The notes beneath the pieces were generated by a model. It searched no databases, was not told where the DNA came from, and worked only from the letters and a program-made list of their open reading frames with translations. Below, piece by piece: positions 1 to 64,000 of a stretch of DNA of 64,000 nt. Positions within the stretch are counted from its first letter, which is position 1. Every line of letters starts with the position of its first letter. Source of the DNA: a marine group bacterium Sva0996 bin134. GTDB taxonomy: Bacteria; Actinomycetota; Acidimicrobiia; Acidimicrobiales; Bin134. Both the position numbers and the translations under genes were made by a program. The DNA is taken from positions 1 to 64,000 of the forward strand of contig MPNQ01000015.1 in NCBI GenBank assembly GCA_002239105.1, given 5' to 3'.

Positions 1-2
1 TC

Positions 3-176
3 CTATTCCAGCTTGTTCCAGATGGCGAGGCTGCCTCCGTCTCCGTGAACATCGGCATGGACGACATGCTGGCTGACACTGGTGTGGAGACATCGGTGCT
101 GGTGATCATCGGTGCGGGCATCGCCCTTGCCGGTCTGATGGTGTTCGGCCTCAGCCGTCGGCTGCGCACTCTGTAA
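3..176 (+). CDS. C-terminal end of a wall-anchored surface protein (partial)
   Basis: The window opens inside a gene; only about 57 codons of its 3' end are present. The tail reads as a LADTG sortase motif, a hydrophobic segment and a basic end (SRRLRTL), the layout of a cell-wall sorting signal. LAXTG is the motif known for actinobacterial class E sortases. The last 38 codons and the following terminator closely match the end of the complete neighbour at 393-1316, so the two are tandem paralogues. The ectodomain lies outside the window, so its function cannot be stated. Confidence 0.75.
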   Translation, partial: LFQLVPDGEAASVSVNIGMDDMLADTGVETSVLVIIGAGIALAGLMVFGLSRRLRTL

Positions 177-200
177 CACCATTTCCTGATCAAAACACTC

Positions 201-230
201 GGTGCCCCGGGCCTTAGGGTCCGGGGCACC
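201..230 (+). terminator. Terminator hairpin after the first surface-protein gene
   Basis: GGTGCCCCGG and CCGGGGCACC form a perfect 10-bp GC-rich stem around a 10-base loop, 24 bases after the stop codon. Only a weak T-rich tail follows. The same hairpin recurs at 1341-1370 with two loop differences, which supports a real element duplicated with its gene. Confidence 0.75.
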
Positions 231-392
231 GGTCGTTAACCGCCCCGGATTCACGGAGAATCGGCGGCCTTTGGCATACCGCCAAGAAATTCGGTTTCGA
301 ATGGGTGACACGAATGAGACATCGCGCTAGGGTTTCGTAACCTATAGGAGTAGGGGCCGGTCTTCCGTCGGCACGGCCCAAGGAGCTATGTC

Positions 393-1316
393 ATGACAAA
401 GACCAAGTTGGTATTCATCGCGATGGCTTTGGCGCTTGTCACCTGGGTAGGTGCAAGCGCCGCATCTGCGCAAGATGGGCCATCCATTTCTGTGAGTCCC
501 ACATATGTGGCCGAAGCTGGAGAAGCCACATTCACCGTAACCGGTTCAGGGTGGACAGTGGCTTCTGCCAATGTTCTGCCTTGCAAAATCCCCGCGGGAG
601 CAAACGGCGCAGAGATTGACACTTCAGAGCACTGCACCATGTTCGCCAACTTAGATTTAGGCAGCGTGACTCCAGCCCCAGTAACGGACGGCGGCTTTGA
701 AGTGTCCATCACCATTGAAGTCCCAGAACAGGGCGTCTTCATAGTCGCTGGTGATACCGCCCGGACTGAGTCCGCCGAAGCGGTCCTGATCACAGTCGGT
801 GCCCCGGACATGGGCGACGACATGGCCGACGACGACATGGCCGACGACGACATGGCCGACGACGACATGGCCGACGACGACATGGCCGACGACGACATGG
901 GCGACGACATGGGCGACGACGACATGGGCGACGACGACATGGGCGACGACGACATGGCCGACGACGACATGGGCGACGACATGGGCGACGACGACATGGG
1001 CGACGACATGGGCGACGACGACATGGGCGACGACGACATGGGCGACGACGACATGGGCGACGACGACATGGGCGACGACATGGGCGACGACGACATGGGC
1101 GACGACGACATGGGCGACGACATGGGCGACGACGACATGGGCGACGACGACATGGGCGACGACATGGGCGACGACGACATGGGCGACGACATGGGCGACG
1201 ACGAGATGCTGGCTGACACTGGTGCGAATACGCCGCTGCTGGCCATCCTTGCTCTGGCCGTGGTACTCGCCGGTGCGATGGTGCTCGGCCTCAGCCGCAG
1301 GCTTCGTACCCAATAA
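393..1316 (+). CDS. LAXTG wall-anchored surface protein with acidic Asp/Met repeat stalk
   Basis: 307 residues. The ATG is preceded by AAGGAG seven bases upstream. Residues 1-27 are a Sec signal peptide ending in ASAASAQ. Residues 28-137 form a beta-rich domain containing VTGSGWT, which recalls Ig-like or neocarzinostatin-type folds. Residues 139-271 are a repeat of 28 DMGDD/DMADDD-like units. The C-terminus has LADTG, a hydrophobic helix and SRRLRTQ, a class E sortase-type sorting signal. The protein should therefore be exported and fixed to peptidoglycan, with the Asp-rich region acting as a negatively charged, perhaps cation-binding, stalk (inference). It is a tandem paralogue of the gene cut off at the window start. 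The ligand or role is unknown. Confidence 0.85.
   Translation: MTKTKLVFIAMALALVTWVGASAASAQDGPSISVSPTYVAEAGEATFTVTGSGWTVASANVLPCKIPAGANGAEIDTSEHCTMFANLDLGSVTPAPVTDGGFEVSITIEVPEQGVFIVAGDTARTESAEAVLITVGAPDMGDDMADDDMADDDMADDDMADDDMADDDMGDDMGDDDMGDDDMGDDDMADDDMGDDMGDDDMGDDMGDDDMGDDDMGDDDMGDDDMGDDMGDDDMGDDDMGDDMGDDDMGDDDMGDDMGDDDMGDDMGDDEMLADTGANTPLLAILALAVVLAGAMVLGLSRRLRTQ
807..1205 (+). repeat. In-frame 12/15-bp tandem repeat coding DMGD(D)/DMADD(D)
   Basis: A run of 28 units, either GACATGGGCGAC or GACATGGGCGACGAC, with G/A variation in the second codon (six MADDD units, five of them consecutive). The mix of 4- and 5-residue units always keeps frame. The periodicity leaves several other frames open on both strands; these are shadows. 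Such repeats are prone to length change by slippage. Confidence 0.95.
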
Positions 1317-1340
1317 CACCTTCAACTGATCAATAATCTC

Positions 1341-1370
1341 GGTGCCCCGGGCCTTCTGGTCCGGGGCACC
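1341..1370 (+). terminator. Terminator hairpin after the repeat surface protein
   Basis: The same 10-bp perfect stem (GGTGCCCCGG / CCGGGGCACC) as at 201-230, with loop GCCTTCTGGT and the same GGTCGTT tail. It lies 24 bases after the stop of the surface protein and 20 bases before the next start codon. Confidence 0.75.
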
Positions 1371-1390
1371 GGTCGTTATAGGGTCAGGCC

Positions 1391-2218
1391 ATGAGCTACG
1401 AGCTAATCCTGGTCGATGATCCCGCCCCCCACATCCGGCGGATCACGCTGAACCGCCCGGAGAAACGCAACGCCATCAGCACGCCCATGCGAAAAGAGCT
1501 TTTGGCCGCCCTGCAAGCATCCGACGTCGACGACGACGTGCGGGTCTCGATCATCCGGGGAGCGGGGCCGTGCTTCTCTTCGGGCTACGACCTGAGCGAT
1601 TCGCTCATGGACGATCCGCCCCACTACACCGCGGGCGGCGACGGGCAGTGGTCCCGCCACGTCACCGACAGCTGGCTGGCCATCTGGGAGTTGGCCAAAC
1701 CGGTCATCGCCCAGATCCACGGCTATGCCCTGGCCGGGGCGTCGGAGCTGGCCGCCGCCTGCGATCTGGTCTACGTGGCCGACAACGCCGACATTGGCCA
1801 CCCGGTTGTCCGAGTGCTGAGCCCACCCGATTTCAACTACCACCCCTGGCTGGTGGGGTACCGCAACGCCATGGAGATGATGCTCACGGGCGACTCCTAC
1901 TCGGGCGCCGAGGCCGCCGCCATGGGCTTCGCCAACCGGGCCTACCCCGAAACCGAGTTGGAAGAGCAAGTGCTCAACATGGCCCAGCGGGTGGCCCGAG
2001 TGCCCTCCGACCTCCAGCAGATCAACAAGCGCAGCGTCCACCGGGGCATGGAGGCGATGGGCACCCGCAACGCCATCCGCACCATGTCGGAGTACCAGGC
2101 CCTGGCCGGCAACGTGCCCTCCGTGCAAGAGTTCAAACAGCGGGCCCTAGAGAGCATCAAGTCGGTAGTAGACCGCCCCGCCGCGGCCGGCGGCGGCACA
2201 GACGGAGGGCAAAGCTGA
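1391..2218 (+). CDS. Enoyl-CoA hydratase/isomerase (crotonase) family protein
   Basis: 275 residues with the crotonase N-terminal pattern LNRPEKRNA, an oxyanion segment FSSGYDLSD and the AGASELAAACD helix. The Glu in ASELA matches the first catalytic Glu of hydratases. The position of the second Glu is occupied in IGHPVVRVL by Val, so classical enoyl-CoA hydration is doubtful and an isomerase or hydrolase role is possible. The stop overlaps the ATG of the next gene (TGATG), so the two are translationally coupled. Substrate unknown. Confidence 0.85.
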   Translation: MSYELILVDDPAPHIRRITLNRPEKRNAISTPMRKELLAALQASDVDDDVRVSIIRGAGPCFSSGYDLSDSLMDDPPHYTAGGDGQWSRHVTDSWLAIWELAKPVIAQIHGYALAGASELAAACDLVYVADNADIGHPVVRVLSPPDFNYHPWLVGYRNAMEMMLTGDSYSGAEAAAMGFANRAYPETELEEQVLNMAQRVARVPSDLQQINKRSVHRGMEAMGTRNAIRTMSEYQALAGNVPSVQEFKQRALESIKSVVDRPAAAGGGTDGGQS

Positions 2219-3195
2219 TGCGGATCTGGCGCCAGCACGAGCTGGGCGACCCGGTTGAGCTGCTCCAACAAGAAGAAGTCGACTCGCCGGCGGCGGGCTC
2301 CGGCCAGATCGTCGTCGACACCGAGGCCGTCGGCCTCACTTTCGTCGACTGCCTAATGGCCCGGGGCCTCTACCAGATGGAGACCAGGCTTCCGTGGTCG
2401 CCGTGTACCGAGGTGGTGGGCCGGGTGCGAGAAGTCGGCGAAGGAGTCGGTCACCTGACCGTGGGCGATCGAGTGGTGGGCATCGGCGGCGGATCGCTGG
2501 CCGAGCACACCGCTCTGCGGGCCAGCGGAGCACACAAGCTGGCCGAAGGAATCTCTGCCGGAGCGGCCGCGGCCGCGCTGGTGAACTACGGCACCTCGTG
2601 GTTCGCCCTCCACGACCGCGGGCAAATAGCCGAAGGCGAGACGCTGCTCGTTCATGCCGGCATGGGCGGCGTGGGCTCGGCCGCCGTTCAGCTCGGCCAG
2701 ATCGCCGGAGCCAAGGTCATCGCCACCGCCGGCGGGCCGGAGAAAACCGCCCTGCTCAAAGACATTGGAGTGGATCTGGCCATCGACTACCGGGAAACCC
2801 CCGATTTCGTCGATCTGGTGCGAGACCACACCCAAGGCCAAGGGGTAAACGTGTGCTTCGACCCGGTGGGCGGCGATGTGTTCGACCGGTCCCGGAGGTG
2901 CATGGCCTGGGACGGCCGACTCCTGGTGATCGGCTTCACCAGCGGCCGGATCGCCGATGCCCCCACCAACCACATTCTGTTGAAGAACTACTCGGTGGTC
3001 GGCGTCCACTGGGGCGCCTCGGTGGGCCGCAACCCCGAGCCCTCCGAACGAGCCCGCCAAGCCATCTTCGCCCTCCTAGAAAACGGCCAGCTCGACCCCC
3101 CGGTATTCCCCCCGTTCGCCTTCAAAGATGTCCCCACCGCCCTTAACGACATCTACCACCGCCGCACCTGGGGCAAAGCCATCGTGGAGTTGTAG
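2218..3195 (+). CDS. NADPH:quinone reductase-like medium-chain dehydrogenase/reductase
   Basis: 325 residues from the ATG that overlaps the upstream stop codon; a much longer open frame runs upstream but it overlaps the crotonase gene and is rejected. The N-terminal GroES-like part and Rossmann segment HAGMGGVGSAAVQLGQ are typical of the zinc-free quinone oxidoreductase branch. Family members reduce quinones or enones with NADPH. Coupling to a crotonase suggests a shared acyl-CoA or enone pathway (inference). Confidence 0.85.
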   Translation: MRIWRQHELGDPVELLQQEEVDSPAAGSGQIVVDTEAVGLTFVDCLMARGLYQMETRLPWSPCTEVVGRVREVGEGVGHLTVGDRVVGIGGGSLAEHTALRASGAHKLAEGISAGAAAAALVNYGTSWFALHDRGQIAEGETLLVHAGMGGVGSAAVQLGQIAGAKVIATAGGPEKTALLKDIGVDLAIDYRETPDFVDLVRDHTQGQGVNVCFDPVGGDVFDRSRRCMAWDGRLLVIGFTSGRIADAPTNHILLKNYSVVGVHWGASVGRNPEPSERARQAIFALLENGQLDPPVFPPFAFKDVPTALNDIYHRRTWGKAIVEL

Positions 3196-3237
3196 AAATA
3201 CGAGTTGAATTAGAGGCTGGAGGGGCTAGCCTGAATT

Positions 3238-3257
3238 GTGGCTACACTGATAGCCAC
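3238..3257. promoter_or_regulatory. Inverted repeat upstream of the Phd/PIN pair
   Basis: GTGGCTA and TAGCCAC form a perfect 7-bp inverted repeat around a 6-base spacer, ending 19 bases before the antitoxin ATG. Phd/YefM antitoxins normally bind such palindromes to repress their own operon, so this is a candidate operator (inference). It also argues against the alternative GTG start at 3238. Confidence 0.5.
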
Positions 3258-3276
3258 TACTGCAAGGAGTTCGGCT

Positions 3277-3525
3277 ATGCGCTCGGTTGGAGTCAGGGAA
3301 TTTAGAGATCAAGCCACCACGCTGATGAAGCTCGGGGAGACGATCCGCATCGAGCGCCATGGCAAGCCGGTTGGCTTCTTCGTGCCGGTCCCAACACCAA
3401 AGCATGACCGCAGAGAAATCGACGAATCGCTCGATCGAGTAGGCGACGCAGTTGAGCGAGTGCTGGCTCAAACCGGGTTTGATGAGGAAGGCCTCGTTCA
3501 CGCTCTCGCGCCCGAAGACCAGTAA
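3277..3525 (+). CDS. Type II antitoxin, Phd/YefM family
   Basis: 82 residues from the ATG at 3277, chosen because AAGGAG sits seven bases upstream; a GTG at 3238 would add 13 residues but falls in the palindrome. MRSVGVREFRDQATTLM is the typical Phd DNA-binding and dimerisation start, followed by IERHGKPVGFFVPV. The acidic C-terminal half would wrap the toxin. It lies five bases before the PIN toxin, so the two form a standard antitoxin-first operon. Confidence 0.9.
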   Translation: MRSVGVREFRDQATTLMKLGETIRIERHGKPVGFFVPVPTPKHDRREIDESLDRVGDAVERVLAQTGFDEEGLVHALAPEDQ

Positions 3526-3530
3526 AGCTG

Positions 3531-3965
3531 ATGCTTCTGGTGGTCGACACCAGCGTGCTGGTGGGCGACCTGTTGAGAGTCAAAGGACGGGAACGCCTGC
3601 GCGACCCTCGGCTGGATCTGTGTCTGCCCGAGCAAATGTTGGCAGAGACCCACGTGGAACTGCCCCGCCGAATCAGAGCATTTGCAGACTCTGTCGGCCT
3701 CAACTCCGATGAGCGAGATGCCCTGCTCATACTCTGCCTCGATGCCATCGACAACAACGTGGCCATAGTCGGAGCCGAGATCTACATGCCGTTTAGAGAC
3801 GAAGCCCAAGCACGAACACAACGCGACCCAACCGACTGGCCCGCGGTTGCCTGCGCCCTTGCCCTATCGGCAGCCGTCTGGACTAACGACAACGACTTCC
3901 TGGGCACCGGTGTCCCTACCTGGACCACCCAATCCCTCCAAATCTGGCTGGATCGACACCAGTGA
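3531..3965 (+). CDS. PIN-domain toxin (VapC-like ribonuclease)
   Basis: 144 residues. The four acidic positions of PIN nucleases are visible: D6 in VVDTSVLV, E39 in LAETH, D102 in DPTDWPAVA and D120/D122 in WTNDNDF. VapC-type toxins cleave RNA with Mg2+, usually tRNA or rRNA, and are neutralised by the cognate antitoxin encoded just upstream. It borders the four-gene methyltransferase island, consistent with a defence or mobile setting. Confidence 0.9.
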   Translation: MLLVVDTSVLVGDLLRVKGRERLRDPRLDLCLPEQMLAETHVELPRRIRAFADSVGLNSDERDALLILCLDAIDNNVAIVGAEIYMPFRDEAQARTQRDPTDWPAVACALALSAAVWTNDNDFLGTGVPTWTTQSLQIWLDRHQ

Positions 3966-4058
3966 ATTCTCATCCAGCCACTAACTGTTCACCTGCACCA
4001 CTGAACTCCACAAGAACGCCTAGCCTCGCTCGCTCTTGTAGAGTCATCCCGTGGTTAG

Positions 4059-6008
4059 GTGCTCTCTGAGCTGGGGCGAAATTTAATGCGGAAGTGGGCC
4101 TGGGAAGAGTTTGACCCCAGCCGGACGAGCACCTCGGGTGACATCTCCAAGCTGTTCCGCAACGAGCCAGTCAAAGAACCTGGGGTGTTCGTACTCAACG
4201 CTCCGCCGTCAAACGCAACGGTGATGGCGCGCGAGGTCATCCAGAACTCATGGGACGCGGCTCTTGAGGCTCAAGCACACAGTACTGGTCCCCCTCTCGA
4301 CTTTGGGCTGCTATTCGACTTCAAGACCGCCTCTGGGCCAGACAGGGCCAACTTGATCACCGCCCTTGCTCTGCACCAGCTTGCACAGCGAGTCCACGAT
4401 TATGAAACACAAGCTGACGAGTACCGAAGGCGGGACCTCGGTTTGGCCGACCATCTTTGCCTAGATGAGCTGGATTCCCCTTCGTATTCTCTACCACACC
4501 TAGTAATCAGCGAAACAGGCACCACCGGCATGTATGGGAGCTGGGAGAGCGGTGAATCGCGAATGTACCTAGCTCTGGCCACCCTGGGGTGGACACCCAA
4601 GAGAGAAGGGGGAGGATCCTATGGCTATGGCAAGGCCGGATTGATCCGAGGATCAGCCACCCGCACTGTCATTGCCTACACATGTTTTCCTGAGCGGTCT
4701 GACGAACCCGGCGTAACCAGACGGCTCTTCGGCATGACTTACTGGGGCGATCACAAGATGGAAAGGGGCAGGTATACCGGGTTCGCCCGTTTCGGTGATG
4801 AGACTGGCGATGGCAACATCGTCCCCTTCCAGAACGAGAAAGCCGATGAAGTGGCTGCATCCCTGGACCTCTTACGTCGCAGCCCCGAGCGCAGGGACGA
4901 GCGGGGACCAGGTACCACATTCCTGCTGGTCGAACCGCTCGTAGAGGCCGAGGATCTTCAGCGGGCGGTTGAACGCTACTGGTGGCCTGCACTGGAAGAT
5001 CCATCCATCGAGTTTTCTGTGACGATCAGCCAGCCAAACAGACAGGTACTCCATCCCCGACCCCGGCGAGACCCGGTGCTCCGGTCGTTCATTGAGGCAT
5101 ACGAGACGGCCACCGTGTCCCAGGACAACACACACTCCTACAAGCGCGCGCACAGGCTGCACGCGATCAGTGGCTTCTCCTCACCCGGCACGCTCGGACT
5201 GGTTGTGAACCCGGACGACTGGTCGTATCCCCACCAGACCCAGACCGAAGCCCCCACACCCACTGACCACCGCAGCCTGGTCGCGTTGATGCGAAAGCCC
5301 CGCATGGTAGTGGAGTACTGGGATGCGGGCAGAACAATGCCATTCGTTAGGGGGGCGTTCGTCGCAGACGACTCCATCGATGACGCCCTACGCGACACCG
5401 AGCCGAAGAGTCACGATGCCTGGCAGACCAAGGCCGACGACGACTCCGACGCCAGTACCACCGCGATCAACTACGAAGCGGCCCGTACATTGCTCAATCG
5501 GATAAAGAGGCATGTAAATAAGTTCAGAGATGACCTCAAACCGCCGCCGCGGCCACAAGAACAAGTGCGCCTTCCCGAGTTTGACCGCATCATGGCCAAG
5601 ATCATGAGAGGCGCGGGCCCAGGCAAGCCAGGACCTGCCCCCGAGCCCCGACCGGTGACTATCCACCTGACCCCGATGGCCGAGCCAGTGGACAACAAGC
5701 AGGTGCGAGTCACCGGTCAAGCCGAGTTTGCATTGAGCGACAACTTCGACGGCGACCACTCGAATGCTCTCATCCGCCTTCGTTATCTCTTCGATGAGGA
5801 TGGCCGTTCCGGTGATCGGGCATTACTGGGCATAAATGCTCCTGAGGGCTTCGATGCCACCGAAGACCCTGGCACCTTCATTGGGATGCTCCACCGAGAC
5901 AGTCCAGCCACCTTTGAGTTCTCCAGCAACCCGCACCTCGCTCTATGGGCGGGCACGGTCTTTGCGGAGGCTGATCTGCTGCCCAGCGACTCCCTCGCAA
6001 ACGAATAG
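4059..6008 (+). CDS. GHKL-fold ATPase (MORC/MutL-like), defence-island type
   Basis: 649 residues from a GTG; an ATG at 4086 would give 640 residues, and neither has a strong ribosome binding site. The N-box is clear at 57-68 (AREVIQNSWDAA: E59, N63, D66). A degenerate second motif, SETGTTG, lies at 151-157 where DxGxG is usual, and a Gly-rich ATP lid GGGSYGYGKAG at 184-194. Residues after about 280 match no domain I know. Prokaryotic GHKL ATPases of the MORC/MutL type are known from restriction-modification-linked gene sets, where they are thought to act as ATP-driven DNA clamps. This one heads a compact operon ending in a cytosine methyltransferase. Confidence 0.8.
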   Translation: MLSELGRNLMRKWAWEEFDPSRTSTSGDISKLFRNEPVKEPGVFVLNAPPSNATVMAREVIQNSWDAALEAQAHSTGPPLDFGLLFDFKTASGPDRANLITALALHQLAQRVHDYETQADEYRRRDLGLADHLCLDELDSPSYSLPHLVISETGTTGMYGSWESGESRMYLALATLGWTPKREGGGSYGYGKAGLIRGSATRTVIAYTCFPERSDEPGVTRRLFGMTYWGDHKMERGRYTGFARFGDETGDGNIVPFQNEKADEVAASLDLLRRSPERRDERGPGTTFLLVEPLVEAEDLQRAVERYWWPALEDPSIEFSVTISQPNRQVLHPRPRRDPVLRSFIEAYETATVSQDNTHSYKRAHRLHAISGFSSPGTLGLVVNPDDWSYPHQTQTEAPTPTDHRSLVALMRKPRMVVEYWDAGRTMPFVRGAFVADDSIDDALRDTEPKSHDAWQTKADDDSDASTTAINYEAARTLLNRIKRHVNKFRDDLKPPPRPQEQVRLPEFDRIMAKIMRGAGPGKPGPAPEPRPVTIHLTPMAEPVDNKQVRVTGQAEFALSDNFDGDHSNALIRLRYLFDEDGRSGDRALLGINAPEGFDATEDPGTFIGMLHRDSPATFEFSSNPHLALWAGTVFAEADLLPSDSLANE

Positions 6009-6011
6009 CAG

Positions 6012-7001
6012 ATGTACAAGGAAACCCGCCCTGTCCGGCCATTTTCGGTTCCCGTGGAGTTCCATCGGGCACTGGAGAGTGTCCGATTCCATATGGGCGA
6101 CCAAGGCTGCGAGCCTGACTCCCAAATCGTGGTTGGGCCGCATGAGGAATGGCTACGAACCAAGCCTGAACTGGTATTGGCGACTGGCGAAACCGAGTTC
6201 ACCGACTTCAAGAAAACGCTGGCCGTCGGCGTGGAGGAATCAGGATGCGATCCCGCCGCCCTTGGCCTCGTCGTCACCGCGTATACCAAGTACTTGAGGA
6301 TCATCGACATCCTGCTGCGTCACCGCTTGGATGATCTCGACACGCTCCCTCGCACACGCGAATTCGCCGGTATTCACCGTCCCGCCGCCCTGCAAGCGAG
6401 TACCCACGGCACAGTCATCGTTGCATACGTAATGCTGTTGGATGACCAGCCACCGGTCGCGCTTAAGCCTTGGCGCAAGGGAACTTATCTGGCGAAAGTC
6501 GGTTTCCGCCTTGAAACTGAGACTGCTAAGGAGATGTTCCGGCCCACGCCACTTGACGACGACGCCCGTCACCGACTCAACCTCCCCAAGAGCACCGTCC
6601 GCTTCTTCAGCATCGGCGAGCACAATCCGCTTGAGCCCTACGACGAGAGCGAACAGCCCGAATTATATGTGGACACGGATTTGTTAACTCAGATTGACCA
6701 CGCAGCCAGCTCCCCCGTAGGTAGGGCTCTCCAAACTCAGCTAGCCTGCGATTTCATATCCGGGGTGGTACTGGCGTGCACTGCCCGGGCCGAAGAGCTT
6801 GAAGGTGCCACCTGGGAAACACTCCAAGACTCCCTTCTCGGCCGAATCATCGGGCTCATTGCCGGGTCTGGGGCCGATGCCGCACGGCGCAATCAGCTCA
6901 TCACCGATGCGCGCTCCAATCCGGCCCGCCTCATCGCCCTCGCAGAAGATGCCTTACGAGTACGAAAAACCCTGCTTGACTCGTTCTCGGAGGGCTCGTG
7001 A
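6012..7001 (+). CDS. Uncharacterised protein of the GHKL-methyltransferase operon
   Basis: 329 residues; its ATG follows the ATPase stop by three bases. I recognise no domain. It is soluble, with no signal peptide or membrane helix, and has an acidic middle part (EPYDESEQPELYVDTD) and a helical C-terminal third (LLGRIIGLIAGSGADAARR). No nuclease signature such as PD-(D/E)xK, HNH or HKD is evident. Its constant spacing and overlap with neighbours imply a role in the same system, perhaps as partner of the ATPase. Confidence 0.75.
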   Translation: MYKETRPVRPFSVPVEFHRALESVRFHMGDQGCEPDSQIVVGPHEEWLRTKPELVLATGETEFTDFKKTLAVGVEESGCDPAALGLVVTAYTKYLRIIDILLRHRLDDLDTLPRTREFAGIHRPAALQASTHGTVIVAYVMLLDDQPPVALKPWRKGTYLAKVGFRLETETAKEMFRPTPLDDDARHRLNLPKSTVRFFSIGEHNPLEPYDESEQPELYVDTDLLTQIDHAASSPVGRALQTQLACDFISGVVLACTARAEELEGATWETLQDSLLGRIIGLIAGSGADAARRNQLITDARSNPARLIALAEDALRVRKTLLDSFSEGS

Positions 7002-7732
7002 GGTATCCAACGCTGACACTGAGTGCTTGTCGAGAACTCGCCGAAGAGCGGATGAACTCACCAGACCATCAACCCAACATTGAGGCTCGGTGGGTAGGTG
7101 AGGGCGATGACCTCGCCCTCAGCCGCCTCAAAGAGGCGGCGCACATGTGCTCAATGCTGCTTGAAGAAAACCGCTCGGCTAGCGATAAGGATCCAATTGA
7201 GGGGGAGGCAGCAAAGCACCTCTACAACGCGCTTCTGCCCGCAAACGAAGCCCAAGCTTTCGTTCCGGTTCCGGTACTAGACGACCCCGGCTTCTGGCGG
7301 TACCTGAGCATTGATTACTTCTGGGGCTTCATCGCCTGGCGAGAGAAGAAGCCGTTTGAGAACGGCAACCATATGAAGTACATCGATGGAAGAAACCAAG
7401 CGGAGTGCGTACTGCTCCGGATGTTCTTGAGGGTCGCGGCGCTGGGAGGGGCAGAGCACGCTGATCTCGCCTACAAGCTCCCCAGGGCCATCGACTTCTG
7501 GCGCAGCCATGTGATACGAGTCCGTACAGCCACCGCGCCCGCGCTAACCAGGGCGATAGTTGAGCTTCAGGCCGCCGACCGCCTAATGACCGAAGACCTG
7601 AGGGAATTCGCCAAGCGGGTCAATCGGACATGGTCGAATGTGCTCTTGAATATCTACAACCAAACTGAGGCCGAAGACCTTCTGCGGGAATTGCGGACCG
7701 GATTGGTTAACCGCAACGAGGAACAGTCTTGA
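6998..7732 (+). CDS. Uncharacterised protein of the same operon, possibly DUF6339
   Basis: 244 residues from a GTG overlapping the previous stop by four bases (GTGA). The opening RYPTLTLSACRELAEE and the segment FWRYLSIDYFWGFIAWREKK recall the family called DUF6339, which has no known function; this is from memory and unverified. A mostly helical, Trp/Arg-rich protein without signal peptide. Its end overlaps the TTG start of the methyltransferase, so all four products are probably made in coordinated amounts. Confidence 0.75.
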   Translation: MRYPTLTLSACRELAEERMNSPDHQPNIEARWVGEGDDLALSRLKEAAHMCSMLLEENRSASDKDPIEGEAAKHLYNALLPANEAQAFVPVPVLDDPGFWRYLSIDYFWGFIAWREKKPFENGNHMKYIDGRNQAECVLLRMFLRVAALGGAEHADLAYKLPRAIDFWRSHVIRVRTATAPALTRAIVELQAADRLMTEDLREFAKRVNRTWSNVLLNIYNQTEAEDLLRELRTGLVNRNEEQS

Positions 7733-9072
7733 CCGCCTCTAGCCCGCCCCAGCCACTCGATAGCTGTCGCCTTGGCGAGTTGCACGCTGATCAGTGCTTC
7801 CACCTTGATGCCGATCGGCTGGTCCGCCGACTCACGCTGGGGTCGCGGGTAATCGAATCATCTGTAAAGGTGTACCCAGGCGATGAGAGAGCCGCCCGTT
7901 CAGATCCCTTGGGCATGTGGTGGACCGCCTATTTGGAAGGGCGGCTTCCTTCTACAGACCAGGTCACAGACCGGCTGGGTGTCGTCGACCTTTTCTGCGG
8001 ATCGGGAGGGCTGGCCCTAGGCACCCGGCTGCTGGCCGCAGAGATGGGCCTCAGTCTGGTGAACGAGTTGATCGTGGACTCCGATGCCGATGCCACTGCG
8101 ACTCTGGCCGCAAACCACGATGTGCGAATTCGTCGTACTGAATCGGTGACCTCGCTAGTGGACTTCCGGGTGCGGGGAAGCGGCGACGACGCAGAGTTCA
8201 CCTATCAGCCTGAGTTGCTTGACGAACAGGTAGTAGCTGGGGCTGATCGAGCCGACCTGCTCACCGCTGGTCCGCCGTGTCAAGGCCATTCCAATCTAAA
8301 TAACCGCTCTCGGCGATCGGACATGCGGAACCACCTCATGCTGACCGTCCCCGCCTTTGCGGTGGCCGCCGGGATCAGATGCGTCGTTATAGAGAACGTT
8401 CCTGCAGTGGTTCACGATGACGCCAGCGTGATCGCCACCACCAAGGCGCTCTTGGCATCGGCAGGCTACCGGGTAACCGACGGCGTACTGGCCTCGGACA
8501 AAATGGGATGGCCGCAAACCCGGAAACGGTACTTCATGGTGGCATGCCACAACGCTGAGCCAGTCCCATTGGACGCAGTGGCAAGCTGCTTGGCTGACGA
8601 GAAACCCCGCACTCTTGAGTGGGCGCTCAGCCACCTTGACAGCTGGGCCGCTGACGAGACCGATCCGATGGATCAGCCGACGGAGCATAATCAGGAGAAC
8701 CAGAGGCGGATCGATTGGCTGTTCGAAAATAACGAGTACGACTTGGCGCTCTCGGAGCGACCGGAATGCCACAAAGACGGCACCAGCTACACATCGGTGT
8801 ACGGAAGGATGAGGCCCGATGAGCCCGCTCCAACTATTACTACCGGCTTCACAACGCCGGGGAGGGGCCGCTTTGTCCACCCCAATAATCGCCGCACGTT
8901 AACCCCTCGAGAAGCCGCTGTGATCCAAGGGTTCCCCCTTGACTACTGCTTCATCACAGAGTCGGGATCATCGCCTTCTAGGACTCAACTGTCCAAGTGG
9001 ATCGGCGATGCCGTACCGATGCCATTGGGATATGCGGCTGCCTTGAGTGCCTTAGCAGCGACACCAGTGTGA
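7729..9072 (+). CDS. DNA (cytosine-5) methyltransferase
   Basis: 447 residues from a TTG start overlapping the upstream stop. The standard motif order is visible: I (VVDLFCGSGG, 85-94), IV with catalytic C184 (GPPCQGHS), VI (ENV, 222-224), VIII (QTRKRYF, 263-269), IX (RTLTPREAAVIQGFP, 389-403) and X (IGDAVP, 425-430). The target-recognition stretch between VIII and IX is short, so specificity cannot be read. About 84 residues precede motif I, longer than usual. It methylates C5 of cytosine in a specific sequence; here it could mark self DNA for the GHKL system. Confidence 0.95.
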   Translation: MTASSPPQPLDSCRLGELHADQCFHLDADRLVRRLTLGSRVIESSVKVYPGDERAARSDPLGMWWTAYLEGRLPSTDQVTDRLGVVDLFCGSGGLALGTRLLAAEMGLSLVNELIVDSDADATATLAANHDVRIRRTESVTSLVDFRVRGSGDDAEFTYQPELLDEQVVAGADRADLLTAGPPCQGHSNLNNRSRRSDMRNHLMLTVPAFAVAAGIRCVVIENVPAVVHDDASVIATTKALLASAGYRVTDGVLASDKMGWPQTRKRYFMVACHNAEPVPLDAVASCLADEKPRTLEWALSHLDSWAADETDPMDQPTEHNQENQRRIDWLFENNEYDLALSERPECHKDGTSYTSVYGRMRPDEPAPTITTGFTTPGRGRFVHPNNRRTLTPREAAVIQGFPLDYCFITESGSSPSRTQLSKWIGDAVPMPLGYAAALSALAATPV

Positions 9073-9090
9073 ATTTGCCGCCTACAGCAG

Positions 9091-9564
9091 CTAAGTCGGC
9101 AGGTCGGGGCGGACTATTACTACGGGGCAGCTGCCGTGTTGGGCGATTTGCTGGCTGACTGAGCCGAGCAATAGGCCCCGGAAGCCGCCTCGGCCTCGGG
9201 AGCCAACCACCAGCATGGTGGCTTTGTCGGATTCGGCGATCAGGGTGTCAGCGGCCCGGCCTCGCACCATGCGGCGCCTTATCTCCACGCCTTGGGCGTC
9301 CACCTCGGCCAGCACCTCGTCGATGATGCTGTCTTGCATCCGCTTCACCTCGGCCTCGAGGTCGATGGGATCGAGCGGCACGTAGTTGAAGTCGGGCGAG
9401 GCCGGCACATAGGTGGTGGAATAGGCGGTCACCACATCCACATAGGCCTTGCGGTGGCGGGCCTCTTTAATGGCCCAGCGGAGGGCGGCTCGGGCACCAC
9501 CCGACCCCTCAACTCCTACGACGATCCGATTCTCCAACTCGCTCACTTCGTCCGCCATACCCAT
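9091..9564 (-). CDS. Universal stress protein (UspA family)
   Basis: 157 residues, single Usp domain. It begins RIVVGVEGSGGARAALRWA and ends with the ATP-binding signature GSRGRGGFRGLLLGSVSQ followed by CPVVIVR, so it belongs to the nucleotide-binding class. Convergent with the methyltransferase gene, 18 bases apart. Start could be six bases later (ATG at 9558). Confidence 0.9.
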   Translation of the reverse strand: MGMADEVSELENRIVVGVEGSGGARAALRWAIKEARHRKAYVDVVTAYSTTYVPASPDFNYVPLDPIDLEAEVKRMQDSIIDEVLAEVDAQGVEIRRRMVRGRAADTLIAESDKATMLVVGSRGRGGFRGLLLGSVSQQIAQHGSCPVVIVRPDLPT

Positions 9565-9578
9565 AGCCCCAAGTGTAG

Positions 9579-10367
9579 CTACATCGGGTCGTAGGGGAAG
9601 TCTGCGTCCACACCCCCGTCAACCACCAGGGTGCGACCGGACACGAAGCCCGATATCGGCGCCGAGAAGTACAGCACCGCACCGGCGATGTCCGACGGAA
9701 CCCCCATGTGGCCCATCGGCACGGCCGCGTCGTTGATCGCCCTTCGCTCATCGTCGAACAGCGCTTCCATGCGGGGCGTGAGGATCGTGCCCGGCGCCAC
9801 GCAGTTGGCCCGAATCCCATAAGGGGCCAGCTCGATGGCCACCGATTGCATCCACGCCATCAGCCCGGCCTTGGCCGCCCCGTAGTGGGCGTGGTTGGGG
9901 GCCGCAGTGAGCCCGCTAACCGAGGCGATGAACACCATCGTGCCCCCGCCGGTCTCCTTCATGGCCCGCCCGCCGATCTGCGAGATCAAATAGGCGTGGC
10001 GCAGCACCATGTCGAACTGCCAGTCCCACTCGGCGTCGTCGATGTCCAGCACCCCCGACCACCCCGAAACCCCCACAATGTCGACGATCCCATCAATAGA
10101 ACCCATGGCCCGTCCGGCCTCGTCCACCAGCGCCTGCACGTCATCGCGCTTGGTGATGTCGGCCGCCCAAGGGGTGCCGCCCACCTCGGTGGCCACCTGC
10201 TCAGCCCGGTCCATCTCCAAGTCGACGCAGAAAACCTTGGCCCCCATCTGGGCCAAAGCGTGCGACGACTGGCGCCCCATGCCCTGCCCGGCGCCGAGCA
10301 CGATGAAGCCCTTGTCGTCGAGCCGCATGAGCCCGGCGTAATCGGGTACCGGTGATGTATCGGCCAT
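9579..10367 (-). CDS. SDR family oxidoreductase
   Basis: 262 residues from the ATG at 10367, with AGGGG eight bases upstream. The cofactor loop is GAGQGMGR, and the catalytic Tyr/Lys appear in HYGAAKAG. An acidic residue after the second strand (FCVDLE) favours NAD(H). Ends FVSGRTLVVDGGVDADFP, typical of classical SDRs. It follows a SnoaL-like gene by two bases, so the two are co-transcribed. Substrate not evident. Confidence 0.88.
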   Translation of the reverse strand: MADTSPVPDYAGLMRLDDKGFIVLGAGQGMGRQSSHALAQMGAKVFCVDLEMDRAEQVATEVGGTPWAADITKRDDVQALVDEAGRAMGSIDGIVDIVGVSGWSGVLDIDDAEWDWQFDMVLRHAYLISQIGGRAMKETGGGTMVFIASVSGLTAAPNHAHYGAAKAGLMAWMQSVAIELAPYGIRANCVAPGTILTPRMEALFDDERRAINDAAVPMGHMGVPSDIAGAVLYFSAPISGFVSGRTLVVDGGVDADFPYDPM

Positions 10368-10369
10368 GG

Positions 10370-10825
10370 TCAAACCCCCTGGTCGGTTTGTGGTTCAAGT
10401 TGAGATGCTGCCACCTTGCGAAGCCGGCGGACCACCTCGGAGAAATCGGAGTAGCCCCACTGCTCGGTGATCTTGCCGTCGGCCACCCGCACCATCTCGA
10501 TCATCCCCCACGAAACGGCCTCCCCGGTGGGCTCGATGCCCAACAGCGGACCGGTGTGGGTGCCCCGAGCGGCGATCTTGATCACCACCAAATCGCCCTC
10601 GGCCACGATCTCCTCAATGTGGTCTTGCCAGTCGGCAAACGCGGTGCGCCAAGTAGCGATCAGAGCGCGCATCCCATCGGGGCCAGCCGGTCCCGACCCC
10701 ACCCCATGGGCCACAAAGTCGTCGGCCAACACCTCATCGAGCAACTCCACCTGCCCGCCATTGACTATGTCGCGCACCAGGCGCTCCACCACCGCCTTGT
10801 TGGTGGCCTCGAGGCTCTCGGTCAT
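10370..10825 (-). CDS. SnoaL-like / ester cyclase-type NTF2-fold protein
   Basis: 151 residues with the SnoaL-like pattern: an N-terminal helix (KAVVERLVRDIVNGG), DEVLADDFVAHG, IEEIVAEGDLVVIKIAARGTHTG and a final KITEQWGYSD strand. Relatives include polyketide cyclases and many uncharacterised small-molecule-binding proteins. The ATG overlaps the stop of the isochorismatase-like gene upstream. No specific substrate is implied. Confidence 0.8.
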   Translation of the reverse strand: MTESLEATNKAVVERLVRDIVNGGQVELLDEVLADDFVAHGVGSGPAGPDGMRALIATWRTAFADWQDHIEEIVAEGDLVVIKIAARGTHTGPLLGIEPTGEAVSWGMIEMVRVADGKITEQWGYSDFSEVVRRLRKVAASQLEPQTDQGV

Positions 10826-11451
10826 GCCCAGCGGGCCACGATGTCGTCGACGGTGAGCATCGTGGTGAGAAAGGCCATGGTGTTGTCCATCACCGCGTCG
10901 CCGTAGTCGGCCGGGATGCCGGCCACCGCGTCGCCAGCCAGCACCACCTGATAGCCCAGATCCACGGCATTGATCACCAGCCCCATCACCCCCACGTTCA
11001 GCGACACCCCGGCGGCCACCACCGTGGTCACGCCCAGGTTGCGCAGGGTCTGATCGAGCGAGGTGCCGATAAACGGCGACATGCCGTGCCAGCGGGCGAT
11101 CTCGATGTCGGATGGCTGCGGGTCGAACTCCTGAATAACCTCAGCCGACTCCGAGCCGATCAAAAGCCCCCCGTTTTGCTCGCTCAACTTGGCCGATGCG
11201 GCCAGCATCCGGCAGTTGGCCACGCTTCCCGCCCGGTCGGCCCGGAAGTGAGCCAGGCAGTGAACCACCGGCAATCCCCCCGCCCGGGCCCCAGCGCACA
11301 GCCGGGCCCCGGCGTCGATGGTCCCCCGGTCGAGCATCACATCGCGCAGGCCCCCCATGCCGGCCATGTCTCCGATTACCCCCCGCTGGCACTCCATGGT
11401 GACCACGGCGGTGTGCGACGGCGATAGCAGCTCTTCCAGGTCCACAGGCAT
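10822..11451 (-). CDS. Isochorismatase-fold protein lacking the catalytic triad
   Basis: 209 residues with the cysteine-hydrolase fold pattern, but each triad position differs: E20 (TMECQ) replaces the usual Asp, R120-W121 replaces the Lys before HGMSPF, and G154 in LNVGVMG stands where the nucleophilic Cys of xxCVxxT is expected. It probably lacks normal hydrolase activity, or uses a different chemistry. It leads a small operon with the SnoaL-like protein and the SDR. Confidence 0.8.
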   Translation of the reverse strand: MPVDLEELLSPSHTAVVTMECQRGVIGDMAGMGGLRDVMLDRGTIDAGARLCAGARAGGLPVVHCLAHFRADRAGSVANCRMLAASAKLSEQNGGLLIGSESAEVIQEFDPQPSDIEIARWHGMSPFIGTSLDQTLRNLGVTTVVAAGVSLNVGVMGLVINAVDLGYQVVLAGDAVAGIPADYGDAVMDNTMAFLTTMLTVDDIVARWA

Positions 11452-11479
11452 CGAATGAGATTAGCCCCTGCGCCGCCGC

Positions 11480-12205
11480 TCACACCGTTGGACAGGGCGG
11501 GGTGGCCAGCGAGGTTCGGTCGATCTCGGCCAAGAAGTCGGCGATCTCCAGGCTGTCGATGGCATACCCCTGGTCTCGCTGCCCCCGGGCCACCGCAAAC
11601 ACCATCCCCCACACCTCGCCGTCCACGTTCACCAGCGCGGCGCCGGAATCGCCCGCGGCCAGCAGAGAGCGGATCTCCAGCGCTATGCGGTCTTCGGCCT
11701 CTTCGCCGTACACCATGTCTATGCCTTGGGCCCAGATTCGGCGGTTCACGGTGAAGGGCACGAACTCCACGCCCTCAACCCGATCAACGGTGGCCACGTC
11801 GCCCACATCGGCGGCCACCGCCACCGTTGGGGCCAGCGCCACCGGAGAGGCCCCAATGCCGGTCACCGAGATCGCCGCTATGTCCCGCTGGGAGTCGAAC
11901 CCCACCAGCACGCCCACCGCCGAGCGGCCATCGGTCCCGCTCACCGTGATCTCCTCCACACCGGCCACCACATGGGCGTTGGTGAGCACCAGATCGGGCT
12001 CCACCATAAACCCGGTGCCCTCGCTGAACTGGCCGCAGGCCCTACCGGTGATGTGGACCGCGGCCGAGCCGATGGCGTCTCGCTCTGCCAGCACCGGTCG
12101 CTGCGGAGCATCAAAAGCCCACGTGAGGATCCAGCCCAACAGCAACCCCAACGCGGCCAGCCACAACAGCAGCCGCCGCCATTTCTTCAGCCAGTCAAAC
12201 AGCAC
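11480..12205 (-). CDS. Membrane-anchored trypsin-like serine protease
   Basis: 241 residues. One transmembrane helix at about 10-30 follows a basic start (KKWRR), so the protease domain should face outside. The catalytic triad is visible as H78 (TNAHVV), D108 (QRDIAAI) and S187 (GDSGAALVN). No PDZ domain follows. The layout recalls MarP-type or degP-like actinobacterial proteases but with one helix instead of four. Its start overlaps the stop of the upstream NTF2-fold gene. Confidence 0.88.
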   Translation of the reverse strand: MLFDWLKKWRRLLLWLAALGLLLGWILTWAFDAPQRPVLAERDAIGSAAVHITGRACGQFSEGTGFMVEPDLVLTNAHVVAGVEEITVSGTDGRSAVGVLVGFDSQRDIAAISVTGIGASPVALAPTVAVAADVGDVATVDRVEGVEFVPFTVNRRIWAQGIDMVYGEEAEDRIALEIRSLLAAGDSGAALVNVDGEVWGMVFAVARGQRDQGYAIDSLEIADFLAEIDRTSLATPPCPTV

Positions 12206-12572
12206 GCAGATCGTCGAGCGAGTAAAACGCCCGCAACGAGGTCAGCAGGCCGTCGTCGTTGAACACGGCCACATCCACCACATCGAGCTCGTAGTCCACC
12301 CCGTCGAAGCAAACCCGGGCCACCATCGGGGCGGCCGCCTCCCGGCCCGCCACCCGCACCGGCCCGGTCAGCACCAATGTCTCGGCCAGCTCGTTGCCCT
12401 CATAGAAGGCCCGCACGGCATCAATGCCCTCGTGTACCGGCCCGCCCACCGGCACCTGACACGAGCCCTCGGGGGCATAGAACGACAAGATCGCCTCCTC
12501 GTCGCCCGCGCTCACCGCGGCGGCGTATTGCTCCATCACGGCACGCATGTGCTGAGCATCAACCATGGCCAC
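12195..12572 (-). CDS. Ketosteroid isomerase-like NTF2-fold protein
   Basis: 125 residues, similar in pattern to steroid delta-isomerases: MEQYAAAVSAGDEEAILSFYAPEG, then EGIDAVRAFYEG and a final FNDDGLLTSLRAFYS. The Tyr and Asp in the first helix region fit the family, but activity cannot be inferred. It lies after an acyl-CoA dehydrogenase and thiolase pair on the same strand, 20 bases downstream, so it may belong to a lipid or steroid pathway. Confidence 0.8.
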   Translation of the reverse strand: MAMVDAQHMRAVMEQYAAAVSAGDEEAILSFYAPEGSCQVPVGGPVHEGIDAVRAFYEGNELAETLVLTGPVRVAGREAAAPMVARVCFDGVDYELDVVDVAVFNDDGLLTSLRAFYSLDDLRAV

Positions 12573-12592
12573 ACCCTTTCAACTTAACTCCC

Positions 12593-13744
12593 CTACGAGT
12601 AGCGATCGCGCAGCTGGCGGGCGATCACCATCTTTTGGATCTCGCTGGTTCCCTCTCCGATGATCATCAGGGGAGTGTCTCGAAAGTAGCGCTCCACCGG
12701 ATACTCCTCGGTGTAGCCGTTGCCCCCGTGGATGCGCAGCGCGTCGGAGGCGATCTCAAAGGCGGCCTCGGAGGCGAACAGCTTGGCCATGCCCGCTTCC
12801 AAGTCGATGCGCTCCCCCGAGTCGTAGAGGCGGGCGGCGTCGTAGGTCATCAGCCGGGCGGCGTGGAGTTTGGTGGCCATCTCGGCCAGCTTGAACCCAA
12901 TGGCCTGGTGGTCGTAGATGGGCCGCCCAAACGTTTCCCGTTCCTGGGCGTATTTGATGGCCGCCTCCAAAGCCGCCTGGGCCACTCCCACCGCGCGGGC
13001 GGCTATGTTGATCCGGCCCAACTCCAAAGCAGAAAGGGCGTAACCCAGCCCGTGGCCCACGCCCTCGGAACCACCCAGCACATTGGCGTCGGGCACCCGG
13101 AAATCGTCATAGGCCATCTCCACCGTCTCCACGCCCTTGTAGCCCAGCTTGGGGATGGTGCGAGACACGGTGAGGCCGTCGGAGCCCGGTCCCGGCTCTT
13201 TCTCCACGATGAAGCAAGTGATGCGGTCGTCGGGAGTCCGGGCCAACAGCATGACCATCTGGGCTCGCATGCCGTTGGTCACCCACATCTTGGTGCCGTT
13301 GATGATCCACTCGTCGCCGTCGGGCACCGCCCGGCAGCGGATGTTGCGGGTGTCGCTGCCCGCATCGGGCTCCGACAGCGAAAACGCCGACCGCACCGAG
13401 CCGTCGCACATGCGGGGCAAAAAGCGCTCCCGCTGCTCGTCGGTGCCGTAGCGCCCGATCATGGTGGCCGCGATCTTGTGGGTGTTCAAGATGCCGGCCA
13501 GCGACATCCACCCCCGCGACAGCTCCTCGATGATGCGGGCATAGGTGGTGGCATCTAGCCCCAAACCGCCATAGGCCTCGCCGATGGTGGCCCCGAACAG
13601 GCCGAACTCGCACATCTGGGCGAACATCGCCTCGGGAAACTCGTCAGCGTGTTCCAACTCGGAGGCATTCGGGATAACTTCTCGTTCCACCCATATTCGG
13701 ATGGCGCCGACCAACTCGTCGGCCAACACGGCGTCGGTGGCCAT
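12593..13744 (-). CDS. Acyl-CoA dehydrogenase
   Basis: 383 residues from the ATG that overlaps the thiolase stop (TGATG); an extra 22 codons upstream are inside the thiolase and rejected. Signature segments include SLSEPDAGSDTRNIRC (flavin site), LGRINIAARAVGVAQAALEAA, and RIHGGNGYTEEYPVERYFRD with the usual catalytic region, ending IGEGTSEIQKMVIARQL. It oxidises an acyl-CoA to the enoyl-CoA with FAD, passing electrons to ETF. Coupled with thiolase, it suits beta-oxidation. Confidence 0.93.
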   Translation of the reverse strand: MATDAVLADELVGAIRIWVEREVIPNASELEHADEFPEAMFAQMCEFGLFGATIGEAYGGLGLDATTYARIIEELSRGWMSLAGILNTHKIAATMIGRYGTDEQRERFLPRMCDGSVRSAFSLSEPDAGSDTRNIRCRAVPDGDEWIINGTKMWVTNGMRAQMVMLLARTPDDRITCFIVEKEPGPGSDGLTVSRTIPKLGYKGVETVEMAYDDFRVPDANVLGGSEGVGHGLGYALSALELGRINIAARAVGVAQAALEAAIKYAQERETFGRPIYDHQAIGFKLAEMATKLHAARLMTYDAARLYDSGERIDLEAGMAKLFASEAAFEIASDALRIHGGNGYTEEYPVERYFRDTPLMIIGEGTSEIQKMVIARQLRDRYS

Positions 13745-14919
13745 CAGAGCCTTTCGATCAGGGTTCCCGTGCCCAAGCCGCCTCCACAGCACATGGTGAT
13801 CAATCCCCACTGGCCGTCGGTGCGCTCCAACTCGTGGAGCGCCTTGGTTACCAGGATGCTCCCGGTTCCCCCTAGCGGATGGCCGAGGGCAATGGCCCCG
13901 CCGTTGGGGTTCACCCGCTCCATGTCGGGGGCCAGCTCAGCGGCCCAGCACAGCACCACCGAGGCGAAGGCCTCGTTGATCTCCACCACGTCGATGTCGG
14001 CCATGGCCAGGCCCGAGCGCTCCAACAGCCGCTGGGTGGCGGGGATCGGCCCCTCCAGCATCAGCACCGGGTCACAGCCCACCAGGCAGGTTTCGGCGAT
14101 GCGGGCCCTGGGGGTGAGTCCGAGTTGCTCAGCCCGCTCGGCGGTGGTCATAAGCACTGCTCCGGCGCCATCGGAGATCTGCGACGACGAGCCCGCGGTG
14201 TGAACCCCATCGGGCCGGGCCACCGGCTTGAGGGCGGCCAGCCCTTCAAGGGTGGTGTCCCGCAGGCCCTCATCGGCGCTGACGGTGATGGTCTCGTCGG
14301 TCTTTTTGCCGTTCTCATCGAGCACCGGGGCCTCGATGGGCACGATCTGGGTCTCGAATCGCCCCTCGGCCACGGCCCGGGCGGCCCGCTGCTGGGAGGC
14401 CAGGCCCAAGCGGTCGCAATCCTCGCGGGTGATGCCCCACTTGTCGGCCATCCGCTCGGCCCCCTCGAACTGGGAGGTGAACTCGTGGTGGGCGAAGTAG
14501 TCGCGGGTCACCGGCCGGCCCACGCCCTCAGCCGACGCGTTGGCGCCGATGGGCACCATGCTCATGCTCTCCACCCCGCAGGCCAGCACCGTGTCCTCCA
14601 CGCCCGACTTCACCAGGCTGTAGGCCAGGTTTACCGCATGCTGGGAGGAGCCGCACTGGGAGTCCACCGTGCTGCACGCCGTTTCAGTGGGCATGCCAGC
14701 GGTGAGCCAGGCTGTGCGGACCACGTTCATGGCCTGAGCCCCAATCTGATCCACACACCCCCCCACCACCTGCCCAATGGCGCCCGGATCGATCCCCGAC
14801 CGCTCCACCGCCGCCGCCTGCACCTGCCCCAGCAAAGAAGTGGGATGCACCGACCCCAACCCCCCATTGCGCTTCCCCACCGCAGAGCGAACCGCCTCAA
14901 CAATCACAACCTCAGTCAT
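13744..14919 (-). CDS. Thiolase (acetyl-CoA acyltransferase)
   Basis: 391 residues, the usual family length. The acylated Cys is C89 in DSQCGSSQHA; the C-terminal active site shows NPNGGAIALGHPLGGTG and TMCCGGGLGTG. Catalyses thiolytic cleavage of 3-ketoacyl-CoA or its reverse. The acyl-CoA dehydrogenase overlaps its stop codon. Divergent from the acyl-CoA ligase at 15011, across a 91-base gap that must hold both promoters. Confidence 0.95.
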   Translation of the reverse strand: MTEVVIVEAVRSAVGKRNGGLGSVHPTSLLGQVQAAAVERSGIDPGAIGQVVGGCVDQIGAQAMNVVRTAWLTAGMPTETACSTVDSQCGSSQHAVNLAYSLVKSGVEDTVLACGVESMSMVPIGANASAEGVGRPVTRDYFAHHEFTSQFEGAERMADKWGITREDCDRLGLASQQRAARAVAEGRFETQIVPIEAPVLDENGKKTDETITVSADEGLRDTTLEGLAALKPVARPDGVHTAGSSSQISDGAGAVLMTTAERAEQLGLTPRARIAETCLVGCDPVLMLEGPIPATQRLLERSGLAMADIDVVEINEAFASVVLCWAAELAPDMERVNPNGGAIALGHPLGGTGSILVTKALHELERTDGQWGLITMCCGGGLGTGTLIERL

Positions 14920-15010
14920 AACCCCACCCTAGAACCTAGATCCCCCTGTAGCCCGTTGAAGCAAGCTGCGATCAGTGAATGGGCGCAGCCAATGACTAGC
15001 GTTTGAGACC

Positions 15011-16699
15011 GTGGGTGTTCGTGAGGATGTGATTGAGGAGCTGACTGGGGCGGGCGGGTTGTTCGAGCTGACCACCGAGGAAGTTCTGGGGCAGCAGGCC
15101 GTGGTGTTCGCCAGCCGGATGCGCTCGCTGCGGGAGATGGTGGCCAATACCGCCAATTTCGGCGACCGGGAGTTTCTGGTGCTGGAAGGCCAGCGGCTCA
15201 CCTTCGACGGCTTTATTTCCCAGGTGGCGGCGGCCGCGGCTGCCCTGCGATTGCGGGGTATCGGCCATGGCGACCGGGTGGCCATCTTTGCGGCCAACTG
15301 CCCTGAGTGGGTGGTTTCGTTCTTCGCCGCCACCAGCATTGGGGCCGTCGTGTCGGCCTACAACGGCTGGTGGACCGCCGACGAGGTGGATTACGCCACC
15401 TCGCTCAGCACTCCGGCGCTGGTGATCGCCGACCGCCCCCGCCTCGAGCGCTCCGGTATCGGCAGCACCGACGCTCCGTGTCTGGTGATCGAGGACGACT
15501 GGGCTGGGTACTTGGCCTCTGGGGCCGGAGCCACCTTGGAAGACATCGACGTGGCCTTGGCCGAGGACGACCCCGCGGTGATCTTGTTCACCAGCGGCAC
15601 CACCGGCCGCCCCAAGGGGGCGGTGGGCTCGCATCGGGGGCTTATCGGCTTCGTGCAGTCCACCATGATGAACGGGGCGGTGCGGGTGTTCGCCGAGATG
15701 CGCACCCATCCCCCCGCCGACGACGGCTCGGCCTCCGCCCCGCCAGCCCAGGCGGTGACGCTGGGCACCTCGCCGCTGTTCCATGTTTCGGGGCTGTACG
15801 GATCCACGCTCATCTCCATGGTGACCGGGGGCAAGATCGTCTACCGCCGGGGCCGTTTCGATCCCGAGGCGGTGCTCGGGCTCATCCAAGACGAAGGCGT
15901 CACCGCCTTCGCCGCGCTGGGCAGCATCGGCTCGCGGCTGGTGAACCACCCCCGGTTCGGGGAGTTCGACACCTCCAGCATCGTCAACGTGGGCTTCGGC
16001 GGCGCACCGGCCAGCCCCGCAGTTCAAGACCGGATGCGCCAGGCCTTCCCCAACGCCGCCCACGCAGTGGGAATGGGCTACGGCTCATCGGAGTCGGTGG
16101 CGGTCATCGCCGGCATCGGCGGCGCCGAGTATCGGGAGCGGCCCACCTCGTGCGGCCAGGTGTCAATCGGCTTCGAGGCCGAGGTGCGCGGCCCCGACGG
16201 CCAGCCGCTGCCCACGGGTCAAGAGGGCGACATCTGGTGCCGCAGCGCCTACACCATGCTCGAGTACTGGAACGATCCCGCCGCCACCGCGGCCACCATC
16301 GACGCCGACCGGTGGCTGAACACCGGCGACATCGGCTGCTTCGACGACGACGGGTACCTCTACATCAACTCGCGGGCCCGCGACATGATCCTGCGCAACG
16401 CCGAGAACATCTACCCCATCGAGATTGAATACCGCTTAGACGCCCATCCGCTGGTGGCCGAATCAGCCGTGTTCGGCGTGGACCACCCTGAGATGGGCCA
16501 AGAGGTCAAGGCCGTGGTGGTGCCGGTTGACGGCACTCAGGTCGAAGCCGACGACCTGGCCCAGTGGTGCAAGGAAGTGCTCGCCCCCTACAAGATCCCC
16601 ACCCAATGGGAGATCCGGCCCCCCCCCCCACCAAGCCCCCCCCCCACGGGAGCACCCCCCCCCCCCCCCCCCCCCGCACCCCCGCCGGCAAAGTGGTAA
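15011..16699 (+). CDS. Acyl-CoA synthetase (AMP-forming), 3' end frameshifted
   Basis: Adenylate-forming enzyme: P-loop FTSGTTGRPKGA, then GMGYGSSES, and TGDIGCFDDDGYLYINSRARDMI. It activates a carboxylic acid, probably a fatty acid, to its CoA thioester. The open frame ends at 16699 after an implausible Pro-rich tail coded by C runs at 16619-16675. In another frame, PAGKVVKRELYS-stop follows at 16681-16719; this is the conserved C-terminal PxGKxxK motif with the catalytic Lys. The true gene therefore runs to 16719, and the frame is broken by the C-rich block. GTG start; no clear ribosome binding site. Confidence 0.88.
   Translation: MGVREDVIEELTGAGGLFELTTEEVLGQQAVVFASRMRSLREMVANTANFGDREFLVLEGQRLTFDGFISQVAAAAAALRLRGIGHGDRVAIFAANCPEWVVSFFAATSIGAVVSAYNGWWTADEVDYATSLSTPALVIADRPRLERSGIGSTDAPCLVIEDDWAGYLASGAGATLEDIDVALAEDDPAVILFTSGTTGRPKGAVGSHRGLIGFVQSTMMNGAVRVFAEMRTHPPADDGSASAPPAQAVTLGTSPLFHVSGLYGSTLISMVTGGKIVYRRGRFDPEAVLGLIQDEGVTAFAALGSIGSRLVNHPRFGEFDTSSIVNVGFGGAPASPAVQDRMRQAFPNAAHAVGMGYGSSESVAVIAGIGGAEYRERPTSCGQVSIGFEAEVRGPDGQPLPTGQEGDIWCRSAYTMLEYWNDPAATAATIDADRWLNTGDIGCFDDDGYLYINSRARDMILRNAENIYPIEIEYRLDAHPLVAESAVFGVDHPEMGQEVKAVVVPVDGTQVEADDLAQWCKEVLAPYKIPTQWEIRPPPPPSPPPTGAPPPPPPPAPPPAKW
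16591..16675 (+). repeat. Corrupted tandem copy with poly-C runs
   Basis: The segment from 16591 (CAAGATCCCCACCC...) reappears 41 bases later at 16632 as CAAG, ten C, ACGGGAGCA and a 21-C run. A/T positions of the first copy are mostly replaced by C. C runs measure 11 (16619-16629), 10 (16636-16645) and 21 (16655-16675). The block breaks the acyl-CoA ligase frame. Most simply a sequencing or assembly error. Confidence 0.75.
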
Positions 16700-16734
16700 A
16701 ACGCGAGCTCTACTCCTAGACGGCGGCCTCGCCG

Positions 16735-18123
16735 CTACCAGATGGGGAACTTGGCCTTGTCGGGGAGGCCGGAGCGGGCCACCACCGCCTCGCCGGCCTG
16801 CTGGCAGCGGGAATAGAAGGTGTCCTCGTCGATGGTGGTCATGCGGCCGGCATCCACCACCTTTTGGCCGTCCACGAACACGGTGTGGACGCCTCGGCCG
16901 TCGGCTGACCACACAAGCTGGTTCATCACGTTCAACAGGGGCCGCCACTCGGGGCGATCGGTGTCGTGCAGCACCACGTCGGCCAGCTTTCCGGGCTCCA
17001 GCGAGCCGATCTCGTCTTGCATCAGCATGGTGCGGGCCCCGCCCAGGGTGGCCATCTCGTAGGCCTTCTCGGCCGGGAACATCTGGGGGTCCATGCGGGC
17101 GTCTTTGAACAGCCCGGCCACCAGGTAGGTGGCCCTCATCAGATCGGAGTAGTTGGAGGCGTTGTTGCCGTCGGTGCCCAGGCTCACGTTCACCCCAGCC
17201 GTGACCATCTCGGGGATCTTGCCGATCTGGGTCACGCCGTAGCTCACTTTCAGCGCGGTGGTGGGACAGTGGACCACGGATGTGCCCGCTTCGGCCAGGA
17301 GCCCGATCTCCTGGTCGTCTACGTGTACGCAGTGGGTGATGGAGGTGTCGTCGCCCAGCACCCCCAACTCGGCGAGGTGGACCATGGGGCGCTGGCCGAA
17401 GGCGGCGATGAAGGTGTCGGGGTCGAGCCGGGCGGGCGACATGTGGAAGCTGAGCCCCACTTGGAACTCATCGGCGGTGGCTCGGGTTGCTTGCCATAGC
17501 GGGTCGGAGCAGGTGGTGTGGCCCACCACCATCGACCACGCCCCCAGCCTTCCGCCGGCGGTGCCCTGGAACCGCTCGACGGTGTCTCGAATGTTGGCGA
17601 TGGCCTCATCGGTGTCTTGGCGGTACACGCTGGGCTCGGGGGGAAGGTCCCACACCCACTTGCCGATGCGGCCTCGGATGCCGGATTCGACGAGGCCGTC
17701 CATCACCTCGTCGACGAACCGGATGGTGCCGGCTTCCAAGAAACAGGTGGTGCCCGATTTGAGCATCTCCACCGCGGCCAACTGGCCCGAAAGCCGCTCC
17801 TCCTCGGCGGTGTACACCGAATACAGCGGGCACAGCCACTGGAATACGTTCTCCTCAAACGGGGTGTCGTCGGGCACGTAGCCCCTGGTGAGGGGCTCGC
17901 CGGTGATGTGGATATGGGTGTTGACCAGGCCTGGCGTGACCACAAAGCGGTCGCCGCCCACCGTCTCGGCGGCCTGGTAGCGGGCTTCGAGGTCGGATGC
18001 CTTTCCCACCTCGACGATCTGGTTGCCCCGGATGGCCACCGCGCCGTGGCGGATGATGTCGCGGGTCGGGTTCATGGTGACCACGTACCAGCCCTTGATC
18101 AGTGTGTCGATGGGTTCGGTCAT
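16735..18123 (-). CDS. Amidohydrolase family protein (deaminase/chlorohydrolase-like)
   Basis: 462 residues. Metal ligands of the TIM-barrel amidohydrolases appear in order: HxH in VNTHIHITGE, later SFHMSPA, THCVHVDDQE, and the Asp in SLGTDGNNAS; the composite domain ends GKLADVVLHD. The pattern fits the branch with cytosine/guanine deaminases, S-adenosylhomocysteine deaminase and TrzN/AtzA hydrolases. It is the last gene of a same-strand set with a nucleoside-type ABC importer, so a purine or pyrimidine-like substrate is plausible (inference). Confidence 0.88.
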   Translation of the reverse strand: MTEPIDTLIKGWYVVTMNPTRDIIRHGAVAIRGNQIVEVGKASDLEARYQAAETVGGDRFVVTPGLVNTHIHITGEPLTRGYVPDDTPFEENVFQWLCPLYSVYTAEEERLSGQLAAVEMLKSGTTCFLEAGTIRFVDEVMDGLVESGIRGRIGKWVWDLPPEPSVYRQDTDEAIANIRDTVERFQGTAGGRLGAWSMVVGHTTCSDPLWQATRATADEFQVGLSFHMSPARLDPDTFIAAFGQRPMVHLAELGVLGDDTSITHCVHVDDQEIGLLAEAGTSVVHCPTTALKVSYGVTQIGKIPEMVTAGVNVSLGTDGNNASNYSDLMRATYLVAGLFKDARMDPQMFPAEKAYEMATLGGARTMLMQDEIGSLEPGKLADVVLHDTDRPEWRPLLNVMNQLVWSADGRGVHTVFVDGQKVVDAGRMTTIDEDTFYSRCQQAGEAVVARSGLPDKAKFPIW

Positions 18124-18329
18124 TGTTTTCCTTTTGTGTTGGCGCGCGTCCGGGCGGCGGCTTTGTGGGGGGTTGTTGGCGCTGGTCCGGCGGGGCGGCG
18201 GGGCCTGTCCCGGCCCAGCCCGCCGTCCTCCGCGGGGTCCGGGCGGCGGGCGCCCTGAGCCGGGCCACCCACCGCCCCACCTCGCCGTGCGTTCCCAGGG
18301 GGAGCCGCCGCCCTTGTGTTACCAGCCAT
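18124..18329. other. GC-rich gap between amidohydrolase and methyltransferase
   Basis: About 170 bases (roughly 18141-18310) are almost pure G and C, with GTCCGGGCGGCGG at both 18148-18160 and 18237-18249. I see no gene. It resembles in composition the two corrupted blocks at 16619-16675 and 31518-31596, but no clear tandem copy could be aligned, so it may also be a genuine spacer. Confidence 0.4.
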
Positions 18330-19448
18330 CTATTCGCCTTCTTTTGTTTGTTGGAGGTTTCTGGGTTTTGTGGCGGTGTAGAGGTATTGGTGGCCTATGG
18401 GTTCTATTAGGCGGAGGGACTCGAAGCCGGCGTCTTGGAGCCAGGTGGCGACCTGCGCAGCGGCTATGGGGAAGCCGTGGACGGTGCTGGCCATCATGGT
18501 CATGGCCATTAGGACGCTGTGGGGGCTCCATTGGGGTTCGGGGGCTATGAAGTAGTCGGCTAATAGGAGGCGGCCTTCGGGGCGCAGGGCCTCGTGTGCT
18601 CTGGCGATGAGGCGACGGGTACCGTCGGGGCCTTCGGTGCGGCAGACGTGGCCCAGCACCGCAATGTCGTAGGCCTCGGGTTCTATTTCGATGGTGTGGA
18701 AATCGCCGGGGCGGAATTGGCACCGTTCGGCTACGCCGTGCTCGGCGGTGGTGCGGCGGGCAACTTCGATCACTCCGTCTAAGTCGTTGACTATTGCGGT
18801 GGCCGCCGGACAGGCCTTGAGGATGGCGATGGCCCAGGGGGCTCCGCCTGCTCCCAGGTCCAACACCTTGGGAGCGGTCATGGCGCTGTAGCGCACTTGG
18901 AGGTCGGCCCTTGTGGCGGCTCGGAGCATGGTGGCGAAAGTGCCCTCTACCAGGGGGCGGTAGAAGTCGGCGGGGTTGTCGTCTATGGGGTCGGCGGGGC
19001 GGCCGGCTCGGATGGTGTCGGCCAGGTGCGACCAGTTGCCGAGCGGGCCGGGGGCCACTGGGACCAGCGAGGCCATTGACGCCGCGCCGTCGGTGGTGAG
19101 ATAGCGGGCCGCGGTGTCGTTCAGGGCGTAGCGACCGCCTACTCGCTCCAGCAGGCCGAGCACTGCCAGGGAGTCGAGCAGGGCCTCTAGGTGGGGGGCT
19201 GATACTTCTAGCTCTTGGGCCAGCTCGGGGGCGGTCACTTCCGGGGGGATGCCGGGGTGGGCGCCCCGATCAGACAGGGTGTCGAATACTCCCAGCTCAA
19301 GGGCGGCCACCAGGACGTGGTACGAGCCGAACCCGCTGATCACTGCCCACACCGGGGCCGACGGCGGGGGCTTGTAGTCGGCGTACGGGCGGCCTACTCG
19401 CTCGGGGACGTGGGACTTTTTCAGCTCGGGATACGGGGAATCAGCCAC
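18330..19448 (-). CDS. O-methyltransferase-type SAM-dependent methyltransferase
   Basis: 372 residues. An N-terminal winged-helix dimerisation region (FDTLSDRGAHP... LLDSLAVLGLLERVGGRYALND) is followed by a class I SAM fold with motif I VLDLGAGGAPWAIA and a later LRPEGRLLLADYF. This two-domain layout is that of plant COMT/hydroxyneurosporene-type O-methyltransferases. Same strand as the quinone reductase upstream, 28 bases apart. The substrate is unknown. Confidence 0.88.
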   Translation of the reverse strand: MADSPYPELKKSHVPERVGRPYADYKPPPSAPVWAVISGFGSYHVLVAALELGVFDTLSDRGAHPGIPPEVTAPELAQELEVSAPHLEALLDSLAVLGLLERVGGRYALNDTAARYLTTDGAASMASLVPVAPGPLGNWSHLADTIRAGRPADPIDDNPADFYRPLVEGTFATMLRAATRADLQVRYSAMTAPKVLDLGAGGAPWAIAILKACPAATAIVNDLDGVIEVARRTTAEHGVAERCQFRPGDFHTIEIEPEAYDIAVLGHVCRTEGPDGTRRLIARAHEALRPEGRLLLADYFIAPEPQWSPHSVLMAMTMMASTVHGFPIAAAQVATWLQDAGFESLRLIEPIGHQYLYTATKPRNLQQTKEGE

Positions 19449-19476
19449 TCGTTCTCCCGGATTCCATCGACTCTGT

Positions 19477-20511
19477 TCAGGGCTTCAGCAAGATCTTGCC
19501 GAAGAAGTCGCTGGCCAGCATCTTGGCCTGGGCGTCGGCGGCGTCGGCTAGGTCGAACACCGAGTCGACCGCTGCGTTGAAGCTGTTGGCGCAGAAGGTG
19601 TCCCACGCCGGGCCGAATTCCTCGGGGCGGTAGGGGTCGGAGCCCATGATCTTGATGCCGGAGTGGAACACGTAGCCCAGCGACGGGATAACAGCTTCGT
19701 CGCCCGAGGAGTTGCCGCAGTTCACCAGCCGCCCCCCGACGCCCAGGGCGAACAGCGACGGGCCGAACAGGGCGGTGCCCACATGGTCGAACACCATCTG
19801 GACCCCGGCTCCGGCGGTTTGCTCGCGAGCCCACCCAGCCACGTCGCCGGTGCGGTTGTTGAGCACATGGGCCGCCCCCAGCTCCAAGGCCCGTTCGCAC
19901 TTCTCGTCGGTGCCGGCGGTGGCCAACACGGTGGCCCCGGCGTTGACCGCCAGCTGGATGGCGGCCACCGACACCCCTGAGCCGGCGGCGTGGATCATCA
20001 CCGTTTCGCCGGCGGTGAGTGCTCCCACATCGAACAGCGCATGGACGGCGGTGAGCCAGCAGGTCGGAAACGTGGCCGCCGTCTCCAGCGACATGGCGGG
20101 GGGCACTGCATAGACGTGGGACGCCGGCACCAGGCACCGCTCGGCATAGCCCCCGTCGACAGTGCCCCCGATTATGCCCAGCTCGCCGTACCGGTCGCCC
20201 CGGCCTCCTAGCTTGGAGCGGTCGTTGACCCCGGCCAGCGACGGATCGACCACCACCCGGTCGCCCACGGCCACCCCTTCGACCTCGGCCCCCACCTCCG
20301 AGACCACTCCGGCCACGTCCATGCCCGCAATGTGGGGCAGGGTGAACCCCGGCATGGCGAACCACCCGTTGCGCTGCACCACATCGAGCCGGTTCAGCGC
20401 AGCAGCCACCACATCCACCACCACATCCACCGGCCCCGGCTCAGGATCAGCCACCTCCTCATAACAGAGCACCTCAGCCCCCCCAGGCTCGTGGTATCGC
20501 ATCGCCTTCAT
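19477..20511 (-). CDS. Zinc-free alcohol dehydrogenase/quinone reductase (MDR)
   Basis: 344 residues. GroES-like N-terminal half (LNRLDVVQRNGW, HIAGMDVAGVVSEVG) and a Rossmann half with IHAAGSGVSVAAIQLAVNAG. Zinc-binding Cys residues of classical ADHs are not evident, which fits the quinone reductase branch using NADPH. Starts seven bases after the downstream permease of the importer, so it is probably in the same transcript. Confidence 0.88.
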   Translation of the reverse strand: MKAMRYHEPGGAEVLCYEEVADPEPGPVDVVVDVVAAALNRLDVVQRNGWFAMPGFTLPHIAGMDVAGVVSEVGAEVEGVAVGDRVVVDPSLAGVNDRSKLGGRGDRYGELGIIGGTVDGGYAERCLVPASHVYAVPPAMSLETAATFPTCWLTAVHALFDVGALTAGETVMIHAAGSGVSVAAIQLAVNAGATVLATAGTDEKCERALELGAAHVLNNRTGDVAGWAREQTAGAGVQMVFDHVGTALFGPSLFALGVGGRLVNCGNSSGDEAVIPSLGYVFHSGIKIMGSDPYRPEEFGPAWDTFCANSFNAAVDSVFDLADAADAQAKMLASDFFGKILLKP

Positions 20512-20518
20512 CGCTTGA

Positions 20519-21457
20519 TCATTTCAGGCCGCGGATGAATGGTCGGGCCAGGGCGGCGGGGGGGCGGACTCGCTTGGCGAAGATGGCCATGGCTCCGATG
20601 GTCACCAGGAAGGGCAGTGCCTGCAACAGCTCGGCGTTGAGCTCGTAGCCCAAGCCTTGCAGTGAAAGCTGGAACGACAGGGCACCGGCAAACAGGATGC
20701 AGCCCCCCATGGTCCCCCACAGCGTCCAGCCGCCAAAGATCACCGCGGCGATGGCGATGAATCCCCGTCCCCCGATGATGGAATCGTCAAAGGCGGCCAG
20801 CCGGGCGAACAAGAAGAACGCCCCGCCCAGACCCGAGGTGAGTCCGGCGTAGTAGATGGACTGGCGACGGCGGCGGTTCACGTCGATTCCGCTCACATCG
20901 GCCGACTGGGGGTTTTCCCCCGCGGCCCGAAGCTCCAAGCCCCATCGGGTGCGAAATACCAGCCACCACGAGAACGGCACCAACCCGTACAGGAGATAGA
21001 ACGGCCACGGCTCTCCGAACAGCGCCTCACCGAATAGGGGGATGTCCACCAAGATGGGAATTTCCAACTTCGAGGCAAAGGTGGCTTGGGGATCGATCTC
21101 GCGATCCAAGAAACCGGCCAATCCGAACACCAGGATGTTGAGGGTGAGGCCGACCACGAACTGATCAGCGGTGAGGCGGTGGCTCATCTCGGCTTGCACA
21201 ATGGATATGAGCAACCCGCCGATGGCGCCGAACACTATGGCCACCGCTACGGAGTCGGTGAAGTGATAGCCGAGGGCTCCCGCGAAGGCCCCGCTCAGAA
21301 GCATCGCCTCCACCGAGATGTTCAGGGTGCCCGACTTTTCGGCCACCCACTCCCCGGTGGCCGCAAAGGCCAGCAGGGCGGCAAACAGCGCCCCGTTGAT
21401 ATAGGTGGACTCGCTGGACAAGACATCGCCCACCGCCGAGAAGAAGTCGATCAGCAC
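20519..21457 (-). CDS. ABC importer permease, nucleoside/simple-sugar (NupQ-like)
   Basis: 312 residues with 8-10 hydrophobic segments. The N-terminal ATGEWVAEKSGTLNISVEAMLL carries the EKSGxxNI signature of BPD_transp_2 permeases for nucleosides and branched substrates. The second of two permeases in a complete BMP-type importer; four bases separate it from the first. Confidence 0.9.
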   Translation of the reverse strand: MLIDFFSAVGDVLSSESTYINGALFAALLAFAATGEWVAEKSGTLNISVEAMLLSGAFAGALGYHFTDSVAVAIVFGAIGGLLISIVQAEMSHRLTADQFVVGLTLNILVFGLAGFLDREIDPQATFASKLEIPILVDIPLFGEALFGEPWPFYLLYGLVPFSWWLVFRTRWGLELRAAGENPQSADVSGIDVNRRRRQSIYYAGLTSGLGGAFFLFARLAAFDDSIIGGRGFIAIAAVIFGGWTLWGTMGGCILFAGALSFQLSLQGLGYELNAELLQALPFLVTIGAMAIFAKRVRPPAALARPFIRGLK

Positions 21458-21461
21458 AACA

Positions 21462-22553
21462 TCACACCCTCTCGGTGGCCGCCGCTCGGGCTCGACGCCG
21501 ATCCCGCAGGAAGATCACCGCCGGGGGCACCAGCAAGGCCAGCACCAACAGCCCCTGCACAACGTCGGTTATGCGGCTCTCCACTCCGGTGCTGTTGACA
21601 AATCCCGCTCCGGTTCGCAATCCGGCGAACACGAACGCGGCCACCACCGCGGGCAGGGCCCGCTCTCGGGCCACCAGGGCGACCAGCAGCCCGGTCCAGC
21701 CGATGTTGTCGGAGAACCCGGGCACTAGTTGGAAGTTGCCGAAGGAGAAGCCGCCGCCGGCGAACATGGCCGCCCCTGCCAAGCCGGCGAACGCTCCGCC
21801 AATGGCCAATGCCGACGCCCCGTAGGCGGTGGAGGATACCCCGGCCCGCTGGGCGGCTCGGGCGTTGTGCCCCAGCATTCGGAGCCGAAATCCCCACACC
21901 GTGCGGGCCAGCACATAGGCCACCATCAGGGCCATGGCCAAGGCCAGATAAACCGTGATGGGGAACTCGTTGCCAAAGATATCGGGGCGCGGAATTCGGT
22001 TGTCGTCAGCTAGCTGCGAGCTCACTTGGTTGCGATTGCCCCGGTCTCCTCCGGGGGCCAAAAGCAGCCAGTCTTGCTTCAACCCATAGCCGATGGCCTG
22101 GGCCGAGACGGTGACCAGCAACAGCGTGCTCAGCACTTCGGGCACCCCCCGCCAAAAGCGCAGTAGGCCGGCCACCGAAGCCCACACCGCCCCGCCCAAA
22201 GCGCCGAACAGCATGATTATCACCAGGTTCAGCGGACCAGGACCTCCGATGAGGAAGCTGAAATAGACCGCGAACGCCGCCCCGATCAGCAGTTGGCCCT
22301 CTTGGCCGATGTTGATCAAACCGGCCTTGGCCGAGATCACCGTGCCGAGGGCCACCAGCAACAGGGGGACGGCCACTCCCAGGGTCTCCCCCCAGCGGCC
22401 GGGGGCCATGATGCTGCCGTCCACCAGGGCTTCCATCACCGGCCACCAGTCACCCCCGGTGGCCTCGATGATCACACTGGCCAGAACCAACGCAGCCACG
22501 ATGCTGGCGACGTACATGGCCACCCACTCCGTTAGGCGCGCTCCCCTGGTCAT
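21462..22553 (-). CDS. ABC importer permease, nucleoside/simple-sugar (NupP-like)
   Basis: 363 residues, multi-spanning. VISAKAGLINIGQEGQLLIG is the hallmark cytoplasmic loop of the first permease of BMP-family importers. Its start overlaps the ATPase stop by four bases (ATGA), giving the order binding protein, ATPase, permease, permease. Confidence 0.9.
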   Translation of the reverse strand: MTRGARLTEWVAMYVASIVAALVLASVIIEATGGDWWPVMEALVDGSIMAPGRWGETLGVAVPLLLVALGTVISAKAGLINIGQEGQLLIGAAFAVYFSFLIGGPGPLNLVIIMLFGALGGAVWASVAGLLRFWRGVPEVLSTLLLVTVSAQAIGYGLKQDWLLLAPGGDRGNRNQVSSQLADDNRIPRPDIFGNEFPITVYLALAMALMVAYVLARTVWGFRLRMLGHNARAAQRAGVSSTAYGASALAIGGAFAGLAGAAMFAGGGFSFGNFQLVPGFSDNIGWTGLLVALVARERALPAVVAAFVFAGLRTGAGFVNSTGVESRITDVVQGLLVLALLVPPAVIFLRDRRRARAAATERV

Positions 22554-24172
22554 GCCTCGCTACCGCCCATCAGCAGGCCGAGGGTTTCGAGGTTGGCGTC
22601 GGCGCGGGAGAGTTCGCCCACGATCCGGCCGCGGGACATCACCACGATCCGGTCGGCCAGCTCGAGGATTTCCTCCAGTTCGCTGGAGATCAGCAGCACG
22701 GCCACGCCGTCGGCCGCGGTTTGGCGCAGCCGATCGGTCATGTACTCGATGGCCCCCACGTCCAACCCCCGGGTGGGCTGGGCCGCCACCAATACGTGGG
22801 GCTCAGCGACCAATTCCCGGGCCAGCACCACCCTTTGTTGGTTGCCGCCCGACAGTGACCACAACGGGGCGTCGGGTCCAGAACAGCCGATGTCGAACTC
22901 TTCTATCAATTGCTGGGCGGTCTCAACCATCCGCCGCTTGTCCATGACACCGTGGCGGGCTACCCGGTTGGGGTTGACCATGAGCAGGTTCTCGGCCACG
23001 GTCATGTCGAGCACCACGCCGGAGTCATGGCGGTCTTCGGGTATCACCGCCACCCCGGCCTTGGCCATGGCGCCGGGCGAGCCGGCGGGCACGTCAACGC
23101 CGTTCACCACCACCCGGCCGGCGTTGAGCGGGACCAAGCTGGACAACACATCGCCCAGGGTCCGCTGGCCGTTGCCCTCCACCCCGGCCACGCCCACGAT
23201 CTCTCCGGCCCTCAGCTCCACGCTGAAGTCGTCCAGCAGCACTGCCCCACCCCGGCCCCGTACCGCGGCGCCCTCGATCCGCAGCACTGATTCGGCTGGG
23301 CCTGTGGCCGGCGATGCGGTTTCGGGTTCAGCAGGGCTGACGGGCTCTGGTTCCAGTCCCGCGTCATCCACCTCGGCCAGGCCGAAGGCGGCCCGCTCGG
23401 ACCGAAGCGACACCTCCCGGCCCACCATGGCCCGGGCCAGGCTGCGGGCGTCGGCCTCTTGGGTGGGCTGGCGGGCCACTACTCGGCCTTGGCGCATGAT
23501 GGTGATCTCATCGGTGGCGTGCAGCACCTCGTCCAACTTGTGGCTCACCAGCACCACGGCCCGCCCCTCGGTAGCCACCACCTCGCGCAGCGTGCTGAAA
23601 AGCTGCTCAGACTCTTCGGGGGTGAGCACTGAGGTGGGCTCGTCGAACACCAGGATGTGGGGGTCGCGACGCAGGCACTTGATGATCTCCACCCGCTGGC
23701 GCAGCCCGGCGGTGAGGTCGCCCACCCGGGCTTCGGGCTCGATCTCCAAGCCGTACTGCTCGCTGATGGCCGTCACCCGGTGGCGCACCTCAGCTGAACT
23801 GAGCCGGCCGGCCTCGCCGAGGGCGACGTTCTCCCAGACGGTGAGCTGGTCTACCAGGCTGAAGTGCTGGTGGACCATGGCGATGCCCAAAGAAGCGGCG
23901 TCTAGGGGGTCGTGGATCGTTCGGGGCTCACCGTCGATGCGAATGGCACCGGCATCGGGCAGTACCAGGCCGATGAGCACCTTCATGAGCGTGGACTTGC
24001 CCGCTCCGTTTTCTCCCAGGATGCCGTGGATGCGCCCCCGGTGCAGGGTTAGGTCGACCTGGTCGCAGGCAACGATTCCGCCGAAGCGCTTGGTTATCCC
24101 CGTCAGCTCGACCGCGGGCGCCGAAGGGCCATTCCCCCCGGCGCCCGTCACTTCGGTCGTTGAGTCAATCAC
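22550..24172 (-). CDS. ABC importer ATPase with two nucleotide-binding domains (NupO-like)
   Basis: 540 residues with duplicated ABC domains. The first half has a full Walker A (GENGAGKSTLMK) and Walker B (ILVFDEPTSVLT). The second has a degenerate Walker A (GVEGNGQRTLG), the signature LSGGNQQRVVLAREL and QPTRGLDVGA. This asymmetry is normal for sugar and nucleoside importers of this family. A linker rich in Pro and Glu near 255-290 is longer than usual. Overlaps its neighbours by four bases on each side. Confidence 0.93.
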   Translation of the reverse strand: MIDSTTEVTGAGGNGPSAPAVELTGITKRFGGIVACDQVDLTLHRGRIHGILGENGAGKSTLMKVLIGLVLPDAGAIRIDGEPRTIHDPLDAASLGIAMVHQHFSLVDQLTVWENVALGEAGRLSSAEVRHRVTAISEQYGLEIEPEARVGDLTAGLRQRVEIIKCLRRDPHILVFDEPTSVLTPEESEQLFSTLREVVATEGRAVVLVSHKLDEVLHATDEITIMRQGRVVARQPTQEADARSLARAMVGREVSLRSERAAFGLAEVDDAGLEPEPVSPAEPETASPATGPAESVLRIEGAAVRGRGGAVLLDDFSVELRAGEIVGVAGVEGNGQRTLGDVLSSLVPLNAGRVVVNGVDVPAGSPGAMAKAGVAVIPEDRHDSGVVLDMTVAENLLMVNPNRVARHGVMDKRRMVETAQQLIEEFDIGCSGPDAPLWSLSGGNQQRVVLARELVAEPHVLVAAQPTRGLDVGAIEYMTDRLRQTAADGVAVLLISSELEEILELADRIVVMSRGRIVGELSRADANLETLGLLMGGSEA

Positions 24173-25269
24173 CCGCCGCCGTAGGCTGCTCCGGAGATTC
24201 CTCCGAGCATGCCGAGCAGTTCGCCGTCGGTGGTGACCGCCTCAAAGGCGTCGGCCAGCATCGCCGCTGCCTCTGCGGAAGGATCACACAGCTCGCCGCC
24301 GTTGAGACCTTGCTCGGTGGGGAACTGATAGGTGGCGCCCTCGGTGAGGTCTCCAGAGATGATGCGGGGCAGCGCTTGTTGGGCGTATAGCCCGCCGTCG
24401 AACACGATGGCGCCGGTCCAGGCGATTCCGTCGTCGCGGGAGCAGATGTCGGCGGGACCGGCCGCAAACACGGCGATGCCCTCCTCGGTGGCCAACTGGC
24501 CGACCGGGTTCAGCGCCCCGCCCAGATAGGCGTAGGCCAGGGTGGCGCCTTCGGCAATGGCGTTGGTGAGCGCCGCGGTGGCGTTGGCCGAGTTGTCGAA
24601 GTCATACGGGAAGCCACCAGTGGACACATACTCCATGGTGTAGGACGGATCGACCGACTGGAGGCCAGCCACAGTGGCGTTGTAGGCCTCCTGCTCGAAG
24701 TTGAGGTCGCAGCAGCCCAAGAAGACCGCGGTGTCGCCGCCGTGGTCGGCCAGAGCCGCGCCCATGGCCACACCGGCGGTGTAGTGGATGGGGGCGCCCC
24801 AGTCGGTGGCTTGGGCCAAACCGGCAATCTCCGGGAACCCGGCCCCGCAGTTGCAGTACCAGAAGATGTCGGGATACTGCTCGGTGAGGTCGGCCAGAGG
24901 CTCGGCGATCTCGCTGGCCCCAACCAGAATCACGTCCACCCCTTGATCTGCCAGGTCGGACATGGCTTGGGCAGCCTCAGCCGCGCCGATGTTGTCGCTC
25001 ACGATCGGCGGAGCGAAACCGTTTTCGGCCGAGAAGTTCTCGGCAAAGTCCACTAGCGACTGGTAATAGCCCTGGTCGTCGCGGGGTCCAGCGGCGGCCA
25101 CACCAATGGTGAGCGTACCGTCGCCGTCAGCGTCAAAGGTCTCCAGGAGAGCCGGATCAACAGCGGACTCATCGTCATCGTCGTCGTTGCCGCAGCCAGC
25201 GGCCACCAATGCCAGCACCGCAAACAGCGCGGCCAGCAGCCAAAGTATGCGAGTGAGTCGTCTCGTCAT
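24169..25269 (-). CDS. BMP-family substrate-binding lipoprotein of ABC importer
   Basis: 366 residues from the ATG at 25269. Residues 1-26 form a lipoprotein signal with lipobox LVAAGC; C26 should be lipidated. The mature protein starts with an Asp run (NDDDDDES) and has the BMP/PnrA fold features GVAAAGPRDDQGYYQSL and YPDIFWYCNCG. BMP proteins bind nucleosides or related ligands such as autoinducers. An in-frame start nine codons upstream is possible. First gene of the importer operon. Confidence 0.9.
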   Translation of the reverse strand: MTRRLTRILWLLAALFAVLALVAAGCGNDDDDDESAVDPALLETFDADGDGTLTIGVAAAGPRDDQGYYQSLVDFAENFSAENGFAPPIVSDNIGAAEAAQAMSDLADQGVDVILVGASEIAEPLADLTEQYPDIFWYCNCGAGFPEIAGLAQATDWGAPIHYTAGVAMGAALADHGGDTAVFLGCCDLNFEQEAYNATVAGLQSVDPSYTMEYVSTGGFPYDFDNSANATAALTNAIAEGATLAYAYLGGALNPVGQLATEEGIAVFAAGPADICSRDDGIAWTGAIVFDGGLYAQQALPRIISGDLTEGATYQFPTEQGLNGGELCDPSAEAAAMLADAFEAVTTDGELLGMLGGISGAAYGGG

Positions 25270-25454
25270 CGTTCCCCTCCTCAGAAGTCGGGCCAATCGG
25301 CCCGGTCACATTTGAGCAGCCTACTCGCCCTGCCGTACCCCCTTCCTGCCGATCCTCCTCGCCTTGACGGTCGGGATTGAAAGCGTCACCCGGCGCGATA
25401 TGATCTGCTCAAGCTTCCCCCAGCAATCCGTCACAACCGGATCAGGAGATCCTC

Positions 25455-25799
25455 ATGGACCAAGCCATTCTCGCCCTGCTGGGGGTAATCATCACCCTGA
25501 TCCTCTACCTAGACCGAGGCCGGCGCGCCGACATCGCCCAACTCCGAAAGGAGATGCAAGCCGGCTTCGCCAAGCTCCGAGAGGAGATGCAAGCCGGCTT
25601 CGCCAAGCTCCGAGAGGAGATGCAAGCCGGCTTCGCCAAGCTCCGAGAGGAGACGCATCAAGGCGATGCCAGGCTCCGAGAGGAGATGCAAAGGGGATTC
25701 GCCCAGCTGACCGAAATGATCATGGACTTGGTCAGCCGAGTGGGTCGGCTTGAGGGCCGGGCCGAAGCTGTCGCGACACCGACCGAGCCTTCCCCGTAG
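25455..25799 (+). CDS. Small membrane-anchored coiled-coil protein with 11-residue repeats
   Basis: 114 residues; the ATG has AGGAG upstream. One transmembrane helix at 4-18 (AILALLGVIITLILY) is followed by heptad/hendecad-like repeats LREEMQAGFAK, predicted to form a long coiled coil, and a short Pro-rich end. It is divergently transcribed from the importer operon and converges on the Rieske oxygenase gene. Function unknown; similar small proteins are often listed as DUF1640-like or t-SNARE-like. Confidence 0.75.
   Translation: MDQAILALLGVIITLILYLDRGRRADIAQLRKEMQAGFAKLREEMQAGFAKLREEMQAGFAKLREETHQGDARLREEMQRGFAQLTEMIMDLVSRVGRLEGRAEAVATPTEPSP
25551..25682 (+). repeat. 33-bp in-frame tandem repeat
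   Basis: Three identical 33-bp units start at 25551, 25584 and 25617 (GAGATGCAAGCCGGCTTCGC...), followed by a diverged unit at 25650-25682. They encode the 11-residue coiled-coil repeat. Units abut without spacers, so this is not a CRISPR array. Confidence 0.95.
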
Positions 25800-25814
25800 T
25801 CACGCCCCGTCAGA

Positions 25815-26987
25815 CTATTTTGCCCCCGCGGGCCAGTGTTGGCGGTAGCGCTGCACGAGCCAGCGGTTGAACTGCACGTGGGATTCTTCTTGCCAGGAGT
25901 ATCGGCCCCGCACGGCGTAGCGCGATCGCATGCCCCGCTGCACTTTGGTGGTGGCGTCTTGGTCTTGGGCCACAAACACCTGCACCCCGTCGTCGCTGGC
26001 CTGGAACAGGTGGTCGAACATGGGGTGCTCCAGCGAGGTGGGATGCAGCAGATAGCCGATCTCCAGGTCGATGGTCTCGGCTGAGGTGGGCCGCACGATG
26101 AAGAAGAACGCCATGTCGGGGGCGGTGCCGAAGCACAGGGTGGGCGGGATCAACGCGAACGTGGACCGCCAGCGCTCCTCTTCGGTGAGCTTGGGGAACA
26201 CCGGCAGCAGGGCCTTGCGGGTGGCGTTGAACCCGCCGTCGATGTGGGTGTAGCCGTTCTCCCGGAAGATCACGTTGGAGTCGTCCGACCACGGCACCGG
26301 GAAGCGGGCCATCTCCGAGGGGCAGAAATCCTGGATCACCTGGTGGAGGCGGTTGGCGTGGTAGCCGTCGTTGAAGTTCTCGAACATGACCTTCCAGTTC
26401 CAGGGCAGGTCTTCGAGCGTGAAGGTGCCGGGGCACACGCAATTATCGAGTTCATAGTTGGCCAGGTAGGGCTCATACCGCTCCAGGGTGGGGGCCAGCG
26501 GCGGGGCGTCGGGATTGAAGTTGACGAATATGAACCCGTGCCACATCTCCACCGCCAGATTGGGCAGGCCCCAGTCCTCATTGTCGAAGCCCTCGGTGCG
26601 CTCCATGGCCGGGGCACCCATCAGGCGGCCGTCCAGCCGATAGCTCCAGTGGTGGTACGGGCACCGGAAGGAGCGGCTGTTGCCTTCCCCCTCCACCACC
26701 TGCATGCCCCGGTGGCGGCAGATGGCCGAGAAAGCGGCGATGCTGTCGCCCCTTTGACGGGCCACGATGATGGGTTCGCTGCTCACCGAGGTGGTGAACC
26801 AGTCACCCGTCTCGGGAATGCGGCTGGCCACTCCCACACAGCACCACTCGTGTTCAAACAGCGCCTGGCGCTCGAAGGCTAGGAACTCCTCTGAGGTGTA
26901 TATCTCGGGGGGAAGGGTGACCGCATTGGCCACGTCGGTAATCGAGTCGTCGAATGAGCCGAGCAGTTCGCCGGTGAGCATGGTCAT
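25815..26987 (-). CDS. Rieske-type aromatic ring-hydroxylating dioxygenase, alpha subunit
   Basis: 390 residues. The [2Fe-2S] Rieske ligands are C90, H92, C109 and H112 (ICRHRG, RCPYHHW). The catalytic domain shows the mononuclear iron ligands H210 and H215 in NDGYHANRLHQ. Such enzymes insert oxygen into aromatic or other unactivated substrates with electrons from a reductase, which is not encoded nearby. Last gene of a catabolic operon that starts at 33275; five bases follow the ligase gene. Confidence 0.92.
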   Translation of the reverse strand: MTMLTGELLGSFDDSITDVANAVTLPPEIYTSEEFLAFERQALFEHEWCCVGVASRIPETGDWFTTSVSSEPIIVARQRGDSIAAFSAICRHRGMQVVEGEGNSRSFRCPYHHWSYRLDGRLMGAPAMERTEGFDNEDWGLPNLAVEMWHGFIFVNFNPDAPPLAPTLERYEPYLANYELDNCVCPGTFTLEDLPWNWKVMFENFNDGYHANRLHQVIQDFCPSEMARFPVPWSDDSNVIFRENGYTHIDGGFNATRKALLPVFPKLTEEERWRSTFALIPPTLCFGTAPDMAFFFIVRPTSAETIDLEIGYLLHPTSLEHPMFDHLFQASDDGVQVFVAQDQDATTKVQRGMRSRYAVRGRYSWQEESHVQFNRWLVQRYRQHWPAGAK

Positions 26988-26991
26988 GTGG

Positions 26992-28542
26992 TCACCTCCC
27001 TGTCGCCTCCTTAGGGGCCTCGGCCTCTTGTCGTAGCAGGAACTTTCGGATCTTGCCGACGCTGGTGCGGGGTAATTCGTCTATAAGCGTAAACGAGCGG
27101 GGCAGCTTGGCCTTGGTCAGCCGCTGGTTGCACCACGCCGACAGTTCTTCGGCCGCCGGAGGGCTGGCCGGGTCGGCGGCCACCACAAAGGCCACCGGCA
27201 CCTCGTCGCGCACCGGATCGGGTGCCCCTACAACCGCGGCTTCCAGCACCGCGGGGTGAGAGGCCAGCACCGACTCCACCTCGACGATGGAGACGTTTTC
27301 GCCGGCCACCTTGAGCACATCGGAGTGGCGGCCGTCGAAGTAGTGGCGGCCGTCGGGGTCGACCGACGCCCGGTCTCCGGTGCGGAACCAGCCGTCGTCG
27401 GTGAACGAGGCCGCGGTGGTTTCCGGGTCGTCGAGGTAGCCGGCGAACAGCGTTGTGCCGGGTTCGCCTCCCACCAGCACTTCGCCGTCGCGCACGATCA
27501 CCTGGCAACCGGGGGTGACCTGGCCCATGGACGACGGCACGGGGTTGTCGGCCGGCTCGGTTAGCACCGCGGGGATGGTCTCGGTCATGCCGTAGAGCTG
27601 GCGGGGACGGCACCCGAGCCACTGGGACAGGGTTTCGTATTGGTCGTCGGCGATGTTCTGGGCGTACCAGCAATGGCGCAGTGCCACGCCGTCAACTGGA
27701 TTACCCCGGGCCAGGATCATCCGCATCGGGGCAGCGAACAGGCTGGCGCAAGTGGCTTGGTGGCGGGCGGCCTGGGCCAGAAAGCCGCTGGCTGAGAAGG
27801 CAGGCATCAGCGCCACCGAGGCCCCGGTCCAAATGGCCGAGGCGAATGAGTAGTACTGGGCGTTGGCGTGGAACAGAGGCAGAACCACGAGTTGGCGATC
27901 GTCAGGGGTCAGGTCGGCTCGCTCCGCCATGACTTGACCGCAGAAGGCGTAGTTGGCCTGGGTGATCTCCACTCCCTTGGGCCGCCCGGTGGTCCCTGAG
28001 GTGAACATCACCGCGGACCGGTCTCGGGGATCGACCTCGGGCCAGTCCACTCGGGCGCTGCCGGTGAGCGCATCAAGGCTGGCGCTGGCCTCGTCCACCT
28101 CGGTGATGACCATATCGGGACGACCCGCGGCGGCTTGGCGGTACACCCCGGCTCGGTCGGCGGCGCAGAACCCGGCCTGCGGTCGGGTGCGCTCGATGTG
28201 GTCGGCCAATTCCGGCACCTTGCCCATGGGATCGGACGGCACGATCCACGCCCCCAGCCGGCTGGCAGCCAGCCACAAAGCCACAAACGCCGGAGTGTTG
28301 GTCAACGCCAAATGCACCGAGCTGCCCGGCGCAACTTCCCGCTGAATCAACCCCGCAGCCACATCGCTTACAGCCGCGTCAAACTGCTCATAAGTCCAGG
28401 TGGCAACACCCCCGTCGGGCCGCTCAAACACCAAGAACACCGAATCGGATCGTCGGTCAACCGACCGAGCCCACACATCAGCGAACGACGATGGAGTGTG
28501 GGCGAGCAGGCCGTTTTGGACAGGATCAGCCGTCGGACTCAT
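26992..28542 (-). CDS. AMP-dependent acyl-CoA ligase
   Basis: 516 residues. P-loop VMFTSGTTGRPKGV, YGMTETIPAV, TGDRASVDPDGRHYFDGR and the C-terminal SVGKIRKFLLRQ with the catalytic Lys are all intact. It forms a CoA thioester from a carboxylate. Overlaps the HyuB stop by 17 bases. With a Rieske oxygenase, this suggests breakdown of an aromatic or cyclic acid (inference). Confidence 0.93.
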   Translation of the reverse strand: MSPTADPVQNGLLAHTPSSFADVWARSVDRRSDSVFLVFERPDGGVATWTYEQFDAAVSDVAAGLIQREVAPGSSVHLALTNTPAFVALWLAASRLGAWIVPSDPMGKVPELADHIERTRPQAGFCAADRAGVYRQAAAGRPDMVITEVDEASASLDALTGSARVDWPEVDPRDRSAVMFTSGTTGRPKGVEITQANYAFCGQVMAERADLTPDDRQLVVLPLFHANAQYYSFASAIWTGASVALMPAFSASGFLAQAARHQATCASLFAAPMRMILARGNPVDGVALRHCWYAQNIADDQYETLSQWLGCRPRQLYGMTETIPAVLTEPADNPVPSSMGQVTPGCQVIVRDGEVLVGGEPGTTLFAGYLDDPETTAASFTDDGWFRTGDRASVDPDGRHYFDGRHSDVLKVAGENVSIVEVESVLASHPAVLEAAVVGAPDPVRDEVPVAFVVAADPASPPAAEELSAWCNQRLTKAKLPRSFTLIDELPRTSVGKIRKFLLRQEAEAPKEATGR

Positions 28543-30178
28543 CAGGAGCCCCGTAGCCTCCGCCGCCGGGGAGATTGAGGCTCACGACGTCGTCGGGGTT
28601 GAGGGTGATGCGGCTCTGGGTGGTTACCGGCTCGCCGTTCACCTCGAACGAGCCCGCCTGGCCGGGACCCCCGCCGAAGATACCCTGGGGCGGGTCGGAC
28701 AGGCGGCTGGTCACCGCGTTGAGCAGCCAGGGGCGGGAGGTGTCCACGGTGAACTCGATGGTCTGGCCCTTGCCTCCCGGTTGGGCGCCGGGCCCCTCGG
28801 AGCCGGGTCGCAGCGCCTTGCGGGTAAAGCGCACCGGTGCGGAGGCCTCTACCACCTCGATGGGCACCGCGCTCACCCCGGTTGGATAGGAGCAGGCGTC
28901 CAAGCCCGGCTTGGACGCCCGTGCTCCCACCCCTCCGGCGTAAGTAAACATAGCGGTGATGAACGGGCTGCCGTCGTCGTGGTTGCCGCTCACCTGCATG
29001 GTCCACACCGCGCCCGCCCCCTCGGCCATGGACTCCTGCGGCTTGACCTGGGCCAGGGCCTTGAGCAGGGCGTTGGGCAAGAACATGCCCACCACATGGC
29101 GGGCGGTGCCCGGCTGGGGCAGCACTGCGTTGACGATCGACCCCTCGGGGGCGGTCATCTTGATCGGGGCCAGGCTGCCGTGGTTGTTGGGGATCTCGGG
29201 GTTCAGCACCGAGCGCACGGTGAACGTGGTGTAGGCGTGGGTGTAGTTGCGGACCACGTTGATGCCCCACGGGCTGGCCTCCGACGTGCCGGCATAGTCC
29301 ACGAAGATCTCCCCGACATCGGGGTCCACCCGCAGTGAGCACACGATGTCGATGCGGCTGCCGTCGGCCAGATCCAACACGGCGTCGGCCTGGTACTCCC
29401 CCGGGTCCAGCTCGGCGATGCTGGCCCGGGTGGCCGCCTCGGAGCGGTCGATGATCTCGTCGGCCAGCGCCTCGATGTCGTCGAGGTCGTAGGCGTCGCA
29501 CAGGGAGGCCAGGCGCTGGGCGCCCACCTCTCCCGATGCCATCTGGGCGTGCAGGTCGCCGGCCATGTGGTCGGGCTGGCGGACGTTGGACAAGATGAAC
29601 TTCCACACGTCCTCGTTGCGCTCGCCGCCGCGCATGAGCTTGCAGATGGGGATCCACAGGCCCTCTTCGAAGCAGTCCCGGGCCCCGGCGCCGATTCCGT
29701 AGCCGCCGACGTCGGTGTGGTGGATGGTGGAGCCGAAGTAGGCGATGGGCACGGGGTCGCCGCCCGCCGCCGGGGTGCGCCACACCGGCACCAGCACGGT
29801 CACGTCCAGCAGTTGGCCCGCGGTGAGATAGGGGTCGTTGGTGATCAACACGTCACCGGGCTCGAGGGCGTCGGTGGGGAACTCCTCCAACATGTTGGCC
29901 GCCCCGATGGCCAGCGAGTTGATGTGGCCGGGAGTGCCGGTTACCGCTTGGGCCACCATGCGCCCCCGCTTGTCGAACACTGCGTTGGCCAAGTCGCCGG
30001 CTTCCCGCACGATGGGGCTGAACGCGGCCCGCTGGAGCGCCCGGGCCTGCTCGTTCACCACCGATATAAGCGACTGCCACAAGATCTCTAGTTGAATGGG
30101 GTCGTAGGCGGAGACTTCTTGAGGACTTGTCTTGTTTTGGTTCATGGAGCTGCTCTGGTTCCTCGCTGAGATCATCAT
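28526..30178 (-). CDS. hyuB: Hydantoinase B/oxoprolinase family protein
   Basis: About 550 residues. The start is uncertain: an ATG at 30178 overlaps the HyuA stop (ATGA) while another lies at 30145; upstream extension to 30244 is rejected. Conserved parts include FSPIVREAGDLANAVFD, TNDPYLTAGQLLDVTV, and the final LPGGGGYGAP. HyuB works with HyuA as an ATP-dependent hydantoinase, acetone carboxylase-like or oxoprolinase-like complex. The substrate cannot be assigned. Confidence 0.9.
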   Translation of the reverse strand: MMISARNQSSSMNQNKTSPQEVSAYDPIQLEILWQSLISVVNEQARALQRAAFSPIVREAGDLANAVFDKRGRMVAQAVTGTPGHINSLAIGAANMLEEFPTDALEPGDVLITNDPYLTAGQLLDVTVLVPVWRTPAAGGDPVPIAYFGSTIHHTDVGGYGIGAGARDCFEEGLWIPICKLMRGGERNEDVWKFILSNVRQPDHMAGDLHAQMASGEVGAQRLASLCDAYDLDDIEALADEIIDRSEAATRASIAELDPGEYQADAVLDLADGSRIDIVCSLRVDPDVGEIFVDYAGTSEASPWGINVVRNYTHAYTTFTVRSVLNPEIPNNHGSLAPIKMTAPEGSIVNAVLPQPGTARHVVGMFLPNALLKALAQVKPQESMAEGAGAVWTMQVSGNHDDGSPFITAMFTYAGGVGARASKPGLDACSYPTGVSAVPIEVVEASAPVRFTRKALRPGSEGPGAQPGGKGQTIEFTVDTSRPWLLNAVTSRLSDPPQGIFGGGPGQAGSFEVNGEPVTTQSRITLNPDDVVSLNLPGGGGYGAPDESDG

Positions 30179-32377
30179 TTGGGAGTCGGCCTGGTCTCCC
30201 GGACGGCGACGAGACAAGCGTCGTGAGAAACCGTCACGTGCCAACCGGGGCGTATGACCGAGGTTGTCTCCCGTTCTTCCACTAGGGCGGGACCGGGGAA
30301 GGCCGAGCCGATAGCCAGATCGGCGCGGCGGTACACCGGGACTTCTATTTCGTCTTGCTCCCGACCGAACACCGCGGTGCGGGTCGAAGCTGGCTCAAGC
30401 GTGCTTGCGGCTGTGGTATGAGGCCCCTCGGCATCGGCTTCGGCGATCTCAGCCGGGTCGGCTCGGGCCGAGAGGCGCCAAGTGACCACCTCGATGGCCA
30501 CATCTTCGATGGTCATTCCGTAGATGCGGCGGTATTCGGCCTCGAATGCTCCGACTATCTCGTCGTCGGAGGCTTCCCAAGAATCTCCCTCGCCCACCCA
30601 AATGGTGATCTCATTGCCCTGGCCGGTGTAGCGGGCGTCGATGCCGTAGCGGAAGCCGATGTCGGCTTCGGGCACGCCGGCGCTGAGCAGCACCCGGCGG
30701 CCCTCTTCTCGCAACTCGTCGAGCAGACCATCTCGCTCGGCGGGGTCGATTTCGGCCAGTTTCACCGGCATGGAGCGGGCCAAGTCGATCCGCACCGGCG
30801 ACACCAGCGTTCCGAAGGCCGACAACACGCTGGCGTTCACCGGGAACACCACCCGATCGGAGTCCAACAGCTCGGCCACCCGGCAGGCGTGGGGCGGTCC
30901 GGCACCGCCGAAGGCCAGCACGGTGACCCCCCGCAAGTCCACCCCCCGCTCCACCGCGTGCATGCGGGCGGCCGCGGCCATGTTCTGGCTGACCACCTCG
31001 TACATTCCCGCGGCGGTGTCGGTGACCGACAGACCGAGGCCGTCGGCCAACGGTTCGACGGCCCCCTGGGCAAGGCCGGCGTCCAGAGGCATGTCGCCGC
31101 CCAGAAAGGCGTCGGGGTCCAACAGCCCGAGCACCACATCGGCGTCGGTCACCGCCGGCTGGTCGCCGCCCTGGGCGTAACAGGCCGGTCCGGGATCGGC
31201 CCCGGACGACTCGGGGCCCACCTTGAGCAGCCCGAACTGGTCGAGGTGGGCCAAGCTGCCGCCCCCGGCGCCGATTTCCACCAGATCGACAGAGGGCACC
31301 GACACGGGGAATCCCGATCCCTTCTTGAACCGGTAGCGGCGGGCCACCTCGAAGGTGTTGGTGAGCGCGGGCTCGCCGTCTTCCACCAGGGTGGCTTTGG
31401 CGGTGGTGCCGCCCATGTCGAAGGCCAGCAGCCGGTCTTCCCCCATGCGGTTGGCGAACCATCGGGCGGCCAGGGCACCGGCGGCTGGTCCCGACTCCAC
31501 CAGCCGGATCGGGGCGGAGGCCCAGCGGCCGTCCTCCCCCCGGGGGGTGGCCAACCCCCGGGGCGCCCGGGGCCCCGGCGGCTGCCCCCGCCCCCCCCAG
31601 CCGGATCGGGGCGGCGGCCGCGTCGTCGGCCGACACCCCCCCGCCGTTGGACAGCATCATCACCACCGACCCGCCGAACCCCTCGGCCGACAGCCACTTC
31701 TCTAGCTCGTCCAGATAAGGCCCGATGATCGGCATGGTGGCGGCGTTGCAGGCCGCGGTGATCATGCGGGGGTACTCCCTGATCTGGGGAGAAATGTCAG
31801 CCGAGGCGCACACCGGCACCCCCAGCTCCCGGCGCAGCTCGTTGGCCAGCAGCCGCTCGTTGGCCGGGTTGACATAGGAGTTGAGCAAGCACACCGCCAC
31901 TGACTCGACCCGGGCCTCGGCCAGTTCGCCGACCAGCGCGGAGATGGCCTCAGGCGACGGCACCGCCAGAACTTCGCCGGTGGCCGCGGTGCGCTCGTCG
32001 ATCTCAAAGGTGAGTTCCCGGCCTATGGGCGGGTCGGGGAACTCGATCTGGAGGTCGTACATGTCGTAGCGGTGCTCGTCGCGGATCAGCAGGGTGTCGC
32101 CGAAGCCGGAGGTGGTGACCAAGCCTGCCCGACCGGTCTTGTTCTCAATCAGGGCGTTGGTGATGAGCGTGGTGGCGTGGACGATGGGAGCGGTGATGTC
32201 GCCGGGGGCCACTCCGGCCCGCCTCAAGAGCTGGCCCACCGCAGTCTGCACCCCTTCGAGGGGGGCGGCCGGGGTGGTGAGGGCCTTGTTGACCGTTACC
32301 TCGCCGGTGGCGGCGTCCAGCAGCACTGCATCGGTGAACGTGCCCCCGATGTCAACCGCCAGCCGCCAGTCGGACAC
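30175..32377 (-). CDS. hyuA: Hydantoinase A/oxoprolinase family protein, frameshifted by 97-bp insertion
   Basis: The N-terminal half (from 32377) starts with LAVDIGGTFTDAVLLD, the ATP-binding signature, and stays in frame to about 31600 (MLSNGGGVSADDAAAAPIRL). The rest resumes in another frame from about 31516 (APIRLVESGPAAGALAARW) to 30175, with FDMGGTTAKATLV and FGGAGPPHACRVAE. Between them lies a 97-base segment flanked by an 18-base direct repeat; removing exactly 97 bases restores one continuous frame of about 700 residues, the normal HyuA length. Most likely intact in the organism. Confidence 0.88.
31500..31614 (-). repeat. 97-bp corrupted tandem duplication inside hyuA
   Basis: CCAGCCGGATCGGGGCGG occurs at 31500-31517 and 31597-31614. 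The bases before the second copy align with those before the first (for example ACCATCGGGCGG becomes ACCCCCGGGGCG), with A/T replaced by C or G. The insertion is not a multiple of three. The same signature as at 16591-16675. Confidence 0.85.
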
Positions 32378-32381
32378 GGCG

Positions 32382-32765
32382 TTAGCCCGCCATCAGATCG
32401 TCGCGGGGCGGGGTGAACACGTCGAGGATCCAGCACTCCCCGTACTCGTCGTCTCCGATGAACACCGAGTCGCCGTGCCACACCCCTTTGGGCGCGATAT
32501 AGGCCTCGCCCTCGCCCAATACCACCCGCTCCTCGCTGTCGGGGTCGTCGTTGATGCGGAAGTCGAGCTTGCCCCGCACGATGATGCCGAGCTGCTCGTG
32601 ATCTTCGTGGCGGTGCAGGAACGACCCGGTTACGCCTCCGGTTATGCGCCAGAAGCAGAGCTGGAGCCCGTCACCGGTGATGACCCGGCGGCGGAAGCCC
32701 TCCCGATCGGTGTTGGCGAACAGGTCGTCGTCGTAGAAGTAGCAGTACTGGTTGGTGAGATTCAT
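32382..32765 (-). CDS. Cupin-domain protein
   Basis: 127 residues, a single cupin barrel. Metal-binding motif 1 is GSFLHRHEDHEQLGIIVRG, and motif 2 includes GEAYIAPKGVWHGD. It lies between the VOC protein and HyuA, four bases from HyuA, so it belongs to the catabolic operon. It could be a metal-dependent small-molecule enzyme or a sensor; unknown. Confidence 0.85.
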   Translation of the reverse strand: MNLTNQYCYFYDDDLFANTDREGFRRRVITGDGLQLCFWRITGGVTGSFLHRHEDHEQLGIIVRGKLDFRINDDPDSEERVVLGEGEAYIAPKGVWHGDSVFIGDDEYGECWILDVFTPPRDDLMAG

Positions 32766-32792
32766 GGCTGCGGCCCCGGTTGCCTCGGTTGC

Positions 32793-33275
32793 CTAATCGT
32801 CAGTAACCAAAGCGGCGAATCGGCGCTGCTCGTGAGCGAGGTCCAGCGGGCGGATGATGGCCTGGTTTTCCTCATCGCCCCAGTGCTCGGCGGGCACCAG
32901 CCACATCACCTCGAACTCCAGGCCGTCGGGGTCTTTGGCGTAGAGGCTCTTGTTGGCCCCGTGATCGCTCTCCCCGGACAGCGCGCCCGCATCCATCAGC
33001 CGCTGGCGGATAGCGGCCAACTCGTCGAGGGTGGGCACCTCCCAAGCGATGTGGTACATCCCCACCGACCGGCGGCCAGCCGACGAAGGCTCAGCCCCGT
33101 CGCCAATGGAGAAGAAGGCGATGTCGTGATGGTTCTCCGACGCTGGTGCCCGCATGAACACAAACTGCCCCGGCTCGTCGATGATGGTCTCAAACCCCAG
33201 CACCTCCGCATAAAACTCCTGCTGCCGCCGAGCATCGCGCACATACAGCACCGCATGGTTCATCCCCGTGATCAT
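32793..33275 (-). CDS. VOC family protein (glyoxalase/extradiol dioxygenase fold)
   Basis: 160 residues. Starts with MNHAVLYVRDARRQQEFYAEVLGFE, the usual VOC beginning with a metal-ligand His, and ends FEVMWLVP with a Glu ligand position; YHIAWEVPTLDEL supplies the second half. First gene of the catabolic operon. Candidate for ring cleavage or isomerisation in the pathway with the Rieske oxygenase (inference). Confidence 0.87.
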   Translation of the reverse strand: MITGMNHAVLYVRDARRQQEFYAEVLGFETIIDEPGQFVFMRAPASENHHDIAFFSIGDGAEPSSAGRRSVGMYHIAWEVPTLDELAAIRQRLMDAGALSGESDHGANKSLYAKDPDGLEFEVMWLVPAEHWGDEENQAIIRPLDLAHEQRRFAALVTDD

Positions 33276-33355
33276 CGGCCTGCCCCTCTCATACCCCCCT
33301 CAGCGTACCCAATCCCAAGAGCGGCCCCATCAGGTAGCAAGCACTTCAACCACCA

Positions 33356-33453
33356 GGCCCCACCCCAGCGCAGCATCAGCTCAAATGGCAAGGGTTTGGC
33401 CCTGGCAGCGGGATCATTACCGCCGGCCCCACCCCAGCGCAGCATCAGCTCAA
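33356..33453. repeat. 29-bp direct repeat at the 3' end of the HNH gene
   Basis: GGCCCCACCCCAGCGCAGCA plus TCAGCTCAA occurs at 33356-33384 and 33425-33453, a 69-base period. The second copy covers the HNH stop codon. It probably reflects a local duplication; no terminal inverted repeats are seen. Confidence 0.85.
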
Positions 33454-34740
33454 CAGCAGCTGTGTGGAATCTCTGGGCTGCCAGTTGGTGATGCCCCTTT
33501 CGGGGAAGGCATCGGGAAAGATGTCGGCGCTGGACTGCGATTCTGAGGGCGATGGTCCCGATCGTGCCTGCCCAGGCGGGTAGTCGGCGTAGGGCGCCGG
33601 CGGCGGTCTCAGTTCGTAGGTGCCGTTTCGGTCTTGGTGGACTGTCCAGCCGTCGTCGTGGATGTTGTGGTGGCATCTCTTGCAGACCAGCACCAGGTTG
33701 TCGATGTCGGTGCGCCCGCCCCTCAGCCACTCTTCGATGTGGTGGGCCTCGCACCACACCGCTGATCGTCCGCAACCGATGCAGTGCTTGTCGCGGATGA
33801 TCAGCGCAGCCCTCTGAGCTTCGGTAGCCAGGCGGTATTTGCGCCCCACCCACAGTTCCTGATTCTTGGTGTCGAACGCAGAAGGCACGATGTCGGCGTT
33901 GCAGGCCAGCCGCAGAGCCTCAGGCACCGGCAAAGGCGTGCCGTCGACCAGGCGGGCATCGGCCAGCTTCTGATTCAGCGCGTCCCAGTCGGCAGTCAAG
34001 ATCAGCGTGGCGCCCTGCGGCTTCCGGTTGCCGGGGTCGGCGCAAACCAGATTCTCCAAGGCGTCGGCCATCCGCTGGTCGAACGCGGTCTGATCGCCCG
34101 CGTCGCTGTCGTTGCTCTGGCGGCGAACCTCGTCGGCCAGCGCCGCCTCGATCCGGTTCCCCGCAACCGGGTCGAACCGCCCGTTCAAAACGAACATGCC
34201 GTCGTCAGAAGACTTGAAAAAACGAAACGAGCGCCGCTCCCGCTGCTTGGCCATCAACGACTTGCCGTCGTCACCCGACTGCTCATGCTGATGGTCGCGC
34301 AACGTGCGGGAGAAAGTGCCGAAATCCTCGCGCCGGGCCGCGTCAACCAGCACCGCCTCATCAACCGGCCCCTGCGAAGCAGCCTTGGCGATCTGAGCAG
34401 CGTGGGCCGCGGGAATCTCCCCCGCACCCAAAGCATCCAGTGTCTCAGGAACCTTGGTGAGCTGAGAAGCCGTCTCCACCTCCCGGCGGGCCTGCTGCTT
34501 GGAGGCCTGAAGCTCCTCCAACACCACCCGCCGGGCCAATCCCTCGCCTCCCCGGCAGGAATACTCAGCCAGCGCAGCCGTCTTCATCGCCGCCAGCCGG
34601 GCCTCGGCTTTCTTGATCAACCCCAGCCGCGACCGCAGCTCGGACAGCGACAGCCCGGCGATGTCAACCGCCTCCGGCCAAACCGGCCCGGAAGGCTCGC
34701 TATCGGCCCGTTTCCCCTGCTCAAGAGCTCTAAACTCCAT
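33445..34740 (-). CDS. HNH endonuclease with DUF222 (13E12-type) domain
   Basis: 431 residues. The helical DUF222 part covers roughly 30-290 (SLSELRSRLGLIKKAEARLAA). The HNH nuclease follows: CIGCGRSAVWCEAHHIEEW, then DIDNLVLVCKRCHHNIH, with two zinc Cys pairs and the catalytic His. The 13E12 family is repeated in many actinobacterial genomes and often lies in mobile or variable regions. Its role here is unknown. The 29-bp repeat overlaps its end. Confidence 0.9.
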   Translation of the reverse strand: MEFRALEQGKRADSEPSGPVWPEAVDIAGLSLSELRSRLGLIKKAEARLAAMKTAALAEYSCRGGEGLARRVVLEELQASKQQARREVETASQLTKVPETLDALGAGEIPAAHAAQIAKAASQGPVDEAVLVDAARREDFGTFSRTLRDHQHEQSGDDGKSLMAKQRERRSFRFFKSSDDGMFVLNGRFDPVAGNRIEAALADEVRRQSNDSDAGDQTAFDQRMADALENLVCADPGNRKPQGATLILTADWDALNQKLADARLVDGTPLPVPEALRLACNADIVPSAFDTKNQELWVGRKYRLATEAQRAALIIRDKHCIGCGRSAVWCEAHHIEEWLRGGRTDIDNLVLVCKRCHHNIHDDGWTVHQDRNGTYELRPPPAPYADYPPGQARSGPSPSESQSSADIFPDAFPERGITNWQPRDSTQLLLS

Positions 34741-34918
34741 ACATGCAAGTATACCGACCCCAGTGACAACAACCCCCTGAAATAGCGGGGATAAGCGGGA
34801 TTATCTTGTCATTTGTTGAATTAGATCTGAACTGAAGCAACATGGCTCACATCTCTCCCACAGTTCAATTTCCGCAGCCGGCTGTCTCAGGGTAGGTGGC
34901 GAGCGGCGGCCGCCAAGC

Positions 34919-36127
34919 TCAGGATTTGGGGGCTTGCCTTGCGGCCCAACCAATGGCAGGGGCGTCTTCATCGGCGTCGGGCTTGAGATCCCACCAAATG
35001 GAGGCATAGGCCTCTGGCTTACCCCGGCGCAGAGCGAACAGGATCCCCGGGTGCAGGCTGTTCTCGGCGGCAAGCCGCTGGGCGGCTGCCGCGAACCCGC
35101 GGTCTGTGCCGTCGCACTCGGACTCGGCGCGGGCCACCAGCGACTCGCACAAGTCGATGCGGGCCGCGGCCTTTGTCTCGAACTGGGCCAGTGTCCCTTT
35201 GATCCACCCGTGGAACTCGTCGGGGACGACATCGAATAGCGCCTCCACCGTGTCGGGCTGCCGCAGCATTCCCTCGACGGCAGACGGATCCAGGCGCAGC
35301 CGGGCAGCGATCCGCTTGGCTGGCATCCCCCGCCCCACCGCGGCGCGCACCGCGGCTACCCGCCAAACGGCGGTCCCAGTCAACCCGGTCACGATCTTGT
35401 GGAGTTCCAGGTAGTCGGCCCACTTCATCTTGATCCGAGGGTGCGGCGCCGCGGGGCCGGTGTCGAACCGGATGACGAATCCCTCTCGGAGATCGCCGCC
35501 GGGGCGCTGGTCTTCCACATGGTCGGCAAGATCGGCCAGAGTCTCGAACCTGATCTCAGCCGTTCGAGGGCCGGGCCAGTCGAAGCGCTCGATGGGCAAG
35601 TCCGCGCCGGTGGCGTTGTCGATTACTGCCAGCAGCACCAGGTCGCGCATCTCCCGGTAATCCACGACGATCCGGTTCGAGGGGTAGACGATCTCAAACA
35701 GGGGCGTCACTCCTGGCCCGAAGTCAATGCCCTCGTACTTCTCCTGCCAGATGCGGGTCGCCTCCCGCGCCTGATCCGAGCGGGTTGATCCCCGAGTGCT
35801 GACCCGTTGGCACCCGTTTGGAGCGGTGTAGAGGATGCCCAGCGATCCGTCCCACTTCTCGGTCACGATCATCGGCGCACCATCGGGCGGTTCGGGGGCC
35901 AAGGGCTCATCATGGTTGAAGAACTTCCCGAACGGGCGGGCAACAACCCTCCCATCGGCATCAGCGATCAGCCCGCGGCAAGCCAGGGTCGCCTCGTTCC
36001 ACGCCCCGGAGTACTGCGCGGCCGCCGTGTAGTTGTAGACGACCAGACCTTCCTCAAGGCGGGCAGTGACATACCCGTCGGCCACCGCCCGAGCCAAGAG
36101 CCCTTCGTCGACAACATCCCCCAGCAT
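34919..36127 (-). CDS. T4 RNA ligase 1-like RNA ligase
   Basis: 402 residues from the ATG at 36127 (GTG at 36136 possible). Nucleotidyltransferase motifs are in order: an upstream CRGLIAD...RPFGKFFN, motif I EKWDGS with the lysine that is adenylylated (about residue 91), motif III LFEIVYPSNRIVVDY, motif IV EGFVIRF and motif V IKMKWADYLELHKI. This pattern matches Rnl1, which seals broken RNA such as tRNA anticodon loops. No polynucleotide kinase/phosphatase gene is seen next to it. Neighbours are an HNH nuclease gene and HicB. Confidence 0.85.
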   Translation of the reverse strand: MLGDVVDEGLLARAVADGYVTARLEEGLVVYNYTAAAQYSGAWNEATLACRGLIADADGRVVARPFGKFFNHDEPLAPEPPDGAPMIVTEKWDGSLGILYTAPNGCQRVSTRGSTRSDQAREATRIWQEKYEGIDFGPGVTPLFEIVYPSNRIVVDYREMRDLVLLAVIDNATGADLPIERFDWPGPRTAEIRFETLADLADHVEDQRPGGDLREGFVIRFDTGPAAPHPRIKMKWADYLELHKIVTGLTGTAVWRVAAVRAAVGRGMPAKRIAARLRLDPSAVEGMLRQPDTVEALFDVVPDEFHGWIKGTLAQFETKAAARIDLCESLVARAESECDGTDRGFAAAAQRLAAENSLHPGILFALRRGKPEAYASIWWDLKPDADEDAPAIGWAARQAPKS

Positions 36128-36261
36128 CACCACCACAAAACGAGGCTAACCACCCCCACCTGCCTGCTCAGCGGCAATTTCGAAGCGACGACTGGCAACT
36201 CTCGACACCTCCTAGCGCAACCTCCCCAATCCCTGCCAGTGTGCTGCTTTCGTCGCACCAA

Positions 36262-36687
36262 TCAGGCTGGAACAACCTCAACCACCAGGCTGTGACCGAC
36301 GGCCGCAAGGGCCTTGTTCACCTGGCCGATATGGGAGCGGTGATCGGGGTTGACCAATCGCCGCACCGCGGCCTCGCTGACGCCTAGCCGCCGGGCCAGT
36401 TCCACCTTGGTCACCTGCTGGGCCCTCATGGCGGAGTAGAGGGCCAGCTTTGCGGCCACCACCGTCGGCACGGCCACCATCTCCTGTCCAGCCGCCTGCA
36501 CGCTGGGCTCGGGGATATCCCACCCGTTGTGGATATAACCGGACAAGGCGAACGCAAGGGCCTCGATAGCCTGAACCAGCGCCTCAGCACGATCCGGCCC
36601 CCCGCTAATCGCCTCAGTCACAACAGCGAACGTGGCAACAAGCCACTCGTCGTCACGAGTGAGGTCGCAGGGGTAGGTGTAAATCAT
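36262..36687 (-). CDS. hicB: HicB-family antitoxin
   Basis: 141 residues. The N-terminal half has the degenerate RNase H-like HicB fold (DDEWLVATFAVVTEAISGG... EALAFALSGYI), and the C-terminal half a helix-turn-helix (VTKVELARRLGVSEAAVRRLVNPD). HicB neutralises the mRNA-cleaving toxin HicA and represses the operon. No intact hicA lies on either side; only a short possible remnant precedes it. Confidence 0.85.
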   Translation of the reverse strand: MIYTYPCDLTRDDEWLVATFAVVTEAISGGPDRAEALVQAIEALAFALSGYIHNGWDIPEPSVQAAGQEMVAVPTVVAAKLALYSAMRAQQVTKVELARRLGVSEAAVRRLVNPDHRSHIGQVNKALAAVGHSLVVEVVPA

Positions 36688-36690
36688 GGT

Positions 36691-36810
36691 TTAGAACTCC
36701 CTTGAGTCGATATCAAACTGACGAAGCATCGCCGCCACTATGCGCTGTGACGGCTCACTCCGCTGAACGATAGTAAACTTGGCACCCACGTAGTGCCGCC
36801 CATGGATCGG
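36691..36810 (-). pseudogene. Possible hicA remnant upstream of hicB
   Basis: Minus-strand open stretch of about 39 codons with no good start, ending TAA three bases before the hicB ATG. Its tail, AAMLRQFDIDSREF, resembles the C-terminal helix of HicA toxins. The core dsRNA-binding part with GSHH is absent. If real, the toxin was truncated by whatever brought in the DNA to the right. Confidence 0.35.
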
Positions 36811-37011
36811 CTAGACGGGAATTCTCTTTACCCCGTTCACAAGCCCGAAACCCTGATCCCCGCTTGGACTCAAGTCATCGCAACTCACACGCTGTCCCAG
36901 TCGAAGACTGGAAGGTTTGTTTGTACCAGAAAGTCCGGCAGGAATGGAAGGCGCGCACATGCAGGGGATGCTGGGAGAGGACAGAAAAGCGGGAACCAAC
37001 AAGCATGTAGA

Positions 37012-37722
37012 ATGACATCTATGCAGTCATTGTGGAGTTTCAACGAATACCCAGATCTGAAATTCACCCCTTTCCCACATGGCAGGAGACAGCACCCTGG
37101 AAATCGAGGTTTCAACTCTTTGAATCAGCACGGCTGGGACGATGACGGCTGGTCCGAAAAGGACCCTTGGTGCAAAGGGACGCACAAGGGCCCAGAATGG
37201 GCAGGCGACAGGACTGGGTTAGAGGGAATGACAATAGAACACGGATGGCTAGTCGGATGTGATCATGTCCCGCCAGCAGAGTTGCCACCCCGCTACTTCT
37301 GGAGCAGAACACGCCTAGAACCCCGGCTGTGCTGCGAATGCGTGAAATGGGCGCACACAAATTGGGCTGAAGACCGTGAGAGAGCGAAACCGGCTCTAGT
37401 GGAAATCAAACAAATATTGTCCAAACAAGTCCGGCACACATTGACAGGCGATCCCGACTTCTTGGAAGACATTTGGACCTTTAGAACTGACTGCCTCATT
37501 GCCTCTTTAGTTTCTGTCGGCATCAACGACTTGCTGCAGTTCACAGAACCGGACGGGCACATATATGACGAAGCCAGACGGACAATAGCGATATGGATGA
37601 AGCACAGGAAAGAACGAACCTGCCCCCCATCGTGCTGTCTGACAGAGGAATGGTGCTCACATGCCGCAGAGTACGCAGCCGAAAAAGATTGGGCTGGGCG
37701 CGGCGGCGGGGTGTTCTGGTAA
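37012..37722 (+). CDS. Uncharacterised Cys/Trp-rich protein
   Basis: 236 residues from the ATG at 37012 (37021 is also possible; the frame stays open to 36793 but that part looks non-coding). No domain recognised. Two Cys clusters, CCECVKW and CPPSCCLTEEWC, could bind a metal; no signal peptide. Base composition is lower in GC than the metabolic genes, consistent with acquired DNA in this mosaic region. Confidence 0.6.
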   Translation: MTSMQSLWSFNEYPDLKFTPFPHGRRQHPGNRGFNSLNQHGWDDDGWSEKDPWCKGTHKGPEWAGDRTGLEGMTIEHGWLVGCDHVPPAELPPRYFWSRTRLEPRLCCECVKWAHTNWAEDRERAKPALVEIKQILSKQVRHTLTGDPDFLEDIWTFRTDCLIASLVSVGINDLLQFTEPDGHIYDEARRTIAIWMKHRKERTCPPSCCLTEEWCSHAAEYAAEKDWAGRGGGVFW

Positions 37723-38087
37723 GAGGCAAGCCCCCAGTAGGCACTAGCGCCGGTAGAATACCGGCCCGACCCGACATGACCTACCCTACTTGTGGCTCTC
37801 TAGGGCGGGCATCGCAATCTCGATCCTGCCAGTGGTCATCTTCACGGGCATCGTGCCGTACGCCTAGTTCACCTGACGAGGAGCCCTGTCCTGTATGTTT
37901 GCGCGGACACTCCCCCAACTTCGGTAGGCCGTCTTTCCCAGCATGAGGCGGTCAGCGCACCGCAGAGTGGGGCGAAGCAGGCTGGGGTTTGGCAGCACCC
38001 GAAAAGCCCTCTTGATGGTCTGTGAAATTACATGTACGTTGTTTTGATCCTTGCTAGAAGTGCCAGCAACCGAGAAAGGAGTGGACA
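37723..38087. other. Stretch without a recognisable gene
   Basis: 365 bases between the Cys-rich orphan and the DUF2188-like remnant. Several short frames, including one coding a hydrophobic segment AGIAISILPVVIFTGIVPYA ending at 37867, look like debris of broken genes. No repeat, tRNA or terminator was found. Confidence 0.5.
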
Positions 38088-38213
38088 ATGGGCAAGAAGC
38101 CAGAGGTCTTCACCATCCCTCATGGCGACACCTGGGCCACCGGCCGCGCAGAGTCGAACAGGGAGAGCAGTGGACCGCAAGCTCGACACCTACATTCCAG
38201 GCAATCCAACTGA
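38088..38213 (+). pseudogene. Frameshifted DUF2188-like small gene
   Basis: An ATG with AAAGGAG six bases upstream opens 41 codons: GKKPEVFTIPHGDTWAT matches the start of DUF2188 proteins. After about 38140 the similarity appears to continue in another frame (RRVEQGEQWTASSTPTFQA), then runs into the transposase remnant. It is probably a decayed gene; function of the family is unknown. Confidence 0.5.
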
Positions 38214-38225
38214 GACAGTCGGCTG

Positions 38226-38549
38226 ATGGGAGCGTTGTCTATAGGGGTCTATATGGGTAGCGTATTTCACGATATTCGGATTTGTCCTGGCTTTGATCTC
38301 CTTACCCGACATCCGGCTCCGTGGACCAACGGGGTGATCGAGCGGTTCTTTGAGGCGATCAAATACGAGCACCTCTACCGCCGAGGCATCGACAACGGCA
38401 TCCAGCTCACAGCCGAAGCCGACTCCTACCGGACGATCTACAACCAGGTCCGACCCCACCAGGCCATCGCCATGGCCCGACCCTTCGACTGCTGCCCCCA
38501 GACCCCCACCACCCAATCAAAAAACGAAGAAACCGTCTCAAATTCCTGA
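38226..38549 (+). mobile_element. Transposase (DDE integrase core) 3' remnant
   Basis: The 107-codon frame carries only the C-terminal integrase part: PWTNGVIERFFEAIKYEHLY with the last catalytic Glu, and YRTIYNQVRPHQAIAMARP. The two catalytic Asp residues and the DNA-binding part are missing, so the element is dead. The pattern fits IS3/IS481-like transposases. The sequence after the stop, TGACACGGGACA at about 38547-38558, could be the old right end (inference). Confidence 0.8.
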
Positions 38550-38621
38550 CACGGGACAGCTCGGTGATCGCACACTCTGCCAAGGGGTCAGTGTTGAACA
38601 ACAAACACTTGGACATGGGGG

Positions 38622-40307
38622 TCATTGGGCGGATCTGTCGGAGTGCGCTGGTAGAACGTAGCGGGTGCCGCGGCGCTCGCCGACCATTTCTAGGAGACCG
38701 TTGTCGCGCATGGCACGGAGAAGGAGGCTGGCCCGGTCGGGAGTTGTCTCCAATAGCTCAGCGGCGTCACTGCGAGATATGGAGCCATTTTGCTGGACGA
38801 AATGGAGAACCCTTTGTCGATGCTCGGCGCTGCTCGTGAAGCCGGTCGTCCCCTGTCGCGGGGGCTGTCCGAAGCGGCGGCTCAGAGCTGGCGTGAAGAC
38901 ATAGCGTCGTCCCCGGCCGCTTCCCTGGGGTTCGACGATCTCCCTGTCGGTGAGGCGATTCAGCACGGTGCGGGCCTCGGGGTGGCCGACATGGCCCAAC
39001 TCGGCTGCCCCCTCCACAGTGATGCTGCTATCGGCCCGGATTTCATAAAGGATCAGCAGGTCTTCTAGCGACAGCGTTTCGCCTCGGCGCCGAGCTTCAG
39101 CGACGAATCTGGCCAGCTCTTTGTCGAGCGACCCTGAATGGACCCTGACGACCACCGAGCTGGGCGTACTCCGGCTGTAGTCCGGCACCGGGCGCCCCAG
39201 CGTCAGCTGGCTCTCAAATACACGGTTTATGCCCCGGCTGGTTCGGTCTACCGGCCCAGCTCGTTTGAATGCGTCAGCCAGCGCGGGGTTCCGAGGGTGG
39301 GGGGGCGCGGTCAGCAGCGTGGCGGTCGTCACCCCAGCTGGTAGGCCCCCTGGATTGGAGATGGTCAGGGCATCAGCGGCGACCTCCACCAGCGTCGGCC
39401 CGTTGGCGGTGTAGTCACGGTGGATGAGGGCGTTGGCGATCAGCTCCCTCACGGTTATACCGGCAAAAGTAGGCAAGGCGATCCGCTGGAGCTCCACTTC
39501 AATCTCTTCCTCGGGATTTCGAGCTATTACCCGGTCGGAGAACTCGGACATCGCCCGCAGCAATGGGAAGGCTGCCATCTCACTGGTTCGCACTTCGAGC
39601 CCGTCAAGCTCTTGAAACCCCGCTTCGTAGGCAGGCAAGTGCTGGGCGATTAGCCCCTCTGTGCCGAACAGCAAGAGCCCGCCAACACAGACCCGGCCAT
39701 CGGCCGTCATGAAGCCGAGCGCCTTGAGCATCTCCTCTCCCGACAGCATGACAAGCGTGTCGTCGCCGGTCCGGGCCAGTTCGCGCATCCGGGCGAACTC
39801 CACCTCTGAGAGGTCGTCGAGCACCAACCCGGGGACAACCACCTTGCTGAAGTCCTGAGCCCCGACGCTGCCCGCTCGCGACACCACCTCATGGGGTCGC
39901 ATCGGCAGGCACTGGGGCCGGCCATGCACGTCGATGGTCCTCCGCAGATACCGTCCCGACTGAGTGCCCACCACTGAGTCAGCAGGGGTCACGACGATCA
40001 CGATCACCTCTACCTCATCAACCTCAACAAGCTCCACCACGACTTCCACCGACGGTTCAGTTCGACTGGCTATGAGCGCCTGGATGCGAATGGCGTGGCT
40101 TTGCCGGCCGTGACGAGGCTGAGCGCCGTGGGGGGTGCCATTGTCGCCCACCCCGATCAGCAAGAATCCGCCGTCGCCGTTGGCCAGACAAGCCACTGCC
40201 TCCACCACTTCGGTATCGTTAATCCGATCGTCGCCCTGGTCAGACTTGAACTCGACGGTGAAGGTCTCGCCCCCGTCTAGGAGCTGGCGCAACCCTTGGC
40301 TATCCAC
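38622..40307 (-). CDS. AlbA_2 (Schlafen-type) DNA-binding protein with ATPase-like and winged-helix domains
   Basis: 561 residues from a GTG. N-terminal AlbA_2 domain: FTVEFKSDQGDDRINDTEVVEAVACLANGDGGFLLIGVGDNG. A central HATPase_c_4 region follows (ITVRELIANALIHRDYT, ISNPGGLPAGVT), then winged-helix segments near 410-480 and 500-555. Such proteins are transcription regulators or accessory defence factors. The 7-base gap between a TATAAT box and the GTG suggests a leaderless mRNA, and a palindrome upstream suggests autoregulation. Confidence 0.88.
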   Translation of the reverse strand: MDSQGLRQLLDGGETFTVEFKSDQGDDRINDTEVVEAVACLANGDGGFLLIGVGDNGTPHGAQPRHGRQSHAIRIQALIASRTEPSVEVVVELVEVDEVEVIVIVVTPADSVVGTQSGRYLRRTIDVHGRPQCLPMRPHEVVSRAGSVGAQDFSKVVVPGLVLDDLSEVEFARMRELARTGDDTLVMLSGEEMLKALGFMTADGRVCVGGLLLFGTEGLIAQHLPAYEAGFQELDGLEVRTSEMAAFPLLRAMSEFSDRVIARNPEEEIEVELQRIALPTFAGITVRELIANALIHRDYTANGPTLVEVAADALTISNPGGLPAGVTTATLLTAPPHPRNPALADAFKRAGPVDRTSRGINRVFESQLTLGRPVPDYSRSTPSSVVVRVHSGSLDKELARFVAEARRRGETLSLEDLLILYEIRADSSITVEGAAELGHVGHPEARTVLNRLTDREIVEPQGSGRGRRYVFTPALSRRFGQPPRQGTTGFTSSAEHRQRVLHFVQQNGSISRSDAAELLETTPDRASLLLRAMRDNGLLEMVGERRGTRYVLPAHSDRSAQ

Positions 40308-40314
40308 TCCAGGT

Positions 40315-40320
40315 ATTATA
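40315..40320 (-). promoter_or_regulatory. -10 box of a leaderless promoter
   Basis: On the minus strand a perfect TATAAT is followed by seven bases and then the GTG start of the AlbA_2 gene, so transcription should begin at or next to the start codon. Only a weak -35 (TTCAAG, 17-base spacing) is visible. Leaderless messages are common in Actinomycetota. Confidence 0.6.
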
Positions 40321-40349
40321 CGACAGAGTTATGCATACTTGAAAAAGTT

Positions 40350-40384
40350 ATGCGCACTTCGCATAACTTATGCGAAGTGCGCAT
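40350..40384. promoter_or_regulatory. 35-bp palindromic operator upstream of the AlbA_2 gene
   Basis: Two 17-base arms (ATGCGCACTTCGCATAA and its reverse complement) flank a single C, a perfect inverted repeat. Each arm is itself a small palindrome (ATGCG-N5-CGCAT), giving two TTATGCG-type sites side by side. It lies 30 bases upstream of the -10 box. Likely a binding site for the winged-helix regulator encoded downstream (inference). Confidence 0.7.
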
Positions 40385-40417
40385 TTTCCGATGACCGGGA
40401 CGAGACCGCTCGCCGAC

Positions 40418-41683
40418 TCAGCCGACAATCACCGACTCTAAGGGTGGGTCGGTGTTGAAGGAGATGCCTTTGGAGACGGGGAACTCGGCTAGGGGGGTGT
40501 GGACTTCGGCGACTGGCGGGCCGATGCGGGCGGCGATGGGGGCTAGGGCCTCGGTATCGAAGTTGTAGAGGTCGGCGGCCACATCGGAAAGCATCGCATG
40601 GCATTCCTCCACCGGGACATCCCACATGGTGGCGGCTAGGGCTTCGGTGGTGTAGCCGATGGAGCCCTCGTCGTGGGGAAAGTCGGCGCCCCACATGATG
40701 GTGTCCACCCCCACAGCGTGGCGGTACTGAACCTCGGCCCGGGGCAGCATGGAGGCCCCGATGCGGCAGTTGCGCTGCCAGTATTCGTGGGGCGACAGCG
40801 ACAGGCCGTCCACCGTGGCGGAGCCGAAGGTGGGGGCGTAGTTGAGGGTGCGGGGGTCGTCGGCGTACTTGCTCTGGATGTTGCGGAGTCGTTGGTCGAT
40901 GCGGTTCAGCTCCTCGAGGATCCACCGCATCCCCCACATCTCGGTCCACACCACCCGCAGGTCGGGATGTCGTTCGAACACCCCGCCCAAAATGAGGTGG
41001 ATGAGCGTGCGCTTGGGCCACAACTCGTATTCGGTGAACGTAACTCCCCACGCCACCGGGTCGTCGCCCAGATCGGGGCACCCCGAGCCCATGTGCTGGT
41101 GGACCGGCATGTCCAGCGAGCTGCACACGTCCCACAGCGGGTCGTAACGGGAGTGGAAGAACGGCTCGACCGCGTGATTGGGAGGGATGGCGGGAATCAT
41201 CACCCCGCCGATCACCCCGGTGTCGGCCGCCCATCGCACCTCGGCGATGGCATCTTCGAGGTCGTTGGGCAATAGCTGGATGAGCCCCTTGCGCCGCTTG
41301 GGCTCGTAGCCGCAGAACTCCACCAGCCAGCGGTTGTGGGCTTGCAGACCGGCCCATCGACGGGTGTAGGCGGCTGGGGTGTCGGGCACGCCGGAGAGGT
41401 GGACCAGAATGTCGTAGAACGGGGTGAGCGTGTTGGGGAAAAGCACTTCGCCGGTGATGCCCTCGGCGTCGCAGGCCGCGGTGCGGGCATCGCTGTCCCA
41501 GTTGACCTTGGCAGCCTCCATGTCCCGCAAGTCGATCCACGGGTTGGTGATGGCTGCCTCCCAGGCGTCGAATTCGTCGTGCCAGGCGGGGTCCAAGAAC
41601 TCTTTGTAGGTTCGGGTTTGAGCACCAGCATGAGTGTCCGAAGACAAGATCATGTAGCGATCGCCAGCGTGGTTTCGGGCCAT
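40418..41683 (-). CDS. Amidohydrolase 2 (ACMSD-like) family protein
   Basis: 421 residues from the ATG at 41683 (start near 41653 also possible). Begins with ILSSDTHAGA, where the family has its first metal-ligand pair as DxH, and shows FFHSRYDPLWDVCSSLDMPVHQHMG and later WGADFPHDEGS with the conserved Asp. Members decarboxylate or hydrolyse cyclic substrates. Substrate unknown. The next gene upstream is an SDR on the same strand. Confidence 0.87.
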   Translation of the reverse strand: MARNHAGDRYMILSSDTHAGAQTRTYKEFLDPAWHDEFDAWEAAITNPWIDLRDMEAAKVNWDSDARTAACDAEGITGEVLFPNTLTPFYDILVHLSGVPDTPAAYTRRWAGLQAHNRWLVEFCGYEPKRRKGLIQLLPNDLEDAIAEVRWAADTGVIGGVMIPAIPPNHAVEPFFHSRYDPLWDVCSSLDMPVHQHMGSGCPDLGDDPVAWGVTFTEYELWPKRTLIHLILGGVFERHPDLRVVWTEMWGMRWILEELNRIDQRLRNIQSKYADDPRTLNYAPTFGSATVDGLSLSPHEYWQRNCRIGASMLPRAEVQYRHAVGVDTIMWGADFPHDEGSIGYTTEALAATMWDVPVEECHAMLSDVAADLYNFDTEALAPIAARIGPPVAEVHTPLAEFPVSKGISFNTDPPLESVIVG

Positions 41684-41722
41684 GCCCAAGACTATTGCAC
41701 CCTCGGCGGGATTATCCCGGCG

Positions 41723-42679
41723 CTAGGGCTCGAACACTTGGAGGTCGGGGCGGTCTTCTAGGAGGTAGTCGTTGGCCAGGTCTTCGGTGAGGTGGCGGCC
41801 GGAGAAAGCGTCGAGGGCGTCGAGGGTGAGGCCGTCGTCTTGGTACACGGCCACCTCCCGCTGGGGCTCGCTCAGGCGGCTCACGATGTCGCCGGAGATG
41901 TGGAACGTGCGTCCGGTCACGTGGCGGGCTGCATCAGTGCACAGCCACACCACCATCGGGGCGATCTTGCGGGGGGCGTAGGCCTCGTCGGTGTCGTCGG
42001 GGGTGGGGGCGGCGCCGCCCCGGGGGGCCATGGTGATGGCCATGAGGTCGGTCCACCGGGCGGTGCGGATGGCGTACTCGGCGGTGGACGCCCCCACGGC
42101 GCGGGGCCGGATGGCGTTGCACCGCACTCCGAAACGGCCCAGCTCCCGAGCCGCGGTGCGAGTCAGCCCGATCACCCCCTCTTTGGCGGCGGAGTAGGCG
42201 CAGTGCGACGGGTGGCCGAAGCCCGACCCCGAGCTGGTGTTGATGATCACACTGGTGTCCTGTTGCACCAGGTGGGGCGCGGCGTGCTTGATCATGGCGA
42301 AGTAGCCCTTGAGGTTGACCCCAACGGTGAGGTCCCACTCCTCCTCGGTGAAGCGCCAGATGTCGTTGTTGCGCCCGGCAGTGGCGTTGTTGATCAAGAT
42401 GTCCAGGCGCCCGAAGGCATCCACCGCCTGCTCGACAATTTCAGCGGCGCCGTCCCAGGTGGCCGAGGTGTCGCTAGGCACCGCTTCACCCCCGGCGTCA
42501 ATGATTTCGATGGCCACCCGCTCGGCGTTGGCTGCCACCCCCTCTGGGGTCTTGCGGATGCCGAGGTCGTTGACCAGCACTTTGGCCCCCTCGGAGGCCA
42601 GCAGATGGGCGTGCTCTCTGCCGATGCCTCCCCCTGCTCCAGTGACGATTGCGACTTTGCCTTCCAAACGGTTTCCCAT
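41723..42679 (-). CDS. SDR family oxidoreductase
   Basis: 318 residues. Cofactor loop VTGAGGGIGREHA, the NNA motif in INNATAG, and the catalytic YSAAKEG. The length and the GREHA start resemble the multifunctional (peroxisomal-type) hydroxyacyl-CoA dehydrogenase-like SDRs. Followed 39 bases later by the amidohydrolase, so the two are probably co-transcribed. Confidence 0.88.
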   Translation of the reverse strand: MGNRLEGKVAIVTGAGGGIGREHAHLLASEGAKVLVNDLGIRKTPEGVAANAERVAIEIIDAGGEAVPSDTSATWDGAAEIVEQAVDAFGRLDILINNATAGRNNDIWRFTEEEWDLTVGVNLKGYFAMIKHAAPHLVQQDTSVIINTSSGSGFGHPSHCAYSAAKEGVIGLTRTAARELGRFGVRCNAIRPRAVGASTAEYAIRTARWTDLMAITMAPRGGAAPTPDDTDEAYAPRKIAPMVVWLCTDAARHVTGRTFHISGDIVSRLSEPQREVAVYQDDGLTLDALDAFSGRHLTEDLANDYLLEDRPDLQVFEP

Positions 42680-42881
42680 GCCCTCAGACTAGGCCCGGCT
42701 GGCCCCTCGAACGCTGGAAACAGCGTTCAGCCCTCGATCCGCTTCCGGTGCTTCTGCCAGCCTCGCTCGCCGATGCTACGGAAAGCGGGATAGGTGCGGG
42801 GAATAGGCGCCGGGGTCCGGTCACCAGGCTTGCCCCTCAAGAGCTTTTTACTACAGGCACTTCACCGGGCTACGGTGAAGT

Positions 42882-43409
42882 ATGACCCTCGAGACGGCAG
42901 CAAGGTGGCACCTCAATTGGATATTCTGGTTAGCGGCACTCTCGATGCTGATGATTTGCCTTCCAAATGCAGCACTAGCCGAACCGCCAGACTTGAACGG
43001 ACCTTGTCCCAACGATGCCAATTGGACTATTCGGATTTTTGATGATTCAACCAAATCCAATCCCCACTACATTTGCATCCCCCCATGCGGAATCAATGAG
43101 AGAACGATTATATTCAAAGATGGTATGGAGCATCGCGGCAATTTAGTGACTTGCGATAATACAGCTGAGCCTTCTAGGGAAAGAGTCGTCGATTCCCAAC
43201 AAACCACAACAGCCATAAGACGTGAACCTACGAGCCAGCCATCATCACCGCGAGTTTCACGGTCACAATGCTCTGACTATGAAATAGAATTAATTCAAGC
43301 AGGCAACGATACCCAATACACAAATGGCAACATTGTCTTTCGTATGAGTCCCGAATGGTCTGAAGAGAATATCCGTCGCAACAAGAGCTACTTGTGTACC
43401 GGACCATAG
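42882..43409 (+). CDS. Secreted protein of unknown function, AT-rich
   Basis: 175 residues. Residues 1-33 form a signal peptide (IFWLAALSMLMICLPNAALA). The mature part has six or more Cys (GPCPN, CIPPCG, TCDN, QCSD, LCTG), suggesting disulfides, and a Ser/Thr/Pro-rich linker in the middle. I recognise no family. The gene is clearly richer in A+T than its neighbours, with rare-looking codons such as AGA and TTA, which suggests recent transfer. Confidence 0.65.
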   Translation: MTLETAARWHLNWIFWLAALSMLMICLPNAALAEPPDLNGPCPNDANWTIRIFDDSTKSNPHYICIPPCGINERTIIFKDGMEHRGNLVTCDNTAEPSRERVVDSQQTTTAIRREPTSQPSSPRVSRSQCSDYEIELIQAGNDTQYTNGNIVFRMSPEWSEENIRRNKSYLCTGP

Positions 43410-43501
43410 GAGCAGCCTGGTAACTTCAACCTCTATCGCCACTTTGCATTCCAGCCGGTTTCCCTTGGCGCTCACCGCAAGAAATCGGCCACAAGACCGC
43501 C

Positions 43502-43906
43502 TCAGGATTGGTTGAAAGATGCTGCCGCGTCGCCGGGGCGCAGCACGAAGAACTCCATGCCGTCAGGGCCGCAGGTGAAGGAGTACTTGTGGTTGGCGGC
43601 CAGAATCACCGAGTCCTTCGGACCAAGCTGAGCCGAGGGACCATCGGCACCGTCGGGCCACACCTCACAGCCACCCGACACCACGATCAACAGCTCGTTC
43701 TGGTCGTGGCTGTGGGGCGGGACGTGATAGCCGGCGGGCATGGTGGTGTACTGGCACCAAAAGCCCCCCTCTCCCCGGGCCACGTGCTTGCGCCCGGCAC
43801 CCATCTCCTTGGCCTTGGCAATCAGCTCCGCGGGGGCATTGGGGTTCTTGGACTCATCCACCCATTCGATGTCCTCGAAGGGCAGGATCCTTGGTTCGGT
43901 GCTCAT
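43502..43906 (-). CDS. Cupin-domain protein
   Basis: 134 residues from the ATG at 43906, which has GGAGGAAG upstream; a longer frame to 44041 overlaps the nitrilase gene and is rejected. Cupin motif 1 is HVPPHSHDQNELLIVVSGG with metal-ligand His/Glu, and motif 2 region is LGPKDSVILAANHKYSF. Co-directional with the nitrilase gene just upstream. Confidence 0.85.
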   Translation of the reverse strand: MSTEPRILPFEDIEWVDESKNPNAPAELIAKAKEMGAGRKHVARGEGGFWCQYTTMPAGYHVPPHSHDQNELLIVVSGGCEVWPDGADGPSAQLGPKDSVILAANHKYSFTCGPDGMEFFVLRPGDAAASFNQS

Positions 43907-43937
43907 GTGGCTTCCTCCATAATTGAGCGGTTGGGCA

Positions 43938-44915
43938 TTATTGAGCCGGGGGCCCGTGGACAAGTTTGGCGAATTCGGTGGCGAACAACTCCGAGGTTCC
44001 CGACTGGTGGGTGGCCCGCCACTGGCGCCAAGGACACACATCGTCCCAGCGATGCAGCACCTCGAAGTCCAAGTCGGCTATCACTAGGCCCTCGGTGTCG
44101 GAACCCTCGGCATAGATGTGGCTGAAATCGGGGAAGTGGGGACCGCAGATGAGGCTGTGGCCGGCATAGTTGGCCGGCAGCGCCCCGTCGAAGCTGTCCT
44201 CCAAGCTGTCGCCGGCGTCGATGCCCCTCACCTGGTTGGCCGAGATGGTGAAAACAAAATTCTCCTGCCCCCGAGTGGCGGCCACCCGCCGCATGGACTC
44301 CACCTTGTCGGGTCCGCCGGCGAACGCCGCGGTGGGGTTGACGATGATCCGGGCGCCCTGGAGGGCCAGCAAGCGGCTGCCTTCGGGGTTGAGCCAGAAG
44401 TCGTAGCAGATCTGCACTCCGATGGGGCCGTAGCGGGTCTCAAACACGTCCAGGCTGGTGCCGGGCCGAAACGAGACCCCCTCGGTCACGAACGGCAGCG
44501 AGCCCAAGTGCAGTTTGCGGTAGGAGCCGATGATGCCTTCGGGCCCGATCACCGCCGCCGCGTTGTAGAGGGCGTCGGGATCGTCGGGGTCTTGCTCGAT
44601 CAGGCCCACCACCAGGTACATGTCGTGCTCGGCGGCCAGACCGGCCAGCACCCCGGTGGACGGCCCCGGCACGGTCTCGGCCAATGACCGGTGCAGCCAG
44701 CACGGCCCGCCCAGGTGCTCGCAGTCGTCGCAGTGGATCGCCCCGGTCAGCGCCTCTTCGGGGAACACCAGCAATCCCACCCCCGCCTCGGCGGCCTCGG
44801 CTATCCAGCGGGTCATCTTGTTCAGATTGGCCCCCACATCCGCGGGAACCGGCGTGAAATCCACCGCCCCGGCCCGCAGCCGAGTCTCGTAGCCGGAATA
44901 CCGCTCAGGGATCAC
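43938..44915 (-). CDS. Carbon-nitrogen hydrolase (nitrilase superfamily)
   Basis: 325 residues from a GTG at 44915; the frame upstream of it runs through the crotonase gene. The Glu-Lys-Cys triad is visible: E53/E54 (FPEEALTG), K134 (GSYRKLHLG) and C170 (VQICYDFWLNPE). Amidase or N-carbamoylase activity is typical for the family; the exact substrate is unknown. The Cys pair CDDCEHLGGPC near 63-72 is unusual. Confidence 0.88.
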   Translation of the reverse strand: MIPERYSGYETRLRAGAVDFTPVPADVGANLNKMTRWIAEAAEAGVGLLVFPEEALTGAIHCDDCEHLGGPCWLHRSLAETVPGPSTGVLAGLAAEHDMYLVVGLIEQDPDDPDALYNAAAVIGPEGIIGSYRKLHLGSLPFVTEGVSFRPGTSLDVFETRYGPIGVQICYDFWLNPEGSRLLALQGARIIVNPTAAFAGGPDKVESMRRVAATRGQENFVFTISANQVRGIDAGDSLEDSFDGALPANYAGHSLICGPHFPDFSHIYAEGSDTEGLVIADLDFEVLHRWDDVCPWRQWRATHQSGTSELFATEFAKLVHGPPAQ

Positions 44916-44943
44916 GATTGCATTATCGCCTGTTTGGCAACGG

Positions 44944-45846
44944 TCAGCCGCCGCCGGGGGAGGTTTTGGCTGCGGGACGGACTTTGGGGGCGTCCTTCCA
45001 GTGGGGCACACCGTGTTCTTCGGTGGCGATCCACCACTCTCCGTTGGTGATGGTGGCCCAGTGGGAGTGGTTGAGCTGGTGGAGGGTGAAGCAGGCCGAC
45101 AGGGCGGTGTTGAAGCCCTGGGCATCCACCGACTGGTTCACCGCCTCTTTCACCAACAGGGCGGCCATGGTGGGCACCGCGGCGATGCGGCGGGCGAACT
45201 CCAGGGTCTGCTCGTTTAGCGTCTCGTTGGGGAACACCTTGGACACCATGCCCAGGGCGTGGGCCTCGTGGACGTCGATGGAGTCGCCGGTGAGCAGGAG
45301 TTCCTTGGTCTTGCGGGGGCCGAACTCCCACGGATGGGCGAAGTACTCCACCCCCATCATGCCCAGCCGGGTGCCCACCACATCGGCGAAAGAGGCGTCC
45401 TCGGCGCCCACGATCAGGTCGCAACTCCACATGAGCATCAGCCCGGCGGCCAGCACCGGCCCCTGCACCTGGGCGATGGTGATCTTGCGGAGGTTGCGCC
45501 ACCGCTTGGTGTTCTCGAAGAAGTAGTGCCACTCCTGGAGCATCAGCTTCTCAGAGCCCCGCCGCCCGCCGCCGTTGATCTGCCAGGTGGGGTGCTGGTT
45601 GGGGCCGGGCATGCGCTCTTCCATCGCGGCCTTGGTCCCCATGTCGTGGCCAGCCGAGAACATCGGGCCCACCCCGCCCAGGATCACCACCCGCACGTCG
45701 TCGTCGGCCTCGGCCACCAGGAAGGCCTCGTTGAGCTCCACCAACATCCCCCGGTTCTGGGCGTTGCGGGCCTCGGGCCGGTTCAACATGATGCGGGCGA
45801 TGGTGCCGTCGTCCAGCGTCTCGTAAGTCAGGTACTGGTAGTCCAT
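44944..45846 (-). CDS. Enoyl-CoA hydratase/isomerase family protein
   Basis: 300 residues from the ATG at 45846 (45864 possible). Crotonase pattern: IMLNRPEARNAQNRGM, FSAGHDMGTK, and AAGLMLMWSCDLIVGAEDASF. Neither catalytic Glu of hydratases is in place, so it is likely an isomerase or another crotonase activity. Divergent from the alpha/beta hydrolase across 89 bases, with both promoters presumably in that gap. Confidence 0.88.
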   Translation of the reverse strand: MDYQYLTYETLDDGTIARIMLNRPEARNAQNRGMLVELNEAFLVAEADDDVRVVILGGVGPMFSAGHDMGTKAAMEERMPGPNQHPTWQINGGGRRGSEKLMLQEWHYFFENTKRWRNLRKITIAQVQGPVLAAGLMLMWSCDLIVGAEDASFADVVGTRLGMMGVEYFAHPWEFGPRKTKELLLTGDSIDVHEAHALGMVSKVFPNETLNEQTLEFARRIAAVPTMAALLVKEAVNQSVDAQGFNTALSACFTLHQLNHSHWATITNGEWWIATEEHGVPHWKDAPKVRPAAKTSPGGG

Positions 45847-45935
45847 TTCCCTAGTCTCGCCCATGCACAGATGCGGTGCGCTGCCGTGTGCCGCCCTAGT
45901 GTCGCGACCGCCGCGAACCCACCCCAGGAGCCCCC

Positions 45936-47000
45936 ATGACCGAGTCCCACTACATCGACACCGCCGGCCTTCGGTTCCACTATCTGGCGGCCAGCGACGA
46001 GAGCGCACCCCCGGTGGTGTTGCTGCACGGCTTCCCCCAGACCTCCCACATGTGGCGCCATCAGATCCCGGTGCTGGCCGAGCACTACCGGGTCTACGCC
46101 CCCGACACCCGGGGCTACGGCGGCACCGACAAGCCCCGAGTGCGGGTCACCCGCGACCTGCTGGCCCGCGACATCGTGGACTTCATCGATACCCTGGGCA
46201 TCGAGCAATGCTCGCTGGTGGGCCACGACTGGGGCGGGGTGATCGCCTTCAAGGCCGCTCTGGAGTATCCCGACCGGTTCACCCGGCTGGGGTTGGTGGA
46301 CACCTTGTGCACGGTGTGGATCCCGTGGGGCATCCACGGCTACTGGTTCAAGTGCGAGCCCGAGGCCGAACAGTTCTGGGAGCAATACGCCAGCGAGTTC
46401 ATCAACTCGATCTTCGGCGGCACCGAGGGCAGCTACGGCCCGCCGCCCCATTCACCGTGGAAGGCTCCGGTGACCGACAGCGAGGCCCAAGACCCGGGCG
46501 GAGCGATGGCCGACTGGGACCCGTCCCAGCACTGGAACGCCGACGATGTGGAGCACTATCGGGCGGCCTTCGACCAGCCCGGATCCCACTTCCACGCCGT
46601 CTCGTACTACCGGGATGCCCTGCCGTTCCACTTCCCCGATGACGACGGCAACCTGGTGTACCGGACCCCGGCCCAGGTGGCCGAGATGTGGAACCACCCC
46701 GGCCTGCTCTTCAGCCACCCCGACTTCGGCGTGTTCCCGGTGTACGGCCCCGAAGACCTCGGCCGCACCTACCCCCACCCCGCGCTGTACTTGTATTCGG
46801 CGTTCCTCATGCCCCAGGCGTTTGCCGACGGATTCCCCGCGGATGACCACATCCCCCACGGCAACCCCTACGCCGACTCTTTCATCGACCACTTCCCCGA
46901 CTACCGGGCCCGGCCCGCCGGCTGCGGCCACTTCATCCCCGAAGAAGCCCCCGAGCGCACCAACGAAGTGCTATTGGCTTTCTTAGCCGGAGAGATCTGA
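45936..47000 (+). CDS. Alpha/beta hydrolase (epoxide hydrolase/haloacetate dehalogenase-like)
   Basis: 354 residues. HGFPQTSHMWRHQIPVL, DTRGYGGTDKP and the nucleophile elbow GHDWGG with Asp as nucleophile place it with epoxide hydrolases and fluoroacetate dehalogenases; the C-terminal GCGHFIPEEAPE carries the catalytic His. It is 50-60 residues longer than the usual 290-300, with the extra length in the cap region (about 150-250). Confidence 0.87.
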   Translation: MTESHYIDTAGLRFHYLAASDESAPPVVLLHGFPQTSHMWRHQIPVLAEHYRVYAPDTRGYGGTDKPRVRVTRDLLARDIVDFIDTLGIEQCSLVGHDWGGVIAFKAALEYPDRFTRLGLVDTLCTVWIPWGIHGYWFKCEPEAEQFWEQYASEFINSIFGGTEGSYGPPPHSPWKAPVTDSEAQDPGGAMADWDPSQHWNADDVEHYRAAFDQPGSHFHAVSYYRDALPFHFPDDDGNLVYRTPAQVAEMWNHPGLLFSHPDFGVFPVYGPEDLGRTYPHPALYLYSAFLMPQAFADGFPADDHIPHGNPYADSFIDHFPDYRARPAGCGHFIPEEAPERTNEVLLAFLAGEI

Positions 47001-47011
47001 CGAAGCCGCCG

Positions 47012-49141
47012 CTAGCGGTGCTGGAAGCGTCGGAGGCGCAGGCTGTTGGTGACCACGAACAGCGATGACGCCACCATGGCGGCGGCGGCGTAGATCGGCT
47101 CCAGAATCCCGGCGGCGGCCAGGGGAATGGCCGCGGTGTTGTAGATGAAGGCCCAGAACAGATTGCCGCGGATGGTGTTCATGGTGCGGCGGCTCAAGGC
47201 GATGGCGTCGGCCACCACGCTCAGGTCGGACGACATGACGGTGATGTCGGCCGCCTCAGTAGCGACATCAGCCCCCGTGCCCATGGCAATACCGATGTCG
47301 GCCTGGCTGAGGGCCGGGGCGTCGTTGATGCCGTCGCCCACCATGGCCACCCGGCGGCCCTCGGCTTGCAAGCGGGCGATCTCGGCGGCCTTGCCGTCGG
47401 GCCCGACACCAGGCACCACCCGGTCGATCCCCAACTCGTCGCCCGCGGCCTGGGCCCGACGAGGATGGTCGCCGGTCAACAACACGGTGTCGAGCCCCAG
47501 GGACTTCAGTGCGGTCACTGCCGGTTGAGCAGAGGCCCGGAGCCGGTCGTCCACAGTGATCACCGCTTCGGCCACCGAATCTCGGCCCACGAGCACGGCA
47601 ACCCGGCCCATGGCCTCTATGTTGGCTGCGGCCGCGTCCACCCCCTCAGGCACACGCGCGAAGAGCTCACGCCTCCCCACCCTGACCTCGATGCCGTCCA
47701 CCACCCCGACAGCACCTGCGCCCGGGTGATTCTCAAAATCGGCTACCGGACGACAATTCTGGGCCGCCGTGGCGATGGCCCGGCCGATGGGATGCTCAGA
47801 TCGGGCCTCCACCGACGCGGCCAGGGAAAGCAATTCGTCGGGATCGCTTCCGGGGGCGACGACCTCAACAACCTCCATGCGGGCCTCAGTGACGGTGCCG
47901 GTCTTGTCGAACACCACGGTGTCGAGCTGCCGGGTGTCCTCCAGCATCTCGCCGCCCTTCAGGATGATCCCGAGCTGCGATCCCCGCCCCGTTCCCACCA
48001 TCACCGCTAGTGGAGTGGCCAAGCCCAACGCGCACGGACAGGCCACGATCAGCACCGCCACCGCAGCGGTGAATGCCTCGGAGGCAGGTTGCCCTGTGGC
48101 CAGCCAACCAATCAGTGTTGCCGCTGCAACCAATATCGCGGCAGGCACAAATACCGCCGAGATCCGGTCGGCCAGCCGCTGGATGCGGGTGCGGTTGGTC
48201 TGGGCCTGCTCTACCAGCAGCATGATTCGGGCCAGCACGGTGTCGGCCCCTACTCCGGTGGCTTCCACTACTAGCGAGCCGTTGGCGTTGACCGAAGCTC
48301 CCAGCACAGCGTCGCCGGGACCCACCTCAACGGGAACCGGCTCGCCGGTGACCAGGGAGATGTCCACCGCAGAGTGACCGTCGACCACCACGCCGTCGGT
48401 GGCGATCTTTTCGCCGGGGCGCACCACAAACCTGGTGCCCACTTCCAAACTGGCCACCGGCAAATCAGTGCCGTCCTCCAAGCGAGCCAACGGGGCGACG
48501 AGTTCTGCCATAGCCCGCAAGGCGTCTCCCGAGCGACGGCGAGCCTGGAATTCCAGATGGCGGCCCAGCAGTACCAGCACCACGATGACTGATCCGGTTT
48601 CGAAGTACAGGTGGCCATCTCCGACGCGCGCGGCCAATACCACCATGGACCAAATCCAAGATGCGGCGGTGCCCACCGACACCAGCGTGTCCATGGTGGC
48701 GGTTCGGTGGTGGAGCTGCTTCCATGCTCGCTGGTGGAAACCCCATCCAAACCAGAAGACCACCGCGGCGCTCAAGACTGCGGCTAGCCAATCCGAGGCG
48801 GAAAAGCCCAGATCGAAGGCCAGCCCGTCCACCATGGTCACCAGCAGCACCACTGCGCCCATCACTGCGGAAACTGTCAGCCGTCTAAGCTCGGTTGGCC
48901 GGGCGGCGAGCTCATCGTCGAGACCTCTGGGCAGACGTGCCTGGTAGCCAGCGTCTATCACTGCCGCCCGCAAAGCCGCGTCGGCAACCCCATCATCACA
49001 AGCCACCGAAGCCCGCCCTGAGGCGTAGTTCACTCGGGCTTCTACAACCCCATCCACTGCGCTCAGACTGCGCTCAATACGCGACACGCAGGCCGAGCAG
49101 GTCATACCGTCGACAATCAGCGTCGCCCGTCGCATAGCCAT
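47012..49141 (-). CDS. copA: Cu+-exporting P1B-type ATPase
   Basis: 709 residues. One N-terminal heavy-metal domain with [10 protein letters not shown] (12-21), the TGEP actuator loop (265-268), membrane CPC at 368-370, phosphorylation site DKTGT (D412), SEHPIG with the nucleotide-domain His, and [11 protein letters not shown] and this order mark Cu+ transporters that pump copper out of the cytoplasm. No CsoR or chaperone gene is adjacent. Confidence 0.95.
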
Positions 49142-49170
49142 GGGCTCAGTCTACGGACTGGGCGAGAAAA

Positions 49171-49572
49171 CTATTCCTGAACCAGCTCGACGAGGGTGCC
49201 GAATGCGCCTTTGGGGTGGATGAAGGCGACGGTGGTTCCCCGGGAACCGGGACGGGGTTCGGCATCGATGGGAGTGGCGCCAGCGGCCACCATGGCGTCG
49301 AGGGCGGCGGCGCAGTCGTCCACCCGATAGCCGATGTGGTGCAGACCCTCGCCTCGCTTGGCCAGGAACTTGGCCACCGGCGAATCCTCCCGAGTGGCCG
49401 CTGTTAGCTGAACGTAGGAGTCGGCCACCTTGATCAGGGCCTCCTCAACACCGTCGCTCTCCACAACCTCGCGATGCACCACCGAGGCGCCGAAAGCCGT
49501 CTCGTAGAAGGAGATGGCGTGTTCTAGGTCGTGGACCGCAATGGCGACATGGTCGATCTCAGTGAGAAGCAT
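49171..49572 (-). CDS. Methylmalonyl-CoA epimerase (VOC fold)
   Basis: 133 residues from the ATG at 49572; upstream extension is weak. Metal ligands fit the epimerase: His in TEIDHVAIAV, His in LHHIGYRVDD and Glu in GTLVELVQE, with KGAFGTLVELV conserved. It interconverts the two methylmalonyl-CoA epimers in propionate and odd-chain fatty acid metabolism, consistent with the many acyl-CoA genes here. Confidence 0.88.
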   Translation of the reverse strand: MLLTEIDHVAIAVHDLEHAISFYETAFGASVVHREVVESDGVEEALIKVADSYVQLTAATREDSPVAKFLAKRGEGLHHIGYRVDDCAAALDAMVAAGATPIDAEPRPGSRGTTVAFIHPKGAFGTLVELVQE

Positions 49573-49627
49573 GGTCTGGCAATAATAGGCCGACACTCAG
49601 CCGGCACCTGCTTTTGAAACCGGCGGC

Positions 49628-50014
49628 TCAGGCGGCTTCTCGCTGAGCGGATTCGCCTTCCAGCGCCTCCCAGAGCTGGTCGCGCAACACCTCGGCGTCG
49701 ACGCCATCCATCTGGTTGGCCACCACCACGCCCTCGACCATGTCGGCCAGAACTGCCACCCAGGTGCGGTTCCGCACCATCACCGAGACCGTCACCGAGC
49801 CGTCGGCGTGGCGGGCCAGTGTGCGGCGGCGGCCGACTTCCCGGGGCGGGCTGCGGAAGCTGGGCATGGCCTGCCCGTGGCTTCGCACGGCCATTCCCAG
49901 CCGCCGAGCCGTCTCGGCGAAGGCCAAACACCGGCCCGTGTCATTTTCCTGCTCCCTGTGGTCTCCGTGGACGACCCTCATCTGCGGCGTTGCTTGCTCT
50001 TTGATTGCTTTCAT
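49628..50014 (-). CDS. Small uncharacterised protein
   Basis: 128 residues, no domain recognised. A basic N-terminal half with RSPPREVGRRRTLARH, then a compact part TVTVSVMVRNRTWVAVLADMVEG and an acidic helix at the end. No signal peptide or membrane helix. Lies between the epimerase and an MFS gene on the same strand. Confidence 0.55.
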   Translation of the reverse strand: MKAIKEQATPQMRVVHGDHREQENDTGRCLAFAETARRLGMAVRSHGQAMPSFRSPPREVGRRRTLARHADGSVTVSVMVRNRTWVAVLADMVEGVVVANQMDGVDAEVLRDQLWEALEGESAQREAA

Positions 50015-50056
50015 AAACCCAGTATCCCGATGGGAGTGACAACTTCTCTTGAGCGG

Positions 50057-51289
50057 CTAATTCAAGTCGAGGACCTTGGTCCGACCGCTGATCACCCACC
50101 ACAGGGCGGTGGCGGCCAACAAGACCCCGGCTCCGCCCACCGCGACGCGGGGCCCGATCAAGTCGGCCAACGCCCCTTGCAACTGGGCGCCGAGGGGCAG
50201 CCCGGCCAACAGCGTCATCAGGTACAGGGCCAATACCTTGGCCCGCAGCGCTTCTTCCACCTGAAGCTGGATCACGGTATTGAGGGTGGACGCGGTGGCG
50301 ATGTGCGCCGCGCCCAAGACCGCGAGGGCGACCACCGCCAGCCAATAGTAAGGAGACAGAGCGAAGCCCAGCAGAGCCACGCCGTACAACGGCCACCCCA
50401 GATTCACTAAGCGGCTACGGGAGACTTGGCTTCCCTTGATGGCCACAAACGGCGTGGCCATAATCGCCCCGAAACCGCTGGCCGCCGCCAAGATGCCGTA
50501 TTGGAACTCGCCCACTTTGAAGACGTCGTTGGCGAAGATCACCACCAAATGGATGATGGGCTGGCCGAAGAACGCGACCACCCCGGCGATCAAGATGGCC
50601 CGCCGGATACCGGGGTGGTCGGCGGCGTGGCGGACGGCGGCGGCGGCGTCCTTGAAGATGTTGGGACGACTACCCCCCGTTGGCGCCAGCCGGGGCACCT
50701 GGATCAGCGCCAGGGCCAGCACGGCGGGTACATAAGTTAGGGAGTTGACCAAGAACGCCCATCCGGGCCCGCCCACAGCCAGCACCATTCCGCCCACCGC
50801 GGGGCCAACCGCCCGGGAGGCGTTGAACTGGGCCGAGTTCAGGGTGACTGCGTTCAACAGCGCCCCCCGGGGCACCAACTCGCTGACGAACGCCTGCCAA
50901 GCAGGAAGCTGGATGCCGTTTACGCACCCGTTCACCACCCCGAGGGCGATGTAGGCCAAGGGCCGGTCCACCCCGGCAGCCCACATAGCCGCGAACCCCA
51001 GGGCGATCACCGATTGGACAGAGTTGGTGATCATCAACATGACCCGGCGGGGGAAGCGATCGGCCATAGCCCCTCCCACCATTCCCAAACCCACCGCTGG
51101 CAGCGTCTGCATCATGGCGGCCAAACCCACCCAGGTCCCGCTGTTGGTCAGATCTTCGATCACAAAGGCCAGCGCGAGCATCTGCACCCATACGCCGGAG
51201 TTGGAAATGAGGGCGCCGGACAGGAAGAGCTGGTAGTTCCGATGCGACAATGCCCGGCTGGCGCGTCGAGGATGCCGAGAATTGGTCAC
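50057..51289 (-). CDS. MFS transporter (DHA3/EntS-like exporter)
   Basis: 410 residues with about 12 transmembrane helices. The loop after helix 2 is GGAMADRFPRRVML, the MFS motif A, and the start SHRNYQLFLSGALISNSGVWVQ is typical of the DHA3/EntS-like branch, which exports drugs or siderophores. Divergent from the crotonase gene, with a 37-base gap. Confidence 0.9.
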   Translation of the reverse strand: MTNSRHPRRASRALSHRNYQLFLSGALISNSGVWVQMLALAFVIEDLTNSGTWVGLAAMMQTLPAVGLGMVGGAMADRFPRRVMLMITNSVQSVIALGFAAMWAAGVDRPLAYIALGVVNGCVNGIQLPAWQAFVSELVPRGALLNAVTLNSAQFNASRAVGPAVGGMVLAVGGPGWAFLVNSLTYVPAVLALALIQVPRLAPTGGSRPNIFKDAAAAVRHAADHPGIRRAILIAGVVAFFGQPIIHLVVIFANDVFKVGEFQYGILAAASGFGAIMATPFVAIKGSQVSRSRLVNLGWPLYGVALLGFALSPYYWLAVVALAVLGAAHIATASTLNTVIQLQVEEALRAKVLALYLMTLLAGLPLGAQLQGALADLIGPRVAVGGAGVLLAATALWWVISGRTKVLDLN

Positions 51290-51326
51290 TGAGCCAACAT
51301 AATCGCCATGCCTCTATTGTCAGGGA

Positions 51327-52085
51327 ATGGCTCTAGTGCTCACCGAAGTCGACGACGGCGTCGCCACCGTAACTCTCAACCACCCGGAGGTGCGCAACGC
51401 GGTCAGCCTGGACATGAACCATGAGCTCGACGCCGCCTTCGACAATTTGGAGGCCGACGAGTCGGTGGGGGCGGTGGTGCTCACCGGCACTCCCCCGGCG
51501 TTCTCTGCGGGGGCCAACCTTGATGAGCTGCTAGCGGCCACCAACCCCGAGAGCCTGAGCTCCATCTACGCCGGGTTCCTGAGAGTGGCCCACACCCCGC
51601 TGCCCACGGTGGCCGCGGTGAACGGCCCAGCGGTGGGGGCGGGGATGAACTTCGCGCTGGCCTGCGACGTGATTGTGGCCGGCAGCAAGGCGATGTTCGA
51701 GAGCCGGTTCCTCCAGATCGCCATCCACCCCGGCGGCGGCCACACCTGGCGGCTGCGCAACATCTGCGACCGCCAGACAGCCATGGCCATGGTGCTATTC
51801 GGGGAGCGGCTCGATGGCGAGCAGGCCGCCGACATCGGGCTGGCCTGGAAGTGCGTGGACGACGATGGCCTCCTGGAGGAAGCCCGCCGCATGGCCCGCC
51901 GCCCGGCCCGCACCCCGCGGGAGCTCACCAAGGCCATGAAGCAGACCATTGTCGACATGGGGGCGGTGACCGACAGCGCGGCTGCGGTGGCCCGTGAAGT
52001 GGAGCCGCAGGCCTGGTCGATGACCCAGCCGGAGTTCAAAGAGCGGGTGGCCGCGCTCAAAGAGGCCATCAGCAAATCCAGCTAG
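51327..52085 (+). CDS. Enoyl-CoA hydratase/isomerase family protein
   Basis: 252 residues. Crotonase pattern: TLNHPEVRNAVS, FSAGANLDELL and GPAVGAGMNFALACDVIVAG. Both Glu positions of true hydratases are substituted (GAGMNFALACD, FLQIAIHPGGG), so the reaction is uncertain. Ends just before a convergent GNAT gene. Confidence 0.88.
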   Translation: MALVLTEVDDGVATVTLNHPEVRNAVSLDMNHELDAAFDNLEADESVGAVVLTGTPPAFSAGANLDELLAATNPESLSSIYAGFLRVAHTPLPTVAAVNGPAVGAGMNFALACDVIVAGSKAMFESRFLQIAIHPGGGHTWRLRNICDRQTAMAMVLFGERLDGEQAADIGLAWKCVDDDGLLEEARRMARRPARTPRELTKAMKQTIVDMGAVTDSAAAVAREVEPQAWSMTQPEFKERVAALKEAISKSS

Positions 52086-52089
52086 CCGG

Positions 52090-52749
52090 TTAGCTCATCC
52101 AGCCGGCCACCAGCTCGGGGCCCCGCTTCTGCCACTCCTCGGTGGTGATGGCGTAGCGGACGTGGTCTTCCCAGTTTCCGTTGATCTCCAGATAGCGCAG
52201 AGCGATCCCCTCGCTGCGTATTCCCAGCTTCTCCACCACCCGGCGACTGGCCTGGTTGCGGGGGATGATGCTGATCTGCACCCGGTGCAGCCTCAGAGTT
52301 TCGAAGGAGAAATCCAGCACCACCACCAAAGCCTCGGGGGTGTACTCCCGCCCGGCGCACCGATAGTCGATCCAATACCCCACATGGCCGCTCTGAAACG
52401 GGCCCCGCTGCACGCCCGACAGGTTCATCTCCCCCACCAGCCGGCCCTCGACGAACACCCCGAACCCGTATCCGGCATCCATCTGGCGCTCCCGGTCACG
52501 GGCGCTGCACCGGGCGGCGAAGGCCACCCGGTCTTCCACCACATCGGGCTGGGAGGTGGGTGGGGTGGGCTCCCAGGGAGCAAGCCAGTCGCGGTTGGCC
52601 CGACGCACCGCCTGCCACTCGGCAAAGTCGCTCTCCACCAGGGGACGCAGTTCCACACGGGCGCCGTGTAGAACCTGCCCCTCCCGAGTGCCCCGAATTC
52701 GAGACCAAGTCCGCACCACCCGCAAACCTACTCCCTGGCCCAAAACCAA
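52090..52749 (-). CDS. GNAT acetyltransferase (RimJ/RimL-like)
   Basis: 219 residues; the first 30 may be untranslated (the conserved part starts at VELRPLVESDFAEW). Shows the RimJ/L pattern LAPWEPTPPTS, GYWIDYRCAGREYTPEAL (acetyl-CoA loop) and LHRVQISIIPRNQASRRVVEKLG. Members acetylate N-termini of ribosomal proteins or other amines. Confidence 0.85.
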   Translation of the reverse strand: MVLGQGVGLRVVRTWSRIRGTREGQVLHGARVELRPLVESDFAEWQAVRRANRDWLAPWEPTPPTSQPDVVEDRVAFAARCSARDRERQMDAGYGFGVFVEGRLVGEMNLSGVQRGPFQSGHVGYWIDYRCAGREYTPEALVVVLDFSFETLRLHRVQISIIPRNQASRRVVEKLGIRSEGIALRYLEINGNWEDHVRYAITTEEWQKRGPELVAGWMS

Positions 52750-52758
52750 GCAGGCGGC

Positions 52759-53673
52759 TCAGTCCAACAGGCTCAACACCATGCCGTCGAGGATGTCCGA
52801 CTCCGACACCAAGCAGGACTCAAACCCAAAGTGGCGCATGATCTTCACCAGCACCGCCATGCCCCCCACGATCACATCCACCCGCCCCGGCTCAAGGCCC
52901 GGATTGAAGGCCCGATCGGCCCGTGATTCGGTGGCCAGGGTGCGGAACACGTCCTCGGCTGCGGCCTTGGTCAGCTCGAAGTGGTGGATCTTGTCCCGGT
53001 CGTAGGCGGCCAGCCCCTGCTCTACGGCCGCCGCGGTGGATATCGTGCCGGCCAACCCCACGAATGTCCGGGCCTGTCGGGCCGCGGGCATCTCCCGGTC
53101 GACGTCGTCGAGGTGGGTGCCGGTCACCGAAATGCAGGCGTGCAGCTCCTCGGGTTTCGGAGGGTCGCTGTGCAGGTATTTCTCGGTGAGCCGCACGCAG
53201 CCCACGTCCAGCGACATGGCCGCCTCGCAAACGGTGGTGCCCACGCACAGCTCAGTGGAGCCCCCTCCCAAGTCGACCACCAAGAACGGCCCCAGGTCGG
53301 GATCGAGGTCGGCGGTGGCTCCGGTGAACGAAAGCTGCCCCTCGGCCAGGCCGCTCAACAACTCGGGTCGGGTGCCAACCACAGCCTCGGCGGCATCGAA
53401 CAGCTCGTCGCGGTTGGCCGCATCCCGGGCCGCGGAGGTGGCGGTGATCCGCACGGCCTCCACCCGGTGGCGGTCCATCACCTCCCGGTAGCGGCGCAGG
53501 CAGTTCAGGGTGCGCTCAATGGCCCCGGATGCCAGCCGGCCGGTGTGATCCACCCCCTCTCCCAGCCGGGTAATGGTCATCAGCCGGTCGAGCGTGTGCG
53601 TACCGCCCTTGCTGACCAACAAGCGGGTGGAGTTGGTGCCGCAGTCGATGGCGGCCACCACCGGTGGGGTCAT
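52759..53673 (-). CDS. ppx: Exopolyphosphatase / pppGpp phosphohydrolase family (Ppx/GppA)
   Basis: 304 residues, the short two-domain actinobacterial form. ASKHA signatures: AAIDCGTNSTRLLV at the start, and the phosphate-binding VVDLGGGSTELCV. It hydrolyses inorganic polyphosphate or related phosphates. The start overlaps the DUF501 stop by four bases, a pairing common in Actinomycetota. Confidence 0.92.
   Translation of the reverse strand: MTPPVVAAIDCGTNSTRLLVSKGGTHTLDRLMTITRLGEGVDHTGRLASGAIERTLNCLRRYREVMDRHRVEAVRITATSAARDAANRDELFDAAEAVVGTRPELLSGLAEGQLSFTGATADLDPDLGPFLVVDLGGGSTELCVGTTVCEAAMSLDVGCVRLTEKYLHSDPPKPEELHACISVTGTHLDDVDREMPAARQARTFVGLAGTISTAAAVEQGLAAYDRDKIHHFELTKAAAEDVFRTLATESRADRAFNPGLEPGRVDVIVGGMAVLVKIMRHFGFESCLVSESDILDGMVLSLLD

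Positions 53674-64000: not shown

Follow-up and report, generated by a model that had tools for sequence, protein, structure and literature searches.

Organization of the locus

Four genes reading in the same direction lie near the start of the window, which is the whole stretch of 64,000 nucleotides analysed from contig MPNQ01000015.1 of the bacterium Sva0996 bin134 (genome G000). The genes and their motifs are as follows.

4059..6008, + strand: putative GHKL-type ATPase, PDC-M33A relative, 649 aa; an alternative start at ATG 4086 is possible
~4230-4256, + strand: N-box of the ATPase
4611-4634, + strand: G2 box of the ATPase
5400-5423, + strand: EPxxHDxW (ExxxH) motif of the ATPase
6012..7001, + strand: ORF2, in the PDC-M33B position, 329 aa, without a Pfam family
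6998..7732, + strand: ORF3, DUF6339 / PDC-M33C relative, 244 aa
7729..9072, + strand: C5 cytosine DNA methyltransferase, 447 aa, with an N-terminal extension of ~75 residues and the catalytic GPPCQG at 8270-8287

The original prediction described these genes as coupled, with gaps of 3 bases or less and three overlapping starts. The spacing stands, with 3 bases between the ATPase gene and ORF2, but there are two overlaps and not three, each of 4 bases, at ORF2/ORF3 (GTGA) and at ORF3/methyltransferase (TTGA). The operon is not a chance arrangement, since relatives share the four-gene order, with identities of 43-59% for the ATPase and 49-65% for the methyltransferase. Promoter and terminator scans gave no scores above those of shuffled sequences. 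The setting is as it had been described: the GC content of the operon is 59.4% compared with 65.0% in the window, and a Phd/PIN pair adjoins it upstream, in which the PIN gene matches PF10130 at 1.6e-30 and the Phd match is weak. Elsewhere in the window, positions 393-1316 encode a predicted secreted or anchored protein that contains an MGDDD/MADDD repeat of short period.

The GHKL-type ATPase

No GHKL family was assigned to the window ATPase by Pfam search. The perfect N-box claimed for it (RExxQNxxD) is real and is invariant across 12 homologues, as are the G2 box (GGxxGxGK) and the GT of G3; in the G1 box the window protein has Glu and most homologues have Asp. Residues E448, H452, and W455 of EPxxHDxW are common to the 12 homologues. 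The G1/G2 region gave a profile match to proteins found with HATPase_c_3 (E 8.5e-5, probability 60%; controls 0.055-0.9), and the motifs together with this modest match suggest a protein of GHKL type. The prediction had allowed for a housekeeping assignment, and the protein lies outside the housekeeping families. Against the PADLOC models it matches PDC-M33A at 3e-11 in two stretches, and an HMM of distant homologues, built with the window clade removed, found it at 5.7e-50. A PDB sequence search with the profiles of the ATPase, ORF2, and ORF3 returned nothing significant.

In the passages of Iyer et al. (2008, PMC2292703) on these families, the mark of paraMORC2 is an ExxxH motif located C-terminally within the S5 domain, and paraMORCs were already placed in restriction-modification operons. 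The window ATPase carries both the GHKL motifs and ExxxH, and the latter presumably sits in an S5 fold. The MORC-specific S5 motif GhXhhpXXRhl is absent from this protein and from eight homologues. Two related ATPases have additional domains. A single ORF of 1198 residues in G227 (L024 11034-14627, minus strand) encodes a PDC-M33A-type ATPase joined in one chain to HTH_3 and sigma-70 regions 2, 3, and 4; in G544 (L070 5456-7579) the ATPase is extended at its N-terminus by a segment resembling, from its sequence, an HTH of Xre type.

ORF2 and ORF3

ORF3 matched DUF6339 (PF19866) at 0.0011, which is under the Pfam cut-off, and PADLOC PDC-M33C weakly at 0.025. A held-out HMM with the window clade removed gave 1.8e-7, and a profile-profile comparison 6.8e-13. 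Searched alone, the window ORF2 matched neither PDC-M33B nor the held-out HMM, and it has no Pfam family and no recognised nuclease motif. The profile of its clade matched the distant ORF2 profile at E 1.7e-5 (mismatched controls, 0.06-0.7), and PDC-M33B was matched by 2 of 14 aligned ORF2 proteins, the best at 3.7e-63. Homology of the window ORF2 to the distant set has no more than moderate support from these profiles. AlphaFold models were of low confidence, with a pLDDT of 40 for ORF3 (two-row alignment) and 34 for ORF2 (three-row alignment).

Methyltransferase and search for a nuclease

The fourth product had been predicted to be a C5 methyltransferase with all motifs; GPPCQ, ENV, and QxRxR are present, and the Pfam DNA_methylase match is 2.8e-34. 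It also matches the PADLOC models DruM (1.4e-75), MTase_II (2e-66), and DrmMII (1e-26). Membership in Druantia or DISARM, as these matches might imply, was rejected because the other operon proteins match no Druantia or DISARM model. In one genome (G238), DUF6339 is fused to DNA_methylase. Genes for repair of m5C deamination (T:G mismatches), Vsr or HhH-GPD, often accompany the methyltransferase-linked triads of ATPase, ORF2, and DUF6339 genes: Vsr adjoins the methyltransferase in G103, G383, and G538 and is annotated in Deinococcus, and an HhH-GPD gene lies at the Halomicrobium triad. Such partners are usual with restriction-modification methyltransferases and are also found with solitary ones. 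The window genome has a Vsr gene (C14:131328-131519) that is unlinked to the operon.

No nuclease family or motif was recognised in the four operon proteins by searches that included Pfam and PADLOC, and a nuclease may be hidden in ORF2 or ORF3 under an unfamiliar fold. With none found in the gene set, the system is a putative restriction system, and its final effect may be to cut DNA, to block it, or to do no more than assist the methyltransferase.

Conservation and partners of the triad

The order GHKL-ORF2-DUF6339 was followed by a profile scan of fetched loci; the profiles had been built from several of these loci, G383 and G544 not among them. It is kept in the window, G001, G004, G005, G103, G383, G544, G227, G238, and G331, actinobacterial-type genomes among them, and also in haloarchaea, Synechococcus, Deinococcus, Lactococcus, and rhizobia. 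The neighbourhood comparison proposed with the original prediction, which homologues scattered apart would have refuted, was in its favour: across six major lineages or more, the triad stays together. A methyltransferase gene in the same direction lies directly downstream in the window, G001, G004, G005, G103, G383, G331, and Synechococcus, and the triads of Agrobacterium, Rhizobium, and G544 are without one in the stretch examined. The recurring order and the often adjacent methyltransferase bear out the view of a conserved gene set tied to DNA modification.

Z1 occurs at the triad loci of Agrobacterium, Rhizobium, G238, G331, and Synechococcus, and DUF4420, a putative PD-(D/E)XK family, at those of G238 and Synechococcus. 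One Synechococcus plasmid carries a methyltransferase-triad and a Z1-DUF4420-triad back to back. A scan of genome contigs returned one sibling, and those of viral contigs gave no relatives; the haloarchaeal ATPase has a match in one short phage record. The haloarchaeal and G331 triads lie near genes that are DISARM-like by annotation or sequence reading (L002, L027, L028, L026), namely DUF1998 or Zn-binding, phospholipase D, and helicase genes. On plasmids of Halomicrobium and Halobacterium DL1 (L002, L029), a second PDC-M33A-type ATPase is encoded in the same region on the opposite strand.

The Z1-less four-gene form

Z1 and AIPR had been reported missing from the locus. Z1 is absent from the operon and from the whole of G000 as assembled (93.8% complete), as is DUF4420 from the same assembly. 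The absence of AIPR holds at the locus, and an AIPR-type gene is present elsewhere in the genome (C28:4424-4867), unlinked to the operon. In an unrooted tree of 21 ATPases the Z1-linked proteins form one group, with the window clade as its neighbour (100/99). The ATPase of the Synechococcus four-gene copy is placed elsewhere in this unrooted tree, on a long branch, and two ATPase lineages thus carry the four-gene order. The description of the operon as reduced fits the Z1-less form, but loss of Z1 is not demonstrated by an unrooted tree, which is compatible both with loss and with Z1 never having been present.

The four-gene form is intact in the window, G103, and G383, among which ATPase identities are 43-57%. 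Values of dN/dS were 0.08-0.17 for window/G001, the ATPase and ORF2 being compared in part, and 0.19-0.29 for G103/G383; in the window/G004 pair, synonymous sites were saturated. In the pairs tested, purifying selection acts on each of the four genes. The intact copies and the low dN/dS of every gene argue that the form is being maintained and is not plainly decay. What is new is a stable four-gene form, Z1-less and DUF4420-less, with an ATPase clade placed next to the Z1-linked one in the unrooted tree.

Insertion and decay

The sequences flanking the locus (to ~3190 and from ~9089) are adjacent, 29-46 bases apart, in 5 of the 8 relatives examined, and ~730 bases separate them in G013. Empty sites in relatives mark the locus as an insertion. 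In G007 the Phd/PIN pair is present without the operon, and the last 143 bases of the methyltransferase gene are retained as a deletion scar; G021 likewise has Phd/PIN without the operon, and the pair was for this reason rejected as a component of the system. The operon copy of G001 lies elsewhere, beside genes reading as NADH dehydrogenase subunits.

Several copies are broken. The methyltransferase gene is open in G004 and G005, in which the ATPase is out of frame, and in G001, in which ORF2 is out of frame; G538 retains only a shortened DUF6339, the methyltransferase, and Vsr. Both arms are broken or missing in G021, G055, G536, and G490, and no locus of the window clade has an intact ATPase with a broken methyltransferase. 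These draft genomes give a weak indication (4 cases to 0) that the methyltransferase outlasts the ATPase or ORF2 in decay, as would be predicted of a restriction-like partner.

Comparison with known systems

In gene order the triad agrees with PDC-M33, a PADLOC phage-defence candidate in which A is the ATPase, B is ORF2, and C is DUF6339. The window ATPase and ORF3 belong to the A and C families, and ORF2 holds the B position and is probably of the B family; this comparison was made with the PADLOC HMMs alone. The Halomicrobium homologues match PDC-M33A at 2e-22 and PDC-M33C at 6e-14. Together with the PADLOC matches of the window proteins and the held-out and profile-profile tests, these point to a divergent PDC-M33 relative, which differs in being joined to a C5 methyltransferase. 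To call the system undescribed was too strong, given this candidate and the paraMORC2 motif of the ATPase (PMC2292703). A literature search found no paper naming PDC-M33 or DUF6339 and no phage assay of PDC-M33.

The window ATPase is likened to paraMORC2 by motif. The passages of Iyer et al. (PMC2292703) on this family stress helicase and RE-fold partners, neither of which was recognised in the window operon, and name no ORF2 or DUF6339 partner. Triads related to the window's occur with MzaC-like (Z1) and MzaD-like (DUF4420) proteins of Mza in G238, and the Agrobacterium triad sits with an MzaC-like Z1 protein; no window protein matches an Mza model among the matches listed. VcSduA, a Shedu protein with a paraMORC3 domain, has a GHKL ATPase like the window protein, required for phage defence as shown by mutation, but also a PD-(D/E)XK nuclease domain of its own (PMC12137116), and none was recognised in the window ATPase.

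Interpretation

On balance, the Z1-less four-gene form of PDC-M33 is more likely than not to be a mobile self/non-self DNA system of the restriction-modification kind, guided by modification. The methyltransferase, its family assigned from sequence, would mark host DNA, and the ATPase, ORF2, and DUF6339 protein would form one complex, as suggested by their fixed order in distant lineages and by the G238 fusion. The complex may close ATP-dependently on unmodified DNA, in the manner of MutL/MORC-type ATPases, and once closed would block that DNA or recruit a nuclease encoded elsewhere. A restriction free of any nuclease, in which a methylation-gated GHKL clamp with two adaptors traps or compacts unmethylated invading DNA and does not cut it, is distinctly unlikely; if true, it would be a bacterial counterpart of MORC-type silencing. 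These findings link PDC-M33, an uncharacterised candidate, and DUF6339, an orphan family of Pfam, with C5 methylation as well as with Z1/DUF4420 proteins, and the minimal four-gene form offers a direct test case for a MORC-like ATPase restricting DNA without a nuclease.

The triad might instead serve the methyltransferase as an accessory complex, targeting or regulating it, so that the output would be methylation (for gene regulation or as protection against other enzymes) and not defence. The DUF6339-methyltransferase fusion, the lack of a recognised nuclease, and the methyltransferase being the arm most often retained in decaying operons are in keeping with this. It is nevertheless unlikely, since triads occur both without a methyltransferase in the stretch examined and with Z1 and the putative nuclease DUF4420; the Vsr and HhH partners speak in the same direction, though less firmly for their occurrence with solitary enzymes. 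It is improbable that the operon is what is left of a larger restriction system of Z1 type, with Z1 and nuclease lost and a methyltransferase remaining among non-functional passengers: three intact copies with divergent ATPases and low dN/dS for all four genes count against this, despite the pairing of the window clade with the Z1-linked clade and the decay of several sibling loci. Abortive infection, in which the triad is toxic unless DNA bears the methyltransferase mark and an unmarked invader triggers growth arrest, is quite improbable. A toxic partner would be lost early, as the ATPase or ORF2 was in four loci, and the poly-C tract at which the G004 ATPase frame is broken could be a switch; no toxin domain was found, the counts are small, and poly-C runs may be artefacts.

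Homopolymer tracts

The tract in the G004 ATPase gene (L013 6014-6030) is C17, out of frame at 17 and open at 15 or 18. In the window, runs of C11, C10, and C21 at 16619-16676 scramble the final part of an ORF for an acyl-CoA ligase (15011-16699) and are probably an artefact of sequence or assembly. These similar runs suggest that the C17 tract is a sequencing artefact as well, and phase variation by this tract was set aside as a lead at most.
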